NCBI GenBank assembly: GCA_025201375.1
Contig: JAIWZP010000003.1
Span: 372,001 to 436,000, forward strand
Origin: Gongronella butleri
Taxonomy: Eukaryota; Mucoromycota; Mucoromycetes; Mucorales; Cunninghamellaceae
DNA length: 64,000 bases
Direction: 5' to 3'
The position numbers and the translations under genes are program-made. This document shows positions 1-64,000 of the stretch, in pieces. Numbering within the stretch: the first letter of the stretch is position 1; each line of letters opens with the position of its first letter. Below the pieces are notes generated by a model. It was not told the DNA's origin. It saw nothing but the letters and a program-made list of their open reading frames with translations, and did no database searches.

Positions 1-1089
1 GCTCCAATTCGGCAATGGATGGCATTTGCGTGTCAATGTCCATGGCATTGTCCATTTCGGGCGTGTCATCCTCGTCATGGTCGCTGGCACCCGTGTCGTC
101 AGCCGTGGCATCCGTGTCAATGGCTGTGACGGTGCCAGGCATGTCCTCGATCTGCTCGGGTGGTGCATCCGACGAGTCAAAGATGATTTTGCCGTCGTGA
201 TCCAGGCTCAAGACGTTCAAAAGCAGTCCACGCGCACCGCCCTCGTCGAAATCAGCCGACGTCTTTTTAAAAAGCGGGTCCACCGAGAAATCCACCTCGA
301 GCTTTTTGTTGGCAATCTGCGAAAAGTCCTTGAGCAACGTCTTTTCCGACCGTGTCGCCTAAAAAAACAAATACAGCCATTGAGCATCCAATGGCGAGCT
401 TATTTTTTTTTTCCTTCTTACACGTCGTCGTGTCCTCTTTTCTTGTTCTTGGTCGCCATCGTCCGTGTCATCTGGAAAGATTTGGAAGAAAAATGAGAAA
501 ATGGACCATAGAACGCGCTTTTGCCACTCTTTGCTCTTCTTTTTTCGCTTACTGCCAGCGTGGTCCGACAAGCCCGTGAGCAATTTGCCGGTTTCCGAGG
601 CGACAGAGTCGACGCGCGAAGTGTAAATCTTGACGCAGCCGTCCAATGTGCATGACGCCCTTTGAAAATTGATCGAATCGCCCTCGCGGATGAACGCCAT
701 CTCGTGAAAGTAATCGATCAGCGCAAAGTTCCAGCTGTTGGTCGCGTTGATTTTCTGGAAACAATGAAAAAAATAAGACTTGGCCGACATTTTCTTTGTT
801 TTTATCGTCTTACATTGTCGGTGGCCATTTTGAGCCATTCCTCAAAGTTGGAGTACATTTGCTCGGGCGACACGGTGGGCAGCGCATTGACCTCGAGTGG
901 GATGAGCGTCTGGTTGTTTGAGTCGCTGCTGGTATTAGCAGGATGGTTGCTGGCAAGTGCCTGGCGAGACAACAGCGACCGCCGCAGCCGATCTCCTTGC
1001 CCATCCGACCGTCGATCTTGTCGTGAGCGCTTACGGCTGCCTCGGTCCTGCGTGTCGCGTCGTGGGCTGTCAGGCATGGGCCGCGTCAT
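1..1089 (-). CDS. BRN1: Condensin complex subunit 2 (Brn1/CAP-H/Barren), 3' end cut by the window
   Basis: Kleisin subunit of condensin, which bridges the Smc2/Smc4 heads during mitotic chromosome compaction. Exons on the minus strand: 1089-814, 754-553, 471-422 and 358 to beyond position 1, all joined in frame by GT-AG introns. The first exon carries a charged N-terminus and then the Barren motif EEWLKMATDN. The second has NSWNFALIDYFHEM and TLDGCVKIYTSRVDS, the most conserved block of the family. The last has KTLLKDFSQIANKKLEVDFS and an FDEGGARGLL motif, then an acidic stretch rich in Asp. Only about the first 295 residues are present; the C-terminal Smc2-binding part lies outside. The start is the first ATG ahead of conserved sequence, about 120 bp from a CCAAT/CACGTG pair. 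Family assignment is firm. The 50-nt third exon rests on phase logic. Confidence 0.93.
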
Positions 1090-1209
1090 GAAAGAAAAAA
1101 AAAAAGTGAAGAAGAAAAAGTAAACAGGGGAAAAAGAGCAAAAAAAAATTCAGGAAACCGCAAAAGGGTCGCCAGTTAAAAAAGTCATTGACGCGCGCCA
1201 TCCATTCTG

Positions 1210-1229
1210 ATTGGCCGGCAAATCACGTG
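1210..1229. promoter_or_regulatory. Inverted CCAAT box and CACGTG E-box upstream of the condensin gene
   Basis: ATTGG at 1210-1214 is a CCAAT box on the minus strand, and CACGTG lies at 1224-1229, about 120-140 bp upstream of the condensin start codon at 1089. Both are standard fungal promoter elements (HAP complex and bHLH sites). Their role here is inferred from position. Confidence 0.4.
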
Positions 1230-3452
1230 CTTTGGTCAGCATAGAAACAGGTCGTAAGCAAGCAATTGGGACACCATTTTATCGTTTTAACCGTGTCCTT
1301 GTGCTTTTAATGCCATGCAAACAAAAGTTAACATGGTAGACAATGACTTGCCATTTTGTAGAGGCCCATTTTCTTGATATGAGATCAAAAATTTGCTTGA
1401 AATTAAAATGATATTTCGTGACAAAAGTGACCAAATGCGATTTATATTTTTGAAGCGCGTTTTTGACCCGTTCATGATCCAAAACGTTGGTTCACAGAAC
1501 GTAGCGAAAAGGAGCGCGCTGTCCATTGCTTTCAAACAAACTCGTGGTTGTGCCTGTAGTCCTGCTCGTTTGATTACCAAAGACCAACTTCATATAAAAT
1601 CAGCGATTCTGCCATTTTCTCGACAGGTATCTAGCCAACTCGCCTTTGCCAATGCTGTGTGACATCTTTGTCGCTTGAGCTTTTTAATGAGATCTTCTGT
1701 GATTCCTTGGGATGCCTGAGTGCCGAGCAATTGTAATTTTCAAAAATGGCGAAAAATCACAGGGTGACCCCTGGCTCGCGGAAAATCCGAAATTCAACCT
1801 GGCTCAATCTGCATGAATTTTGACCCAGGGGTGGACGTTTTGCTATTTCCAACGAATTTCGAATAAAAAAAAGGAAATAATTGGCTGGATCAGCCGTAAA
1901 GTGCATTTGACGTCTCATTTTAAAATCGTGGTTACTCGACGACGAATTGCCGTGGGGCTTTGAAACTGGCAATACGCGCAGAGCGCGCCTTGATCTTTTC
2001 GTGGGTGCCCGTGATCAATGTAAAAATGATGCGTGATTTGCCGAATTGGACGTGACAAAAGTTTATATGTACTTTGACCTTGCAATTGCTCTTTCTTGAA
2101 CTGATTGTACATGCAAGTCGCCATTGGTGATTTGACACGCGCCGATCGTGGTTTCCCGGTGGTGGCGCCGGCGCTGCTCCAGGGCATATTTTGGCAGAGC
2201 TGGTCGTGGTCAAAGTTTCATCATTAAGTGCTCATATCTCGAATTTGAGTAGATCAACCCACTCGTTTGATGCTACTTTTACTGGAAAAGAGACCCGGAT
2301 CTACCAAATAGTCAAAGGTGAAGCAGATCGGAGGACCACTATTTTTATTTTTTCGTGTGATCGACGAAATCGGCTGTTTCACGCGCGCGCGTGCTTACTC
2401 ACTTTTAATGCATCCGATGTGCCCGCGCATCAAGTCTACAAGAATTTTACACCCCAGTGATGGCCAATTGCATGCTTTGGAACGTGATTCTTGCGCGTAT
2501 TTTCACGGGTGACCTGTCATTTTGTGCCTTTTTCGAGAAAAGCAAGCCACGGCGGGCTCGAAAAATAGAACAGCCAATCATTGCCTCTTTTAAGCATCTT
2601 AGACATTTTGATTGGTTCGGAGTGTCGGCGGCCGAATTGCCGAAAGTCGGCGATGTCTTGAACCAAGCACTAAAATTTTCATGTTACGGCCATACGACTA
2701 TGAAAGCGCCAGATCCCGTCCGATCTCTGCAGCGATCCATAGTACGGCCTGGTTAGTACTGCAGTGAGAGATCATGCGGGAATACCAGGTGCTGTAATTT
2801 TTTTTTGTCAAATGGTCCAATTTACTTCAAATTGTCCTTTTTTTGCTTTTTTTCAACTTGTGCCACGCGTCGCACTCAAGCGAGATGCCTCGACAACCTT
2901 TTTTTGGGGTGATCTCCTTGTGGAGACGCGTTTCAAGGTGAAATGGGCGTGCATGATCTGACTAAATAGCTGTTTCTGTGCCATTTTGTGAATGTCATCT
3001 TGCTTTCTCTCTTTTGTTCTTTTGTGTAACCTGTGTGGCTTCCCCGGTTCATGAATGAGCTGGGCATCACGCTTGGAAAGCACATCATGGTCAGTCCAGG
3101 CCCAGTGAAATGGCCAGTGTCCGCGTGGAGCGCGTCCATATGCAAAGCGACGCGCTTTGCCCAAAACAGATGACCAAATTAGGCAACCCAGGCGCATGGG
3201 CGTTGCGCGCGTATACAAAAGAAGCCTGTGTCTTTTTCGTTCACTTTTTTTTTTCTTTCATTTGTTTGTTCGGCCACGAAATCCTCCCTTTCCACTCGTT
3301 TTTCCATCTCATCCTGACGCCAAGAGTGGGCACCGATTCATTTTTTCTTTTATTTTTTTTCTTCTCGCTCGACGTGTGCTTTCAACTTTTTTTGTCTCTT
3401 GTTCATGCACGCCCTTGCGACGTTGGCACGGGAATTTTTTTAAAACATCAGA
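1230..3452. other. Intergenic region without a recognisable gene
   Basis: About 2.2 kb between the condensin and membrane-protein genes. Reading frames are short, lack any family signature and are not joined by convincing splice sites. The middle (1260-2000) is AT-rich. The last 250 bp is T-rich and contains a TATA-like element and presumably the 5' leader of the next gene. Confidence 0.5.
3212..3220 (+). promoter_or_regulatory. TATA-like element upstream of the membrane-protein gene
   Basis: TATACAAAA at 3212-3220, followed by a pyrimidine-rich leader of about 230 nt before the ATG at 3453. The match is good but not perfect. Confidence 0.35.
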
Positions 3453-5617
3453 ATGGCATCCAATGGCACGTCATCGTCGTCGGTGTCGATTGGGTATGCG
3501 TCGTACCAGCAGCAATACCTTGGCTCCGGGGACTATGCACCCAACGACGTGGCGTCGATGGTGCTGTTTTTCTCGATTATTGTGTTGCTTGTTGTGTCGT
3601 TTGCGTTTTACTTTTGGTTTACCGAGTGGTACAAGATTGCGCCGCAGCAGCGGCACGAAGAGGGCCTGGAGCGGCAAAAGGAGGTTGACCTGCTCGTCGA
3701 CAATATCAAGGACCAGGTCAAGGCGGCGTTCAAACTGCCTATTTTGTCTCTGGCGATGATTTTTTATCATGGCGCGTTCTTTGCACCGGCTTATCCGCCA
3801 TTATTACTGCACCACCACCACCACCAGCCGTCGCCTATCTCGAAATCGCCATCATACTATTACCCGGCTGGCTCACCCACGCAAATGTTGCAAATGTCGT
3901 CGCCCTTACCATGGCACGCTTCAAAGCCGCCGCAGCAACCATCGCCGCCACATCTTGCGAGTCTCGCGACATACCTTGCGCCGCCGCCTCCCGCGGCTAC
4001 GGCGACCCGCACAACCATTGTATCGCGCGAACAGCACAATGTGTGGGCGCACCGCTTCCACCATGCATTTTCGCTCGCTTTTCTCGTCGGCATCTTGGTC
4101 GCTGTGATCATGCTTCTTGTGGCCGTCGGGCAACCGGCCGTGCCATCGACCTCGGCCACATTGCAGGCGGCCCTATTTCTCCTTGTGCTGTGCATCAATC
4201 TGTTTTTAATCACGCGGCAGCGGTTTTATTATCGGCAGCGCAAGCAGCTGTTTGGCGATGATGACGCGCACATGAATGCCATCTACAAGACACATTTTGA
4301 CGATTGGGACCACACGCTGGCCAATTGGATCCAGCTCGCCATCCTCGTCATCGAGTTTTTCCAGCTGCTCACTTTTCCCTTGCGGGATCTCATCACCGTC
4401 AATTCATTCGCTTCGTCCGCGTCCACCGCGTCCTCTTCATCATCATCTTCATCCTCCTTTTCGCGCTTCATGTCCCTTTTGCTCAATGCTGGCGGGCTAA
4501 TGCCGGACATGCGCACACCCGTCTGGTACACTTATACCCTGTGGTCGACTTTTATCGTCACCGCCATCAGCCTCCTCGTCGCCATCTTGGTCCACGGCCT
4601 CAACACCTGGCAGCCTTACAAAGTGCCCAACCGCTGGGTCCGATGGTGCCTACCTGTTGCTGTAAGAACGCGTCTTTTATTGACTTTTTCTGATTTTTTA
4701 CGCGTTCATCCCGATTCACGTGCTCAATTTCATTTTTATCTATTGTAGACGCTCCTTTACATCCCTGTCTTGGTTCGTGCATGCCTCATTGGCAATTTCA
4801 ATGGCGCGCGTAAAGACTCATTTCCTTGTTTTTCTTTGTTTTTTTTGGATGTAGACGACATTTGTAAGCTCGGCGGCGTGCCAGTCCCTGAATGTGGCGA
4901 CCAATGACTATGCACCGACGCTGCGATGCCATGCAGACAATATTTCGCAACAATTGTATCTTTGGATGTCCCTGATCGGCTATGTAATTGCTTACTTTCT
5001 GATGACCATGTTCCTTACGAGCTACGAGCGCATCCCCCTGCGAAATGAAATTGCCTTCAAGTCCATCAGCGTCGCTTTCATCAAAAATATGGGCAAGTTC
5101 ATGTTTTTTTTTTAAAAAAAAAAAAGGGAATGACGTGACGCTGACGCCATTTTTGATCTACCAGGCTTGCTTCTTGCTATTGTGTTTTTACTTGTCGAAT
5201 CGACGACCAACAAAAATAGGTTGCGCGCCATTCTGTCCATCATCATTCTGCTGACGATGATCTGCTACAACATCAAAACACGACCATGCTACGTGGACAA
5301 GGTAATTTTTTCGTGTGACGCGTCAGCATTTTCTAATCTTTTGGTTTTAGGTCAACTTTTTTCGCACTGCGTCGTTCAGCTGCATCTTGTGGACCTCTGT
5401 TCTTGTAGCGATCCTCAGCGACACGAATGCTGCGCAGAATTTGAGCCCATTGACTGTGATTTGCGTGATTGTTGGCGGCTGGATCCTCATCATCCTATTA
5501 TTTATTGCCTTGTATTGCATCTATTATCGCACATCGACCAAGGCATCCACAGCATCCACACACGGGGATTCCTCATCAACTTCTTCCTCATCCTCTGCCT
5601 CAATAGATTGTACATAA
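3453..5617 (+). CDS. Multi-pass membrane protein of unknown function
   Basis: I do not recognise the family. Proposed exons: 3453-4661, 4749 to about 4772, 4855-5092, 5165-5301 and 5351-5617, giving roughly 620 residues. The protein has about ten hydrophobic segments: one near residues 32-53, several between 200 and 385, and a cluster in the last exons (for example LYLWMSLIGYVIAYFLM and VIVGGWILIILLFIALY). A His/Pro-rich loop (residues 110-180) and a Ser-rich loop (near 320-335) separate them. The tail is Ser/Thr-rich, consistent with a cytosolic end. The second exon is uncertain: running it to 4809 breaks the frame, whereas a GTTCGT donor after 4772 keeps it. The intron 5093-5164 appears to use a GC donor (GCAAGT). 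A transporter or sensor role is possible but not supported. Confidence 0.7.
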
Positions 5618-6713
5618 TTATTAAAGCTCGCAAAAGTCGGTCGCCGCTTGACACGGTCGATGGAAATCTCAATTTTCTTGACACTCCTCATCAATGGCTA
5701 CAAGGTTGTTGCAAATTGGTCAACTGCTTTGCGCGTCGCAAATAAAAAAAAAAAAAAAGAGGATAAAAAACCAAAAGGCACGGAGCCAAGGATGCATTTT
5801 TTTAAACATGCACTTGTGGTCAGCTTACATTGACCAACATCGTTGCACGGATCTTGCTTGTAGATATGTTTTTTATTAATATCAAAATTGTATGAATGTT
5901 GGCGCTAGATCAACGAAAACGCACCACCTTCGCGATTCCTCGTTGCATCTCGCGTCTCTCATGCTTCTTCATGTGTGGTTAAAATTTTGACTCTCTGCCG
6001 CGCTTCGTCGTTTAGAAACGACGCGTCTCGTCAAAGTTGCATAAATCCGGCACAGTTCAGCAAAAATTCGTCGCCCTCGCGTTTCCTTAGCATATATCGC
6101 GTCTTTGACGATTGCTCTTGTGTTGTTTAAAGTTGGAATGTCTGACACGCTTCGTTGTTGAGAATTGAACGCGTCTCATAAAAATTGCATAAATTGGGCA
6201 CAAGCTCAGGAACCCCCCATCGCCCCTTGCGTTTCCTCGGCACATTACGAAAAAGAAACGACCAACAACGATCACATCCCAATGCTTGCAGATAACACCA
6301 CGCAAGGTTCAATGGGCATGATCAAAAAACCGCCAAAAACGGTTAAAAAAGTCCTGTCGCAGGTTGACTTTCTTTTTTTGTTGCACTCTTTGATGTGCAA
6401 TGTCGTCTCAGGACTTTGTGATTAGCAATTTTTTTGTCGCATTACGTAAACCTCGCTACGCAAAGCGCTCGATTGACAATGGACGCATCAAGTACACCTA
6501 AAAATCATCACCCATGATTATTGTAGAGAAAAACTTGCTCAGCTGGTCCCAAATTTGAACCAGACAAGTGGACTTTTTGGCAAATACACTCGGATGTGCA
6601 CGTATTTGAGCGGCTAGTACACAATGCAGCATTTCATAGGTAAAACGAGCATTGCTGCGGCAAGCGCGTATTTTATCAATTCAAAGGCAACTTTTTTTTT
6701 TCAGGGAAAGAAT
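5618..6713. other. Intergenic region between convergent genes
   Basis: Lies between the 3' ends of the membrane-protein gene and the dehydrogenase gene. It contains a degenerate tandem repeat (5929-6243, listed separately), A-rich runs and no supportable reading frame. Confidence 0.5.
5929..6243. repeat. Degenerate tandem repeat, period about 147 bp
   Basis: Two full diverged units and a partial third. The landmark CGCTTCGT occurs at 6001 and again at 6148. The landmark resembling CTCGCGTTTCCT occurs near 5931, 6077 and 6227. Between them both units contain a TTGCATAAAT block followed by GGCAC. A related partial copy lies at 47593-47674. Confidence 0.55.
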
Positions 6714-7855
6714 CTATTTGCTGTAGTCGTAGAAGCCCTTGCCAGACTTGCGGCCAAGATGGCCCTGCTGCACCAAGTCGTTCAGGGCCTTGGATGCCGC
6801 GACCAAGACAGGGTCGATTTTGCCGTCTTTTGCCCAGCCGTCATTGATGAATTTCATGGTGTCCAAGCCGACGAACTGGCGAAAGAGAGAGAGAAAAGCG
6901 CGTGAGTCCATATTTTCATGGGGGAGGATCTTTCAAAAAAAAAAAAAAAAACTTACATCCGCCAATTCAAAGGGACCCATGGGCATACCGGCGCCGAGCT
7001 TCATGGCCGTGTCAATGTCTTGCACGGACGCATCGCCACGGTCGTACAGGCGGAAAGCCTCAAACATATAAGGCACCAGCAGACGGTTCACAATGAAACT
7101 AGCATAAAAAAAAACAAAAATCAGCGTGTTTGCCCTCCCTTCCCTCCCCCCTTTTTTTTTTCTTTCCATTGCAGTCCAATTGCGCTTTACCCTGGAGTGT
7201 CCTTGCACGAGACGGGCGTCTTGCCGACCTTTTTCGAGAAATCGTAGAGCGATTGGAAGACGTCATCGGTGACATTGTCTGTGCGCACGACCTCGACGAG
7301 TTTCATGGCGGGGACGGGGTTGAAAAAGTGGAGGCCAGCGAAGCGTGTTTGGCGGTCGGCGGACGTGGCGTTGGCGATGGCCGTGATGGGCAAGGACGAC
7401 GTGTTTGAGCAAAAGATGGTATCCTTGGCGGCGGCCTTGTCGAGGGCGGCAAACAACTTTTGCTTGACATCCATGTTTTCGACAATGGCTTCGACGACGA
7501 GGTCAGCGTCAGCGACGGCCGACTCTGCCTGCGTGGCCGTACGGATGTTGCCCATGACCTTGTCGATGAATTGCTGCTGCTGTTGGTCGTCATCGGCGTG
7601 CTTCTTGCGCGCGACGCGCTTGAGCGAGGAAGCGATGATCTTTTGTCCATTGGCAATGGCCGCGTCGGACGTGTCGACCATGGTCACCTGGCAATTGGCC
7701 TGCGCGGCCACTTGCACAATACCAGAGCCCATGAGGCCCGCACCGATGACCGTGACGCGCTGAATATCCTTGAGCACCGCGCGACTCGTCGAAAAATACG
7801 CCTTGTTGGCAAGCGACACGGCCGTCGCGCGCTTCAAAAACATAGAGGACAACAT
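6714..7855 (-). CDS. 3-hydroxyacyl-CoA dehydrogenase, mitochondrial (HADH type)
   Basis: NAD-dependent oxidation of L-3-hydroxyacyl-CoA to 3-ketoacyl-CoA in fatty-acid beta-oxidation, or the related hydroxybutyryl-CoA reaction. Exons (minus): 7855-7191, 7098-6957, 6875-6714; 322 residues, close to the usual 300-315 plus a presequence. The N-terminus is basic with hydroxylated residues and reads as a mitochondrial targeting peptide (about residues 1-28). The Rossmann motif is [13 protein letters not shown]. Further on come the [10 protein letters not shown] block and the catalytic-His segment [19 protein letters not shown]. The C-terminal domain has [24 protein letters not shown] and a closing [14 protein letters not shown], all typical of the family. 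All introns are GT-AG and phases agree. Chain-length specificity cannot be read from the sequence. Confidence 0.95.
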
Positions 7856-8106
7856 TTTTTTGTATTTGAAAAAGTGGGTACCACGCGTAAAAGAGAGAGA
7901 AAAAAAAGAAAAGAAAAAGGGCGGAAAAAGATAGCTAAAATGCAAGATGGGCGTATTTTTACTGGCCGCCCTTGCAATTGAATATTGGTCATCGAGACGG
8001 ATTCACGGATTCACGTGCCGTGCAAGGTAATAAGTGTTTCACAAAGCTTACTGATGGCCCAATTCGTGCCCCGCTCCCTCTTTTTCCAAAATGAAAGCAA
8101 AAAGGC

Positions 8107-8107
<1 letters not shown>

Positions 8108-8139
<32 letters not shown>
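8108..8139. repeat. Poly-A homopolymer (32 A)
   Basis: An uninterrupted run of 32 A on the plus strand. In the sense of the neighbouring minus-strand gene it is a poly-T starting about 70 nt after the stop codon, so it lies in the presumed 3' UTR or just beyond. Confidence 0.8.
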
Positions 8140-8143
<4 letters not shown>

Positions 8144-8206
8144 TTCAATGATGGTTGTTTTACATGTTTGCTGAAAGAAAATAAAAAGACTACAAGACGA
8201 ATACGC

Positions 8207-11200
8207 TTATTTAAGGTTGTAAGCTTCTGATATCCTTCGTAGAGCGCGTGCCGTGGCGTCCTGGGGCGATGCGGCGCTATTGCTGCTGACGCGCAGCGCG
8301 TAAACGAGCTGGACAATGGCATCTTCAATGTCATTGAGCTCAACACGGCGGCGCTGGGCAAAGGTGGTGTCGACTTGGATGATGCCTTTGATCTGTTTGA
8401 GGCATTTCTGGAAAACCTGAGCATTTTGGAAGCTTTCGCGCTGCGACGCGGCGCCAAGGCGGTACGAGTCGATCTGCTGGCATAGGTCGGCCATGTTGGA
8501 GTTTGCGCGGTTCATCTGGATCTGGGCCATGAGTGCTTTCTATTGATTTTTTTTTGTGAAAAAAAAACGAGGCATTAATGCGCTGATCTCTTTTTTTTTT
8601 TTCTTTTCTTTTTTCTTACCATCATGCCCTCGGGGTCGCCTGCGGATACGGGCGTGCTTCCACCGTCGCTGTTTTGGCCGGTGAGTTCGATGACGGTCTC
8701 TGATGTTGGGATTTTGAGCTCATGAAGGAGGATTTGCGCGTCCGGTGTGAGTTTTTGCTTTGCGGGGTACTCTGTGAGGAAGCCCATGGCCATGAAGATG
8801 GCGACGGCATTGCGGCTGGACTCGGTGGACAAGACCTCGCGATAGATGGTGCGGCGGCCAGTGATCAGATGCGTGGCGATCCATTGGCTCAGCAAGGGCA
8901 CGATGCTGCGCGGCAGTGTGGGTACACGCTCCAGCGCAGACAACGAGCACGATGTGATCCAGTAATTGTCAATTGTCGGGTAGATCAGCGACGCAAGCAG
9001 CATCAGTTGCTCGTATTGCACAGGGTCCTTTTCCATCGTCACTTGCAAATGATAGTCGTACCCATTCTCCGATTTGCGCAGCACATGCTGCGCCTCGTAC
9101 TTGGCCATCACCTCGGGCAGAACCTGCATAAAAAAAAAAAATGAAAAAAAAAAAAAAAAAACGCGCGTTAGCTAGCGCACGGCGCAATTTTTTCGTTATT
9201 TTTTTTTTTTTCGTACCTTGTCAATGTCGGCAAGAATGACAAACTCTTTTTCGAGCAATTGAACCAAGAAACGGAAGCGATCCATAAAGTCGTCCATGTT
9301 GGTCTGGTCTTCCGTGAACGAGAGGTACACGACGGCAAAAAAGGCATCCATCAGGAACGGATTGACCATCTAAAAAGGCAAAAAAAAAAAAAAAAAAAAA
9401 CATGTCAATTGCTTCCCGTGATCACTTTTTTTTTTTTTTTTACCTGGTTGGCATAGTACGAAAGAGTCATGATGTTGTCAGCGTGGTCATTGACGCGCAC
9501 ATTGGTATCGTCTGTGAGAGTTTTGCCCTCGATGATCAAGTTTTTGGCATCGTTGATCAATTTGAATGAATTGAGGACAATGGCGTCGATGTCCTCGCCG
9601 TCCTGCCAGTCCATGATGTATTGCTTGTCAATGACCTCTTGGTGAAGCCATGTGAGCAATTCCTTGATTTTGCCGATGGCGACGCCGCCGACGGCACGGC
9701 CATAGAGGATGATGGCACAGACGAGAGATACGGGCGTGACGACGAGGGCTTCACGTTGTGCGACTTGGACGCGGTTGGCGACGATGGCGGCGAGTTTTGC
9801 CTCATCGGACACGTCTTTATGGAGATTTGCCGTTTCTTGGACACTGACGACGCGACCCAGGCCAATGTCCACGGCTCCGTATTTTTTGGCGGAGTCTGCG
9901 ACGCCATTGCGGCGGTCCATGGACTGGCTGGGTCGCACGGGTGCGTGTGGAACGCCAGGCACTGAATTGGGGGCAGTGGAGGCGGCCGAGGATGGCGATG
10001 CCGAGGGAATGGACATGGATCGTTGTTGCTGTGACGATTGAGCAGTGGCCGAGGGTCTGCTTGGTAGCGACGTGGAGGCGGATGGCCTGTTTTGTTGCTG
10101 CATTTGCATTTGCATTTGTTGCTGGATGGGTTGTTGCTGGTCCAGCACCTGGTCAATCAAAAATGGCAATTCCGGCACGCTTTCGTACGAGATATTGATG
10201 GGCACCACGACAATGTCACGATGAGGCTTTCGCGGCGTGCCTGTTGTGCTGTCCACGCTCATGGTCGCGCTGGCCGGTGAATCCGGCGATGGAGGCACAT
10301 TTCCGTCGTCCATGGAGCCCGCACGTGAGGTTGCACCGGATGCACGGCTCTGGTTCGACTGCAGCGTCGATTCCATCACCATCTCCATCATCCCATCGTC
10401 AAACGCGGCTTGCAGCTTGCCTGTGCGTGACCGTGTGCGCTCAAAACAGAAAGAAAGCGCCCCGTGCTCTCGTAGCAGCACTTGCGTATAGGCCGCCGTC
10501 ACTGCAGAGCTCAGAGGCGATCGCTGCTGCTTTTCCCGCTTCACATAGTATGCACCAGCAAGGCGATAAATGTCAGAAATGGGGCCAAGCTGCGCCATCA
10601 CTAAATAAAAAACAAAAAAATGAGAATTCCCCCCTTTCGACGTGTGCATAAAAAAGTCGTCCAATTTACCCTCGTCGCACACCAATGCTGGCACAGGCAG
10701 GTGGTAGCGGATGGCGAAGTACCAGACAAGTATGGGATCAAGCACGCTCTTAGAGATGGGCACATAAACGACGCGCTTGCCAAGAATCGCGTGCCGCAGC
10801 TAAAGATGAAAAAAAAGCAAAAGAGCATGAGCAATTGGGGGGGCGCTGTTTCACCAGTTGGGCTTACATTGCGCAATTGCTCCTTGTTCACGCGGATGCT
10901 GTCAAACATGTTGTCAAACAGCGATTTGAGGAATGACCCGACAAACCAGACAAAGCCCAGCTGCGTGCGCTCGCTCATGCGTGTCAAAATACGCTGTTAA
11001 AAAGGAAAGAGGGAGAGGGAATGAGCCGCGTGCACGAGCAAAAAAAAAAAAAAAAAAAAAAAGGTGCCTTACAAGTGCTTCATTGACGGCCGTCTGCCTA
11101 GACACGCCCGCTTTTTGCGTAATCTAATGACCATAAAAAGGAAGGTGAGGGGAAAAAGAGAACGTGAGAATGTCATTTATCCTCTTTTTCCTCTCTTTTT

Positions 11201-13973
11201 CTTTATCCCACTTACGTGGAGGATGGCCTGATTGACGCGCTTGTCGTTGAGGACAACGACACGGACGGCATCGTCATTGTTTCCGACTTTTTTCTTCCAT
11301 TTTCCGAGGACGTGTCTGCGATCTTGGTCCATTGCCTGGAGAATGGATGTGTCGTTGCTCCAGTCGTCGAGGCAGTCATCTATGTCGCGCATCCATACGG
11401 CGTCATTTGTGCGTCTGCGTGTGTCTGTGCGGTAGTCGTCGTAGACGAGCAATTGCTTGACGTGGTCGATCATGCGGCTTGTGCGTTTGGTGATCTGGTC
11501 GGCCGATATCAATTCGCTGCGCGCCTGCCTGTTCATCACGTGCATCGTGTCGGCATCATTGGCGCCGCCCTGGAACAGCAGCGCGCACTGCCATTCTGGG
11601 CCTGGCAAAGGCACGCGGATGTGTGCCGAGAAATTCACGTAATAATCGACGCCATAGCTCGCCAAAATAAAATATTGCGTCCACATCCACTCATCTGGCT
11701 GGCCCAACAGCGCCATCGGGTCGAAATCACGCGCCATCGCGTCGAAGTCCTCCTTTTCGTTGTCTTCGCTTTCGCCGCTTTGGGCATTTTCATCGTTTTC
11801 GTCGTTTTTCGTAAGAATCAGGAACAATTGGCGAATGGGGGCCATGGGTGGTGCGCCCGCGGCTTCTCCGATGATGGCGGCATGCAGCTGCTTAAGATGT
11901 GGGTTGTAGGCACGCATGATGCCTGGAGCAATACGAGCCGCCTTGTCCATGTATCGGCTGGCACGGTGCGAGTGGCGCGGGCTGCTTGTGCGCGGTGATC
12001 TGCGTCCATCGGTGCTAGTTGACGCGCTGATGATGCTGTTGCGCGCGATGGGCGGTGCCGACGACCCATTGGCGCCGCCCATGTAGCCCGATGCCGCAGA
12101 TCGGATGGAATTCATGACAGAACGCGCGCGCGACAAGCCCTGCGCGCTTGCCGTGAAATACGACGCCGCTGGCGCAAGCTGCACATTGCCCGATCGAGTC
12201 CAGTACCATCGAATGCCCTCGTACGCCTGCCGCCACGAAATCACACCGCAATCCAGCATCGAAACGGCCTGGATCGCAGGAAAACATGGCAAATCCTCAC
12301 GCGAGTCGCGCACAGGCATAGGTGCAGGCGAATCTTCACCTTCCGCGTCGGTTTCCGCCGCGTCTGTAGCTGTGTTTGGCAAATCTTGCTCTGGCACGCG
12401 GAAAGTAGCAGGTGGCGTGCGCATCGTCGCCGCCGTCGCAAGCATCGCACGTACAGCAATGTCCACAGGTACAACATCCGCAGGAATGTCGCCGTGGCCC
12501 GTGTCAATCACGCGCGAGCCCTTGCCAGCTAGCAACAACACGCCATTGATCCCATTCACATTGTCCGCCTAACAAAGTTGAAAAAAAGGAATTGAGATAC
12601 AGAGAGGAAAAAAAAGGACCAATGGACGATTACCCATCCTTGCAAAGGCTCATGTAAACTTGGACCGACGGGCGCAAGGCGCAGAATGCCAACGGGGAAT
12701 TGCTGGAATCGACTTTCCTGCTTTTTCCGAATGTCGTCGATGAGAATATGCTCAGCGAGAGACTTTGAGAACGCGAGTGGTGTGGTATAGTGTTGTTGAA
12801 TCTGAGACAAAAAGCCATGCAGTTCTAAAGTTGGCATTTTTTTTAAAAAAAAAAAAAAAAAAGATCAACTAAGAATCACTAAACTAACACGCCTTTTTCG
12901 CCATTTCCTCTTTTAAAATACCTTCGGGTGACGCGGTGAGAATGGCATTGATGAGATCCTGTGGAGCGGCGTCCATGGGAAGAATGCCAAGTGCATTTGG
13001 CGCGGCGGTCGTGGCGCCATAGATTTGCATGGGCGACAGGTGCAGCAGCGATGACAGCGACCCGCATTCGTTGGCCAATTGCACGACGTGTGCCGTTCCA
13101 AGCGCATTGATCTGGCCAAAATGGCAAAAAAAAGTCGAAAAAAAAAGAACATGAGCAAACCTTTGACCAGCGTTTGTTTTTTTTTTTTTCATTTTTTTCC
13201 TTTTTTACCTTGACCGTGACATCCAGATCATGATTGTCCGTGATGGCGGCGCAGTGGAAGATCACATTGACGTGCTTGATCACAATGGCCTGATCATCGT
13301 CGCTGAGGCCAAGATTGGGTTCTGTCAAATCGCCATTGAGCGGTTGAATCTTGTCTTTTACTAGCTGATCAAACGCGGTCGCGCCCATTTTCCGACGCAA
13401 ATGCACAAATGCCTACGAGATCAAAATGAAAAAAAGGTGACCAATGGCATCGCGTTGCTCTGGATCGTGTCATTTTACCTTGTCCGAGAGGATATCTTCC
13501 TGGAGGCGCACATTGGGGTTTGAGAAGCGTCGCTGGGCGGATGACATGCGAAGCAGCAGGTACACCTTGTCGATTTGGTCGCGCAGATCAGCAAGGAGCT
13601 TCCACAGAAGCGCCTTGCCGAGAAAGCCTGTAGCGCCCGTGATGAAAATGACTTTTCCGTGATAAAACGAGCGGATGCCCATAAGCGGCAGAGCAGGTGT
13701 CGTGAGGCTGGCACGCGTATCGTCGCTCGACCGAGTTGGCTGAGGGTCGCCCGGAGAAGAAACAAGGTCGTCGCGCGCGTGGTCCTCGTCGCTGTCGTTT
13801 TTGGCGTCGTCTTGTGTCACGAGGTCAATATCGGGCACGTCGTCAATGGTTTTGACCATGTCAAATAGCGTAGGCGAGCGTGGCGCCGTGGGCGTGAGCG
13901 GGCTGGTGAGCACCAGGTCCTTGCTCTCGAGGTCGGGCGTCGTGATAGTCACAGTGGGCACAGGGAGTGTCAT
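8207..13973 (-). CDS. Fatty acyl-CoA reductase / glycerol- or DHAP-acyltransferase fusion
   Basis: Twelve exons (minus): 13973-13479, 13412-13209, 13111-12922, 12824-12634, 12568-11216, 11123-11073, 10993-10868, 10799-10670, 10600-9444, 9369-9217, 9123-8620, 8539-8207; 1628 residues with every phase consistent. Residues about 105-400 are an NAD(P)-binding fatty acyl-CoA reductase: TGATGFLG at 112-119, then SKSLAE and a GPSLHEPLQGW block. Residues about 860-1100 are a PlsB/GPAT-type acyltransferase: block I VYVPISKSVLD, block II AGAYYVKR, block III FERTRSRTGK, block IV VPINISYES. A helical C-terminal region follows, as in DHAPAT/GPAT proteins. The combination suggests ether-lipid synthesis, with the fatty alcohol and acyl-DHAP steps in one chain. 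The expected reductase Tyr is Leu313 and the acyltransferase His is Ser886, so activity is doubtful. The C-terminus ends NLK, not a canonical PTS1. The intron at 12825-12921 is the link that makes this one gene. Confidence 0.85.
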
Positions 13974-15059
13974 CTTGGCGCGGTGAAAGGGAGAGGCGGC
14001 GCAAACACACAGACAAGAAGCGAAATGAGGCGAAGATAGAAGAACACGAGACCGATGAGCCGCTCGGCAAACAGTGAGAAAAAGGAGCGGGGTTGCGAAA
14101 GAGAAAAAGAAGAAGAAAAAAAGAGCAAACAAGTGTCTTTAAGAGAGAAGCGAGAAAGAAAAAGAAGAAAAATGAGGGGCGGACCTGAATTTTCCTGAGC
14201 CAACCCTTTTTTTTCGTGGGGGGATCAAAGCCCGGTCCGTGTGCAACCAATTAGCCCATCTGCTCATTGTAGTTGCGCTTTGCACCTGGCATCAATGACA
14301 CACTGACCCCCCCCATAACTTTTCTTGTCGCCCCTCATTCTTGCAAACAAATCACGGAAACCACGTGCCTCGCTGCATGCCAAAAGATGTGCTGCGCTTG
14401 GAATCGCGCAACAATTGACAAAGTGGATCACTTTAACGAATTCGTCGTATATTTCACGTTCTTGGTTCAAGGCTCTGCATTCTGTAGATCAAACATTGAT
14501 TGCCGTGTTTTTTTTTCAACGCCTTGGCACATTGCATTGCGTCCTGTGTAATTTTTTCACGTTTAAGAGACTACAGTATAAAAACTTTTTTTCGTGAATT
14601 TCTTGACAACCACTCAATCGATCGCAATTTTTTTTTAACAAACGTTGTCCGCGACGGCTCAAAAGCATTCTTGGTACATTTGAAGCACACATCAGTACAA
14701 GAATCACTGGATTAAAATGTATTAAATCGCCAAACCACACCAATTTGAATTGTCTGGCGTTCACGGTAATGTGATTGCCACGAAACAAAGAGGTCGTCGA
14801 GATTTAGGGTCTGTCATCCATCGTGTAAAAGTGGGAATCATTTGGGTGCACAACAGAAAAGTTCTATGGGAGGCTCAATTTTGGACGCGGCGAGCCTCCA
14901 AACCAAAATAAAAAACTTGGGTCTTTTAGATTTTCACCAAACTTGCACAAAAGAGAAAACGCAGGGAGAAACTACGAGAAATGGCAAAAGTGAGGATCAT
15001 GATCCATCTTGTCGTTAACAAGCAATGAGCAATTTTAGATTTTATTCCAATGGCGAATT

Positions 15060-15095
<36 letters not shown>

Positions 15096-16946
15096 GCGAT
15101 CATTCAGCCACTTGGACGCGTTCACTAGCAAGTGGGGCGCCAGGTGCATGGATTTGATGAGAATCAGGCGCGTGTAACTCGACGTTTGACGCGCTTTTAC
15201 GCGCGTCGAAAAATGCCTATGATATCATATGGTTTTGAAACCGTGTCAAAAGAACAAAATTACATTTTTTCAATGATCATCAATGTCCACGTACGCAGTT
15301 ATCCGTTCTCTTTCTACTGGCGTGTGTTTCTCGGAGATACACGCACTTTTCATTTAGATGACCTTGAACCGAAAATTGGACGTCAAACGCATGTTACGCC
15401 GAAACCAGCTCTGCCTTGCACCTCTGCTGGTTTTCATTGCATTTGTATTGCTCAATGATGGAGCATCTACCATGTGATTGAATAGCGTGGCGATCACGTG
15501 ACTTAATTTCGCTGTTTTGTGCGCACGCGACAAGGACCCAACGTATCAGGGCGCGAGACATTTCAAAATTCAAATGAATCTTTGATGGACTACGGTAAAA
15601 GTGCTTATGTTTTGGAGACATCACGTTGGGGCCTCGGTAAGTTAGCCTTCACGGGGTTGTTTTGGCCCTGATTTCATGTAAAATGCAATTCCTTAGGAGT
15701 TAGGACTGAGTGACCCGATCTGAAAAAACATTGACACTTTCTAGCTTTGCGCTTGTCATATCATATCACCTTCTAATTCAAAGGCAGGAATGGCCCAAGG
15801 ACCAGCGCCAAAATAACAAGCGTTTTGCCCATTTTTCTTGAAAGTATCATACGCCACGTCTACAATGATGCCGGACGCGACTCCTTATTGCTCCACGCCT
15901 GCCTGTCAAAACTAGGCGTATGGCGTATCAGCGCTGTTTTTGCAGAAAAACGCGTTTCAAGGGCCGGTCATCCTTGGTTCTGACTACTTTACGGGTAATG
16001 CACAGAGCAAGCAAGAGAGTGTGCTGCGCCTAATGCCCAGAGTCGATTTGTGCGTCAACGATCAGTTGGTGGCAAATTTTGGGACCATTTGGACCATGAT
16101 CTTCTGTATTGCAACAAAGCGACGTGAAAATCGGACAGCTGGTTGTATTCTCGGCGGCGATGCAACCCGTTCAAGCGTATTTGTTTTTGGATGAATGACA
16201 AAACGAGTTGGTCAAAAGTGTTTTGCCATTAGCGGGCCCCTGCGGCCCTGCCGCCAAGTTTTCAAACGGACTTGACAATGGGTGCGTTATTGCCCACGTA
16301 AACGCGACAGGGAATCGTGCCGCAGGAGGCTAAATGGCAATGGCCAATGTTAACCTCAGGCTCGTTCCCGTGGTAAAAGACGGTCGATGGGCCAGAAAAG
16401 AGAAGAAAAGAGTAGAAAGGAACCAAAGATCAGTTTTGACACGCCAATCGCGTCAATTTAGACGTCGTGGCTCGCTTTGCGGAGCGGGGATGGTCGATGA
16501 GGGATTTGGACGGCGCCACGCTGGGCTTCCAAGCCCGGATGACTCAACCGGAGTGACTGGAAAGCACCGTGGTTGCACAAAATGGTCAATGCCGCTGGCA
16601 GCCAGCCGGGGCCCGCCCCAGGGAGGCATGGGCCCGGTCAAAAGGCTTCCACGGGCGTCCCTTGGAGAAAAGGGAAGGGAGGAAGTAAAAAAGGAGCGAC
16701 GTTCGCGCGCGGCATGCGTCTCAATGTCCATGACACGCCGCTGTTGCCATTGGATGCTTTGGGCAAATTGGGCGTGTGGGACAATCCGTGCCCAAAACAG
16801 GGAGCAGGCCAAAACAAGGCTGTGTCACACGACGAAAAATCACCCGAGGTTTTTCGTTAAAAGGGCGCGACGCTTTTTCTCAATTCCTTTTTTTTTTTTT
16901 TTCTTCTTTCTTTGTCCTTTTATTTTCCAAAACAACCAACCTCACT
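13974..16946. other. Long intergenic region without a recognisable gene
   Basis: About 3 kb between the divergent starts of the FAR fusion and the ATPase inhibitor. Purine-rich leader sequence adjoins the FAR gene (13980-14200). The middle is AT-rich with a 30-A run. The last 400 bp before the inhibitor is GC-rich (16590-16680), then strongly T-rich. No frame has family features. Confidence 0.5.
15062..15091. repeat. Poly-A homopolymer (30 A)
   Basis: An uninterrupted run of 30 A in a gene-free region. No adjacent target-site duplication or retroelement tail structure was seen. Confidence 0.8.
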
Positions 16947-17335
16947 ATGCTCCCCCGTGCTGCTCTCCGTGTTCGTGCCCAAGGTGCTCGTCAAGTCTCG
17001 CGTCGCGGCTACACTGGCCAGTCTTACGAGACCGGCACTCAAGGCGCCACCGCCTCCAGCGGCCAGTTTGGCGAAAAGGAAAAGGCTATTGAGAACCAAT
17101 GGGCCCGCGCTCACGTAAGTCGATGATCCAGAGCGACGCGCGTTGTGATGATGTGAAAGAGACGGCACAACTCGAGGATGCACATGCCATCGATACGTGG
17201 GACTCACCTTTTTTTCTTGTTTTTGGCTTGCAGGATGCTGAAAAGTTGAAGATTCTCCGCAAGATGCTTGAGGATGCCAAGAAGACGACTGAAAACTTGG
17301 AGGCCAAGATCAACGAGGTGTCCAAGAAGCAATAA
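16947..17335 (+). CDS. INH1: Mitochondrial F1F0-ATPase inhibitor (IF1/INH1 family)
   Basis: Small matrix protein that binds F1 at low pH and blocks ATP hydrolysis by ATP synthase. Two exons, 16947-17114 and 17234-17335, joined by a GT-AG intron at phase 0; 89 residues, normal for the family. The first about 25 residues are Arg/Ala-rich (LPRAALRVRAQGARQVSRRG), a typical mitochondrial presequence. The inhibitory segment is GQFGEKEKAIENQWAR, with the hallmark FxxREKAxE-like pattern. It is followed by a coiled-coil-forming helix in exon 2 (EKLKILRKMLEDAKKTTENL). The TAA stop overlaps an AATAAA polyadenylation-like signal at 17331-17336. The upstream leader is a long T-run ending about 20 nt before the ATG. 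Confidence 0.93.
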
Positions 17336-18307
17336 AAACTGAATGAGCCCATGGATGGGCGTGTATTTGCATTGTTTATACTTTATAATGTGGCCAGGGT
17401 GCGTGCAATTTTTTTTCATTTAATTCAGCAGCCAGTGAGTGCTCTGCTGGCGTCAAGTGCTTTGTTTCACCTGAGGTGGATGGTTTTACCTTTGGCGAGC
17501 GCCGACGTAAGCGCCCGGATGGCGCAATGGCTGTCTTTTGGGCGTGGGAGGCCGGGCCTCAATGAGCAAAAGCGACCAAGCAGGGTGCATGACGCTCCAG
17601 GCCCAGCAGGGGAGACACGTAATGCACGTGTAACCTTGTTTGGCTTGCCTCTTTTTATACACGGATGGGCTGATTTTACTGACTGGCTCTTTTTTTCTTG
17701 CTTTTTGCATGCTGATGCCAACACAAAGTTGTCTTTTTTTTAACATTTTGCTCCCTGTCATAATTGTGTTTTGCGGCATGTGACATCCATTGGCGGGGAG
17801 GAGGGGGCCCAAATGAGTATGCGCACGTCTGATCAAGCGCCATTGAACGCGACCCCGACGCGCTAACTACACCGTTGTGCAGCCTCTTTTATACGCATTG
17901 GTGCCTTGTTGGCGGATCTATGACGCGCCGTGCAGCGCAATGTTGCTCAAAAAAGAGAAAATAGAGGTTTGGGCTGCCATTGAACGATTTTTCCTGTGGT
18001 CGCGTAATTTTTTTTTCTTTCGCGTTCATGAGGAGCGTGTCGCGCGCGAGCTGCGAAGAAAGGGCACCCCGCGCAAAATCCCTTGAACCCATTTTTGCGT
18101 CGAAAACTCTGTTTTTAGACCATTGTCACTTGTTTTGTGCACACAAGAGTTTAGAAGCGAATCGATTTTTTTTATTGCAAACCAATTGATAAAAAAAAGG
18201 TACACACAAAAAAAAGAAAGGGTAGGGATGAAGCAATCTTTGAAAAGCGATGGAGGGAGTTGGGTTGGGTTGTGAAAACGAGGTGTAAAGAAAAAGAAAC
18301 GGATTGT
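17336..18307. other. Intergenic region between convergent genes
   Basis: About 970 bp between the stop codons of the ATPase inhibitor and eL18. It holds the 3' flanks of both genes and no reading frame with recognisable features. No terminator-like structure stands out. Confidence 0.5.
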
Positions 18308-19242
18308 TTACACCTTGAAGCCACGCGAGGCACGCTTGCCACGAGCCTTCTCGAACTTGCGGCCCTTGGAGCGAACGTAGGGCTTCTTGTTCTTGTGGGG
18401 GCCCATGCCAAAGTGCTTGACGGCCTCACGGCTGTTCTTGGAGCCACGGACCAAGACGGTGTTGGCACCGGTGGGGGCACGGAGAGCCAATTGATCCAAG
18501 GTGAGGATCTCACCGCCAGCCTTCAAGATGCGAGCCTTGGCGGTCTTGGTGACGTGCAGAGCAGCGACCGACAACTTGGGGACCTCCAAGAGGCGAGTGT
18601 CGTCAGTGACGGTGCCAACAACGACAAAGGTCTTGCCGGCAACGTCCTTGTGCTGGGCAACGTACTTGGCCAAGCGCGACACGGTGACGGGGGGACGGTT
18701 CACGCGCGACATAAAGAGACGCTTCAACACAACCTTGTTGAAGTTGGCGTCGGTGCGGCGAGCGAGGAAGCGGTAAAGCTAAATTCAATGAGAAAAAGAA
18801 GACCGTGAGCCAAAAAAAAAAAAAAAAAAAAAAAGAAAAGAAAAAAAAACTGGAAATGCCTCTTTGCTTACCTTGACCAACAGAGCCAAGTAGACATTGT
18901 CCGACTTGGGGGCAGTGCGGTTAGTGTTCTTGACGTGATGCTTCTTAATGTCGATACCCTATTCACAACAAACAAAAAAAACGGTGGCCATTGAGTCCAT
19001 TTGCTCTCTCGTAAAAAGAAGAAAAGCCAACAAGAGGCCAGAATGGTTCAATTCGTCCTCAATGGCATGGCATCCATCCATTTCGCCCCCCTCTTGCATC
19101 CATCCATCCATCCATCCATCTTTTGTCATGCATCCATCTTGTCTCGTCTCGGCATCGACAGATCGTTCATGGTGCATCGTGGATAACGGCAGAGGGGTGC
19201 AATGGCGGGTTGTGTGTGCTCGTCAACATGTCAACTTACCAT
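18308..19242 (-). CDS. RPL18: 60S ribosomal protein eL18 (RPL18)
   Basis: Component of the large cytosolic ribosomal subunit. Exons (minus): 19242-19240, 18958-18872, 18778-18308; 186 residues, the usual size. The first coding exon consists of the ATG alone, immediately followed by a GTAAGT donor. The second exon starts [20 protein letters not shown], the near-invariant eL18 N-terminus. The third carries [31 protein letters not shown] and the basic C-terminus [19 protein letters not shown]. The 281-bp first intron is the longest in the gene and contains a CATC microsatellite. Codon use is strongly biased to C-ending codons, as expected for a highly expressed gene. The promoter must lie in the 222 bp before the upstream gene's stop. 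Confidence 0.96.
19097..19120. repeat. CATC microsatellite (6 units) in the first eL18 intron
   Basis: Six uninterrupted CATC units, with further scattered copies downstream to 19138. It lies within the intron that follows the ATG-only exon. Confidence 0.8.
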
Positions 19243-19464
19243 GTCGGATTCAAGACTGTCGTAAAGAGAAAGAAAGAAAAAAATCCAGGGAGGCTGTCGA
19301 AGCACCCACCTTTTTTGTTATGATTTCAACATCCGCCCGACCAGCAGCGGGCCCCGCTCATTTGCCTCTGAGGTGTCCCTATTTTTCCGTCTAATTGCCC
19401 TTTTGCGCAGAATTCATGCCTTTTAATTCAGTGTCATTGATCTATGTTTTTATTCATTTTGTGT

Positions 19465-20751
19465 TCATTCTACAATGTGGATATTGCCAAGTTTATCTAC
19501 AATCACCTTGGACGGGTCGTGAGCAGCGTTTTCTTCGTTTACGTCGCTTTCTTCTTCTTCCTCGCTTTCCTCTTCTTCGTCCTCAGTCTCGTCCTCATCA
19601 TTATCGCTGTCGTAGGCCGTGAATGCGGTCTGCCGATTGTTATTTTGGAAAAGAAGGTCATCGTCGTCACTTGAGCCGTCCTCATCATCGTCACTGGCGT
19701 TTTCATCGTCGTCGTCGTCGTTTTTCTTTTCCAGCGATGCCAGATAGTCGTTTTGCACTTGAACCACTTCTGTCGAGTCCTTGCACTTGGCATACCGATT
19801 CAACAGACCGCTAATGCGCCGATGAAAAAAAAAAAATGTGAACAAGCGACAAGTCGCGTCAGTTCGCGTCCAAATGGACTCTGTCACCGCATCGTTTGCT
19901 TACGCATTCACTTCGTAAAAGGCATGGCCCCACTTGAACTTCGACAGCAGCTCCTCGCCGTGCTCAGGGAACCCAGTGATGTAAAAAATGGCAGCCAGAG
20001 CCTCGGCGCAGTTCAATTTCCACGGTTTGCCATAATTGACGGGATTTGTGGCCACCAGATACGGTACTAGCAACAACAGCAAGCCATGTGGCACGCAGTG
20101 AGCGGCGTAGGTCTGGGCCAATTGGCACCTTTTTTATGTGAGATTCTTACAAAGTCTGTCTGTCGGGCCCTTGATCTTGGCAAACGGCACCTCCTCCAGG
20201 CGCGCCCACGAGCAGTCGACGACGCCTGCACCGTGTGCCTCCACAATGGATCGGTCAGCAGGCGAGACCGCTTGCTTTCCCTCGGGACTGATGTAAAAAA
20301 ATAAAAAAGATCATTAAAACGCAATGGATGCGCGTGCGAACCTTACCTAGCAACAATGCCACGGAATCGCTGCGTCAACTTGAGCGTTTTGAGCATGCGG
20401 CACTTGGCCAGCTTGGTGCCGGAACAGCGCTTGGGGTCGCAATGCTTGAAATCCTGGAATATTTGCAAAAATGAGACATTAGTACCACATTTCAAAGGTA
20501 CTCGTATTGCGGGCGTGCAACTCACCCACATAACAACGGGCATAGGGATCGTCGAGCCCGTTTCTATGGCAACAAGCATCAGTAAAAAAACCAAAAGTGG
20601 TAAAAAGGCTTACCGTCGTCGCTTTCGACGCCGTATCGCTCGTAGCGCGACGATTTTTTCCTATAAAACACGCTTGTCAGCAACCATTGTCGAGTGCACG
20701 GGCGCCACGCGCAACTTACGAGCTTGCTTGTTGATATCTTTGGCGACCCAT
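19465..20751 (-). CDS. TSR3: 18S rRNA aminocarboxypropyltransferase Tsr3
   Basis: Transfers the aminocarboxypropyl group of S-adenosylmethionine to the hypermodified pseudouridine of 18S rRNA, a late cytoplasmic step of 40S maturation. Seven exons (minus): 20751-20720, 20660-20614, 20563-20526, 20453-20347, 20287-20151, 20066-19904, 19810-19465; 289 residues, phases consistent. Family blocks in order: [25 protein letters not shown], a [12 protein letters not shown] segment, [39 protein letters not shown], and [20 protein letters not shown] with [11 protein letters not shown]. The C-terminal about 100 residues are acidic (runs of Asp, Glu and Ser), a common low-complexity tail in fungal Tsr3. 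The N-terminus is short and basic. The exon junctions fall between conserved blocks, so the model is well supported. Confidence 0.95.
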
Positions 20752-20974
20752 AGGGTAGTAATAATGAAAGGAGTGAAAAAAAGGCGAGTTTCAAAGGGCA
20801 AAAGTGGCTTGAATGCGTCGGCGTTTCAAAGCGGGCATTGGCCCTCACTCCTCGCCCCTTTTTTGACACCCCTTGCATGAACCAAGAGGGGCGGCCAAGG
20901 CAAAAAACGAAAGGTGAGGAGAGGGCGCGTCGTTGTTTCCAGGCATTTTTCATTTTATTTTTTTTATTTTATTT

Positions 20975-21691
20975 CTATCGCAATGACCAGGGTATGCAGA
21001 AAAAGGAATGGGGCTTGGCGCACCATCGCCGCCACCTTGTTTTTAAGGTGGGTTTGTCAATGGGCAGAATCAAATCCTCGGCCAATTCGACGGCAAGCTC
21101 GGAATCGCCCCACCGCATCTTTGCGCTGGCAAGATCACCTGGTAAATCAAATGTATTTGCGTGATACCGAGTCGGCCGAGATAAAAGGGGCTCCTGCAGC
21201 GACCATTCAGGTGCTGATGATGCTGGTTCCGCTTGTTCCACTGCATTTCTTGCTGATGCTGATAATGCGGCCTGTGATGGGGGCACACCAAAGGGGCGAC
21301 CCTGCTCCTTTTCATGGTTGTCATTGTCATCATCCACTTTGTCGTCGTTCCACGGCGATTGCGGTGTCGGAGGACTCAAAATGGCCTCGGACGCCGGCAC
21401 CGTGTAAAAATCGGGCGCGTTTGGTATTCCTTGCGCCGCTGGTGAAGGAGCTGGCGACGGCAATGGCATTGGCACGTTTGACGCGCTCTTTTTCCTGGCT
21501 GATGCCGGGTTCGACTGGCGTGTTTTTTGCTCAATGGGCGCGTAGGTGGGCCATGCCGTGAATTCTTGTGGACTGCCCGAGTCCTTTGGTGATGGCAATT
21601 GCGGACTGGACGCCCCGCTGCTCATGGACGAGATGGACAGTGCAGGAGGCGGGTGCTGGCGATACATGGGCGGCGTCATGCACTGGCGCAT
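20975..21691 (-). CDS. Pro/Ser-rich protein of unknown function
   Basis: Single-exon frame of 238 residues. I recognise no domain. The first two thirds are rich in Pro, Ser and Ala (for example PSPAPSPAAQG and SPPTPQSPWNDD), with an acidic Asp/Asn patch, and look disordered. The last about 60 residues are more ordered and charged (SAKMRWGDSELAVELAEDL, then TRWRRWCAKPHSFFC). The start is the first ATG after a long pyrimidine-rich leader. The frame stays open upstream to 22426, but that part translates to Phe-rich low-complexity sequence and is more likely 5' UTR. It lies 224 bp upstream of TSR3 on the same strand. A regulatory or scaffold role would be guesswork. Confidence 0.6.
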   Translation of the reverse strand: MRQCMTPPMYRQHPPPALSISSMSSGASSPQLPSPKDSGSPQEFTAWPTYAPIEQKTRQSNPASARKKSASNVPMPLPSPAPSPAAQGIPNAPDFYTVPASEAILSPPTPQSPWNDDKVDDDNDNHEKEQGRPFGVPPSQAALSASARNAVEQAEPASSAPEWSLQEPLLSRPTRYHANTFDLPGDLASAKMRWGDSELAVELAEDLILPIDKPTLKTRWRRWCAKPHSFFCIPWSLR

Positions 21692-22713
21692 TTGCGAGTT
21701 TTCTTTAAAAAGTGGAGAAGGGTAAGAAAAGGAAAGAAAAAAAATAAAAAAATAAAAAAAGAGGGATGCAATACACAACACAATGAACGGAAATGAACAC
21801 GAGAAAAAGGGTGGATGGGATGCAACATTGCGGGTAGATTCCCAAAATAATAATAAAAAAAAGGGGGGTGTCCATGGCCAAGGAACACAAAAAAGCAAGC
21901 AAGTATGAAATGGACGGCAATGGGGCCTCCTCTTGCTCCTCCTGCTCCGCCAGTCCTCCCCCTCTCTCTCTCCCCTTTTCCGTGCAGAAAGAGCATGTCT
22001 CGTGTTCTTTTTTTTTCTCTCTCTTTTTTTTTTTTTGCAGCCATTGCATCGCATTGCACCCGAAACATTAATGGGGCAATGGATGACCCAATTTATTGTT
22101 TGAACTGGCCCCGCCCCGCGTGTCGTTTCCACGCACCCTTGCGGAGCCTCGCCTTTGTCTTGCCATTGGCCCGTCAGACACGTGTCTCGCAACCTAAAAA
22201 ACATCAAAATGGCTGCGGAAAAGGTTTCCAGTGCCGTGGGTCCCCTCAATTTTCCCTTTTTGCCTTGGAGCTCATGCACTGCGATGGCACCACGCACATT
22301 TGCGCACCTGATAAAAAAAAAAAGTGAGAGCACGTGGAGCGCGTTTGGGTCCAAGGTGACACGAATAGAAGCCGATGCCAGATTTTTCGATGCTCGCTGC
22401 ATGTCGCCATAAGGTTTGTGTTCCATAAAGCTTTATTATTACACACGGACGGGCCAGTCCAAACTATTAAATACAAGGGAGGGCTGCAGAGAAAAAAAAA
22501 ACGCGGCAGCCTAATCAAAAAAACTAAATTACAAGCGATTGAGGGGGTGATACAATGCACAATTGGTCAAGGAGAGGAATTGATGGTGGGGAAGAAGGAG
22601 GGGAGGGAGACGTGTGAGGCGAGAGGCGAGAGAGAGGGGGTCCATAGGCATAAAAAAAACCGCAAAAAAATCCACGAAAAAGGGAGGGAGGTCAAGGCTT
22701 CAAACGCGCTCAT
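21692..22713. other. Intergenic region with pyrimidine-rich leader
   Basis: Between the Pro/Ser-rich gene start and the 3' end of the HSF-family gene. The part next to 21691 is purine-rich on the plus strand (pyrimidine-rich in the sense of the gene). No additional gene is supported. Confidence 0.5.
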
Positions 22714-24273
22714 CTAATGGGACAATGGATCGTGTGGGTTGATAAAGTCAAAGTTGACGTCGTGGGGCGTCAATGAGGGCTGCAGGGTGGTTGCATGCTG
22801 AAAGGAAGGAACGGCGATGGGTGCGGTATTGTTTGTGGGGATGGAGCCTGTGGACAGGTGACGACGGTGGTTGAATTGGTATTGTGGCTGCTGGTGTTGC
22901 TGCTGATGTTGCTGTTGATGCTGTTGGAACGCGTGGTCAAAGTCGTCCTCGGAGAGCAATGAGCTGGCACTTGGACTGGGCGGCAAATACGTCGGCCGCA
23001 GTGCATTGGGCGACCGTGAGCTCAATGACGTGGGCGTGATGGGGATATTTGGGTCCTGGATGGCCAACAGATTGGTCGGAGACGTGGGTGTGGGGTGGTG
23101 TGCCGTGACAAAGATCGAAGGTGGCTTTTGTTGGGTTTGTGCGGCATGGACATGGTGTTGTTGGTGTTGTTGCTGGTGATGCTGCTGTTGATGATGCTTT
23201 TGGTCGAGATGCAAGCCGTCCAGATTCAATTCGGGGGGCAATTGGCCGTCGTTTTGCTGGCAAATGTAATTCATCATGCTTCGCAGCAATTGCTCCTGAT
23301 TTTGCTGCTTTGCCTTTGTTTCGTGCAATTCCTTGATGACGTGATTGAAGTTTTCAAACAGGGTGGACACTTGCTGCACCATGTCCGATTGCGACGACTG
23401 GATCATGCTGATGTGCGCCTGTAAATCGCCATTTGCCTGGCGCTGCTGCTGATCTGACGACTCCATGGCCTTGCGCTTGATCTCATCCAACAATTCCGCA
23501 CGACCACGGATGAACTTGCCATGCGAAAACTCCCAAATCTGATTCTCGGCCGATGTGCGATGGCCACGCGGCGACTTGTTCACCTTGTGGAAACCATACC
23601 TAATCGCAAAAAAAAAAAAAAAGAGAAAGGAGAGGAAGGCGTCAGTAAAAAAAAAAAAAAAAAAAAAAAACGTTCCCCACGCCTCATTGTCCTTTTTTGA
23701 TCCAACCCATACACAAACACTCGGGGAAGCATGAACCAGGCTTTGCCTATTAGCCGGCAAATAGGCTCCATAACCTTAAATCACGCTTTTTTTTCTCTTG
23801 ATTTTTTTTTTTTTTTTGCTCTTAAATCTTACATGTTGAGCTGGCGCACGAAGCTTGAAAAGTTGTTGTGTTTAAAGTGCTTGGGAAGCACATCACGCGA
23901 GAATTCCATGATGTTGCAAACGATGAATGATGAGCCTGTATAGCTCCAAGTGATCAAATGCTGGAATTGATCATCGAGAACCATGCTTTTTTTTTACAAA
24001 AAAAAAAAAAATTGAGGTCAGCAACAGATCAATTGGCAGCGTCCGAGGAGAGGGTAGCATGAAAGCTTGTTTGAGCACTTACTTGTAGAGCTTATGGACA
24101 AAAGTATTCGAATTGGCCGTCTTTGCCGGTGTTGGCTGCTGTTGCTGCTGCTGGACAGTCAAAAGCGGATTGTATGCGGGTGACGACGGCACAGATGACA
24201 TGGGCGTGGTGTCAAACATAGGAAAGCCGCTGCTACCATTGGATGTGTTGGAAGAAGAGCGACGATGATGCAT
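22714..24273 (-). CDS. Heat shock factor (HSF)-family transcription factor
   Basis: Sequence-specific nuclear transcription factor. Exons (minus): 24273-24083, 23985-23833, 23599-22714; 409 residues. The HSF-type winged-helix domain spans about residues 55-155: FVHKLYNMVLDDQFQHLITW, SFIVCNIMEFSRDVLPKHF, then KHNNFSSFVRQLNMYGFHKV and IWEFSHGKFIRGRAELLDEI. The introns interrupt the domain at positions typical of fungal HSF genes. A helical segment with many Gln follows (about 165-240), resembling an oligomerisation region. The C-terminal half is Gln/His/Pro-rich and probably an activation or repression region. The domain resembles the Sfl1/Mga1/Skn7-like branch more than canonical Hsf1, but I cannot separate these by eye. 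The second intron boundary uses an AG preceded by nine A, which is unusual but keeps the frame. Confidence 0.9.
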
Positions 24274-24435
24274 GTCAGGAAAGAAAAAAAAAGTGTGGGC
24301 AGAAAAAAAAAAATAGGGTACAAAGGAAAAGAAGAAAGAAAAAAATGGTGCTCCGGGCCCCGTCAAAGCCATTTTTATTATCTGATTCTTGGGTTTTTTC
24401 GCCCTGTGCTCGTCATTGACGCCTAATCGGGTCAG

Positions 24436-24587
24436 CCAATTAGGGTTCACCTCACGTCCAAAATTTTTGTAAGCGGTTTGCGGCCAATCAGCCTGCTTGC
24501 TATCGCAACGTGGTGTACCGTGCGACCAATCACCGCCGATGGACCCCTCATTGTGCAACACTAATCCCAGCAAACCGTGCGTCCAAT
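24436..24587. promoter_or_regulatory. Cluster of four CCAAT boxes upstream of the HSF-family gene
   Basis: CCAAT occurs at 24436-24440, 24484-24488, 24526-24530 and 24583-24587, that is 163-314 bp upstream of the HSF-family start codon at 24273. All four are in the same orientation, and two are followed by C as in the HAP-complex consensus CCAATC. Confidence 0.45.
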
Positions 24588-24973
24588 GCTGGGTTGATTT
24601 TGTATAGCTTTTTGTTGTTTTTTGTTGCCATCCAGCTATTTTTAAATCTTGATCAAATGGGGTTGGGTCACATGACGTCGTGCAAGCACAATGGACTCGC
24701 TCTCACAGGGTGAGTGCAAGGGACACAACACAAACACACATTGGCAAAATGCGGGATCAAAACAGTCGGGAGTCATGTCGTGCAAAAGATCAAATGGTAC
24801 AAGTTTTAAAAAAGCTCATCTGTCATCGTATTCTCTTGAAACAATGGTGTCGCGTCGGCAATTCGGCCATCCATTGGCGATTGTTTTTATTTTTACATAT
24901 TTTTGCAAATTCTGCATGAACAAGAACTCTAAAAATCTTGGAATCCCGTCGGGACGACAACATTGAACGCGTG

Positions 24974-26231
24974 TCACTTGCGGTCCTCCTACAACACACG
25001 CAACATGTACGTAAAAACAACAACAACAACAACAACAACATTGGTATTGCCGTTCACCCGTTTTTTCCCTTTTTGCCCCTGATTTTTTTTTCTGCATCTC
25101 GGTCACTGCGCCTTACCACCATGATAATGTGATAGCCAAACTTGGTCTTGACCTAACGTCACAAAACAAAATGTCTAGTTGATCCGCTCGGCCCTGGAAG
25201 CCTTGATTGGCCGCGTCTTTCTTCTTATTTGTCATTTTTTCTTTTTTTACCGGCGGATCCGTAATGACAGGCTGATCTGTTCCACGTAGAAAAAAAATGA
25301 CGTACTCAGCACATTGCTTGCATGAATAATTCATGATTGAGCCACTTTTGCTTACCGCACGTGCTTGGCTGCAAGGCGAAGGCTATGAAAAAAAAGATAT
25401 GTCATTGGTTCTCTCTTTTTGCCCTCGCCCAATCGCAATGGCGCCACTGACAATCACTTACCTGCGTCCTGGAAGACACCCACCATGGACCCGCGCGTCA
25501 TCCATCCAAGCGAACCTATGAACAATACATGGAAAAATAGAAGACCATGCCCATTAACACCAAAAAAAAAAAAAAGAATCACGCCATTTTACGCGAAAAG
25601 GAAGCGCATCCTTCCTCCCACGCATCGTGTCGTGACGCGCCGCAGCCTTACCTCCCGCTTTGGCCTTGTCTTCGCTATATTGCTCGGCAACCTAAAGGCG
25701 AAAAAGCGCGTAAGTCGCGAATTGCGCTTGTTTGCATAGTGCCATTACCTTGTCAAAGCGCATGTTGTCGACCTTGATCTTTTCCAATGCCTCCATCACC
25801 TGGCCAGCGCCCGAAAATGACGCGATCAGTATGGAAATATCGTTCAATGTGGCCACGGTGCCGCCAAACGGAACTTACCTTGCTGTGTTTTTCGCACATA
25901 ATGTGGCGAACCTATAAAAAATATGGGACACAGGACGCGGCGTCAAATGCCTGGTTGTGCATGGAACATGCTGTTTGAAAGCCCCTTGCACAAACACTAG
26001 CACGCTCTTACCTTGATACTGGTGGCCGCCTTGAGCTTTCCGTCCTTTTTGTCGTCACCACCCTTTTTGTCGGCCCCCTTTTTGTCGCCGCCTTTTTTGT
26101 CGCCACCTACGAGTCGAGCAAAAACGGCACCGTGAGCCGTGTGTCTCTTGGGGATCGCCGGTTGATCACGCTTAAAATGACTTTTTACCTGCTTTGCCCT
26201 TTTGCGCGGTTGCTTGCTTGCCTTTTGCCAT
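24974..26231 (-). CDS. PIN4: Parvulin-type peptidyl-prolyl isomerase (PIN4/Par14 family)
   Basis: Cis-trans prolyl isomerase of the small non-phospho-specific parvulin class, linked to ribosome biogenesis. Ten exons (minus): 26231-26189, 26106-26012, 25911-25879, 25799-25749, 25691-25652, 25515-25462, 25382-25356, 25276-25251, 25152-25117, 24988-24974; 139 residues against about 131 in animals. The N-terminal 40 residues are a Lys/Gly-rich extension (GGDKKGGDKKGADKKGGDD). The PPIase domain reads VRHIMCEKHSK, EALEKIKV, FDKVAEQYSEDKAKAGGSLG, then GVFQDAAF, VKTKFGYHIIMV and a final EDRK. No WW domain is present, which separates it from Pin1. The last exon is only 15 nt. Nine introns in 420 coding bases is extreme, but each has GT-AG ends and the joined protein matches the family throughout. 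Confidence 0.93.
25017..25041. repeat. AAC microsatellite in the last PIN4 intron
   Basis: About eight AAC/CAA triplets inside the intron 24989-25116. Confidence 0.8.
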
Positions 26232-28567
26232 GCTAAATCGGTGAGTGCAGAAAAGAGCTGAGAAAGAAAAAGAAAACAACAAAAATGGCACAGGCGCCTT
26301 GCCCAAATTAGGCGGGAGCGAGGCGTCGATAAAAAAATTGCCCTGGGTTCGTCCCCCACTGCTGACGGCCCGGTACCTTTGTGTCCCAGGTGCATCATGA
26401 GCCTTATACGCATATTATCCAGGGAGAAATTCGCCCCTAGGTGCCTGAAATGAGAAAAAAAACAATCTAGAATAACCCAATATTCGAGTGTTTAGCGTTT
26501 TGCGTGTCTTCCAGTCAACATGACCCCTCTCAAACGCAACCCCACAGGTCAGAAAACATCATCTGTTGTCTTTTTGTTGCTTGCAGCGGACTGCTACAGA
26601 TTCATGATGCCCTAAAAAAAGCCAATTTGCGCGTAAACGTGCATTTTTTGACATTGATCGCTTGGCACATTTAAAATATCGTGAAATGAGAGCGGCATTG
26701 GTGCACGTAGCTCGACACCCGCAAAGTGGGGCCGCTTTTGCAACGCACATTGTATCATGTCATGGCGATCCAATCTCCCATTGTGCAAAAACATCATTTT
26801 GGAGCACCATTTTATATGGGGCCAGTTTGAAAACATCAAACGTTTGGCATGCTGCCGCTCTCCAGAATCAATGCTCGTCATGTTGCCTAGTTTCGTCTCG
26901 GACGAGCGTCTCAAGGGCAAGTGTTCGCCGATTTGGCATGATTTCCAGGTAAAATCTATTTTCTCGGCCGTCATCTATCCGGCTAGTTTGAAACATGGTA
27001 AGCAGCAGTGAACCTACTTGCCATTCAGCTTTGATGCTAGCTTCAGGGAGGCGTTTTTGTCTTGGAACAAGCACAAATTTGGAGAAAATATTGAATAATA
27101 GGGATTCATGAGATGATATTGCAAAAACGGCCTGCTCAGTCATTCTTTTTGCTTAGGTTTACAAAGAATATGCTCGCAAATAACCATAAAGCCGGTAACA
27201 AGTGGAGCTTTGGATACTGATCTATACAGTAGGTGAAAATACAAAAATGCAAGATTTGGCTTGAAACCTCAATTAAAAGCCTGTGGATTTATCTGCAAAG
27301 CACACAAGTGGGGCCATTATGAATTGTCCCCATCTTAATCCATGCCGCTGACACAAAAAAAATGGGAATCGATTAGATGGATGGGAGCAAATGACCCTTT
27401 ATTGCATTCAAGCGTGATGGTCAATGGATGTTTGCCTTTTTGACCCTGCGAGAATGTTTCCCGTTTCTGCTGTGATTTAGGAAAGACGAATAAATGATGA
27501 TCACCAATGAGCAAACTTGGCCTGGTCGATTCCTTTTAAGAAAAGGATGAGATTGTTTGCCAATTAGAGGCACTTCCAGCCCATTGTGGCACAGCAAGCG
27601 AGATGTGTGTGTGGGGGGGAGGGGGCGGAGCACAAAGGCGGTGGAGGCACGCACACGGGCCGGCGCGACGGGCGGCGATGCGCGGGTACGGAACACACAG
27701 AGACTCTCGGAACATGGGGTGACACAGTCGATGAGGGAGCTTGCTTGCCCTCCTTAATTTCTCTTTTTCTTTGATTAGTGTGCCTCGAAAGAGTAGCACA
27801 ATGGGCAAAACGACACCCGAGCGAGCACATGAGTCGATGCTGATCATCCTTTTTTACGAACCCATGGTGATCATGAATCGCACTTTATGATGAAATGCAG
27901 TGCACATGATACGTAAAAGGGGGCAGCAAGAATGTTCAGGCACGATCAAAAATAAAATATAAAAAATCGTGTTGTTTGGGCCAGATTGGTAAATAGGAGA
28001 GGTGCGTTTTTGTCTTTTTGTCTTTTTCTCTCTTTTTTTTTGTCATCCGATGGACAATTGAGCAACGTGGGTTGTGTTCTGGATCACGCACGCCAAATTG
28101 GTGTAACGTTGCAAGATGTCGCGAGGGGGGCAAGGAAGAAAAAAAAAACTTTTTTTTTGACAAATTGGTCCAAATAAACAAATGATCAGGGTCAGGTTGG
28201 TTGGATTCTGAGTGCCATGAGAAATGAGGCCATCGTTTCATGCGTCTCCATGCGTGTGTGTGCAAAATGTAAATGGCACCTGCGTGGTTTTGTTGTGAGT
28301 GCAACGCGCCAATTTCTCCCCCCTTGAATTGATGAGATGACAGCATTGCTTATCCACCGCGGACTTTCTGAGGTGGGTTGCACCTTGTCCTCTCTCTCTT
28401 TGCCTGTCCCCCCATTTATCCCGCGCTCAAGGGGTGGGGGCGCGCCCTCTTTGTCATATTTTTCAGCCGAGTGAGCCACAAATGGGGGGCAATCTCTGTT
28501 TTTCTTTTTCTTTTGTCTTTTTTCGTCCTCTTTTATTTTTTTTTTCATCAATTGTCCTATTTTCAGG
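26232..28567. other. Intergenic region between divergent genes
   Basis: About 2.3 kb between the starts of the PIN4 and coiled-coil genes. It contains G-rich stretches at 27605-27670 and T-rich sequence near 28500. A pyrimidine tract ending TTTTCAG lies directly before the ATG of the next gene and could be a splice acceptor of an untranslated first exon. No supportable coding frame was found. Confidence 0.45.
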
Positions 28568-30223
28568 ATGATTTTACCATTGGCACCGACGACGACGGCC
28601 ATACCCGACATGGACCATGACGATAGCAGCTGCTCTGACACGGACACGGTGTTGAACACCCCAACGACGATGTCAGGATCGCGTATTTCATGGGATCTAG
28701 GTTCTCTAGGCAGCCGGCGGTCATCGAGCGTGAAGAAAAAGCACAAAAGCCTCGAATGGCTCGTTGGCAAAAAGGCGCAGCAGCAGAATCAGCAAAATCA
28801 GCAGAATCAGCAGAATCAGCATCCGCAACAACAGCGTGGCGATAATGATGCGACACGTGCGCAGTTCCAGAAGACGATTGACCGCATGACGGACCAAATT
28901 GACGAATTTTTGCGCCAGCGTGAGCAGCGGCTGATCAACCACAAGCGTGACACACAGAAAAGTGACATACCCCGCGAGTCGTCGGATGCGGTGTTCCACG
29001 ACCTGCCAACGTGGTGGCTAGATGACCCATACCGCGGGTCGAGCGGACCAGGTGACATTGTTGTAAGCGATGAAAAGCGGACGACACGACAAGCAATGGC
29101 GTTGCAGCGGCTAGCACAGCGACACGCGGCGGCCAAGAAGCTGTGGAAGCGGCAGATGCGGCAGATGCGGCAGCAAGCAGACGACGATCGACGCGCGTGG
29201 CAGGCCAAGATGCGCGCACAGACCAGCGTCACGCAAGAAGCCGAGGAAACTGTCGAATGTGTGCGCGAAGAAATGGAACGAATGATGGACGAAATCAACG
29301 ATTTAAAGCAGCAATTGCACGAGGCAACGAACAACGCGCCTACAACATGGCCACGATCACGTGACATGGACACTACAGATACCAAAAACGCCCAATTGGA
29401 CCAATTCGACCAATTCGACACAAGCGATGCGAAAACGACAACGACGACGCGCGACCTCGAGGACAAGCTTGCGTTGGCAGAAAAGCGCGCGGCTGAAAAT
29501 GAGCTTCGCGTCGCCGTGTTGCAGCAGCGGCTCAAGAATCAGGCAAAAACCGACTCTGACTCGGACGTGAATGTTATATTGGACGACGGTGGAACCACGG
29601 ATGAAAAGGACCCTGTGGATGAAGAATTTGCAAGCTCTTTGAAGGTCATTGACCATGACAACGACCAAGATAACGGAAATTCCATGGCCGAGACAAAGAA
29701 TGCGGCGGACGACGCACAATTGGTGATACGCGCGCTTCAGCAGGCGATCCGCGACAAGGACCTTGAGCTGGCTCAGAGCCGCGATCGTGCGGAAAAGCAG
29801 AAAAAGCAATGGGAACAGCAAAGAACAGTGGACAAGTTGACATTGGCCCAAGAAAAGGCGACATGGCGCGCGCATTATGAGCAAGAGCTTGCCAAGGAGC
29901 GTGATCTGTGTCTGTTGCAGGCAACACGCAATGAGCGCGCGCTTGAGATTTCCAAGGCCGACCTCGAGGCGGAAATCGACAGGCTCGAGACCCTCATCGC
30001 CCATCATGAAAACCAATGGAGCCAATTGCACTTGACGTGCCAGCGCACTGAGCAGCAATGGATCCGGCAACAGCGTATATTTGACCAGGCTGAAAAGGAA
30101 GCGCGTTCCACCATCGTCGCCCTGGAGCAGAGGATCATCGGCCTCGAAACAGAGACCGTCCAACTCTACGGCAAAAATCTCCAATTTGCAAATCAACTCA
30201 TAGAATACGACGATGTTGCATAA
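28568..30223 (+). CDS. Coiled-coil protein of unknown function
   Basis: One uninterrupted frame of 551 residues. I do not recognise the family. The first 60 residues are Ser/Thr/Asp-rich with a basic patch (RRSSSVKKKHKS). A Gln/Asn tract (QQNQQNQQNQQNQ) follows near residues 76-90. From about residue 95 to the end the protein is strongly helical with heptad-like Leu/Ala spacing and alternating Lys/Glu/Arg: EEMERMMDEINDLKQQLHEA, LEDKLALAEKRAAENELR, LEAEIDRLETLIAHHENQW and QLYGKNLQFANQLIEY at the C-terminus. An acidic linker near residues 335-380 splits the coiled coil. The layout resembles cytoskeletal or trafficking scaffolds, but that is inference. The ATG sits one base after an acceptor-like TTTTCAG, so a 5' UTR intron is possible. 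Confidence 0.75.
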   Translation: MILPLAPTTTAIPDMDHDDSSCSDTDTVLNTPTTMSGSRISWDLGSLGSRRSSSVKKKHKSLEWLVGKKAQQQNQQNQQNQQNQHPQQQRGDNDATRAQFQKTIDRMTDQIDEFLRQREQRLINHKRDTQKSDIPRESSDAVFHDLPTWWLDDPYRGSSGPGDIVVSDEKRTTRQAMALQRLAQRHAAAKKLWKRQMRQMRQQADDDRRAWQAKMRAQTSVTQEAEETVECVREEMERMMDEINDLKQQLHEATNNAPTTWPRSRDMDTTDTKNAQLDQFDQFDTSDAKTTTTTRDLEDKLALAEKRAAENELRVAVLQQRLKNQAKTDSDSDVNVILDDGGTTDEKDPVDEEFASSLKVIDHDNDQDNGNSMAETKNAADDAQLVIRALQQAIRDKDLELAQSRDRAEKQKKQWEQQRTVDKLTLAQEKATWRAHYEQELAKERDLCLLQATRNERALEISKADLEAEIDRLETLIAHHENQWSQLHLTCQRTEQQWIRQQRIFDQAEKEARSTIVALEQRIIGLETETVQLYGKNLQFANQLIEYDDVA

Positions 30224-32356
30224 TTCCCCCTGTCCTTTTTTACCCTATTCTCTGCGCGTCTATATCATCTCCTTTTTTTTTTTGCAAGTCTATGCCCATT
30301 TATATTTGTCAAAACGCGTACGCACGCCGTTTTTTATGTGTACCCAGCTCATCTCTCATCCACCGCATCCACTCCGTCTTATCATAATAAATTCACCTTC
30401 ATGTTCACCATTTACGCTTCTAAAGAGAGAATCAAAACGTCTCTTTGCCCTTTTGTAGCTAAAAACTGTGTGTTTTACCGACATGTCGGGTGGTTAGCGC
30501 GTAAACCATGGCCCATCCGCTCCTCTAAGCGGAGTCGAAATCATCGGCAGACGCGTCTCATTTTCACCTGTGTTTATTTGGTCTCAAACGAATGAAAATT
30601 TTGCAAGCTCAAAGGAAAAAGTTGCAAAAATAGCAACATGGTCATTTCGTTTTTACAGTGCTCTGATGAACCCCCTAGCTTTATGCGTTTTCTGAAAAGA
30701 GAGTGGCTAAAACGACCATTTGAGCCGTCCCCTGGCGTCCTGCTGTAGCCAGATGGCGCCACAACCACGATTTTCAAAACCACGGATTTTCCAAGGGGTG
30801 CAGTCGTGGATCTGAAAATGATCAAATTTAGGTCGTCAGATCACCATGCCTTTCAACCACATAGTAAACACGTTCTAATAACCAACAAAAATGCAATAAA
30901 AAAAGGTGGTCCATTGACTGGTTTCCGCATAAAATGGAATTTGCCTCTTTTTTTCGTTTCAAGTCAAAGTCGATGAAAATTGGTCGCAGAGCCACGAAAC
31001 AAAGACCATTAGAAAGAGCGCGGTCTGTTGTGTATGTGGATGTCAATGATCACTGCAAAAACGAGTTCCAGAGAGAATAAACGCAATCAGCCCGTTTGCG
31101 GGGCAACTTTGACGCGTGATAAACCGCGTCAGTCGCCGAGTAACACGCGTCTGTTCCTGATCAACTTTATGCCCCATGGTGTCTCTCTTGCTAGTGGACG
31201 CGTCGGTGCGGCTCTATTGACACGTTCTTTCCGCACAATTCGCCATTGAAATAAAATCTATAATCATAAATTGCTCGTAAATTAGCAAGTCCAGCCCACC
31301 CTTTTTTGGCATTTCTGTTCGTTTTACCAAGCGACCTCTCGTGTGTATAAGTTTGGTGCCATTCTGCGAACCTCAATTTTGGATTTTGGATTTGGAGGCT
31401 CGACACCACTGATTTTTGATTTGCGATTGGCGCCTCCCAAGCTCTTTTTGAGATATGCACATTGTGTCGCAAACGGAATTTCCAGCACGCCCGTTTGCAA
31501 GACGATGCTTTTCAAGACGCTGGAGGTGCCTGGTTGGCCAGTTGTCATTGATGGCATACAAAAATGCTCTTTTGATGGCACACCCCGCCGACATCGCCAC
31601 TGTCACCTTTCCAGACTCCTGCGCTTTCAGCTCTTTGTCTCACGCTCATTAATTTGAGATCATACATGGCTTGCTTGGACTTGCATTCATCGGGTAAACG
31701 ACAAGAATTATGATTGAGATTCGGATTTTCTGATCACATTTACATTTGAGCCCATTCTTTGTGACCCCAAAACTTTGTGCAATCCTTTCAATGTCTATGA
31801 AGAATTTCTGGGCCAAATCAAGGAAGATCTCAGATCATTTTGGTACCAAAAATCTTAAAAATTGGTGCATTTTTTTTTGTAAGGGATGCAGTGCTCCACG
31901 GTGGGTCGAATCGATGTGCATTGCATTCATTTTTGCTTGCGGCTTGATGAGTTGCGTGCTGCGCAAAATATTGAGAGACGGGTAAGTTCGTAGCCAATAA
32001 TCTGCTATTAGAACATTTTGCATTGCAGCAACGCTTGATGTGATACGATACTATTAAAAAATACAAATCAACGCGAATCGTTTGCATGACGTCCAAAGAG
32101 TGAGAGGTCTCGCGCCAATTGTAAAAAAGAGGCATTGGACACAATGTTTGTGCTTGAGAAAACAGCATTTCTTTATTCAAAGCAGAAAAGTGGTCAAAAA
32201 GGCGTGTACAAGACACTGCACGGGTAATAAGGAATACAACGTTGAGGCGATTGCAGGTGTGTAGATGTGTGCAGGTAATAGGGGGTAATACAAAAAAAAG
32301 GGGGGAGGGGTAAGAAGCAACAAAAAAAAAAAAAGAAAAAAAAAAGAAAAGAGGGT
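30224..32356. other. Intergenic region without a recognisable gene
   Basis: About 2.1 kb between convergent genes. A tRNA-like arrangement near 30483-30553 was considered and rejected. No frame with domain features or splice continuity was seen. Confidence 0.5.
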
Positions 32357-34609
32357 TCAGATGCCGTCGCGGCGTGTGAGTGCCATGATTTCGGCGATGC
32401 AATCCATGGGGATATCTGTGCGCGCCAATTGTAGCTTATCGAGGTAGAGTGGCATCCCAGCGGCCGTTTTTGAGTGAAGGAGAGTGGCGATGAAGCTGCG
32501 GAGGCCTGTTGCCGAGATGGAGCGGCATTGCGACAAATTAACGTCGGTGAGATTTGGACAATGGACGGCGAGGACGTGGAGCACGCGATTTGTGACGCCG
32601 GACAGGCCCGAGACATCGAGGGTCTTGAGTTTTGGGCATTGGGCGAAAAAGGCGCAGAGCCCGTGCTCGGTGAGGTGGATGCATTGGGCAAGGACGCAAT
32701 GTTGCAATGAGATGAGGGGGCCATGTGGCAGGCTGCGGAGCAGCGCCTGGTCGGTCAGCTTGGTGTGACCCTGGACATCAAAGGACGTGAGTTTGGCATA
32801 CGAATCGCGCAGCAAATAGTGCAGCAAATCGTCGTTTAGCACGCGCGTCTCCTTTAGCTCCAATTGGCGCCAATGCTGGCACACAATGTTTGTGTATGCG
32901 TTTGCCTTGCGTATGCGCCGTGAAGTGGGGAGCGTCGGGAGCCATGGCGGCGGATTCAAGGTGGTGGTTGGTGGCACATTTTGCGGCAACACGTTTATAT
33001 TAGCGGCGTGCCACGTGCTGGTGGGCTGCGGATGCGGCGAGTCGCTGTTGACGGGGGACGAGCTAAAGTGATTGCGTTGGTAGTGCAGATCGTGCAATTG
33101 CGGGCATGCGCGGATCAAAATGTTGATGACCGGGATCAGATTGACGAGGCTGGCTTCCATTTTCAATCTTTCGAGATTTGGCGTAGACAGCAGGATCATG
33201 GCCAGTGGCAGGATCGTCAGGCCGTGGATGCGTGTCAATCTCAACGTTTTCAGGTGGACCAAAGGCGTGAATTGGTGGACAAAGTCGATAAACGGCTGTG
33301 CGACGAATTGACCAAAGATCTCGAGCCGCTGCGTGGCGCCTGGGTCCAGATGGTGCAGTGAGGAATTCGCCACGGTGGAGCCGAGCGATGTGAAGCAATC
33401 ATGGACGGCCAAGCTCTCCAATTGGGGGCAGTGGCGTGACAAGGTGTTAAAAATCTCATTGAGTTTGAAACTGCTAGAGCCAAGCTTGAGGGTGCGCAAT
33501 GACGAAGACGACATGCTCATGATCTGGTCAAGCCGCGACGTGAGGCAACGTGCCGATGTGTAATACGGGCCTAGTAACTCTAAAAAAAAGGGGGGGGATT
33601 TTAGACCAAGATCGTTTTTTTTTTTTTCGTCTCTTTTCCCGCCGAACTTTTTTCCATTTTTTTTTTTTTTTGCGTGCCTAATCGGTGCAATTGGGAGCAA
33701 TTCGTGCGTGTGAGCAGGTACAGGAGGTCATCGCCGTTGAGATCTGAATGAATGCATAATGACAAGAGGGGTGCTCCCTGCAGCCGAGCGAGATAATGGC
33801 CGATGGTGATGGCGGTGAGGCGAGGATGATGCCGATTCACGCCGAGATGTTGCCAGAGGACGGGTGTTGACCGGATGAACTGATGCCAATTTCGCGAGAC
33901 GGCTGAGCACAGCGCGATGTCTGCCAAGGAAAGGTGCTGGAAGATGGTCGTGACCAATTCGCATGGTAGTGCCGCCAAGATATCGTGATCCGGCGGGCTG
34001 GAGACATTTCTGCTCAAGAGGTTAAGGTTGTGCAACGTCGCAGCAGTGTTTGCGGCGACGGGGGCGGCGGCGTTGGCATCGGCAAGATTTTGACTCCGCA
34101 GCCAGCGCCTCTTCCAAAAGAGTTCATGCAATTCATGATCTGTGGCAGGCAACGTATCAATGCCGGCACAGGCGGCGTCCATGGCGCTCTTCCAATCGTT
34201 TTGCTTTATGTACAGGTCAATGAGCAGCAAGTACCACTTGGCCATGGCCTTGCGGCGCAGAGCGAAGCGGCAATGCCGGATCGCAAGCTGTGCGTGGCCT
34301 AGGTGGGACAAACACAGCACCTGGTGCTCTAGGCAATAAGCTGCTGAATACCCCGTCTCATCGAGCGCTGCAAACAGCCGGTATGCCTTTTCAAATTGTT
34401 CGCTCTGATAAAATTGCTCGGCCTGCTGCTTTAAAATGTGTTGCGCAGGGGTGTTGATGAAATAGCGATTGATCCACCTAGAATATAAAAAAAAAAAAAA
34501 GAGTTCAAAAAAAACGCCAATTCAGGGCAATGTATACGCCCAATTGGCGCCCTTTTTTTTATACGTACGAGGAGATGATGTGACAAGCAAAAAGGATCAC
34601 AGCCGCCAT
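32357..34609 (-). CDS. TPR / F-box / leucine-rich-repeat protein (Dia2/Pof3-like)
   Basis: Substrate receptor of an SCF ubiquitin ligase. Exons (minus): 34609-34569, 34477-33678, 33579-32357; 687 residues, phases consistent. Residues about 15-110 are TPR-like helices (AQHILKQQAEQFYQSEQFEK, LGHAQLAIRHCRFALRRKAM, DWKSAMDAACAGI). The F-box follows at about 165-210: LAALPCELVTTIFQHLSLAD, then AVSRNWHQFIRSTPVLW. The rest is LRR, including LQHCVLAQCIHLTEHGLCAF, CPKLKTLDVSGLSGVTNR and CPNLTDVNLSQCRSISATGL. The TPR-F-box-LRR order is that of yeast Dia2 and fission-yeast Pof3, which act at replication forks and in genome stability. Orthology is probable but not proven. The second intron starts with GC (GCACGC) rather than GT, and the frame supports it. 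Confidence 0.88.
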
Positions 34610-34964
34610 GAAAAGAGCATCACACAAGGAGAGTGCAGGGGGGAGGAAGAAAGGAGAACGATGGGAAAGAAAAGGGGGAAAAGGTCAATGGCAAGGGGGG
34701 AAAGAGAAACAAAAACCGGTCGAGAGTGAAAAAGTGTGAAAGAAAAGAAAGGAACAAAAAAGAATGTGCCGATGCTTTTGGGTAGAGAATTCAAAGCACT
34801 GCGGATTGTCTTTGGGCTGGAGTCCAAGCGTGGGCTTAGCCTGGGATTCAAGGTTGCATTTTTTATTTTCTCATTTTTTTTTTTAAAAAAAAAAAAAGAT
34901 ACAAACAAACGCGACGCGCCCATTGGATCGAGTCAAAAGGAGGAGGAGGAGGAGGGGGAGGTCA

Positions 34965-35921
34965 TTATTGCTTGGGGAGAATGCCGATGTGCCATGCCAA
35001 AAGAGACTGAGGCGAGGAATGCAGTGGATGAAGGCCCCAGACGCGTCGATGGCGTGTCATGGATTTGACGGCCTGTTGGTTGCTGCGATTGATGCCGTCC
35101 ATCTTGGCCCACGTGTACGCGCGCGCGTCATCATCGAGATCGGGCGCGTGCTCGTCATCTTCGTCTTGTTCAAAGGGGTGATGATGTGTTTCGTGGGGAT
35201 TGCTGCCGACAACAACGGCAACGAGTGTGTTGCACTGTCTGAGCAGCATCCACAGACCCTCTGCGCGGATCTGGGGCACGTGCAAGTAGCGCAGCTTGGG
35301 GCACGCGTGACAGATCCATTGAGCGACCTGAACGGTCAAGATATCGTACATGTTTAGGGACATCGAGAGCAAATCGGCGCCAAACGTTGGCAAGATGGCA
35401 TTGCGCAGGGCGCCAGGATGATGGAAATAATGCGGCAGGTGCGTGAGCGTGGGTATGGCCTGAGGGAATAGAAGAAACGACGAGCAGCAAGGCAGCTGCA
35501 GTGTATGGTAATCGGTGTGCGTCGTGTCGGCAAGCGTGTGCATGTCCAATTCGCTCGATGGGCAATGTGTGATCAAAAAGCATGCCGAGGCCCGGTGCGG
35601 CAACAATCGTACAAGCTGCTTGGCGGTCATCGACGCCTGTAAAAACGCCAAACTCGGACATAATTGGAACAATAGCCGGTAAAACGTATCAGCAAACCGC
35701 TTGGACAGCGGCAGCTTGAGTGTCGTCAGTGCGCTGCCGTGCCGCTGACAAAAATGCAAGATATCGTACAATGGCAACTGGTCTGGGAACAGCGCACGGC
35801 GATAAATTCGAGGGCTGACGTAATGGTACGTGTATCGGCACACAAGTAAAAACGCGTGTGGCCGCTCTACATGGTCAATAATCTTGAGCAGAAGCTCGTT
35901 GGGCAGCCCTCGTTTACTCAT
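34965..35921 (-). CDS. F-box-like / LRR-like protein
   Basis: Single exon, 318 residues. The N-terminus reads LPNELLLKIIDHVERPHAFL then VCRYTYHYVSPRIYR, a recognisable but divergent F-box. Next come Leu-rich segments without strict repeat spacing (TLKLPLSKRFADTFYRLLFQ, CPKLRYLHVPQIRAEGLW), consistent with a degenerate LRR or F-box-associated fold. The C-terminal quarter is acidic and then basic and is probably disordered. The start was chosen at the ATG directly before the F-box; an upstream in-frame ATG would add a Phe-rich stretch that looks like leader sequence. It lies 355 bp downstream of the Dia2-like gene start on the opposite side of a short gap, same strand. A substrate-receptor role is inferred from the F-box only. 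Confidence 0.75.
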   Translation of the reverse strand: MSKRGLPNELLLKIIDHVERPHAFLLVCRYTYHYVSPRIYRRALFPDQLPLYDILHFCQRHGSALTTLKLPLSKRFADTFYRLLFQLCPSLAFLQASMTAKQLVRLLPHRASACFLITHCPSSELDMHTLADTTHTDYHTLQLPCCSSFLLFPQAIPTLTHLPHYFHHPGALRNAILPTFGADLLSMSLNMYDILTVQVAQWICHACPKLRYLHVPQIRAEGLWMLLRQCNTLVAVVVGSNPHETHHHPFEQDEDDEHAPDLDDDARAYTWAKMDGINRSNQQAVKSMTRHRRVWGLHPLHSSPQSLLAWHIGILPKQ

Positions 35922-36159
35922 TAGTCGTTGCTCATGGGGAAAAGGGAAAGAAGAGCAGTGAAAAAGAAAAAAAGAAAGAAAAAGGCGTCCCAATTTGTGG
36001 CCAAAGGGGTCAAATAATCTTCAGAGACGAAAAGGTGCCTCCTGAGCGGCGTTTCAATGGCGGAGCCTCATTTTGCATGCTTTTGCTTACTCTTTTTTTC
36101 TCTCTCTCTCTCTCTTGCCTTTTTGCTTTTGTTCTCTGTGCCACCCTTTTTTTGTCGAC

Positions 36160-36166
36160 TATAAAA
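36160..36166 (+). promoter_or_regulatory. TATA box upstream of the HMG-box gene
   Basis: TATAAAA within GTCGACTATAAAAAG, 72 bp before the ATG at 36238 and 30 bp before an in-frame ATG at 36196. The spacing favours the 36238 start, because transcription would begin close to 36190. Confidence 0.5.
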
Positions 36167-36237
36167 AGAAGCAGAAAAAAGCTCTTGTCTCGGCCATGGG
36201 TAACGTTCTTTTTTTTTTATCGTTGGTAGAGAAAAAC

Positions 36238-37814
36238 ATGGTTGCTGACCCCACTTTGCTTTGCTTTTTCCCCCAAAAAAAAGACCCTCTCGCTGACCAG
36301 CTGTCGTTTATCAGCTACGATTATCCTCCAGACTTGCAGCATGCCCATCCCTTGCCGCCTTATCCGTCGTTTCCATTGCTATCGCTCCCGCAGCAACAGC
36401 AGCAGCAGCACCCACACCCGCCGCCAAGACACGCGTATCATCATCCGGCACAAGCAATGGCGCCGCCAATGCCCCAGGCGCCACTGCCACCACATGAGCA
36501 GCAACAACAGCAGCAGCAAGCGCCACCCCCACCACTCATACAGGATACACCACCTATGCGCACGCGTGTCACTCGCCCACCCAATGCCTTTTTGCTTTTT
36601 AATAAGCAGATGCGCAAAAAGCTCAAAGGCGACAATCCGTCCTGGACCGTGGGCGACATCAGCAAGGAGATCAGCGCCTTGTGGAAAGCATTGGGCGATG
36701 TATGTGCTCAAAAGAGCGATCGAATTGCGTGAAATTGATCCATTTTTCTCTTTTTTTTTCTTTGTTTTTGCAGGAGGAAAGGCAGAGCTACGTAGCACAA
36801 GCCAACAAGATTAAAAGCAAGCAGCAAGCACACCACCCCAATGCAACGTATATTCGACGATCGCGTGCCGAGCTGATCAAGGCCGGCCATTATGACAAAC
36901 AGCAGCAGAAACGACGCGCGGCGGCCGGCATCGCGATAGACGGCACTGAGAACCAGCAAATCGATCCGCAGCAGCATCAGCAACATCAACACATCTTTGC
37001 CGTGCAGGAACCCGTGGCGGCGGCGTCGGCGGCCAAGCGGCCAAAGAGGCTGCAAAAACGCCAACGCACGCCCGGTGCCCCCAAACACCCCTTGTCCGCG
37101 TTCATGTGGTTTTTGAGCGAGTCACGCGCAAAGACGCGGCTGGCACACCCAGGATCGACGGTTGGGCAGCTTAGTAAGCTGATTGCTGCGCAATGGAAGA
37201 CCATGACCGACGTGGAACGGCTGCCGTGGATCAACAAGGCAGCAAATGACAAGGACCGCTACGCCAAAGAGATGCGCGTGTATGCTGCGCAGCCGCAGCA
37301 CCCCGTTGGCAAAGGAACAAGGCAAAAATACGGCGCCACCATGGCCTATTATTACGAGCAAGCGTCAAATTCGCCAATTGCCGCGTCCAATTCGTCGTCC
37401 ACATCCCCGTGCGCCACACCATCCACACCAGCCTGCGCTGTCATGCCCGGCACCACCCCGACCGACATGATGGCAACGGCCGCCATGCTACCCAGCCCCG
37501 TCAATGCCGCTGTAGCAGCTGCCACACATGCAGCAGCCGCAGCCTCCAACTCGTCCGCGACCTCACCCACCACGATGATCATCCCCTCACCCCTTTTTTA
37601 CTCACCTGCGCCCACACCCACCGCCACAGATGACTTTGTCTCATCCTCTTCATCCCCATGCCACTCGCCTACACATCGACAACTCACCTTTGATGGCAAC
37701 ACCATGCTGTCCAATATTCCTCTTCAAGATACCGTGATTAATCTGCTCCAGCCGACCACATTGCCCTCTTCCACACTCGATGACGCTGAATCACATGTAT
37801 TCAACACACAATAA
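36238..37814 (+). CDS. Protein with two HMG boxes, the first of MATA_HMG type
   Basis: DNA-binding protein. Exons 36238-36699 and 36774-37814; 500 residues. The N-terminal 110 residues are Pro/Gln/His-rich. The first HMG box (about 112-185) starts TRPPNAFLLFNKQMRKKLKG, then SWTVGDISKEISALWKALGD and ERQSYVAQANKIKSKQQAHH, the pattern of MATA_HMG proteins of fungal mating-type and sex loci. The second box (about 240-310) starts KHPLSAFMWFLSESRAKTRL, then VGQLSKLIAAQWKTMTDVER, more like Nhp6/HMGB boxes. A Ser/Thr/Ala-rich tail follows. The intron cuts the first box at a phase-0 junction. Neither flank shows the transporter/helicase genes usual at Mucoromycota sex loci, so I do not call it a mating-type gene. 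An in-frame ATG at 36196 would add 14 residues. Confidence 0.85.
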
Positions 37815-38019
37815 ATTTCTTGACATTTTCGTCTGTACTGTACAGTAATCACCACGATGCATTTGAATGGAGCGCCGCGTTTTCATCATGGAGTCGTGCA
37901 TCAGAATTTGCGAGTAGCGTGCGCTTCATCAAAAGGGACTATCATACTGTATGTAAGGGGGGACATTTGCCTACAGTACCTACTGTAAAAACAAAAAAAA
38001 CAGCGCATCTTGTACAGTA

Positions 38020-39022
38020 CAGTGACCGGACAAAAAAAATGTCCGCCCTGACTATTTCTCTGCAGTGCGAGGTGTCACTTAATCACGTTAATCTGTTCTG
38101 TATTGGTCAATAATGGTTCAAATAACGTGAAATTTTGTAGGAACAATGATTTAAAAGTATAAAAACGATTCGAAAATTATGAAATGGCTATAAGAAGCTG
38201 GTTTGGAAAAAGACTAGAAAAGGGGTAATTGACGCGTCACGCGACGCGACGGTACCCACGCGTATACAATAGCCTATGGAGATGAAATGACATTATGAAC
38301 ACCATCTCCAAATTTTTCTAAGACGAGTTCAATGGTGCTTAATTGTATTATGTGAATCTATTTCATGGTACATGTGTCATGTCAGAGCTGAGGTCGACAA
38401 ATGTAAAATCACCAACGTGACGCGTCACGTGCCAGACGCGTCTGGAATAGCGATATTCATCTCTGGCATCTAATTTCGATCACTTTGCTGGCTTGAAAAC
38501 ATTGTAATTGTTTAATTTGAAGGGCTAGAATAGGATATTATTGATTAGTTGTGGTTATATCAACAAGTTAGAGCACTATGAGCATATCAACGAAATCGCG
38601 GCTTATGACGCGTCAGACGCGTCACCGCGGTGATTTTACATTTGTCGACCTCAGCTCTGACATGACACATGTACCATGAAATAGATTCACATAATACAAT
38701 TAAGCACCATTGAACTCGTCTTAGAAAAATTTGGAGATGGTGTTCATAATGTCATTTCATCTCCATAGGCTATTGTATACGCGTGGGTACCGTCGCGTCG
38801 CGTGACGCGTCAATTACCCCTTTTCTAGTCTTTTTCCAAACCAGCTTCTTATAGCCATTTCATAATTTTCGAATCGTTTTTATACTTTTAAATCATTGTT
38901 CCTACAAAATTTCACGTTATTTGAACCATTATTGACCAATACAGAACAGATTAACGTGATTAAGTGACACCTCGCACTGCAGAGAAATAGTCAGGGCGGA
39001 CATTTTTTTTGTCCGGTCACTG
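38020..39022. mobile_element. Foldback (MITE-like) element 1, flanked by TA
   Basis: A 1003-bp element whose two ends are inverted copies of each other: 38020-38413 and 38629-39022, 394 bp each, with no mismatch in the stretches I compared. The ends read CAGTGACCGGACAAAAAAAA and the matching inverse. Both sides carry TA, the target duplication typical of Tc1/mariner transposons. The central 215 bp is unique and holds no reading frame. It encodes no transposase, so it is non-autonomous. The identical arms suggest a recent insertion or gene conversion. Confidence 0.88.
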
Positions 39023-40393
39023 TACAGTATCATAGTGCACGCACGTAGCGCCTAGCGCGTGCGGGAGAGCGGGACTGCGGGTTCACCACCACTGAACGAC
39101 TGAAGGTCAAGACTTTGCCGGCTTGCTGTGCCTCCAGAAATTTTTTTACAGCCTATCATATCTGCCTGCAAATGAAAATGGCGTCACGACATGAACGAAT
39201 TATGACCCGGTACAGTACTCAACAAGACGAACCCGCCCGATCTTTTTTCGCCTCGAAAATGCCAAACACCTCCTATTTGTACTACTGTATTTTGCATTCA
39301 TCTGTTCGTCTACATGGTCGGCCTCGCTCAAAATAGCCGCATCGCATTCAGCGCAAAATTTGCAACAAAAAAAAAAGCTTAAAACCTCAAAGTGCTACAG
39401 TACGGTAAAGTACAGTACGATCACTTTCGAAAAATTCAGGGGTCACTCAGGGGTCACAATTTTCAATCTCAGAAAATCCCAAATTTGAGAATTTTCAAAC
39501 TCCGAGTGATCAATGCGTCTCAAACAGGTAACTCTAAAGATTTGCTATTGACAGACAAAATGGCAGGTCTCCCCGACTTACGAAAAAAGCCCAAAGATTG
39601 ACGCATGAACGGCGATCGACTGAGAAAATTGCCTCCTTTGGGCAAGGTTTTTTTTTGCAAAAATTTAATATTTGACACTTCCAAATTAAGTGCTGCGTGA
39701 ATTGCATGGAATTTTTTTATTTTTTTATTTTGCACATTTTTGTTGCTGTGCGCAGAAGAGTGGTGGTGGTGGTGGTGGGCTGCCGGCTGGTGAAATGACC
39801 GGTGCAAAATGTTCAAACCCAAGCTAGCCTGCTGCAAGTCATTCCATTAGGTGCTTTGCCATTCTGTTTGTTAGTAAAACTGAAATAAAAATTACTGGTT
39901 TATTAGACAGTTGTCGAGCAAACTGCCATCAAAGATGTTGATGAAAAGGTGGTGGTGGTGTACGTATTTTCTCTGCAAGTTGATTGTTTTAGCCATCCAT
40001 CGATGAATCTAATCTCATTCAATAGAGATTATTCGACAGCTGCTTACTACTGTACGTACTGTTGTACCGGTAGTAGAACGACACGTACTTATTATTGTAT
40101 GATACTGTAAAAGCATCATTATTAGTTGTCCTTTTTTTTCGTTGTTGACGAGGAGAAGAAAATGTGATTCAAAAATGGATCATCACATGTTTGCAATTGG
40201 TGGGATTTTGCAAGCGTACAAAATCATTCATGCATCGAGGATAGAGCAAACAAACATGCATTCCAAAAATAATGGCACGGAAGCCCATCTATCATTATTA
40301 TGATAATTTGAACAATGCAAGTTTTATTGCGATCGAAGAAAATTTTGATGAAGACATACAGTACAACATATGATAATATCATACTGTACTGTA

Positions 40394-41398
40394 CAGTACC
40401 CGGACAAAAAAAACTTCACCCCCTGGCTATTTTTTAACAATGCCGAAGTCAAGTTAATCGCTTTAATCTCTTCTGTATTGATCAGAAATGACCCCAATGA
40501 CATGAAATTTTGTAGGAACAACGGTCTAAAAGTATAAAAACGAATCTAAAATTATGAAGCAACTATAGCAAGCAGATTTTGAAATAGACCAAAAAAGGGG
40601 TACCTGACGCGTCACGCGACGCGACGCGTACTCACGCGTATACAATGGCCTTTGGGAATGAATTGACATTATGAACACCATCTCCAAATTTTTCTGGGAT
40701 GAATGTGATAGTATCGGATTGTACTCTGTAAACCAATTTCATGGTACGTGAATCACATCAGAACTGTGACCGATACTGTAAATCCACACTGTGACGCGTC
40801 ACGCGTCAGACGCGTTTGGAAAAGCGATTTTCATCTCTGGAACGTATAAATTTAACCATTTTGTTGGCTTGAAACCACTGTGATTATTTAATTTGAAGAG
40901 CTAGAATAGCCTGTTATCGGTTGGTTCTGATTTTATTAAAAACTTAGAGCACAAAGATCATGTTGGGAAATCTCAGCTTATGACTCGCCCGACGCGTCAC
41001 AGTGCGGATTTACAATAATTCGGTTACAGTTCTGATGTGATTCACGTACCATGAAATTGGTTTACAGAGTACAATCCGATACTATCACATTCATCCCAGA
41101 AAAATTTGGAGATGGTGTTCATAATGTCAATTCATTCCCAAAGGCCATTGTATACGCGTGAGTACGCGTCGGTCGCGTGACGCGTCAGGTACCCCTTTTT
41201 TGGTCTATTTCAAAATCCGCTTGCTATAGCTGCTTCATAATTTTAGATTCGTTTTTATACTTTTAGACCGTTGTTCCTACAAAATTTCATGTCATTGGGG
41301 TCATTTCTGATCAATACAGAAGAGATTAAAGCGATTAACTTGACTTCGGCATTGTTAAAAAATAGCCAGGGGGTGAAGTTTTTTTTGTCCGGGTACTG
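40394..41398. mobile_element. Foldback (MITE-like) element 2, flanked by TA
   Basis: A 1005-bp relative of element 1 in the same gene-free region. Arms 40394-40800 and 40991-41398 are inverted repeats with a few mismatches, for example around 40615-40630 against 41165-41178. The ends read CAGTACCCGGACAAAAAAAA. TA flanks both ends. Many internal blocks match element 1 in order (AAATTTTGTAGGAACAA, the GACGCGTCACGCGACG block, CACCATCTCCAAATTTTTCT), so both derive from one family that has since diverged. Confidence 0.87.
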
Positions 41399-42420
41399 TA
41401 CAGTGCCAAATTGTGAAAAAAATGTCGATTCGTCTTTGGCTTCATCTGCACAACAACGACCCAACAATTGATCTCGGGATTTCAACAACGTACTGTACTC
41501 TTGTCAAAAAATGCGTACGTACAGAAATATTCTTCTGCAAAGCGTTGGAGGGACGATCCACCAACGGTAGTGGTTTGAGGATTTCTAATATTGGATTTGT
41601 CAAAACCTTCAAAAAATTGCATGCGAAATCATCTTCAAATAATATTTCAGGCAACTCGTCTGGATGGTGGGTGGTGGCCTTTGTTTTTTAATAATTTTTT
41701 TTTTGAAAATACTGTACTGTACAGTATCATAATAAACGCGCGAAAATGACCAAGCAAATGGCTGGCACTGCCTTTGCAATCAAAATCCCATCCTTGTTTT
41801 TGGCAGCATTCAGGTTGGATTTGCACGCACATTATTTTCGTGAAATTGGCGATTGCCTCGTCGAGCCCTCGACACTGGCCTGATCGACCTCTGATTTTCA
41901 ATTTTTTTCCTGAAAAAAGAGGCGCGAATCGTCCACGTGGTAAAATTTCGCGGTGATGAAGTACGATTTCACTGTGAATGATTTTTACAAATGCGTCACA
42001 GCTCACAAGATCAAGAGAAAAACGCGTGCTTATGATATCATAATCATGAAATTACAGTACCGTACAGGCATGAACGCATGATGATGCAAAAAAATCAGCA
42101 GTTTCAAACCAGAATTTCGTCAGCAAGTCCGCTCAAGTTCGTATCATAAAGATCTCAACAAAAACGCACGTGAAGATGTGTTTTTACGTACATTATGGTG
42201 CCTGAGAATACGGTATGGTATGATACTACGATTTGTTGCATTGTTTTATTACATTTTGGTCATTTGTCAATGAATTTGCAAGCTACATTTACCATTTTGC
42301 AATCATGACGTGTATCGAATTATCACATTAAGCGTTCTGATGCCAAAGAAATAAGCGGCTCAAATTGAATTTACTATGATTTAAAAAAAAGGACGAATTG
42401 GGGGGGGGAATACAATGATG

Positions 42421-44086
42421 CTAGAGAGCCAGGATGCAAAAGAGATAAAATGGGATGGCGACGACGGCGACCTGCAGGATATCTTTGCCTACCGCGAGAG
42501 CCAGCTCTTGGAGCGATGGGCGTGGCGAGTTGGCGCTTGAGGTGGTGGTGGTCAATCCATTTGTGTTGATTTGGATGCTGATGCTGGGCGACGATGGACG
42601 TGGCGCAGTGGATGAGGAAGACATTGCTTCTTCATCGCGCTTGATGCGATCCATTCGGATGGCCTGGAAGTGGGTGAAGCGTTCGTGGGACCAGAGACGC
42701 GATGCCAGCAGTGTGAGCATGGTCAATGCGCCTGCCCATCCATAGACCATGAAAATGCGCAATTGATCTGGCAACCAGCATAATTGGGGCACCAGCCCCT
42801 CGGGCGTGGCGTGGACCCACATGTACCCTGGGCGACGGACGCCCTGAGCCATGCTGAACGTCGGCACCGTGAATTCCGTGGCCTGTCTTTGTTTGCTCCG
42901 TTGCAACGGTGGCTGTGGCGGTTGTTGCTGGGGACGCATCATGGACGTGGCATCGCTGCCGCCGCCGTAGGTGTGTGTCACTTGGCAAAAGTCATGGTCG
43001 TCGCCCGAAAAGACGAGATTGGGCTGGACGCGGTTGAGCAGTGTGGACGACAAGGACGCGTCGAGCAAATTTTGGTACTGGTAGCCAAAGTGTTGGTAAA
43101 TGGACGCGCGCGACTGCTTTCGGAACGGTCCGCAGTCCGTCAGTTCCGGACGGTGCAACGGCACGTGCGACACGAGCATCGTTTGTGGATGTGGGGGTGG
43201 ATCGCGTCCACCGAGCATTGCGCGTGATGGAGGTGGCGGCGGTGCGACCCATTGTGCCAAAACCTTCTCGGCCTCCAATCGCACAAGATCATCCGTGCTC
43301 GTCAGAGCCACCGTATCGACCGTCAGCAGCGTATGATTATGCGCCAATGGCTGTACCGCCGACAGTGGGCCAAAAGCGCGTCTAAACCGGTCGTACACGT
43401 GGCGCTGGATCCCCGTGCTAATGCCAATGTCATGATTGCCGCTCGTGTACAGCTGAATCATATTCGCTTGTCGTGGGAACAGACGGAAAAATCGCTGCAT
43501 CTCGTCGTGCCACCTACAAAAAGATAAGAAGAAGCGTGTCAGGCCCACTTTTTCGCATTTTCGTGCGTGTGGGAGCCGATTTTGTCCCCCCTTTTTTTGA
43601 TTTACCCATCATCGTCGTCCTTCCACTCGCGGCCACCATCCATCAGATCGCCGACAAACACGACTATATCCGGGCGCTGCTGACGTAAAAGATGTGCATA
43701 GCTGCGTCGCATGTACATATCGCTGTACACCTCGGTCCACCAGAGCAACATGGGCGAGCGATCGTACGAGTAGAAATCCGTGATCTGCGGATCGGCCACA
43801 AACACGATGCGTTCTGCCTAATGAGCGAGAAAAAATGACACAAAGCTCGTAAAGCGTACTCTTTTTTTGCAAATTGTAGCCTAGTTTCACGTCGATTCCG
43901 CATTTTTCTTACCTTTTCAACGTGTCCTGGGGACCTGATGGCGGTGCGGGCAGGCAAAAGGCAGCCGCGGATTGCCTGACGAAAGACCATCCACTCTCCA
44001 AAGAAGAGCAGCAAAACCCAAGCCACGCGCCAGCCTACAACAAGGCGTCTCTGTATCAGCTTGCTCGAAAATAGCCAAGAAGACAT
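42421..44086 (-). CDS. ER metallophosphoesterase of the Cdc1/Ted1/MPPE1 family
   Basis: Mn-dependent phosphodiesterase of the family that removes ethanolamine phosphate from GPI glycans in the endoplasmic reticulum. Exons (minus): 44086-43913, 43817-43606, 43513-42421; 492 residues. An N-terminal hydrophobic segment (VAWVLLLFFGEWMVF, about residues 22-36) is a signal anchor. Metal-binding motifs in order: IVFVADPQI, VVFVGDLMDGGREW, YTSGNHDIG, MLVSHVPLHRP, and FSGDDHDFC. A second hydrophobic segment (RIFMVYGWAGALTMLTLLAS) and a C-terminal one (ILQVAVVAIPFYLFCILAL) give the luminal-domain/two-end-anchor layout of the family. A Ser-rich stretch lies between them. The ATG choice drops a preceding TTG-initiated extension. 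Which paralogue (Cdc1 or Ted1) is not resolvable by eye. Confidence 0.9.
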
Positions 44087-44372
44087 ATACGCCAAGGCGA
44101 GGGTGTGTGAGAGACGAGAAAGAGAGAGAGAGAAAAAAAAAAAAGAGAGAGGGGCTGCAAAAAAAAAAAAAAAAGGGAGTGAGGCAATTCGCGCATTGAA
44201 TCTCCGCCAATTTCAAGCGAGCATGATCAAGTTTCACCTGTGTTTGGTGGCTCTTGGTATCCGCCGAGAGACCGCATGATTGTGCGCTCTAAAATATGCT
44301 TTTGAATGGCACCACCCTTGATTTTTTCGCTTCTTTTCTTTTTTTCTTTCCCTTCTTGTCGCCTTTTTGTTC

Positions 44373-47182
44373 ATGTACTTTCTCGCAAAGGCCACAGAGC
44401 CAAATCATTTGTCGCAGCTGGTCGAATCCGACTCGCCGGATCCCTCGTTGCTGCGCGTCATCCATCTTAATCAGTAAGCAAAAGCAAATTGTGGCCCATC
44501 AACGGGGATTGACACCCTTTTTTTTTCCACAGAAAGGAATACAAAGATCAAGGCGATGGTGCGATCAAGCAAATTGCCATCTATCCGCCCGATAAAAAAG
44601 CATCGCTGGAGAATTTCTTTTGGAATCTGCAGCTGTACACGATGGATCAGCAACACTGCCAATTTCCTCGGTATCCCGGTTATCATTGGTATGTGAGAGA
44701 CGGATCTAAAAGGCAGGAAAAAATGGGAAAAAAAGGTGGGGAGGGCGTGACGTGCAGGCGCGTCACGTGGACTCATCATACTTTTTATCATCCACCTTGA
44801 GGACAGCTCGATGATTGTGCTGCCCACGGCGCAGCAGCACCAGTCCATCCTGATGAATCATCAAGGCGAGGAGGTCACGACGAATGTCAAGCCCTTGTTT
44901 CCCTATTCGTGGGACGGCTCTTGGTAAAGAAAATCGCCCAAATTAGCAATTGCAGGGGGATCATGCTCATTTTGGGCTCTTTTTTTTTTTTTTTTTTTTT
45001 GTTGGGTAGGGCAACGACGTGCCAAGTGCAATCGCCGCCAGCGACGTGCCTGCAATTGCTCGTCCATCCGCAAATTGGCTCGGCCGACATTGAGGTGGAA
45101 AAGGTCACCAAAAAGGAGAAAAGGCTGCTTGGCGCGTTTTATCTGATCTACGTCGTGGAGGGCGAGATTCAAGTGCAATTGGACGAGCATATGCACACGA
45201 CATCACCCACTGACAATGTGATACCCACCAGACAGCTCATGCAAGCTGGTGAAACCTTGTTGGTCGAGCGTGATGAGGAATCCAGCCCGTCTTTTATGCG
45301 CATGAGGTCGACGACGGATCAAGGTAATCTAAAAATTTGGGAGAATTTTTTTTTTTTTTTTGATTGACACATGCGCGTGCTGCGCCTTTTTTTTTCCCCA
45401 GAGGCACTGGTGATTTACATCCAATTGCAGGAGCACATTCAAAAGAAAGAGCCGACGACGACGACACAAGATATTGCGCCGAGCCGCCGGCGCCCAAGCC
45501 TGCCGCGACGCCACTCGCTCGTGCCGTACGGACAAACGGGCGAATTGCCACCGCAATTGGACATGAGCAAGATTGATTTATCGCCGACGGACATGACCAT
45601 GACGGAGCAGCTACGGTCGGCGACGTATTCGCCGTCTGAGGAAGCCAATCGGCGCGACAGCCTAGCGTTTTTGACGCATCGTTACGACCCGACGCAATTG
45701 TACCAGCCAGATATGACGACGTCCGCCCTCGGCATCCGCACGGACCTGCCAGAACCCGTTGTGCGCGACCGGCTGATCATTGAAGATTTTAGTGAGCACA
45801 CCATCAGCACCGTGTGGATCAAAATGATGACACAGGGCTTGAGTGATTGGATTCGCGTGCCTGTCATTGTGCTGCGTGGCTCCAAAGAAGGGTAGGCAGC
45901 AGACGAACACGACAGACAAGAATGTGAAGCACACAAAAGCGCCCCGTTTTAATTTAATTGTTTTTTTTTGACAAAATAGGCCTGTGGTCGGTTTAACGGC
46001 AGCTGTGCACGGCAACGAGCTGAATGGTGTGCCCAGTATTCACCGTGTCGTGTCAAAAATTGATGTCCAGCAGCTCAAGGGCACGATTGTCGCCGTGCCG
46101 TGCGTCAATGTCGTCGGCTACTTGAAATTCCAGCGTGAGTTTGCCGACGGGCGCGACTTGAACCGCGAATTCCCCGGCAAGGAGGATGGTTATGCCTCGC
46201 AAGTCTATTGCCACCTTCTCATGCAAAAATTGCTTTCGCAATTCAATTACATGATCGATCTTCACACGGCAAGCTTTGGCCGCATCAATTCGTACTATGT
46301 GCGCTCCGATATGGTACGAAATGCGTGTTTTTTGTTTTTTTTTTTTTTTGATATAGCGCGTCTCATTGCTCATTTTTTTATTTTATTTTTTACTCTTTTT
46401 GTAGAATGATCCTATCACTGCGCATATGGCCAAGCTGCAAAACCCGCAAATCATCCTACACAATTCCGGTCAGGACGGCACCATGCGCTCTGCGGCGGCT
46501 GCCAAGAACATCAAGGCCATCACGGTCGAAATTGGCAATCCTCAGCTCTTCCAGGATCAGTATATCAGCGTAAGCAAGCCAATTTTTTGTCCTTTCGCGC
46601 ATTTTCGCTCATTTTTTTTTTTTTTTTTGTGCGCCACAGTGGGCCTATTGGGGCGTCATGCGCATCCTGGACCATCTGAGCATGTATCCCTTGGATGCGG
46701 TGGATAAAAGTGAAGCGGATGAACGTGGCCCGGCCAACACCCTTGTGTGTTCCAGCGGATTTTGGGTAAAATACTTGAGCAATCATGGCCATTGCCCCAA
46801 CATTTCTCATTTTGGCTCTTGGATTTGCAGATTTACACGCGCATAGGCGGCATTCTCGAAGTGTATCCGGGCGTGAACACAATTGTCAGAAAGGGCGATT
46901 TGATCGCGCGCATCAAAAACATGTTTGGCAGCGTGGTTGAGGACTACCACGCGCCATGCAGCTCCGTGGTAAAGGCTTTGCACTATCGGCAGAGGCTCCA
47001 ATGTGGACACAATGCCGAAGCTGTCGCCTCATTTCGTCGTTTTCGTCATTTTAACCATTTTTTCTTAGGTGATTGGCCGCAGCTCGAACCCGGTAGCCAT
47101 GACCGGCGATCGCATTGTGCATCTTGGTGTCATCAAGAAGAAGAATGAGGCATTGTCCAAGGTCGCCAAGGAAAATTATTAA
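44373..47182 (+). CDS. HutD-like cupin fused to succinylglutamate desuccinylase/aspartoacylase
   Basis: Ten exons: 44373-44473, 44533-44688, 44807-44923, 45010-45323, 45402-45891, 45980-46313, 46405-46569, 46640-46765, 46831-46968, 47069-47182; 684 residues, all phases consistent. The first about 215 residues resemble HutD/Ves cupin proteins (ASLENFFWNLQLYTMDQ, FPRYPGYH, MIVLPTAQQHQSILMNHQGE); this is a weaker match. A charged linker follows. Residues about 385-684 are an M14-type Zn carboxypeptidase of the AstE/AspA family: Zn ligands His403 and Glu406 in AAVHGNELNG, RDLNREFPG, third ligand His488 in IDLHTASFGR, and catalytic Glu546 in TVEIGNPQ. The C-terminal beta domain contains GGILEVYPGVNTIVRKGDLI. 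Likely deacylation of an N-acyl amino acid; substrate unknown. Divergent from the phosphoesterase gene with 286 bp between starts. Confidence 0.85.
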
Positions 47183-47354
47183 AAAAAAAAGGCAAAAACA
47201 AAGAAAAGAAGAAAAGAAAACCGCGTTTGTCACCCTCCACCCCGATGCACTACAGTGATCTCAACTTTACTGAATTTGTCCAACAAGTCTGCGCGAAACA
47301 TTCATTTTTCAACGCGCAAATTAAATTTTTTTGCATGCAAATCAGATTGAGCAC

Positions 47355-47486
47355 GCGCAAAGTGGAATTGAGGTGCGCGCGGATTGCTGGTTAGGGACGC
47401 GCAAAGTGGAATTGAGGTGCGCGCAGGTTGCTGGTTAGAGATGCGCAAAGTGGAATTGAGGTGCGCGCATATTGCTAGTTAGAAAC
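47355..47486. repeat. Tandem repeat, 3 units of 44 bp
   Basis: Three head-to-tail 44-bp units starting at 47355, 47399 and 47443, each beginning GCGCAAAGTGGAATTGAGGT. They differ at only a handful of positions in their second half. A truncated fourth unit (GCGCATATTT) follows. Confidence 0.9.
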
Positions 47487-47592
47487 GCGCATATTTCTTG
47501 GGTAATTCAAATCTCAATTGTCTGATCTATTTCCATATAAAACATGTCTCTGTTGATGGCTCGTGCGTGGTTATAATTCAGGGTCTCGGACG

Positions 47593-47674
47593 CGCTTCAC
47601 CATTGACAAATGATGCATCAGAGTCAAGCAATTGCATAAATTTGGCATTAGCTCAGCAGATTGAGCCGTTCCTC
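47593..47674. repeat. Partial diverged copy of the 5929-6243 repeat
   Basis: Shares CGCTTC, TTGCATAAATTTGGC and GCTCAG in the same order and spacing as the units at 6001 and 6148, about 41 kb away. Confidence 0.4.
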
Positions 47675-48220
47675 CGTGATAAACTGTACATTAACCAAAG
47701 TTGTCAATTCCGTGACATGACAGCATGTGGACGCGTCAAGACCGCGTATGGCCAAGTAGGACATTGTATTAACGCACGCAAATGAGATTTTTCTCATTTT
47801 ATTTTTTTTTTCTCAGGCTTGCGCATGCCCAGATCCTGGTCAATGCAATCTCTGTTCATACATGACAAATGATGCATCTTAGCAGGGTGCGTACGATAGG
47901 GCGCATATCGGAAAGGATGCGCTATACTTTCATGGATGATAGAATCGCGATTAAAAAGTGGTGAACCTGCAGCAGCAGCCATTGTGTGAGTTGAGCTTGA
48001 TTAGCCGGACTAGGCAAGAGCAACTGTTCACCTTGTTTTCAATCCATTGAAGCGGCAATGAGAAAGCGCGACGCGATTGCATCGTTTTTCCTTTTTTACC
48101 CCCTTCTAATGCAACTACATGTGCAGACACGGACAGCGCGTACGTCTTGGGTAATCGGACATTCTCTTTTACATGGTTATACAGCATTTGACACGCCATC
48201 AACCAGTTTTATTTTTATTT

Positions 48221-49194
48221 TTACATAGTGTTAAATTTAGTGAAGTGTTGTCTATAATTGTTCTCGCAATTTGTGATAATGTCTACGAAGTATTTTGGGT
48301 CAATCAAGCTCAACGCGTTGTGAAATCGCGTTGTGGTTGTGGCGTCACTTGCTTTTTGGCTAAACTTCACGACCATTTCCTTCCAAAACTGCTGACATGG
48401 ATCTAATTCGCAATCGATGTGAGGAATTCTCAAGTACTTGAAACCATTACTAATCGCATGTTGTTGAACAACAACGTTCTTGTCCAAGGACAAGCCGTTT
48501 ACTATGATGTAACAGCCTTTGTAACCTTGCTTCAGCTGATCCAACGAATCACACAGGAATTTGCAGTACTGATCGTCATGGACATTTTATGGTGTGGGAC
48601 TTGCAATCTAAAATTGGCGACACCAATAGAACAAAGTGCGACCATGGCCCTTCGCGTCTGTTGAGGGGCTTTTGGATGGGTTGCGGCTGACGAGTAAGGA
48701 ATATGCGAATTGAACAAGTCGAACGTGGTTTCGCCGAAAAAAATGCAGTTTTGCAAGTAATTCATGGTCGGCTCTGACCATCCAATAAGGAACTCGTCCC
48801 GTTCAGCGGCTACATCATAATGAACAGGTAGAGAAACTGGACGCAATGACAAGGAGATAGAAAAATCGTTCTTAATACAAGTGCTAATGGCGGATTTGGT
48901 GATATCGAGATCCATGAATTGGTCACAGAGATCTTTGTGGATGTCAACGATCGTCAAATTTGCGTTGTTGTCGCCAATGCGTGCTTTGATGTATGCCTTA
49001 TGTTCATCACTAATCTGGTTCTTTGCGGCCGCCTTCTCGGGTTTCTTAAGGCTGGAGAATTCCTTGTACCATCGATTAACACTACTCGGTGGCATTCCAA
49101 ATTTCTTTGCTGCAGCACGGCCACTGGCACGAGTTTCCAGCATGTAATTGATCACCTCGTTCTTTTTTTCTTCAGAGAGATGAGACTTCGCCAT
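48221..49194 (-). pseudogene. Decayed transposase of the IS630/Tc1-mariner superfamily
   Basis: Reads on the minus strand from 49194 in one frame to 48532 and continues in another frame to 48221; the shift falls near 48560-48600. The N-terminal half has a helix-turn-helix: ASGRAAAKKFGMPPSSVNRW, then a KPEKAAAKNQISDEHKAYIK linker and a second helix region. The C-terminal half looks like a DDE domain, but the first and second acidic residues seem replaced: a Gly stands where FxDE is expected (CIFFGETTF) and another in YIIVNGLSLD. The third acidic site may survive in LDPCQQFWKEMV. I see no terminal inverted repeats. It is probably an inactive relic, less likely a domesticated gene. Confidence 0.7.
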
Positions 49195-49322
49195 TGAAAC
49201 GTAAAAATATCAAAAAAAGGGCCTGCGCAAAGACTACAACAACACAAACATCACCTTTGAAATACTGTGCCCTCGACGTGCCGCGCGCCAATTGTGCCGG
49301 CATTTTAGAAAAGTCGTGCAAC

Positions 49323-49682
49323 AGTCAACAGCCATTGTGCGACAAAAAAAAAAAAAAAAGTGGTACATTTTCAACTGCCATTGCCATTGAGCGACAAAAA
49401 AAAAAAAAAAAAAAATGCGCCATTTCAACCGCCACGGCCATTGTGCGACAAAAAAAAAAAAAAAAAAAAAAAAAGTGGGATATTTTCAACTGCCATTGCC
49501 ATTGAGCGACAAAAAAAAAAAAAAAAGTGTGCCATTTTCAACCACCACCGCCATTGTGCGACAAAAAAAAAAAAAAAAAAAAGTGGGACATTTTCAACTG
49601 CCATTGCCATTGAGCGACAAAAAAAATAAAAAAAGTGTGCCATTTTCAACCACCACCGCCATTGTGCGACGAAAAAAAAAAA
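49323..49682. repeat. Minisatellite of alternating units with poly-A cores
   Basis: Seven units of roughly 45-60 bp. Each has a core ending GCCATTGAGCGAC or GCCATTGTGCGAC, a run of 11-24 A, and then GTGxGxCATTTTCAAC. The GAGCGAC and GTGCGAC forms alternate, so the true repeat is a dimer. Most length difference lies in the A runs. The array sits just upstream of the transposase relic. Confidence 0.88.
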
Positions 49683-49699
49683 ATGCGTCGGCGCGCCTC

Positions 49700-50984
49700 A
49701 CAATTATTTTGAGTACGTAAATTAAAAATGAGGCGTACTTGTGCGCAAAATAGATTCTCATGCGCAGCCGATCAAAAAAAATCCAGGCAATCCTACATTT
49801 GACAATAAATAGCCCGCTCTGAAGCAGAACCTCGAGCTCTATCGAATGAGCTGTTGCTCGAGTGTCTACGATGCCCAAAGTGGCGAGAAAACGCAAATTT
49901 CGAAACTTGGCAGGGGTACATTACAAGGTTAGAAACGCATGATTCGAGCGTTTTAGGACGTTTTCTCTTGTGGCCCTCGCCATTAATCCCCCAATCCCCA
50001 TCGCTATGATTAGCTCTCCCCCCATTATTTTATTTCCCCACAATGAATATGTACTTCCTTTCTTGACTTTTCTTTATTATCTTTTTATATTTGAAAAACA
50101 CATTAAATCACTGCCCGGTGGTAAGCTCAAACACGTCAATGATAATGACACGGCCGCTAACATCAAATAAAGGTTTTATTTACTCATTTAAAAAATGTGT
50201 GCCCCAAAAACCCGACATTTTGCGTTTCCACAACAATACACTCAGGATGGCAAAATGGGAAAATCAAAGTGCTCCATTTGCTTTCCCATTTTGGCCCGTG
50301 ACAGGGCACTAAGAAAGACGAACAATAACGGTGTCAGCGACCGAGGTCGTCACGGCCATTGAGCCTTAAATGACGGTTGTTTTCGAAAAAGGTCATGTTT
50401 TGGTGCAAAGGCTAGATCGGCGAAAACGCATAGCATTGTCTCCAAATTTGATTCCAGAGCGAGAGCATGTCGTGGAGATCGCAAGGAATTAGCTGCGAGT
50501 TGCTGTGAAAAAGCCGGCTCCGCGAGAACCTCATTTTACATGATTTTCAAAGCGTGATTGCACATAGCACAAGCGCATGACGCAATTGCTCAACACACAT
50601 ATTTTGCGTGCCGTGGTCATATCTACATGATGCACGCATCGGTTCCGCGCCATCGTACTTTCTCGCCGCGCGCGACGTTGTCAAAGAAAAACATGTATAT
50701 GCACTTTGCTCGGACTTGATCAGATAGACCCTTCGTTTTTTTTTATCGTTTTGACGCTCACTCAAAGGGATCTACACGGTGGTCAAGTTTCGCGGAACTC
50801 TGAGGACGTCGATTTCAAATTTTTTTTTTGACGCGGTCTGGTTTCGCCTATTTTTGAGAACATGATCCAGTTTGCTCAAATCAGCATTTACAACCACGAA
50901 ACTCGACTCATTCGACGCCTTCCGTCGCATACTCTATAGAATCCTAAAAGGTGAAGTGTTGGGTATGACGTATGATATGATCTT

Positions 50985-51017
<33 letters not shown>

Positions 51018-51817
51018 GCCGCATGCTGTATTTTTTTTTGTTTTTAGGTAGTGTTACACCGACTTTTTGACGCTCGTTCTGAGCGCTCTCGTGCCTGCGG
51101 AGATGGCAATGCATGGCAGATGGTAGGATGGCAAGATGGTGCCGCACACACGCTGTTAATCCTGCGAAGGGTGAAAAAAACGCGTGTCGCGCCATTTTTG
51201 TCGTGGCTCAAGCAAGGTGACACGAACTCTCGGGTCAACATGGCCGGTGACACGAACAAGACGCGTGTCGGCCAATGGAGCCGTGATGTTTCCTTGCGCC
51301 AATCAGAAAACCCAGTTTCCGAAAGTTTCGAAGGCGCATAGCTCTGCAAAATAAAAGACAACGCGCCAAGGTCTGGCGGGCAAAAGCTGCTCAGAATCGG
51401 ATTCTATACACATCTCCTTGATCAGTGACGCGCTAAAATTCAAAAATGCACGCGGAAAACGCGCAAAAAGGATTGCATTAATCAGGATGCCGGAAATGGC
51501 ACTTTTCAACCGCGTTTATCTCGCGATTTCATGAGGCAAGGCAGCAAGATTGATTCACAAAGTTGTTTAGAATGGTTTTCTCTACAATTGCTCTTATCAT
51601 AACCAAGCTCTCGCAAAATAATCAAAAGCGCGAGAGCAATCGCTGCACAAAGATTTTTGGCTGTAAAAACACGATTTTGTGCACCATGGCCACTCGCAAT
51701 TTCCAATTTGCCCGTGAAACATGAATGGTCAATGCCAGAAAGTAGACTTTTATTGATTAATGCAGCGATTTGCTGCAAGCAACATAAAAGTAACCAATCC
51801 AATGCCCTATTTGTCGG
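49700..51817. other. Intergenic region without a recognisable gene
   Basis: About 2.1 kb after the minisatellite. A run of about 28 A lies at 50990-51017. The minus-strand frame at 51506-51802 is Leu-rich but has no family features and runs into the neighbouring gene's 3' flank. Nothing further is supported. Confidence 0.45.
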
Positions 51818-52225
51818 TCAGATTTCACCTGCATTGGACGCGTTATCACGCATCCAGAGCAGGTAATCACTATCTGGATGGACGCGCAATGCTTCTTCAA
51901 TGAACATGTTTGCAACTCGTTCATTGCCGCCATCTTTTTCACATTGGACAGCCAAGATCCAAAGCCTTTCTTCTTGTCGGTGGTCTTGCAGCAAGCTTCG
52001 GATGGTGGCGCGGCGGTCTGGGAGGGGCAGATACTGCAGTTCAGGCAATATGCGACCGATGACCATGTTTGCAGCTGTGGACAGTTGGGGAATAGTTGGT
52101 GGTGCCGGCTGAGTGGGTGATTGATTGCCTTGAGACGTGCTTGCTGCTGTGTTTGCGCGCTGATCTGACGCCGGGGCGCGTGGAATGGATGCCGGGGCAC
52201 GTGGATTCTTCTTCTTTTTGGCCAT
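51818..52225 (-). CDS. Small protein of unknown function, divergent from the Fanzor gene
   Basis: Single exon, 135 residues. It starts at an ATG followed by a basic Lys run (MAKKKKNPRAPAS). A duplicated RAPAS motif and a Ser/Thr/Gln/Pro-rich linker follow to about residue 48. The C-terminal 85 residues look folded and helical: AANMVIGRILPELQYLPLPD, RRATIRSLLQDHRQEERLW and NERVANMFIEEALRVHPDSD. The pattern is reminiscent of a TPR-like helical hairpin, but I do not recognise a family. An upstream in-frame extension exists but is Phe-rich and unlikely to be coding. The start is 555 bp from that of the Fanzor gene, and a CCAAT box lies between them. Confidence 0.6.
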   Translation of the reverse strand: MAKKKKNPRAPASIPRAPASDQRANTAASTSQGNQSPTQPAPPTIPQLSTAANMVIGRILPELQYLPLPDRRATIRSLLQDHRQEERLWILAVQCEKDGGNERVANMFIEEALRVHPDSDYLLWMRDNASNAGEI

Positions 52226-52401
52226 CGTTGTGAGGAAGTGAAAGAAAAACATGAGAAAATGGACTTTTTGCTCTTTTATTTTTATTATTATTAGCCTTGA
52301 TCGTGGTGTCGGTGGCATCGAATCAGCCTTGGCCGCGGATATCCGCCTGCCACAGCGTGAAGATGAGGACATGACATAAATCAAAGAAGTCGGAGTTTCG
52401 G

Positions 52402-52406
52402 CCAAT
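52402..52406. promoter_or_regulatory. CCAAT box between the divergent small gene and Fanzor
   Basis: CCAAT followed by C in GGCCAATCAG. It is 177 bp upstream of the minus-strand gene and 375 bp upstream of the Fanzor ATG. A TATA-like TATAAG lies at about 52565 on the Fanzor side. Confidence 0.3.
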
Positions 52407-52780
52407 CAGAGCAAAGGAGCCTCGCGGCGCAGCGTGCGGCGGCTAGTTTTGTGAAAAAAACGAACTGTTTTTCTTTTCTCGTTTCTCTTTTCTTTATCCT
52501 TGTTTCCGGGTCTCCATCGTTTTCCTGTTTTCTTTTCTTTACATTTCCTCTCCACCTTTATTGTATAAGTCTCTTCTCCAGCAAATATCGTTGTTTGATT
52601 GGCGCCATGGACGTGCCCCTGATCGGCCCTGGCCCCCGGCCACGCAAAGCCGTTTTGTGCGCTGTTTTTCGCGTTTTAATCCACCTACCCGGCACCATTT
52701 ACGAGCAGCGCACTGCCGACGTGACTGAAATGGCGTTTTTCTACTCAATTTCGATTGCTCAAGCTTTTCAACTTATAACG

Positions 52781-55700
52781 ATGGCCGACAACGTGCGCCG
52801 CGGTAAGTCAAAACAATCAAATAACGCCTGACACAAAGTCTCATTTCTCTTTTTGTTTAGAACGTGATCACCCGCCCTGTCCAGCCTGCCATCAACCTGG
52901 CCATCGATCGCGCGCGGATCCAGATTGTCCAATGAATCAGCAAAGATTGCGACGTAGGCCATCGAGAGAGAAAGAAAAAAAAAAAAGAGAGACGGAGAGA
53001 GAGGACAGAAAGCTCACGACGCGTCCTACATTTTTTTTAGGCGCCGCCGGACGCCGCGGCAATCAACGGCACCGGGACAGAATTCGCAATACCCAGCCCC
53101 AGCAATGCGCATCTTGCAGACAGATGGGGCACCGCGACAGACGCAGCCGCCTTTGCCCGTTGCATGTGCCAACAAAGCTGGAATACTTGAATGACCTGAT
53201 GCCGTTGCGCGAAAAGTACACAAGATTCTGCTCATTGGAGCAAGGTGTACGACCGGAATTTCAAGAGCACTTCCGCCGCCAAGCGATCGCCACGTCGGAC
53301 GCCATTCGTAACACATTGTTGCGCGCGCAGCTTTTACTCTCGGATTTCGTGCTCTCGCATCCAGGTGCGGACATTTCCTTTTTCTTTAGCGAAAATGGCA
53401 TGTACCAGCTTACGCGCTTGATCCGAGACAAGCTTGACGGCCAACAGCGGGATATTTTTCCGCCAGCTCTTATTCACCATTGGACGACCTCATTCTCGAC
53501 AAGATTCCCAGCCGCCCACACCACAGCTATTGATGATATCCACATGACAAATGCACTGACTCACGCGTGCACCGAGATTGGTACAAGCAACAAGGAGCAC
53601 GCGGATCGGCTGCCGCTGCGCGTGAAAAGCTTCATCAAGTTCCGCCTTTTGGCGATTCTCAAGGATCGCGGCGTAAGTCCCCTCTTTTTTTTTTTTTTTC
53701 TGCGATGCGTCTAGCTCATCTCTCTCTCTCTCTCTCTCTCTTTCTCTTTCTCTCTCTCGCTAGGTGCGGACGTCACCAATGCGCGACGTACACAGGGCCG
53801 TGGACCATGTATTCGAGCAAGTGACCCATTCGCTTCCTGATGCTCCCATGGCACCGCCGGAGCCCGAAGAGGACGATGATGTCGTCACAGAGGATGTGGA
53901 CGACGACGACGACGACGACGATGGAGATGTGGATGCACCGGGCCGCCGCATGCACGCGCGGCAGCAGGCGATTCTTGAAGCAATGGGCGTCATTTACGAG
54001 GAAGTTCAAGCCTTCAAACCAGAAGCACTCGGGACGCTTGACGAAGAAACGGTGCATGGTCATCCCTCTGCCTCCATCACCATGCAGGCCTCTTTTTTAC
54101 GAGTGTACGACCACTACAAGGCGCTGCACAACGACGATAACGACGACGATGAAGAGGGACCATCCATTCGTGTGCCGTCCTTCACGATCCTCCCAATTCC
54201 ATCTCGACATCGACGTTTCGTGACAGTCGTCCCTGAAAACATTGGCACTTTAGCGGGCATTAGCATTCCGCACCGGCAACTAGACAACAATCCGCAGCCA
54301 GCTTTTATCGATTCGTTCACCCATTTTTGGCGAGTTTTCAACATGCAAAAGTGGGGGTTTCCAAGGTATGAATCAAGAAATGAACAAAAAAAAAAAAAAA
54401 AGACACACTGACGCGTGTTTTTTTTATAGCCTGGATGCCATGCAGCGCTCGGTTTTCGTAGGCCACGTGTTTGACGCGATGGTGCGAACAGACGGCGTAC
54501 AGGTGCACTTTGTTTTTACAAGAATCAAAGCGCGTTCGCAGCCACCCCAAATCAAGGAACAGGACGTAGCCAATCGCGTGGCCATAGAGCATACAAGCGT
54601 GGGTATTGATCCTGGCCGGCGCACGATCATCACGGCATCTTACCAGGCGCCTGAGGATGACGACGGAGATGCGACGGGCCCAAGCCCCATTCGTCGTGTG
54701 GGCCTAAAAGAATGGCAAGTGGTCGCAGGCGAAAAGGCCAGAGAAGATCAATACCGGCGTCGATTGCGGGCAGCAGGGCGGTTGGACCACGAGATCCCAG
54801 AACATCGCACCGCCATCAACGAGACCTTTCACGAGTATATCACGCACCGCCTTGTCAATGAAGCCGACGACACCGCATTCTTCTTTGCCGACGACCATGC
54901 CGCCGCACGCTTCGAGGCGCGCAAGGGCAAGCAACGCGCCGTAGACCATGCAGCCAATGTCATCACGTTTGGTGGTCGCAAGTTTTCAGAAAGAGGCCGG
55001 CGCCATACCAAGCGCAACCGCAAGCAGCGCCATTTCCGCGCCATGCGCAAGCGCCGCCTGCGTCTCATGGCTGCCCACGACGCAAATGCCGCCACACAAG
55101 CCCACCATGACCAGCTGGATTCAATGATCCAAGGCCTGGACGCTTACGTTCAATTGCTGCATTCCATGGACACCGACCCCACCGTCTCAGGCATCATCCA
55201 ACAAACCCACCGGCAACGCCAAGACCTCCAAGACATGCAACGCGAAGATCAAGGCACAATGGCAGCCCGCATAGCCCAAGCCACTCAACCATCATCGTAA
55301 GCAACAAGTGGGGTCGGTGCATTGGACCGTGCCGCCATTGGATCTCTTACTTTTTTCTTTTTTTTCTTAGGCCAATGCGCGAGAGCAAGCGCCAGCGCCA
55401 CGGCACGTGGAAGAACGTCGCCGCAAACCCCAAGATCATCTTTTACGGCACTGGCCTGATGGGTCAACGAGATCAAGCCCGTGTCGGCCACATGCCTGCC
55501 GGCCGCAGCGAGCTTGTACGCCAAAAACTTCACGAACGCCAGTCACAAGGCTTCTGCCTTGTCGTCCACACCGATGAGTATCTGAGCAGCCAAGTAAGCA
55601 TATGATGGAAGCAAAAATCAATCCATTGCTCATCTTTTTTCGTTGTTTTTGCTTCTTTTTTTATAGGTCTGCAACTCGTGCACATCCCGCCTTGACAATT

Positions 55701-55855
55701 TCGGCAATGTCTTCGCCCTGAAACACTGCGTCGAAGAGGCCATGGTCATCAATCGTGACGACAATGCCGCCACTTGCATCCTTCAAACTGGCCAGCACCA
55801 GATGCAGCATGGGTCCCGTCCATTTGCCCTCCGACGTCCACCACCCAGCCCATGA
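52781..55855 (+). CDS. Fanzor: eukaryotic TnpB-like RNA-guided nuclease
   Basis: Fanzors are eukaryotic relatives of IS200/IS605 TnpB; characterised members are RNA-guided DNA endonucleases. Seven exons: 52781-52802, 52861-52953, 53041-53672, 53764-54365, 54430-55296, 55371-55593, 55667-55855; 875 residues, phases consistent, all GT-AG. The N-terminus has two CCHC knuckles with identical C-x2-C-x4-H-x7-C spacing (Cys14/17, His22, Cys30 and Cys61/64, His69, Cys77). A long helical region and an acidic insert (near residues 285-310) follow. The RuvC nuclease has Asp510 in SVGIDPGRRT, Glu808 in HTDEYLSSQ and Asp844 in NRDDNAA. Between them is a basic stretch (RRHTKRNRKQRHFRAMRKRR) that could bind nucleic acid or act as a nuclear signal. 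The zinc finger after Glu808 has CNSC but only one Cys in the second half (KHC). Length suggests the Fanzor1 class. An in-frame ATG at 52607 could extend the start. Confidence 0.87.
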
Positions 55856-55894
55856 TCAATTTTATACCCAATATGCAGCCAGCAGATTCTGGTT

Positions 55895-55913
55895 TCTCGC
55901 CTGAGTAGCGAGA
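55895..55913 (+). other. Perfect 6-bp hairpin in the Fanzor 3' flank, possible guide-RNA element
   Basis: TCTCGC at 55895-55900 and GCGAGA at 55908-55913 pair perfectly around a 7-nt loop, starting 40 nt after the stop codon. Known Fanzor and TnpB guide RNAs come from the 3' end of the gene and its flank, so the position is suggestive. A donor-like GTAAGTG follows at about 55934, and an acceptor-like AACAG lies near 56021. No terminal repeats of a transposon were recognised. Confidence 0.3.
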
Positions 55914-56152
55914 TTTATGCCATTACAATGGTAAGTGAAAAAAAAAAAGCAAAAGCAAGAACAGAACGTGGACGATTGATCAATTTTTTTTCTCTTGACT
56001 CAAATTTTGTAACAAACAGTAATAGGCGCGCGCTGAGATGCTTTCCCGTCGTAGTTTTCCCTTTTGCATATTTTCCATTTTGATTCGTTTTTAAATCATT
56101 CTTGTCACGACGAAAACATACAGCGGCTCTTTTTTTTCATTTATTGAAAGCT

Positions 56153-56788
56153 TTAATGCAAGCGTGAGGATGACAAGAGCAGCGGCTGCTGCTTTTCAAG
56201 TGCGGCGTGGCCATAATGGTACGGTTCTGCCGGCCCGGCCAGGTATAAAGAGGAGGTGGTATTCGTGTTTGTGTGTCCCAATCGATAGGGGGAGCACGGG
56301 TCAAGGTAAAGTTGTTGCTGTAGCTGTTGTTGCTGTTGATGCTGGACGGCCAACGACGACGACGACGACGAGCCCGTGTGCCGGCTTGTTTCGTGGCTCA
56401 GCGATGGCATTTCCGCGAAATCAATGTGGTGTCTTCGGCGGCTGCAGCGCGTGCCCCTGTTTTTCGCGTGCCGCTCGCGCTGCTGCTCCAATCGAACCAA
56501 ATACTCGGCTTCATAGTCGATTTCCGGATCAATGGGCAACGGCTCGTCGCTAAAATACCCAAGCTCCTTGAAAAAGAAGAGGTTGCATGGCGATGCGCAG
56601 CAGCAATGATTGCCAGCATCAATGCGCGTCTCTTCAGGCACAAGCGGCACAATGTCCATCATGTCGTCCACAAATAATTGGACGTCGTCGTCAAAGCACA
56701 CGCATTGGTCGGCTTCGTCGTCATCGTCAGCGCAATCAGGCTGCTCATCGCATGTCAATGTAAGGAATTCAAATTGAAATTGATCCAT
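56153..56788 (-). CDS. Low-complexity protein of unknown function
   Basis: Single exon, 211 residues, convergent with the Fanzor gene. I do not recognise a family. The N-terminal 60 residues are acidic with several Cys (CDEQPDCADDDDEADQC), then VQLFVDDMMDIVPLVPEET. A short Cys cluster (CCCASPCN) precedes LFFFKELGYFSDEPLPIDPE and a charged helix (EAEYLVRLEQQRERHAK). The rest is Ser/Gln/His/Tyr-rich and looks disordered (SSSSSSLAVQHQQQQQLQQQ). The ATG used is the first in frame; its upstream region is a purine-rich leader with long A and T runs. Expression and function are unknown. Confidence 0.6.
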   Translation of the reverse strand: MDQFQFEFLTLTCDEQPDCADDDDEADQCVCFDDDVQLFVDDMMDIVPLVPEETRIDAGNHCCCASPCNLFFFKELGYFSDEPLPIDPEIDYEAEYLVRLEQQRERHAKNRGTRCSRRRHHIDFAEMPSLSHETSRHTGSSSSSSLAVQHQQQQQLQQQLYLDPCSPYRLGHTNTNTTSSLYLAGPAEPYHYGHAALEKQQPLLLSSSRLH

Positions 56789-56886
56789 TGGAAGCAAAGG
56801 ATGCTGTGAAATAGCAAAAAGGGGGAAAAGAAAGGGAAAGAGTGGAAAGAAAAAAGGAAGGGCGAGGGCAAGTGAATTGGAGAGTC

Positions 56887-56918
<32 letters not shown>

Positions 56919-58074
56919 ACAGAAGGGTATCTTGAAGTGGCAAAAAGTAAGAAATTACAAAAAAAAAAAAAAAAAAAAAACGAACGAAAGGCAGGGCTCC
57001 CTGCTCTTTTTTAGGGATCAGAAAGGACGGGTTGGACGGGAAATCAAGGAACAAACAACAGGGCATCATCGAAAATGAGTCTTTCCGCATCACACCAATC
57101 AGTCACTTTAACCCAATCTTATCTGCGCAAGGGCCCAAATGCTTTATTTCTTTTTTCGACAACTGCATTTCGCTCGCTCACCCCCCTCCGCTCTTCTTGC
57201 ATGTCCACGAATTTCTCCGAGCAAACATCTGCAAGGAAAAAAAAAAAAACAGACGCGCGGATCGACAATTGCCCTTTTTCTCGGGCACAGCGTTTCGTTT
57301 GGCCATGAGACGTGTCGCAGCCCCCTGGCACTCATGTTTGTGCAAACCAATTGGCCGATGATCCGGGGTGTTGGCATCAAAACAGACCATGGAGCTGACG
57401 TGATCATCCAAAAAGCAAAGAAATACCATAAAAAAAAGAAGGGAGAGAGACGGGCGCTTTTCTTTTCACCCCACTCCAGGCGCCCGGTCCGCGTATCCAC
57501 CACTGAACTTGATGTGTTGTCGGTCTCTCCTGCGGCATTGGTGATTGTTTGCGTCGGGAGTGATCATTTTTGGGTAAAAATGAAAAGGTACAAGCTTTGA
57601 ATTGCATGACACGCGACCCCCAAGGAACCAATCCTTTTCAAAGGCTGCCAACGGCACTTGGATCTTGCAGTTGACAAGGCCAATTCCCCCTTTCCCATGG
57701 TTCCTCGCGCTCATTTTGATGTGATTTCCAAGGAGTTTCTTGGTTGTGCCCTCCCCCATGGGGCTCTTGTCCATGACCAATGGCAAACGAAAAGCCAGGG
57801 AATCCTTGGATGGTTCTTTTTCAAGGAGGTCCAAGCCCCACTGCGGACTCTTGTGGATCCTAGCTGCTTTGCCAAGGGGTGCCACGCCTTTCATTGATCG
57901 ACCTGCCAGCCAAATGAGCATAGGCGGGCGCGTGATCCCTTTTTGGGTCGCACGGTGGAGATTGGTTGCCACATTTGGTGAACGGGGTCAGCCCAATTCG
58001 TTTTTTTTTTTTTCTCTGTTTCTGCGCTTCTGTTTCTTTTTTTCTCTTTTTCGCTTGATACAGTGTTCTTTGCT
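56789..58074. other. Intergenic region between divergent genes
   Basis: About 1.3 kb with poly-A runs of 28 and 20 near 56887-56914 and 56960-56980. CCAAGG-like hexamers are frequent between 57620 and 57890. A minus-strand open frame of 168 codons (57466-57972) has no family features and is not called. Confidence 0.45.
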
Positions 58075-59874
58075 ATGGTTCCATGGCAAACATTTTTAGT
58101 GTCTAGTACCCTATTGCTACACAGTGCCCTAGGTAAGGCGACTTTATAATGAAATAGCGTGCCGACAGGGCCGGTCTAGCTCGCGTCGCTTGTTTATCAA
58201 CGCTTTCTTTCATTTTTCGCCTATCATAGCACAAACGCCTGGTAAAGCTCGACACGACGAGGCTCGACGAGGTCATCATTCATGCGCTTTTCATTGTAGT
58301 GGTGCTTTGGCACGGCATGGGTGACGATTGCTGCAATCCCGACTCAATGGGCGCTATTACAGAGCTAATTCAGGTAAAAGACGGCATTTCCGACGCACGC
58401 TCCTTTTTCCTCGCTCATGCGCCTTCAATTTCCCCTTTTCACGCCAATTCACTTGCCTCCAGGAACATATACCCGGCGTTTTTGTCCACAGCGTCCAAAT
58501 TGGCGAGTCGGCGAGCGATGACCGCAACGCTGGCTTTTTTGGCGTAATCAACGACCAGGTAGGACGACGACATACGCAAACCTAGAGCACCCAACCAATT
58601 GACGCATGTTTTTTTTTGTTTCATGTGGATCCTGCAGCTTGATCAAGTGTGTGAGCAATTGGCGGGCATCAAAGAGCTAGCCAATGGATTCCACGCCGTT
58701 GGGTTCTCGCAAGGCGGCCTCCTCTTGCGCGGGTACGTCGAGCGCTGCAACCAGCCGCCGGTGCACAACCTGATCACCTTTGGCTCACCGCATGGGGGTA
58801 AAAATTTAAAAAAAAAAGAAAAAAACCGGAAAATAGCGGAAAAAGAAGAAAGATCGACGCGATCAACGATTGACGCGCGCCCATTCCCCCTTTTTTTTTA
58901 GGCGTCTCGGACATCCCCAATTGCAATGCACATGACTTTAAGTGTGTGCTAATGCGCACAATGGTGCGCCGCGGCGTGTACACCTCTTATGTGCAACACC
59001 GTGTGATCCAAGCCCAGTATTTCAAAGATCCCGCGAATATCGAGGGTAAGCAACAAGCAAACAAACAGACAAAGCGACGACATGGGGGGGGGGGTTGGCT
59101 AACTTGGCATGTTGACATCGTCATTTTTTTTTTGCCATTCTTTTTGCGGTCTAGGCTATCTGGAGAGCAACATCTTTTTGCCAAGCATCAACAATGAGCA
59201 ACCGAGCCGCGCCGAGCACAACGCCACCTTCAAAGAGCATCTTCAGCAATTGCGCCATTTTGTCATGATCCAGTTTGATCAAGACACCATGATTGTCCCG
59301 CCCGAGACGGCTGTAAGTCTGCCATTTTTTTTTTTTCATGCGACAATTTTCCCGGTTCGCAAAGCTCAGCAATGGCTCAGAACGAAAGGATCTGAGCCTC
59401 ATTGGCACGATCGCAAGCTGACTTTTTTGTTTTTGTTTTTTTGGGCTTTTTCGCGCTTGTTTCGCGGTGCTTGGTAGTGGTTTTGGACAATGACCGATGA
59501 TGAAGATGCACCGCTTGTCCCATTGCACGAGCAAGAGCTGTACAAGGAGGATTGGCTTGGGCTGAGGCATCTGGATGAAGCCGGTCGCCTACGATTCTTG
59601 ATGGCCCCTGGAAAACATGTACGATAAGACGTTGGGTCGAGAAAAAAAATAGAGCGACGTGTCGCTGTGCGATGCAATGCAACCAAAAAGACACCTGCAG
59701 AAGAAACAACGGAAGGAACCTGACCCTGATTTTTTTTTTCGCTCACAGATGGAGATCTCGCCAGATTTTTTTGTTGATGCGGTGTTAAAGCCATATTTGG
59801 CGGATCAGGACGATGCCAATGCTGGTGATCAACATCATCATGAGCCCAAGCTCCTGCGGCAGCGGCCTGGCTAA
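58075..59874 (+). CDS. PPT1: Palmitoyl-protein thioesterase (PPT1 family)
   Basis: Lysosomal/vacuolar hydrolase that removes thioester-linked palmitate from proteins. Eight exons: 58075-58132, 58300-58373, 58463-58558, 58638-58797, 58902-59045, 59155-59312, 59478-59618, 59749-59874; 318 residues against about 306 in animals. Exon 1 encodes a signal peptide (MVPWQTFLVSSTLLLHSAL). The alpha/beta-hydrolase core begins VVLWHGMGDDCCNPDSMG. The nucleophile elbow is AVGFSQGGLLLRGY, followed by NLITFGSPHGGVSDIPNC. Further on, IFLPSINNE and FVMIQFDQDTMIVPPETA carry the Asp region, and the end of exon 7 provides the catalytic His (GKH). Each intron is GT-AG and phases agree. The C-terminus has an Asp/His-rich tail beyond the usual family end. 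Confidence 0.94.
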
Positions 59875-60365
59875 TTTTAGGACAGCCCTTGCCTTGTGTG
59901 TGTGTTTTTTTTTGCTATTTTTTGTTTCGGCTTGGCGTGTGGCTGGTCCCACCTGAACATGAACAATGCCTGCCCCCCCCCCCGCACCCATGCTCTAATT
60001 TCTTTTTGCTTTCTCTGGTGGTGTTGTTGTTTTGGACCAGATTCAGAATGGCCCTTTTTCTCTTTTTCTGGATTTTCCTCTCCGCTTGCTGCGCTCCCCC
60101 CTATTTTTGCTCTTCTCCCCCCTCGTTTTTTTTTTTTGCTCCCCCCATGATGTACATCCCCGCCCGCCATGTTATAAAAAAGAGCGCAAGTGTCAACGAC
60201 GCCTTGGCTCCCTTTTTTTTTTTTCCCTCTTTCTCTTTGTCTTTTTTTTTTTTATTTCATTGTTCTCTCTCGCTTGATTGTATATAAAAGGGCACATCAA
60301 TTATACCAATTGCCCACTTTTCTTTTTTCTTTGTTTCATCTCCAAAACACCTTTCAGCAAATCCA
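59875..60365. promoter_or_regulatory. Spacer with pyrimidine-rich promoter and TATA box
   Basis: 490 bp between PPT1 and the next gene. It is T/C-rich throughout, and TATATAAAAG at 60281-60290 lies 76 bp upstream of the ATG at 60366, a good TATA match. Confidence 0.5.
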
Positions 60366-61256
60366 ATGCGTTTGCCCCAGCTTGTTGTTTTCAGCTTAGG
60401 CGTCTTGGCGCCCACGTTTTTGTGCCTGCCCGTGCCTGCGCCGCCCACCACGGAGGTCAGCCCTGATTGCGACAGCCTGACCAGCTTGTCGGATGCGCAC
60501 TATCGCATCCATCTGGACCAATTCGTCGACCACATCACCACACACTGGAAATACGATCATCTGGATCGCATCCAGCAAGACATCATCCAGAGCACGAGCC
60601 AATTGATCCAAGAGCAGATCCAAATGTCTCTGATTACGACACCCGGCGCCTATGATCAGCAACAGCAGCAAATCATTCTTCAAAGTGACAGCGTCAGCAC
60701 CATTGATACGATGGACACGCACATTTTAATTGCGCAAATCAAGGATGCGGTTCAGGCGCACACGCGCAGCCGTCTACCAGTGGCCTGGGACGATCTTGGC
60801 GACGAATTGAGCAAAATGTCTCTGATGGCGTATTTGCACACACTAATTACAGACCAATGCGTCGATGACGTCGGCCTGGACGAAAATTTTGATGGCGATG
60901 ATGATTCAGACGAATGGATTGCCGCTTCATGTCTCAGTGAACACGCCGATCAATTGTCGGCCTCATTAGACCACTATCTTGGCACGCATCTTTTGCATCT
61001 CCTCGACACTTTGGACAAGGTGGTCCTTCCCGACTTGCTTCTCGCCACAAAGGACGATCTCGCCGATCTCGTCTCCTACTTTAATCACGTCTTCTTCGAC
61101 AGCAGTAGCCACCAATTGCAGCTCGAGGTGCTTCCTTGGGCCACCTCCGTCCGTTCCGCCTGGATCGACAATTTGCTGCCGAGACTCGACCAAGACATCG
61201 ACGACACATCTCATTACTTTACAAAGTACGCCTGTCTCGCCAAGATGGCCCCATAG
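60366..61256 (+). CDS. Secreted protein of unknown function
   Basis: Single exon, 296 residues. The N-terminus is a clear signal peptide: MRLPQ, then a hydrophobic core VVFSLGVLAPTFLCL, with probable cleavage near PVPAPP (about residue 20-25). The mature part is acidic, almost entirely helical by composition, and has Leu/Ile heptad-like spacing (RIQQDIIQSTSQLIQEQIQM, HLLHLLDTLDKVVLPDLL). Four Cys are present in the mature protein, near residues 35, 175, 192 and 290. No lipase, protease or carbohydrate-active motif is visible. A strong TATA box lies 76 bp upstream. It starts 491 bp after PPT1 on the same strand. Function is unknown; an extracellular or vacuolar location is inferred from the signal peptide. 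Confidence 0.75.
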   Translation: MRLPQLVVFSLGVLAPTFLCLPVPAPPTTEVSPDCDSLTSLSDAHYRIHLDQFVDHITTHWKYDHLDRIQQDIIQSTSQLIQEQIQMSLITTPGAYDQQQQQIILQSDSVSTIDTMDTHILIAQIKDAVQAHTRSRLPVAWDDLGDELSKMSLMAYLHTLITDQCVDDVGLDENFDGDDDSDEWIAASCLSEHADQLSASLDHYLGTHLLHLLDTLDKVVLPDLLLATKDDLADLVSYFNHVFFDSSSHQLQLEVLPWATSVRSAWIDNLLPRLDQDIDDTSHYFTKYACLAKMAP

Positions 61257-64000
61257 CCCGCCCAACTCGTATCCCCTTTCCAACCCTTTCCACCCTCGAC
61301 GCCGTCGAATTCGCCTCTTCCCCCCCTCACCCCTTTATTCCCCCTTGATTCCCCTCGACGCCAACCTTTTTTTTTTTTTTTTTTTTTGTTTCCCTCATGC
61401 ACTTGCACGTCGTCTCCTCCCTGCTTCCCCTGCTTCCCCGCCCCTTATCCCCGGGATCCCTGAAGCGGTGGATGTCGCTTTTTCTCGCTCTCCATCTTTT
61501 TTATCTTGACATTGCTCCCTTTTGCCATGCCCGTGCCTCCTATTTTTTTTTCTTTCCCTCAATCGTGCGTGGACGTGTATCTCTTTATCATGACATTGGG
61601 CGCGCACTGCAAGATTAGCTTTGAGGATGCATGGCTGGGCGCGACCCGCCCTTGCTCCTTTTTTTTTTTTTTACAAGGTGCAAGCAAGATCAAGCCTGTT
61701 GTGCGTTTCCCATCGCTATTTTCTTATCCCTTTGCGTCCCCTCCCTATGTACATAATCCGTTTTTTTCAATTGTTGTTGTTGTTAATTAGTCGCTGCCTC
61801 ATTTGTTCATAAAATAAAGATCCTCACTCATTCTCATTATCCATTGATTGTCTTGTTGCTCTCATTGGCAATTGCCAAGGAACGTAATTGGCCTTGGCTT
61901 GCTCTAGCCATGGCGATTGGGCGCCATCGGAAGAGGAGTGCCACTCCACAGGGCTGGCAAAGCGCTGTTTCCAGATTTGGCACCGAGTTTACAAGTTTGA
62001 GGGCACGGGTAAAACGGCAACAGAGGCGGAAACCGACGGCCTAAGAGGTGTCCAGCGTGACCTGGCGCTATTTTTAGGCGGAGCCTGGTTTTGGTGTGTC
62101 AGGGACCCTTTATCGGTTTTTTGTAGCCAATGATGGTGCCGCGTGCCAAGGCGTGGCCACCAGTGTCTTTGTTTGGTCTTGCATGAATTGCCAACTTTGT
62201 CTGGCAAAAAACGTTTCTTTGTTTAGGTCCTGCCCAGGGAAAAAAAAAAAAAAAAAAAAAGCGCAGTATAACCATGATCACGTTCATTTTGCCTGGTTCT
62301 CCTTTGTCCCAAGGGGAGCTGCACCCGCCAAGGGCTCTTGACCGGCATTGCATGGCCTCAAATGCAAGACGGGGTAGCGAATGAACATTGACAGATAGGA
62401 CACGCGCGCCCGATGCACTCATGCAAGCAGAAACTCGCGCTATTTCGGTTTCTTTTTGTATTTTTTTGCAGTCCATCTATCCCATGGGCGAGTTATCGAG
62501 ATGCTCACACACAACGGCTTTTTAATTTTGCCCTGAAAGGTGCCTTTTTTTGGGGGAGGGGCAAGTGAAACCAAGCATTGAAACAAGATTTCTTCTTGTG
62601 TCTCTTGTACTTTTTTCATTGTCTCTTTTGTTTTTCAATCATTGGAAACAAGGTTCAGAGAGCAAGGGATGGCGGTGACGACGGGAGAATGGCAAATGGC
62701 TGCAATCTGTGCAGCAAAGCAAGGGCGATCTCGCAAAAAAAAAAAAAAAAAAAACCTCATATGCATAAAATCATCGATTTACGGGTTAGATGCACTGCAT
62801 TTGACCCCGAAATGATATCCATTTAGGCACCAGGCATTCCGTCAGGATCGAGAGAGAGAACGAGGAACACAGCAAATGTTGAGACAGCAAGCGCGCAATT
62901 GTATTTTTATCTTCATGGTTTTGCCTTTCGCGTGTCTTTGGAAGGCATGTGTTTTGAACCTTGCTCCGTCGGATCAGCTGGGTGCCTAGATACCAAGGGT
63001 TCGGGGAAGCATTGAACGGAAGCCATTGGCCTCCTTTCTGCTTGTCCCTCTCCCCCCAAATGCGCAAAAACATGGAAAAAGTACATGATCATGCTCCTTC
63101 GATTCATTGGAAGCATCTCAAGTAGACACCCATGTGCCCAGTCGAAAAGACAGCTGCGGGTCTTGCCGACTTGCCGTTCAAGTTCACGAAAACGCGTCGT
63201 CGTGCCTCTTTTTGGCACTTTTTTTTTTTTTTTTTTTGCTCAGCCCGCGCCCGGATGCCACGTTGATCCGGTCCATGGTGGCACAAGCCGGCATTCTGCC
63301 GTCGTACCACGAATGCCAAAGCAATGGCCCTATTTTGGGTCCAGGATGGGGGCCGATCGACGCACAAAGAAATGGTATCACGAGAGCAAACCCAACGTTC
63401 TATTTTTAAACCCGCGCCGCGCCTCAATGTCAGCATTGACTAGAGCGCCAGGAAGCTTTTTTTTTTTTTAGCATAGTTTCCATGAACCGTTGTCCGATTT
63501 AGTCCTGATGATGCAAAAGCGGGGTCATCCTAGCCTGAGATGGGCTTGGCGCGGTAACAAGCGCGTTTTCGCGCGTCACAACACACTTTAGTGCCATTGT
63601 GCAGACCCTCCACGCCGTTCATCACGCATTCAGAGACCAAGAGGTTCTCAAACCATTGTGCGACAGCTCCAATGTATCCGGGGACGCGCCGAAAACTAAA
63701 AAAAAAAAGAGCCGTCATCATGCAAAAGGGAATAAATAACACGCTCCTATTTTTGGTAGCGCATGGACATGCTGTTCTTGTCGACGAGCCTTGTCCTGGG
63801 CACATTCATGCTTCTCAAAAGCACAAAAAAATGGGCCAAGTATTTGCAAAATGGTTTTTTTTAAGAATACATGACTAGTCCAGGTGCGGAATGGCTTTTT
63901 ATTGATGTTTCGAGGTTCACGGCAGTGCCCCTAGGAGGAACACCCCGCGAATGTGCATGACAAAAAAAAAAAAAAGTCCAAGTCCAAGCCCAAAGCCCAT
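61257..64000. other. Gene-poor end of the window
   Basis: About 2.7 kb with T/C-rich sequence after the secreted-protein gene, a 20-A run at 62240-62260 and several short frames. Apart from the weak exon candidate at 63530-63695, nothing coding is supported. Confidence 0.45.
63530..63695 (-). CDS. Possible terminal exon of a gene entering from the right edge
   Basis: On the minus strand a T-rich tract ending TTTAG is followed by about 54 codons to a TAG stop. The translation (GYIGAVAQWFENLLVSECVM, then GLHNGTKVCCDARKRACY) has an ordered look with a CC motif, unlike the surrounding noise. No upstream exon could be identified before position 64000, so this may be chance. Confidence 0.25.

Follow-up and report, generated by a model that had tools for sequence, protein, structure and literature searches.

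This locus of Gongronella butleri raises the question of whether an intron-rich fungal gene encodes a Fanzor, a putative RNA-guided nuclease, and from where such a protein would obtain its guide. The gene lies near the end of the window, meaning the whole 64,000-nucleotide stretch of DNA that was analysed (contig JAIWZP010000003.1, positions 372,001 to 436,000).

Gene structure, family and history of the window Fanzor

Joining 52781-52802 to exons 2 to 7 listed below yields a protein of 875 residues plus a stop codon, with no internal stops. All six introns, of 58-91 nt, have GT..AG boundaries. The seven exons, six introns and intact frame of the original prediction are confirmed, as are the positions of its three acidic residues, D510 (GIDPG), E808 (TDEYLSS) and D844 (NRDDNAA), in the joined protein. 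The ATG at 52781, however, is probably internal. A further ATG at 52607, in frame with it, lengthens the protein by 58 codons. This added stretch, set against the corresponding frame of the C25 copy (itself broken in frame close to its start), shows 70% amino acid identity and a dN/dS of 0.18 over 56 codons, and a comparable N-terminus is found in C23, C25:200k and the Hesseltinella protein P0002. Since the extension evolves like coding sequence and is paralleled in relatives, translation probably starts at 52607, giving 933 residues. In blastn, an upstream match to the C25 copy covers 68 nt at 79% identity and a second match begins at 52606. The gene and its upstream region are as follows.

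52378-52606, + strand: upstream region that aligns in part with the C25 copy (52378-52443, containing CCAATCAGAGC)
52607-52802, + strand: exon 1, including the 58 codons before the 52781 ATG (in frame; C25 comparison)
52861-52953, + strand: exon 2, first Cys/His cluster (joined frame, paralogs)
53041-53672, + strand: exon 3, second Cys/His cluster (Pfam zf-CCHC_6, E 0.05, below cut-off)
53764-54365, + strand: exon 4, acidic linker (joined frame, paralogs)
54430-55296, + strand: exon 5, RuvC-I GIDPG (D510), then a basic region (dN/dS 0.19 against C29, 158 codons)
55371-55593, + strand: exon 6, ending in TDEYLSSQ with the alternative glutamate E808 (dN/dS 0.12 against C29, 74 codons)
55667-55855, + strand: exon 7, zinc-finger remnant (C815, C818, C834, E837) and NRDD with D844 (dN/dS 0.09 against C29, 58 codons), with the stop codon at 55853-55855

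The protein was predicted to carry the TnpB/Fanzor RuvC pattern, and its D-P-G at RuvC-I, alternative glutamate and RD order agree with this. D-P-G is invariant in all five rows of profile A2, and the RuvC-III aspartate is present as NRDD. However, E808 stands six residues ahead of the first CxxC (E808-YLSSQV-CNSC) and is not the usual TnpB RuvC-II glutamate; an alternative, repositioned glutamate is typical of Fanzors, unlike most TnpBs (PMC10711439, partial text). In the zinc finger C815, C818 and C834 are kept while the fourth position is E837. This Glu is common to the window, C25 and C29 copies, whereas C45, C23 and C25:200k have four Cys, and the loss is read as a change within the family and a trait of the window/C25/C29 lineage. 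The absence of a complete C4 zinc finger (TNB) weakens the claim of Fanzor membership for that lineage. TNB (PF07282) does match the joined protein, but below cut-off (E 9e-4; 19.8 of 26.3 bits). It is clearer in the paralogs, matching four of the five A2 members with a best E of 1.9e-9.

Searched against the PDB, the A2 profile matched a TnpB-like L79 (E 1.7e-4) and SpuFz1 (8gkh, E 1.7), in the TNB region only, and the single window sequence gave a best E of 0.38 among solved structures. As the match to SpuFz1 reaches only E 1.7, the family assignment rests on motif order and not on overall similarity. The 875-residue query found no match among 7999 scored candidates, and the five-row A2 profile found four proteins. 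Judged from its sequence, the window gene is a Fanzor with the DPG, alternative-Glu and RD order, and RNA-guided cleavage by its product is putative. The length of 933 residues and the fungal setting suggest Fanzor1 rather than Fanzor2.

The protein itself is ordinary in kind, Fanzor1 having been known in Mucorales since 2013, when it was described in Rhizopus, Phycomyces and Mucor (Bao and Jurka 2013, PMC3627910, partial text). These genes share with the window gene the fungal order, multiple exons, the D..[TS][TS]..zinc finger..RD order and carriage by elements, some of theirs with inverted repeats. The window protein differs in its D-to-SS spacing (300 versus their 125-275) and in the replaced fourth Cys of the zinc finger. 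The word "intron" does not occur in the text of that paper.

The exon structure recurs in paralogs that are each ~33% identical to the window protein. In spliced aligner output, the C45 paralog has the same six junction phases, and its exon 3 contains one frame break. The frame of C23 stays open for 1034 codons and C25:200k has seven exon pieces without stops; the junctions of both match the window gene once spurious aligner introns are taken out by hand. The aligner's introns at L041, L047, L048 and parts of L043 and L044 were likewise spurious and were discarded, and C26:165753, at first a candidate single-exon relative, merely reads through introns.

Against the C25 and C29 copies the window gene shows purifying selection (dN/dS 0.09-0.19), while dN/dS between the C25 and C29 fragments is 0.61 over 129 codons, as expected from decaying copies. 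Broken pieces of the multicopy set to which the gene belongs lie at C25, C29, C26 and C88, and among its genome matches the window gene is the sole intact member of its close lineage. The introns and intact frame had been taken to indicate a host-integrated gene and not a fresh bacterial transfer. The introns do argue against a fresh transfer, and purifying selection is borne out, but host integration is doubtful given the multicopy set, its broken pieces and the element-like right end described below. For these same reasons the gene is provisionally read as a long-resident mobile-element gene whose left end was not found, neither by motif nor by local alignment (best score 27; 20 shuffles gave 18-28). 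A host-domesticated Fanzor that no longer moves, with 3' features as relics, would fit the single intact copy among the genome matches, the purifying selection and the failure to find a left end or inverted repeat. It would not account for the broken copies, which are evidence of past spread, nor for the noncoding 3' part being better preserved than synonymous sites, a property that introns 5 and 6 share. Domestication is improbable on balance.

Separately from the coding analysis, introns were found to have changed less than fourfold sites in pairs that diverged long ago, including introns 55297-55370 and 55594-55666 and those of L042 and L044. Fourfold sites are the same at 59/106 positions versus 64/70 for intron cores between the window and C29 (Fisher 2e-7), 150/269 versus 148/170 between C45 and C25:200k (2e-12), 17/35 versus 23/28 in the 3' part of the window-C25 pair (0.008), and 75/92 versus 33/34 between C23 and C30 (0.04). 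No significant difference was seen in the 5' part of the window-C25 pair (16/24 versus 15/19) or in the recent pair C45-C1:9.9k (289/322 versus 117/128). At least half of the fourfold differences are transversions, and CpG contexts account for 13/47 (window-C29) to 54/119 (C45-C25:200k) of the differences; given this share, CpG decay may contribute to the gap.

Several features lie beside the Fanzor genes. A broken transposase reading on the minus strand (48221-49209), which we take to be Tc1/mariner-like, sits ~3.4 kb upstream of the Fanzor start and has weak helix-turn-helix matches below the Pfam cut-off; it was considered as part of the Fanzor element and not adopted. A 69-bp repeat at 51750-51818 recurs at 97% identity in the opposite orientation beside the C25 Fanzor copy, and these are its only two places in the genome. 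With just one other copy, on the opposite strand, it was rejected as a terminal repeat of the element. The C45 and C1:9.9k places (L042, L045) have an upstream stretch in common that reads on the minus strand (1-1350 in L042) like a nuclease, presumably FEN1/XPG.

The right end of the window element

Downstream of the stop codon, and thus outside the coordinates of the original prediction, the sequence still resembles the C25 and C29 copies for ~165 nt; this resemblance ends at AACAAACAG, followed by TA. Four features are proposed within and just beyond this stretch.

55856-55930, + strand: candidate omegaRNA scaffold, 75 nt, with two predicted hairpins at 55877-55894 and 55895-55913 (conservation, predicted folds)
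55931-56019, + strand: proposed terminal intron, 89 nt, with consensus 5' splice site GTAAGTG and ending in AACAAACAG (sequence pattern)
56018-56019, + strand: AG, proposed as both 3' splice site and right end of the element (C25/C29 similarity stops there save for the shared TA)
56020-56039, + strand: predicted guide, the first flank bases, starting with the TA common to the family copies (rule that the guide starts after the right end)

The proposed terminal intron carries a TTGAC motif ~21 nt ahead of its AG, and the bases right before the AG in the window family are not pyrimidine-rich. Its length is 89 nt in the window, 182 nt in C25 and 1334 nt in C29, where it contains an insertion. Within this C29 intron a further insertion with inverted-looking ends was noted by eye (L040, about 5310-6515). 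Elsewhere, the 50-nt arms 55613-55662 in intron 6 and 55939-55988 in the terminal intron are 72% complementary, partly through A/T runs, and flank exon 7 and the scaffold.

The candidate scaffold is 89-90% identical to C29 and C25, compared with 59-66% at third codon positions (with the boundary one base off). Identity reaches 91-96% in introns 5 and 6 and 94-96% over the first half of the terminal intron. As these are at least as conserved, conservation does not single out the scaffold as a functional RNA. One compensatory change, T-A to C-G, was seen by eye in a scaffold hairpin. The lowest-energy folds contain the two hairpins in the window, C25, C29, C23 and C30, and in C45 inside a larger fold; those of C25:200k and C1:9.9k lack the two simple hairpins. 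Folding z values, given here for five of eight sequences, are weak for the window (-1.1) and C25:200k (-0.6) and better for C25 (-2.0), C45 (-2.2) and C30 (-3.0).

An intron-less copy of the spliced junction was absent from the genome at up to 3 mismatches, beyond the unspliced copies themselves. The predicted guide has one exact genomic match, its own place, and one match with 3 mismatches. A search of 52000-57000 with Rfam returned no group I intron at E up to 1 and only two weak, unrelated matches.

Recurrence of the 3' architecture across Fanzor loci

The same order of features recurs beyond the window family. C23, C30, C45, C1:9.9k and C25:200k have TAC(A/G)A(A/T)G directly before GTAAG as in the window, preceded by different sequences, and other Fanzor families show a stop, a 3' UTR, GTAAG or GTAAA, 61-126 nt and an AG, in that order. 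Among 24 tabulated loci (17 of the 20 TNB-profile places plus seven window-family places), GTAAG follows the stop in 22 and GTAAA in two (C39b, C24); for C1:343k GGTAAG was taken by eye from the sequence where the script had given an earlier GTAAA. With end motifs chosen by eye, a terminal AG was assigned in 20 of the 24, and none for C1:9.9k, C1:343k, C47 and C28. The GT..AG stretch measures 61-182 nt across loci, save in C29, and in set C the stop and the 5' site are 166-169 nt apart. Of the 20 loci with a terminal AG, 18 have a [CT]T[AG]A[CT] motif 19-34 nt ahead of it, C23 and C15 being the exceptions, a count that has no separate control. No TACAATGGTAAG motif was seen in the parts read of four further window-family places, L041, L046, L047 and L048, which are broken or cut by a contig end.

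All ten family representatives have a GTAAG within 180 nt of the stop, compared with 6-19% of dinucleotide shuffles of each and 230/2000 random window segments. The full GT-branch-AG pattern is present in 7/10, compared with 2-9% of shuffles and 59/2000 segments. In the GTAAG count set F is scored with a GTAAG other than its terminal one, and set G, an eleventh representative, is dropped as its marker was not found.

The AG also lies at or near the edge of the repeated sequence. For five near-identical copy pairs from four sets (C1/C75/C71, C55/C39a, C23b/C18, C39b/C68), identity is 95-99% where the 100 nt preceding the AG can be aligned and drops to 22-33% in the 100 nt that follow it. Ten pairs from six sets share 0-6 bases beyond the AG, C23 being omitted from the set F pairs because its right end differs from that of C30, so that the proposed AG falls within 0-6 bases of the point where copies lose resemblance. 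The window's own family is less sharp, with 62/86 aligned positions the same before the AG and 26/100 after. Some apparent relatives were set aside, namely the TTTACAATGGCAAGCGA sites, of which the one read by eye (on C51) lacks the architecture, and a TTTACAATGGCAAGTGG site on C45 that lacks it by eye. L062 (C12) is an orphan right end, GTAAGTGAG..AACAG followed by TA, in which the upstream hairpins of C30 are absent.

The left end could be located in set A. There the alignment begins at C1:137368 and C75:42770, with CA before the end and C(A/T)GCAAAAAAAAACTCGC just inside. This end mirrors TTTTTTTGCAG, so the AG there is also the tip of an inverted repeat, and the repeat CTGCAAAA..TTTTGCAG is itself a pyrimidine tract plus AG. 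These observations bear on the main alternative, an ordinary Fanzor1 with a contiguous omegaRNA in which scaffold and right end are kept together, GTAAG belongs to the RNA or arose by chance, and the AG is nothing more than the inverted-repeat tip. The set A repeat alone would account for tract and AG, for SpuFz1 a single omegaRNA that extends across the repeat is described (PMC10432273, partial text), and between close copies the GT..AG stretch is as conserved as the scaffold, not diverging as introns usually do. However, GTAAG recurs in families with differing 3' UTR and end sequences, a stretch of 61-182 nt, expanded by insertion to 1334 nt in C29, would be odd for a scaffold, and in two copies compared by eye the left-end bases hold no mirror image of the CTGAC seen at the right end of set A. 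A contiguous RNA is considered unlikely.

A proposed guide made by splicing

The reading preferred here is that the window gene is a Fanzor1-type mobile-element gene whose terminal splicing would join the scaffold to host DNA as guide, a proposal given about an even chance on the sequence patterns above. A transcript would pass from the Fanzor gene across the right end of the element into host DNA, and the spliceosome would take out 55931-56019. Splicing would then place the two-hairpin scaffold directly against the neighbouring host sequence, the first flank bases thereby becoming the guide of the omegaRNA. Fanzor may bind this spliced omegaRNA and cut DNA matching the flank, such as the empty site left after excision of the element, and cutting of the empty site would favour retention of the element. 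That Fanzor elements of this fungus generally make guide RNA by spliceosomal splicing, with the right end doubling as 3' splice site, is put forward tentatively, at slightly less than an even chance.

The position of the junction is consistent with known systems. The TnpB guide begins with the base beyond the right end (PMC10711439, partial text), and SpuFz1 was seen with a 75-nt scaffold and 14-15 nt of flank as one RNA (Saito et al. 2023, PMC10432273, partial text). With the terminal intron removed, the distance from stop to guide in the window gene becomes 75 nt, like the SpuFz1 scaffold. The proposed system would also resemble SpuFz1 in taking its guide from DNA beyond the right end and in the CA before the left end, found here in two set A copies. 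In contrast to the one RNA across the inverted repeat described for SpuFz1, an intron-like 61-182 nt parts the scaffold from the right end here.

Alternatively, splicing of the terminal intron could serve solely to connect the mRNA with host exons further downstream or with a poly(A) site of the host, with guides coming from unspliced RNA or not being made. An intron of the 3' UTR that runs up to the edge of the element would indeed provide the gene with a host 3' end. This leaves unexplained both why the junction falls where a TnpB or Fanzor guide begins and why predicted hairpins directly precede it in several copies, and such a role is regarded as very doubtful.

Under the preferred splicing-made guide, the guide RNA would derive from the nuclease's own mRNA, as does the TnpB omegaRNA; the TnpB system uses 5' processing by TnpB, and splicing is unmentioned in the abstract of the report (PMC10278001). 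A mobile element joined to a splicing intron is also found in the IStron, an IS element with a self-splicing group I intron that renders insertions harmless (PMC4227781, partial text). Here a short, spliceosomal-type intron is proposed at one end only and its splicing would make a guide; with no group I ribozyme found in 52000-57000, an IStron identity was rejected. In the literature searched, judged mostly by title or the start of the abstract, no report of a spliced Fanzor guide was found, and no paper combining Gongronella and Fanzor. The 3' architecture, which is visible in the sequence and recurs among the loci, is taken as a new variant from which we infer splicing and an omegaRNA product.

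If this is true, splicing at a transposon edge would be a new way of building a guide RNA. The first guide base would be set by an exon junction and the end sequences of the element would be kept out of the guide RNA, so that any DNA beside a landing site would be spliced onto the scaffold as guide. The route from intron-rich Fanzor genes to guide RNA would then become directly testable.
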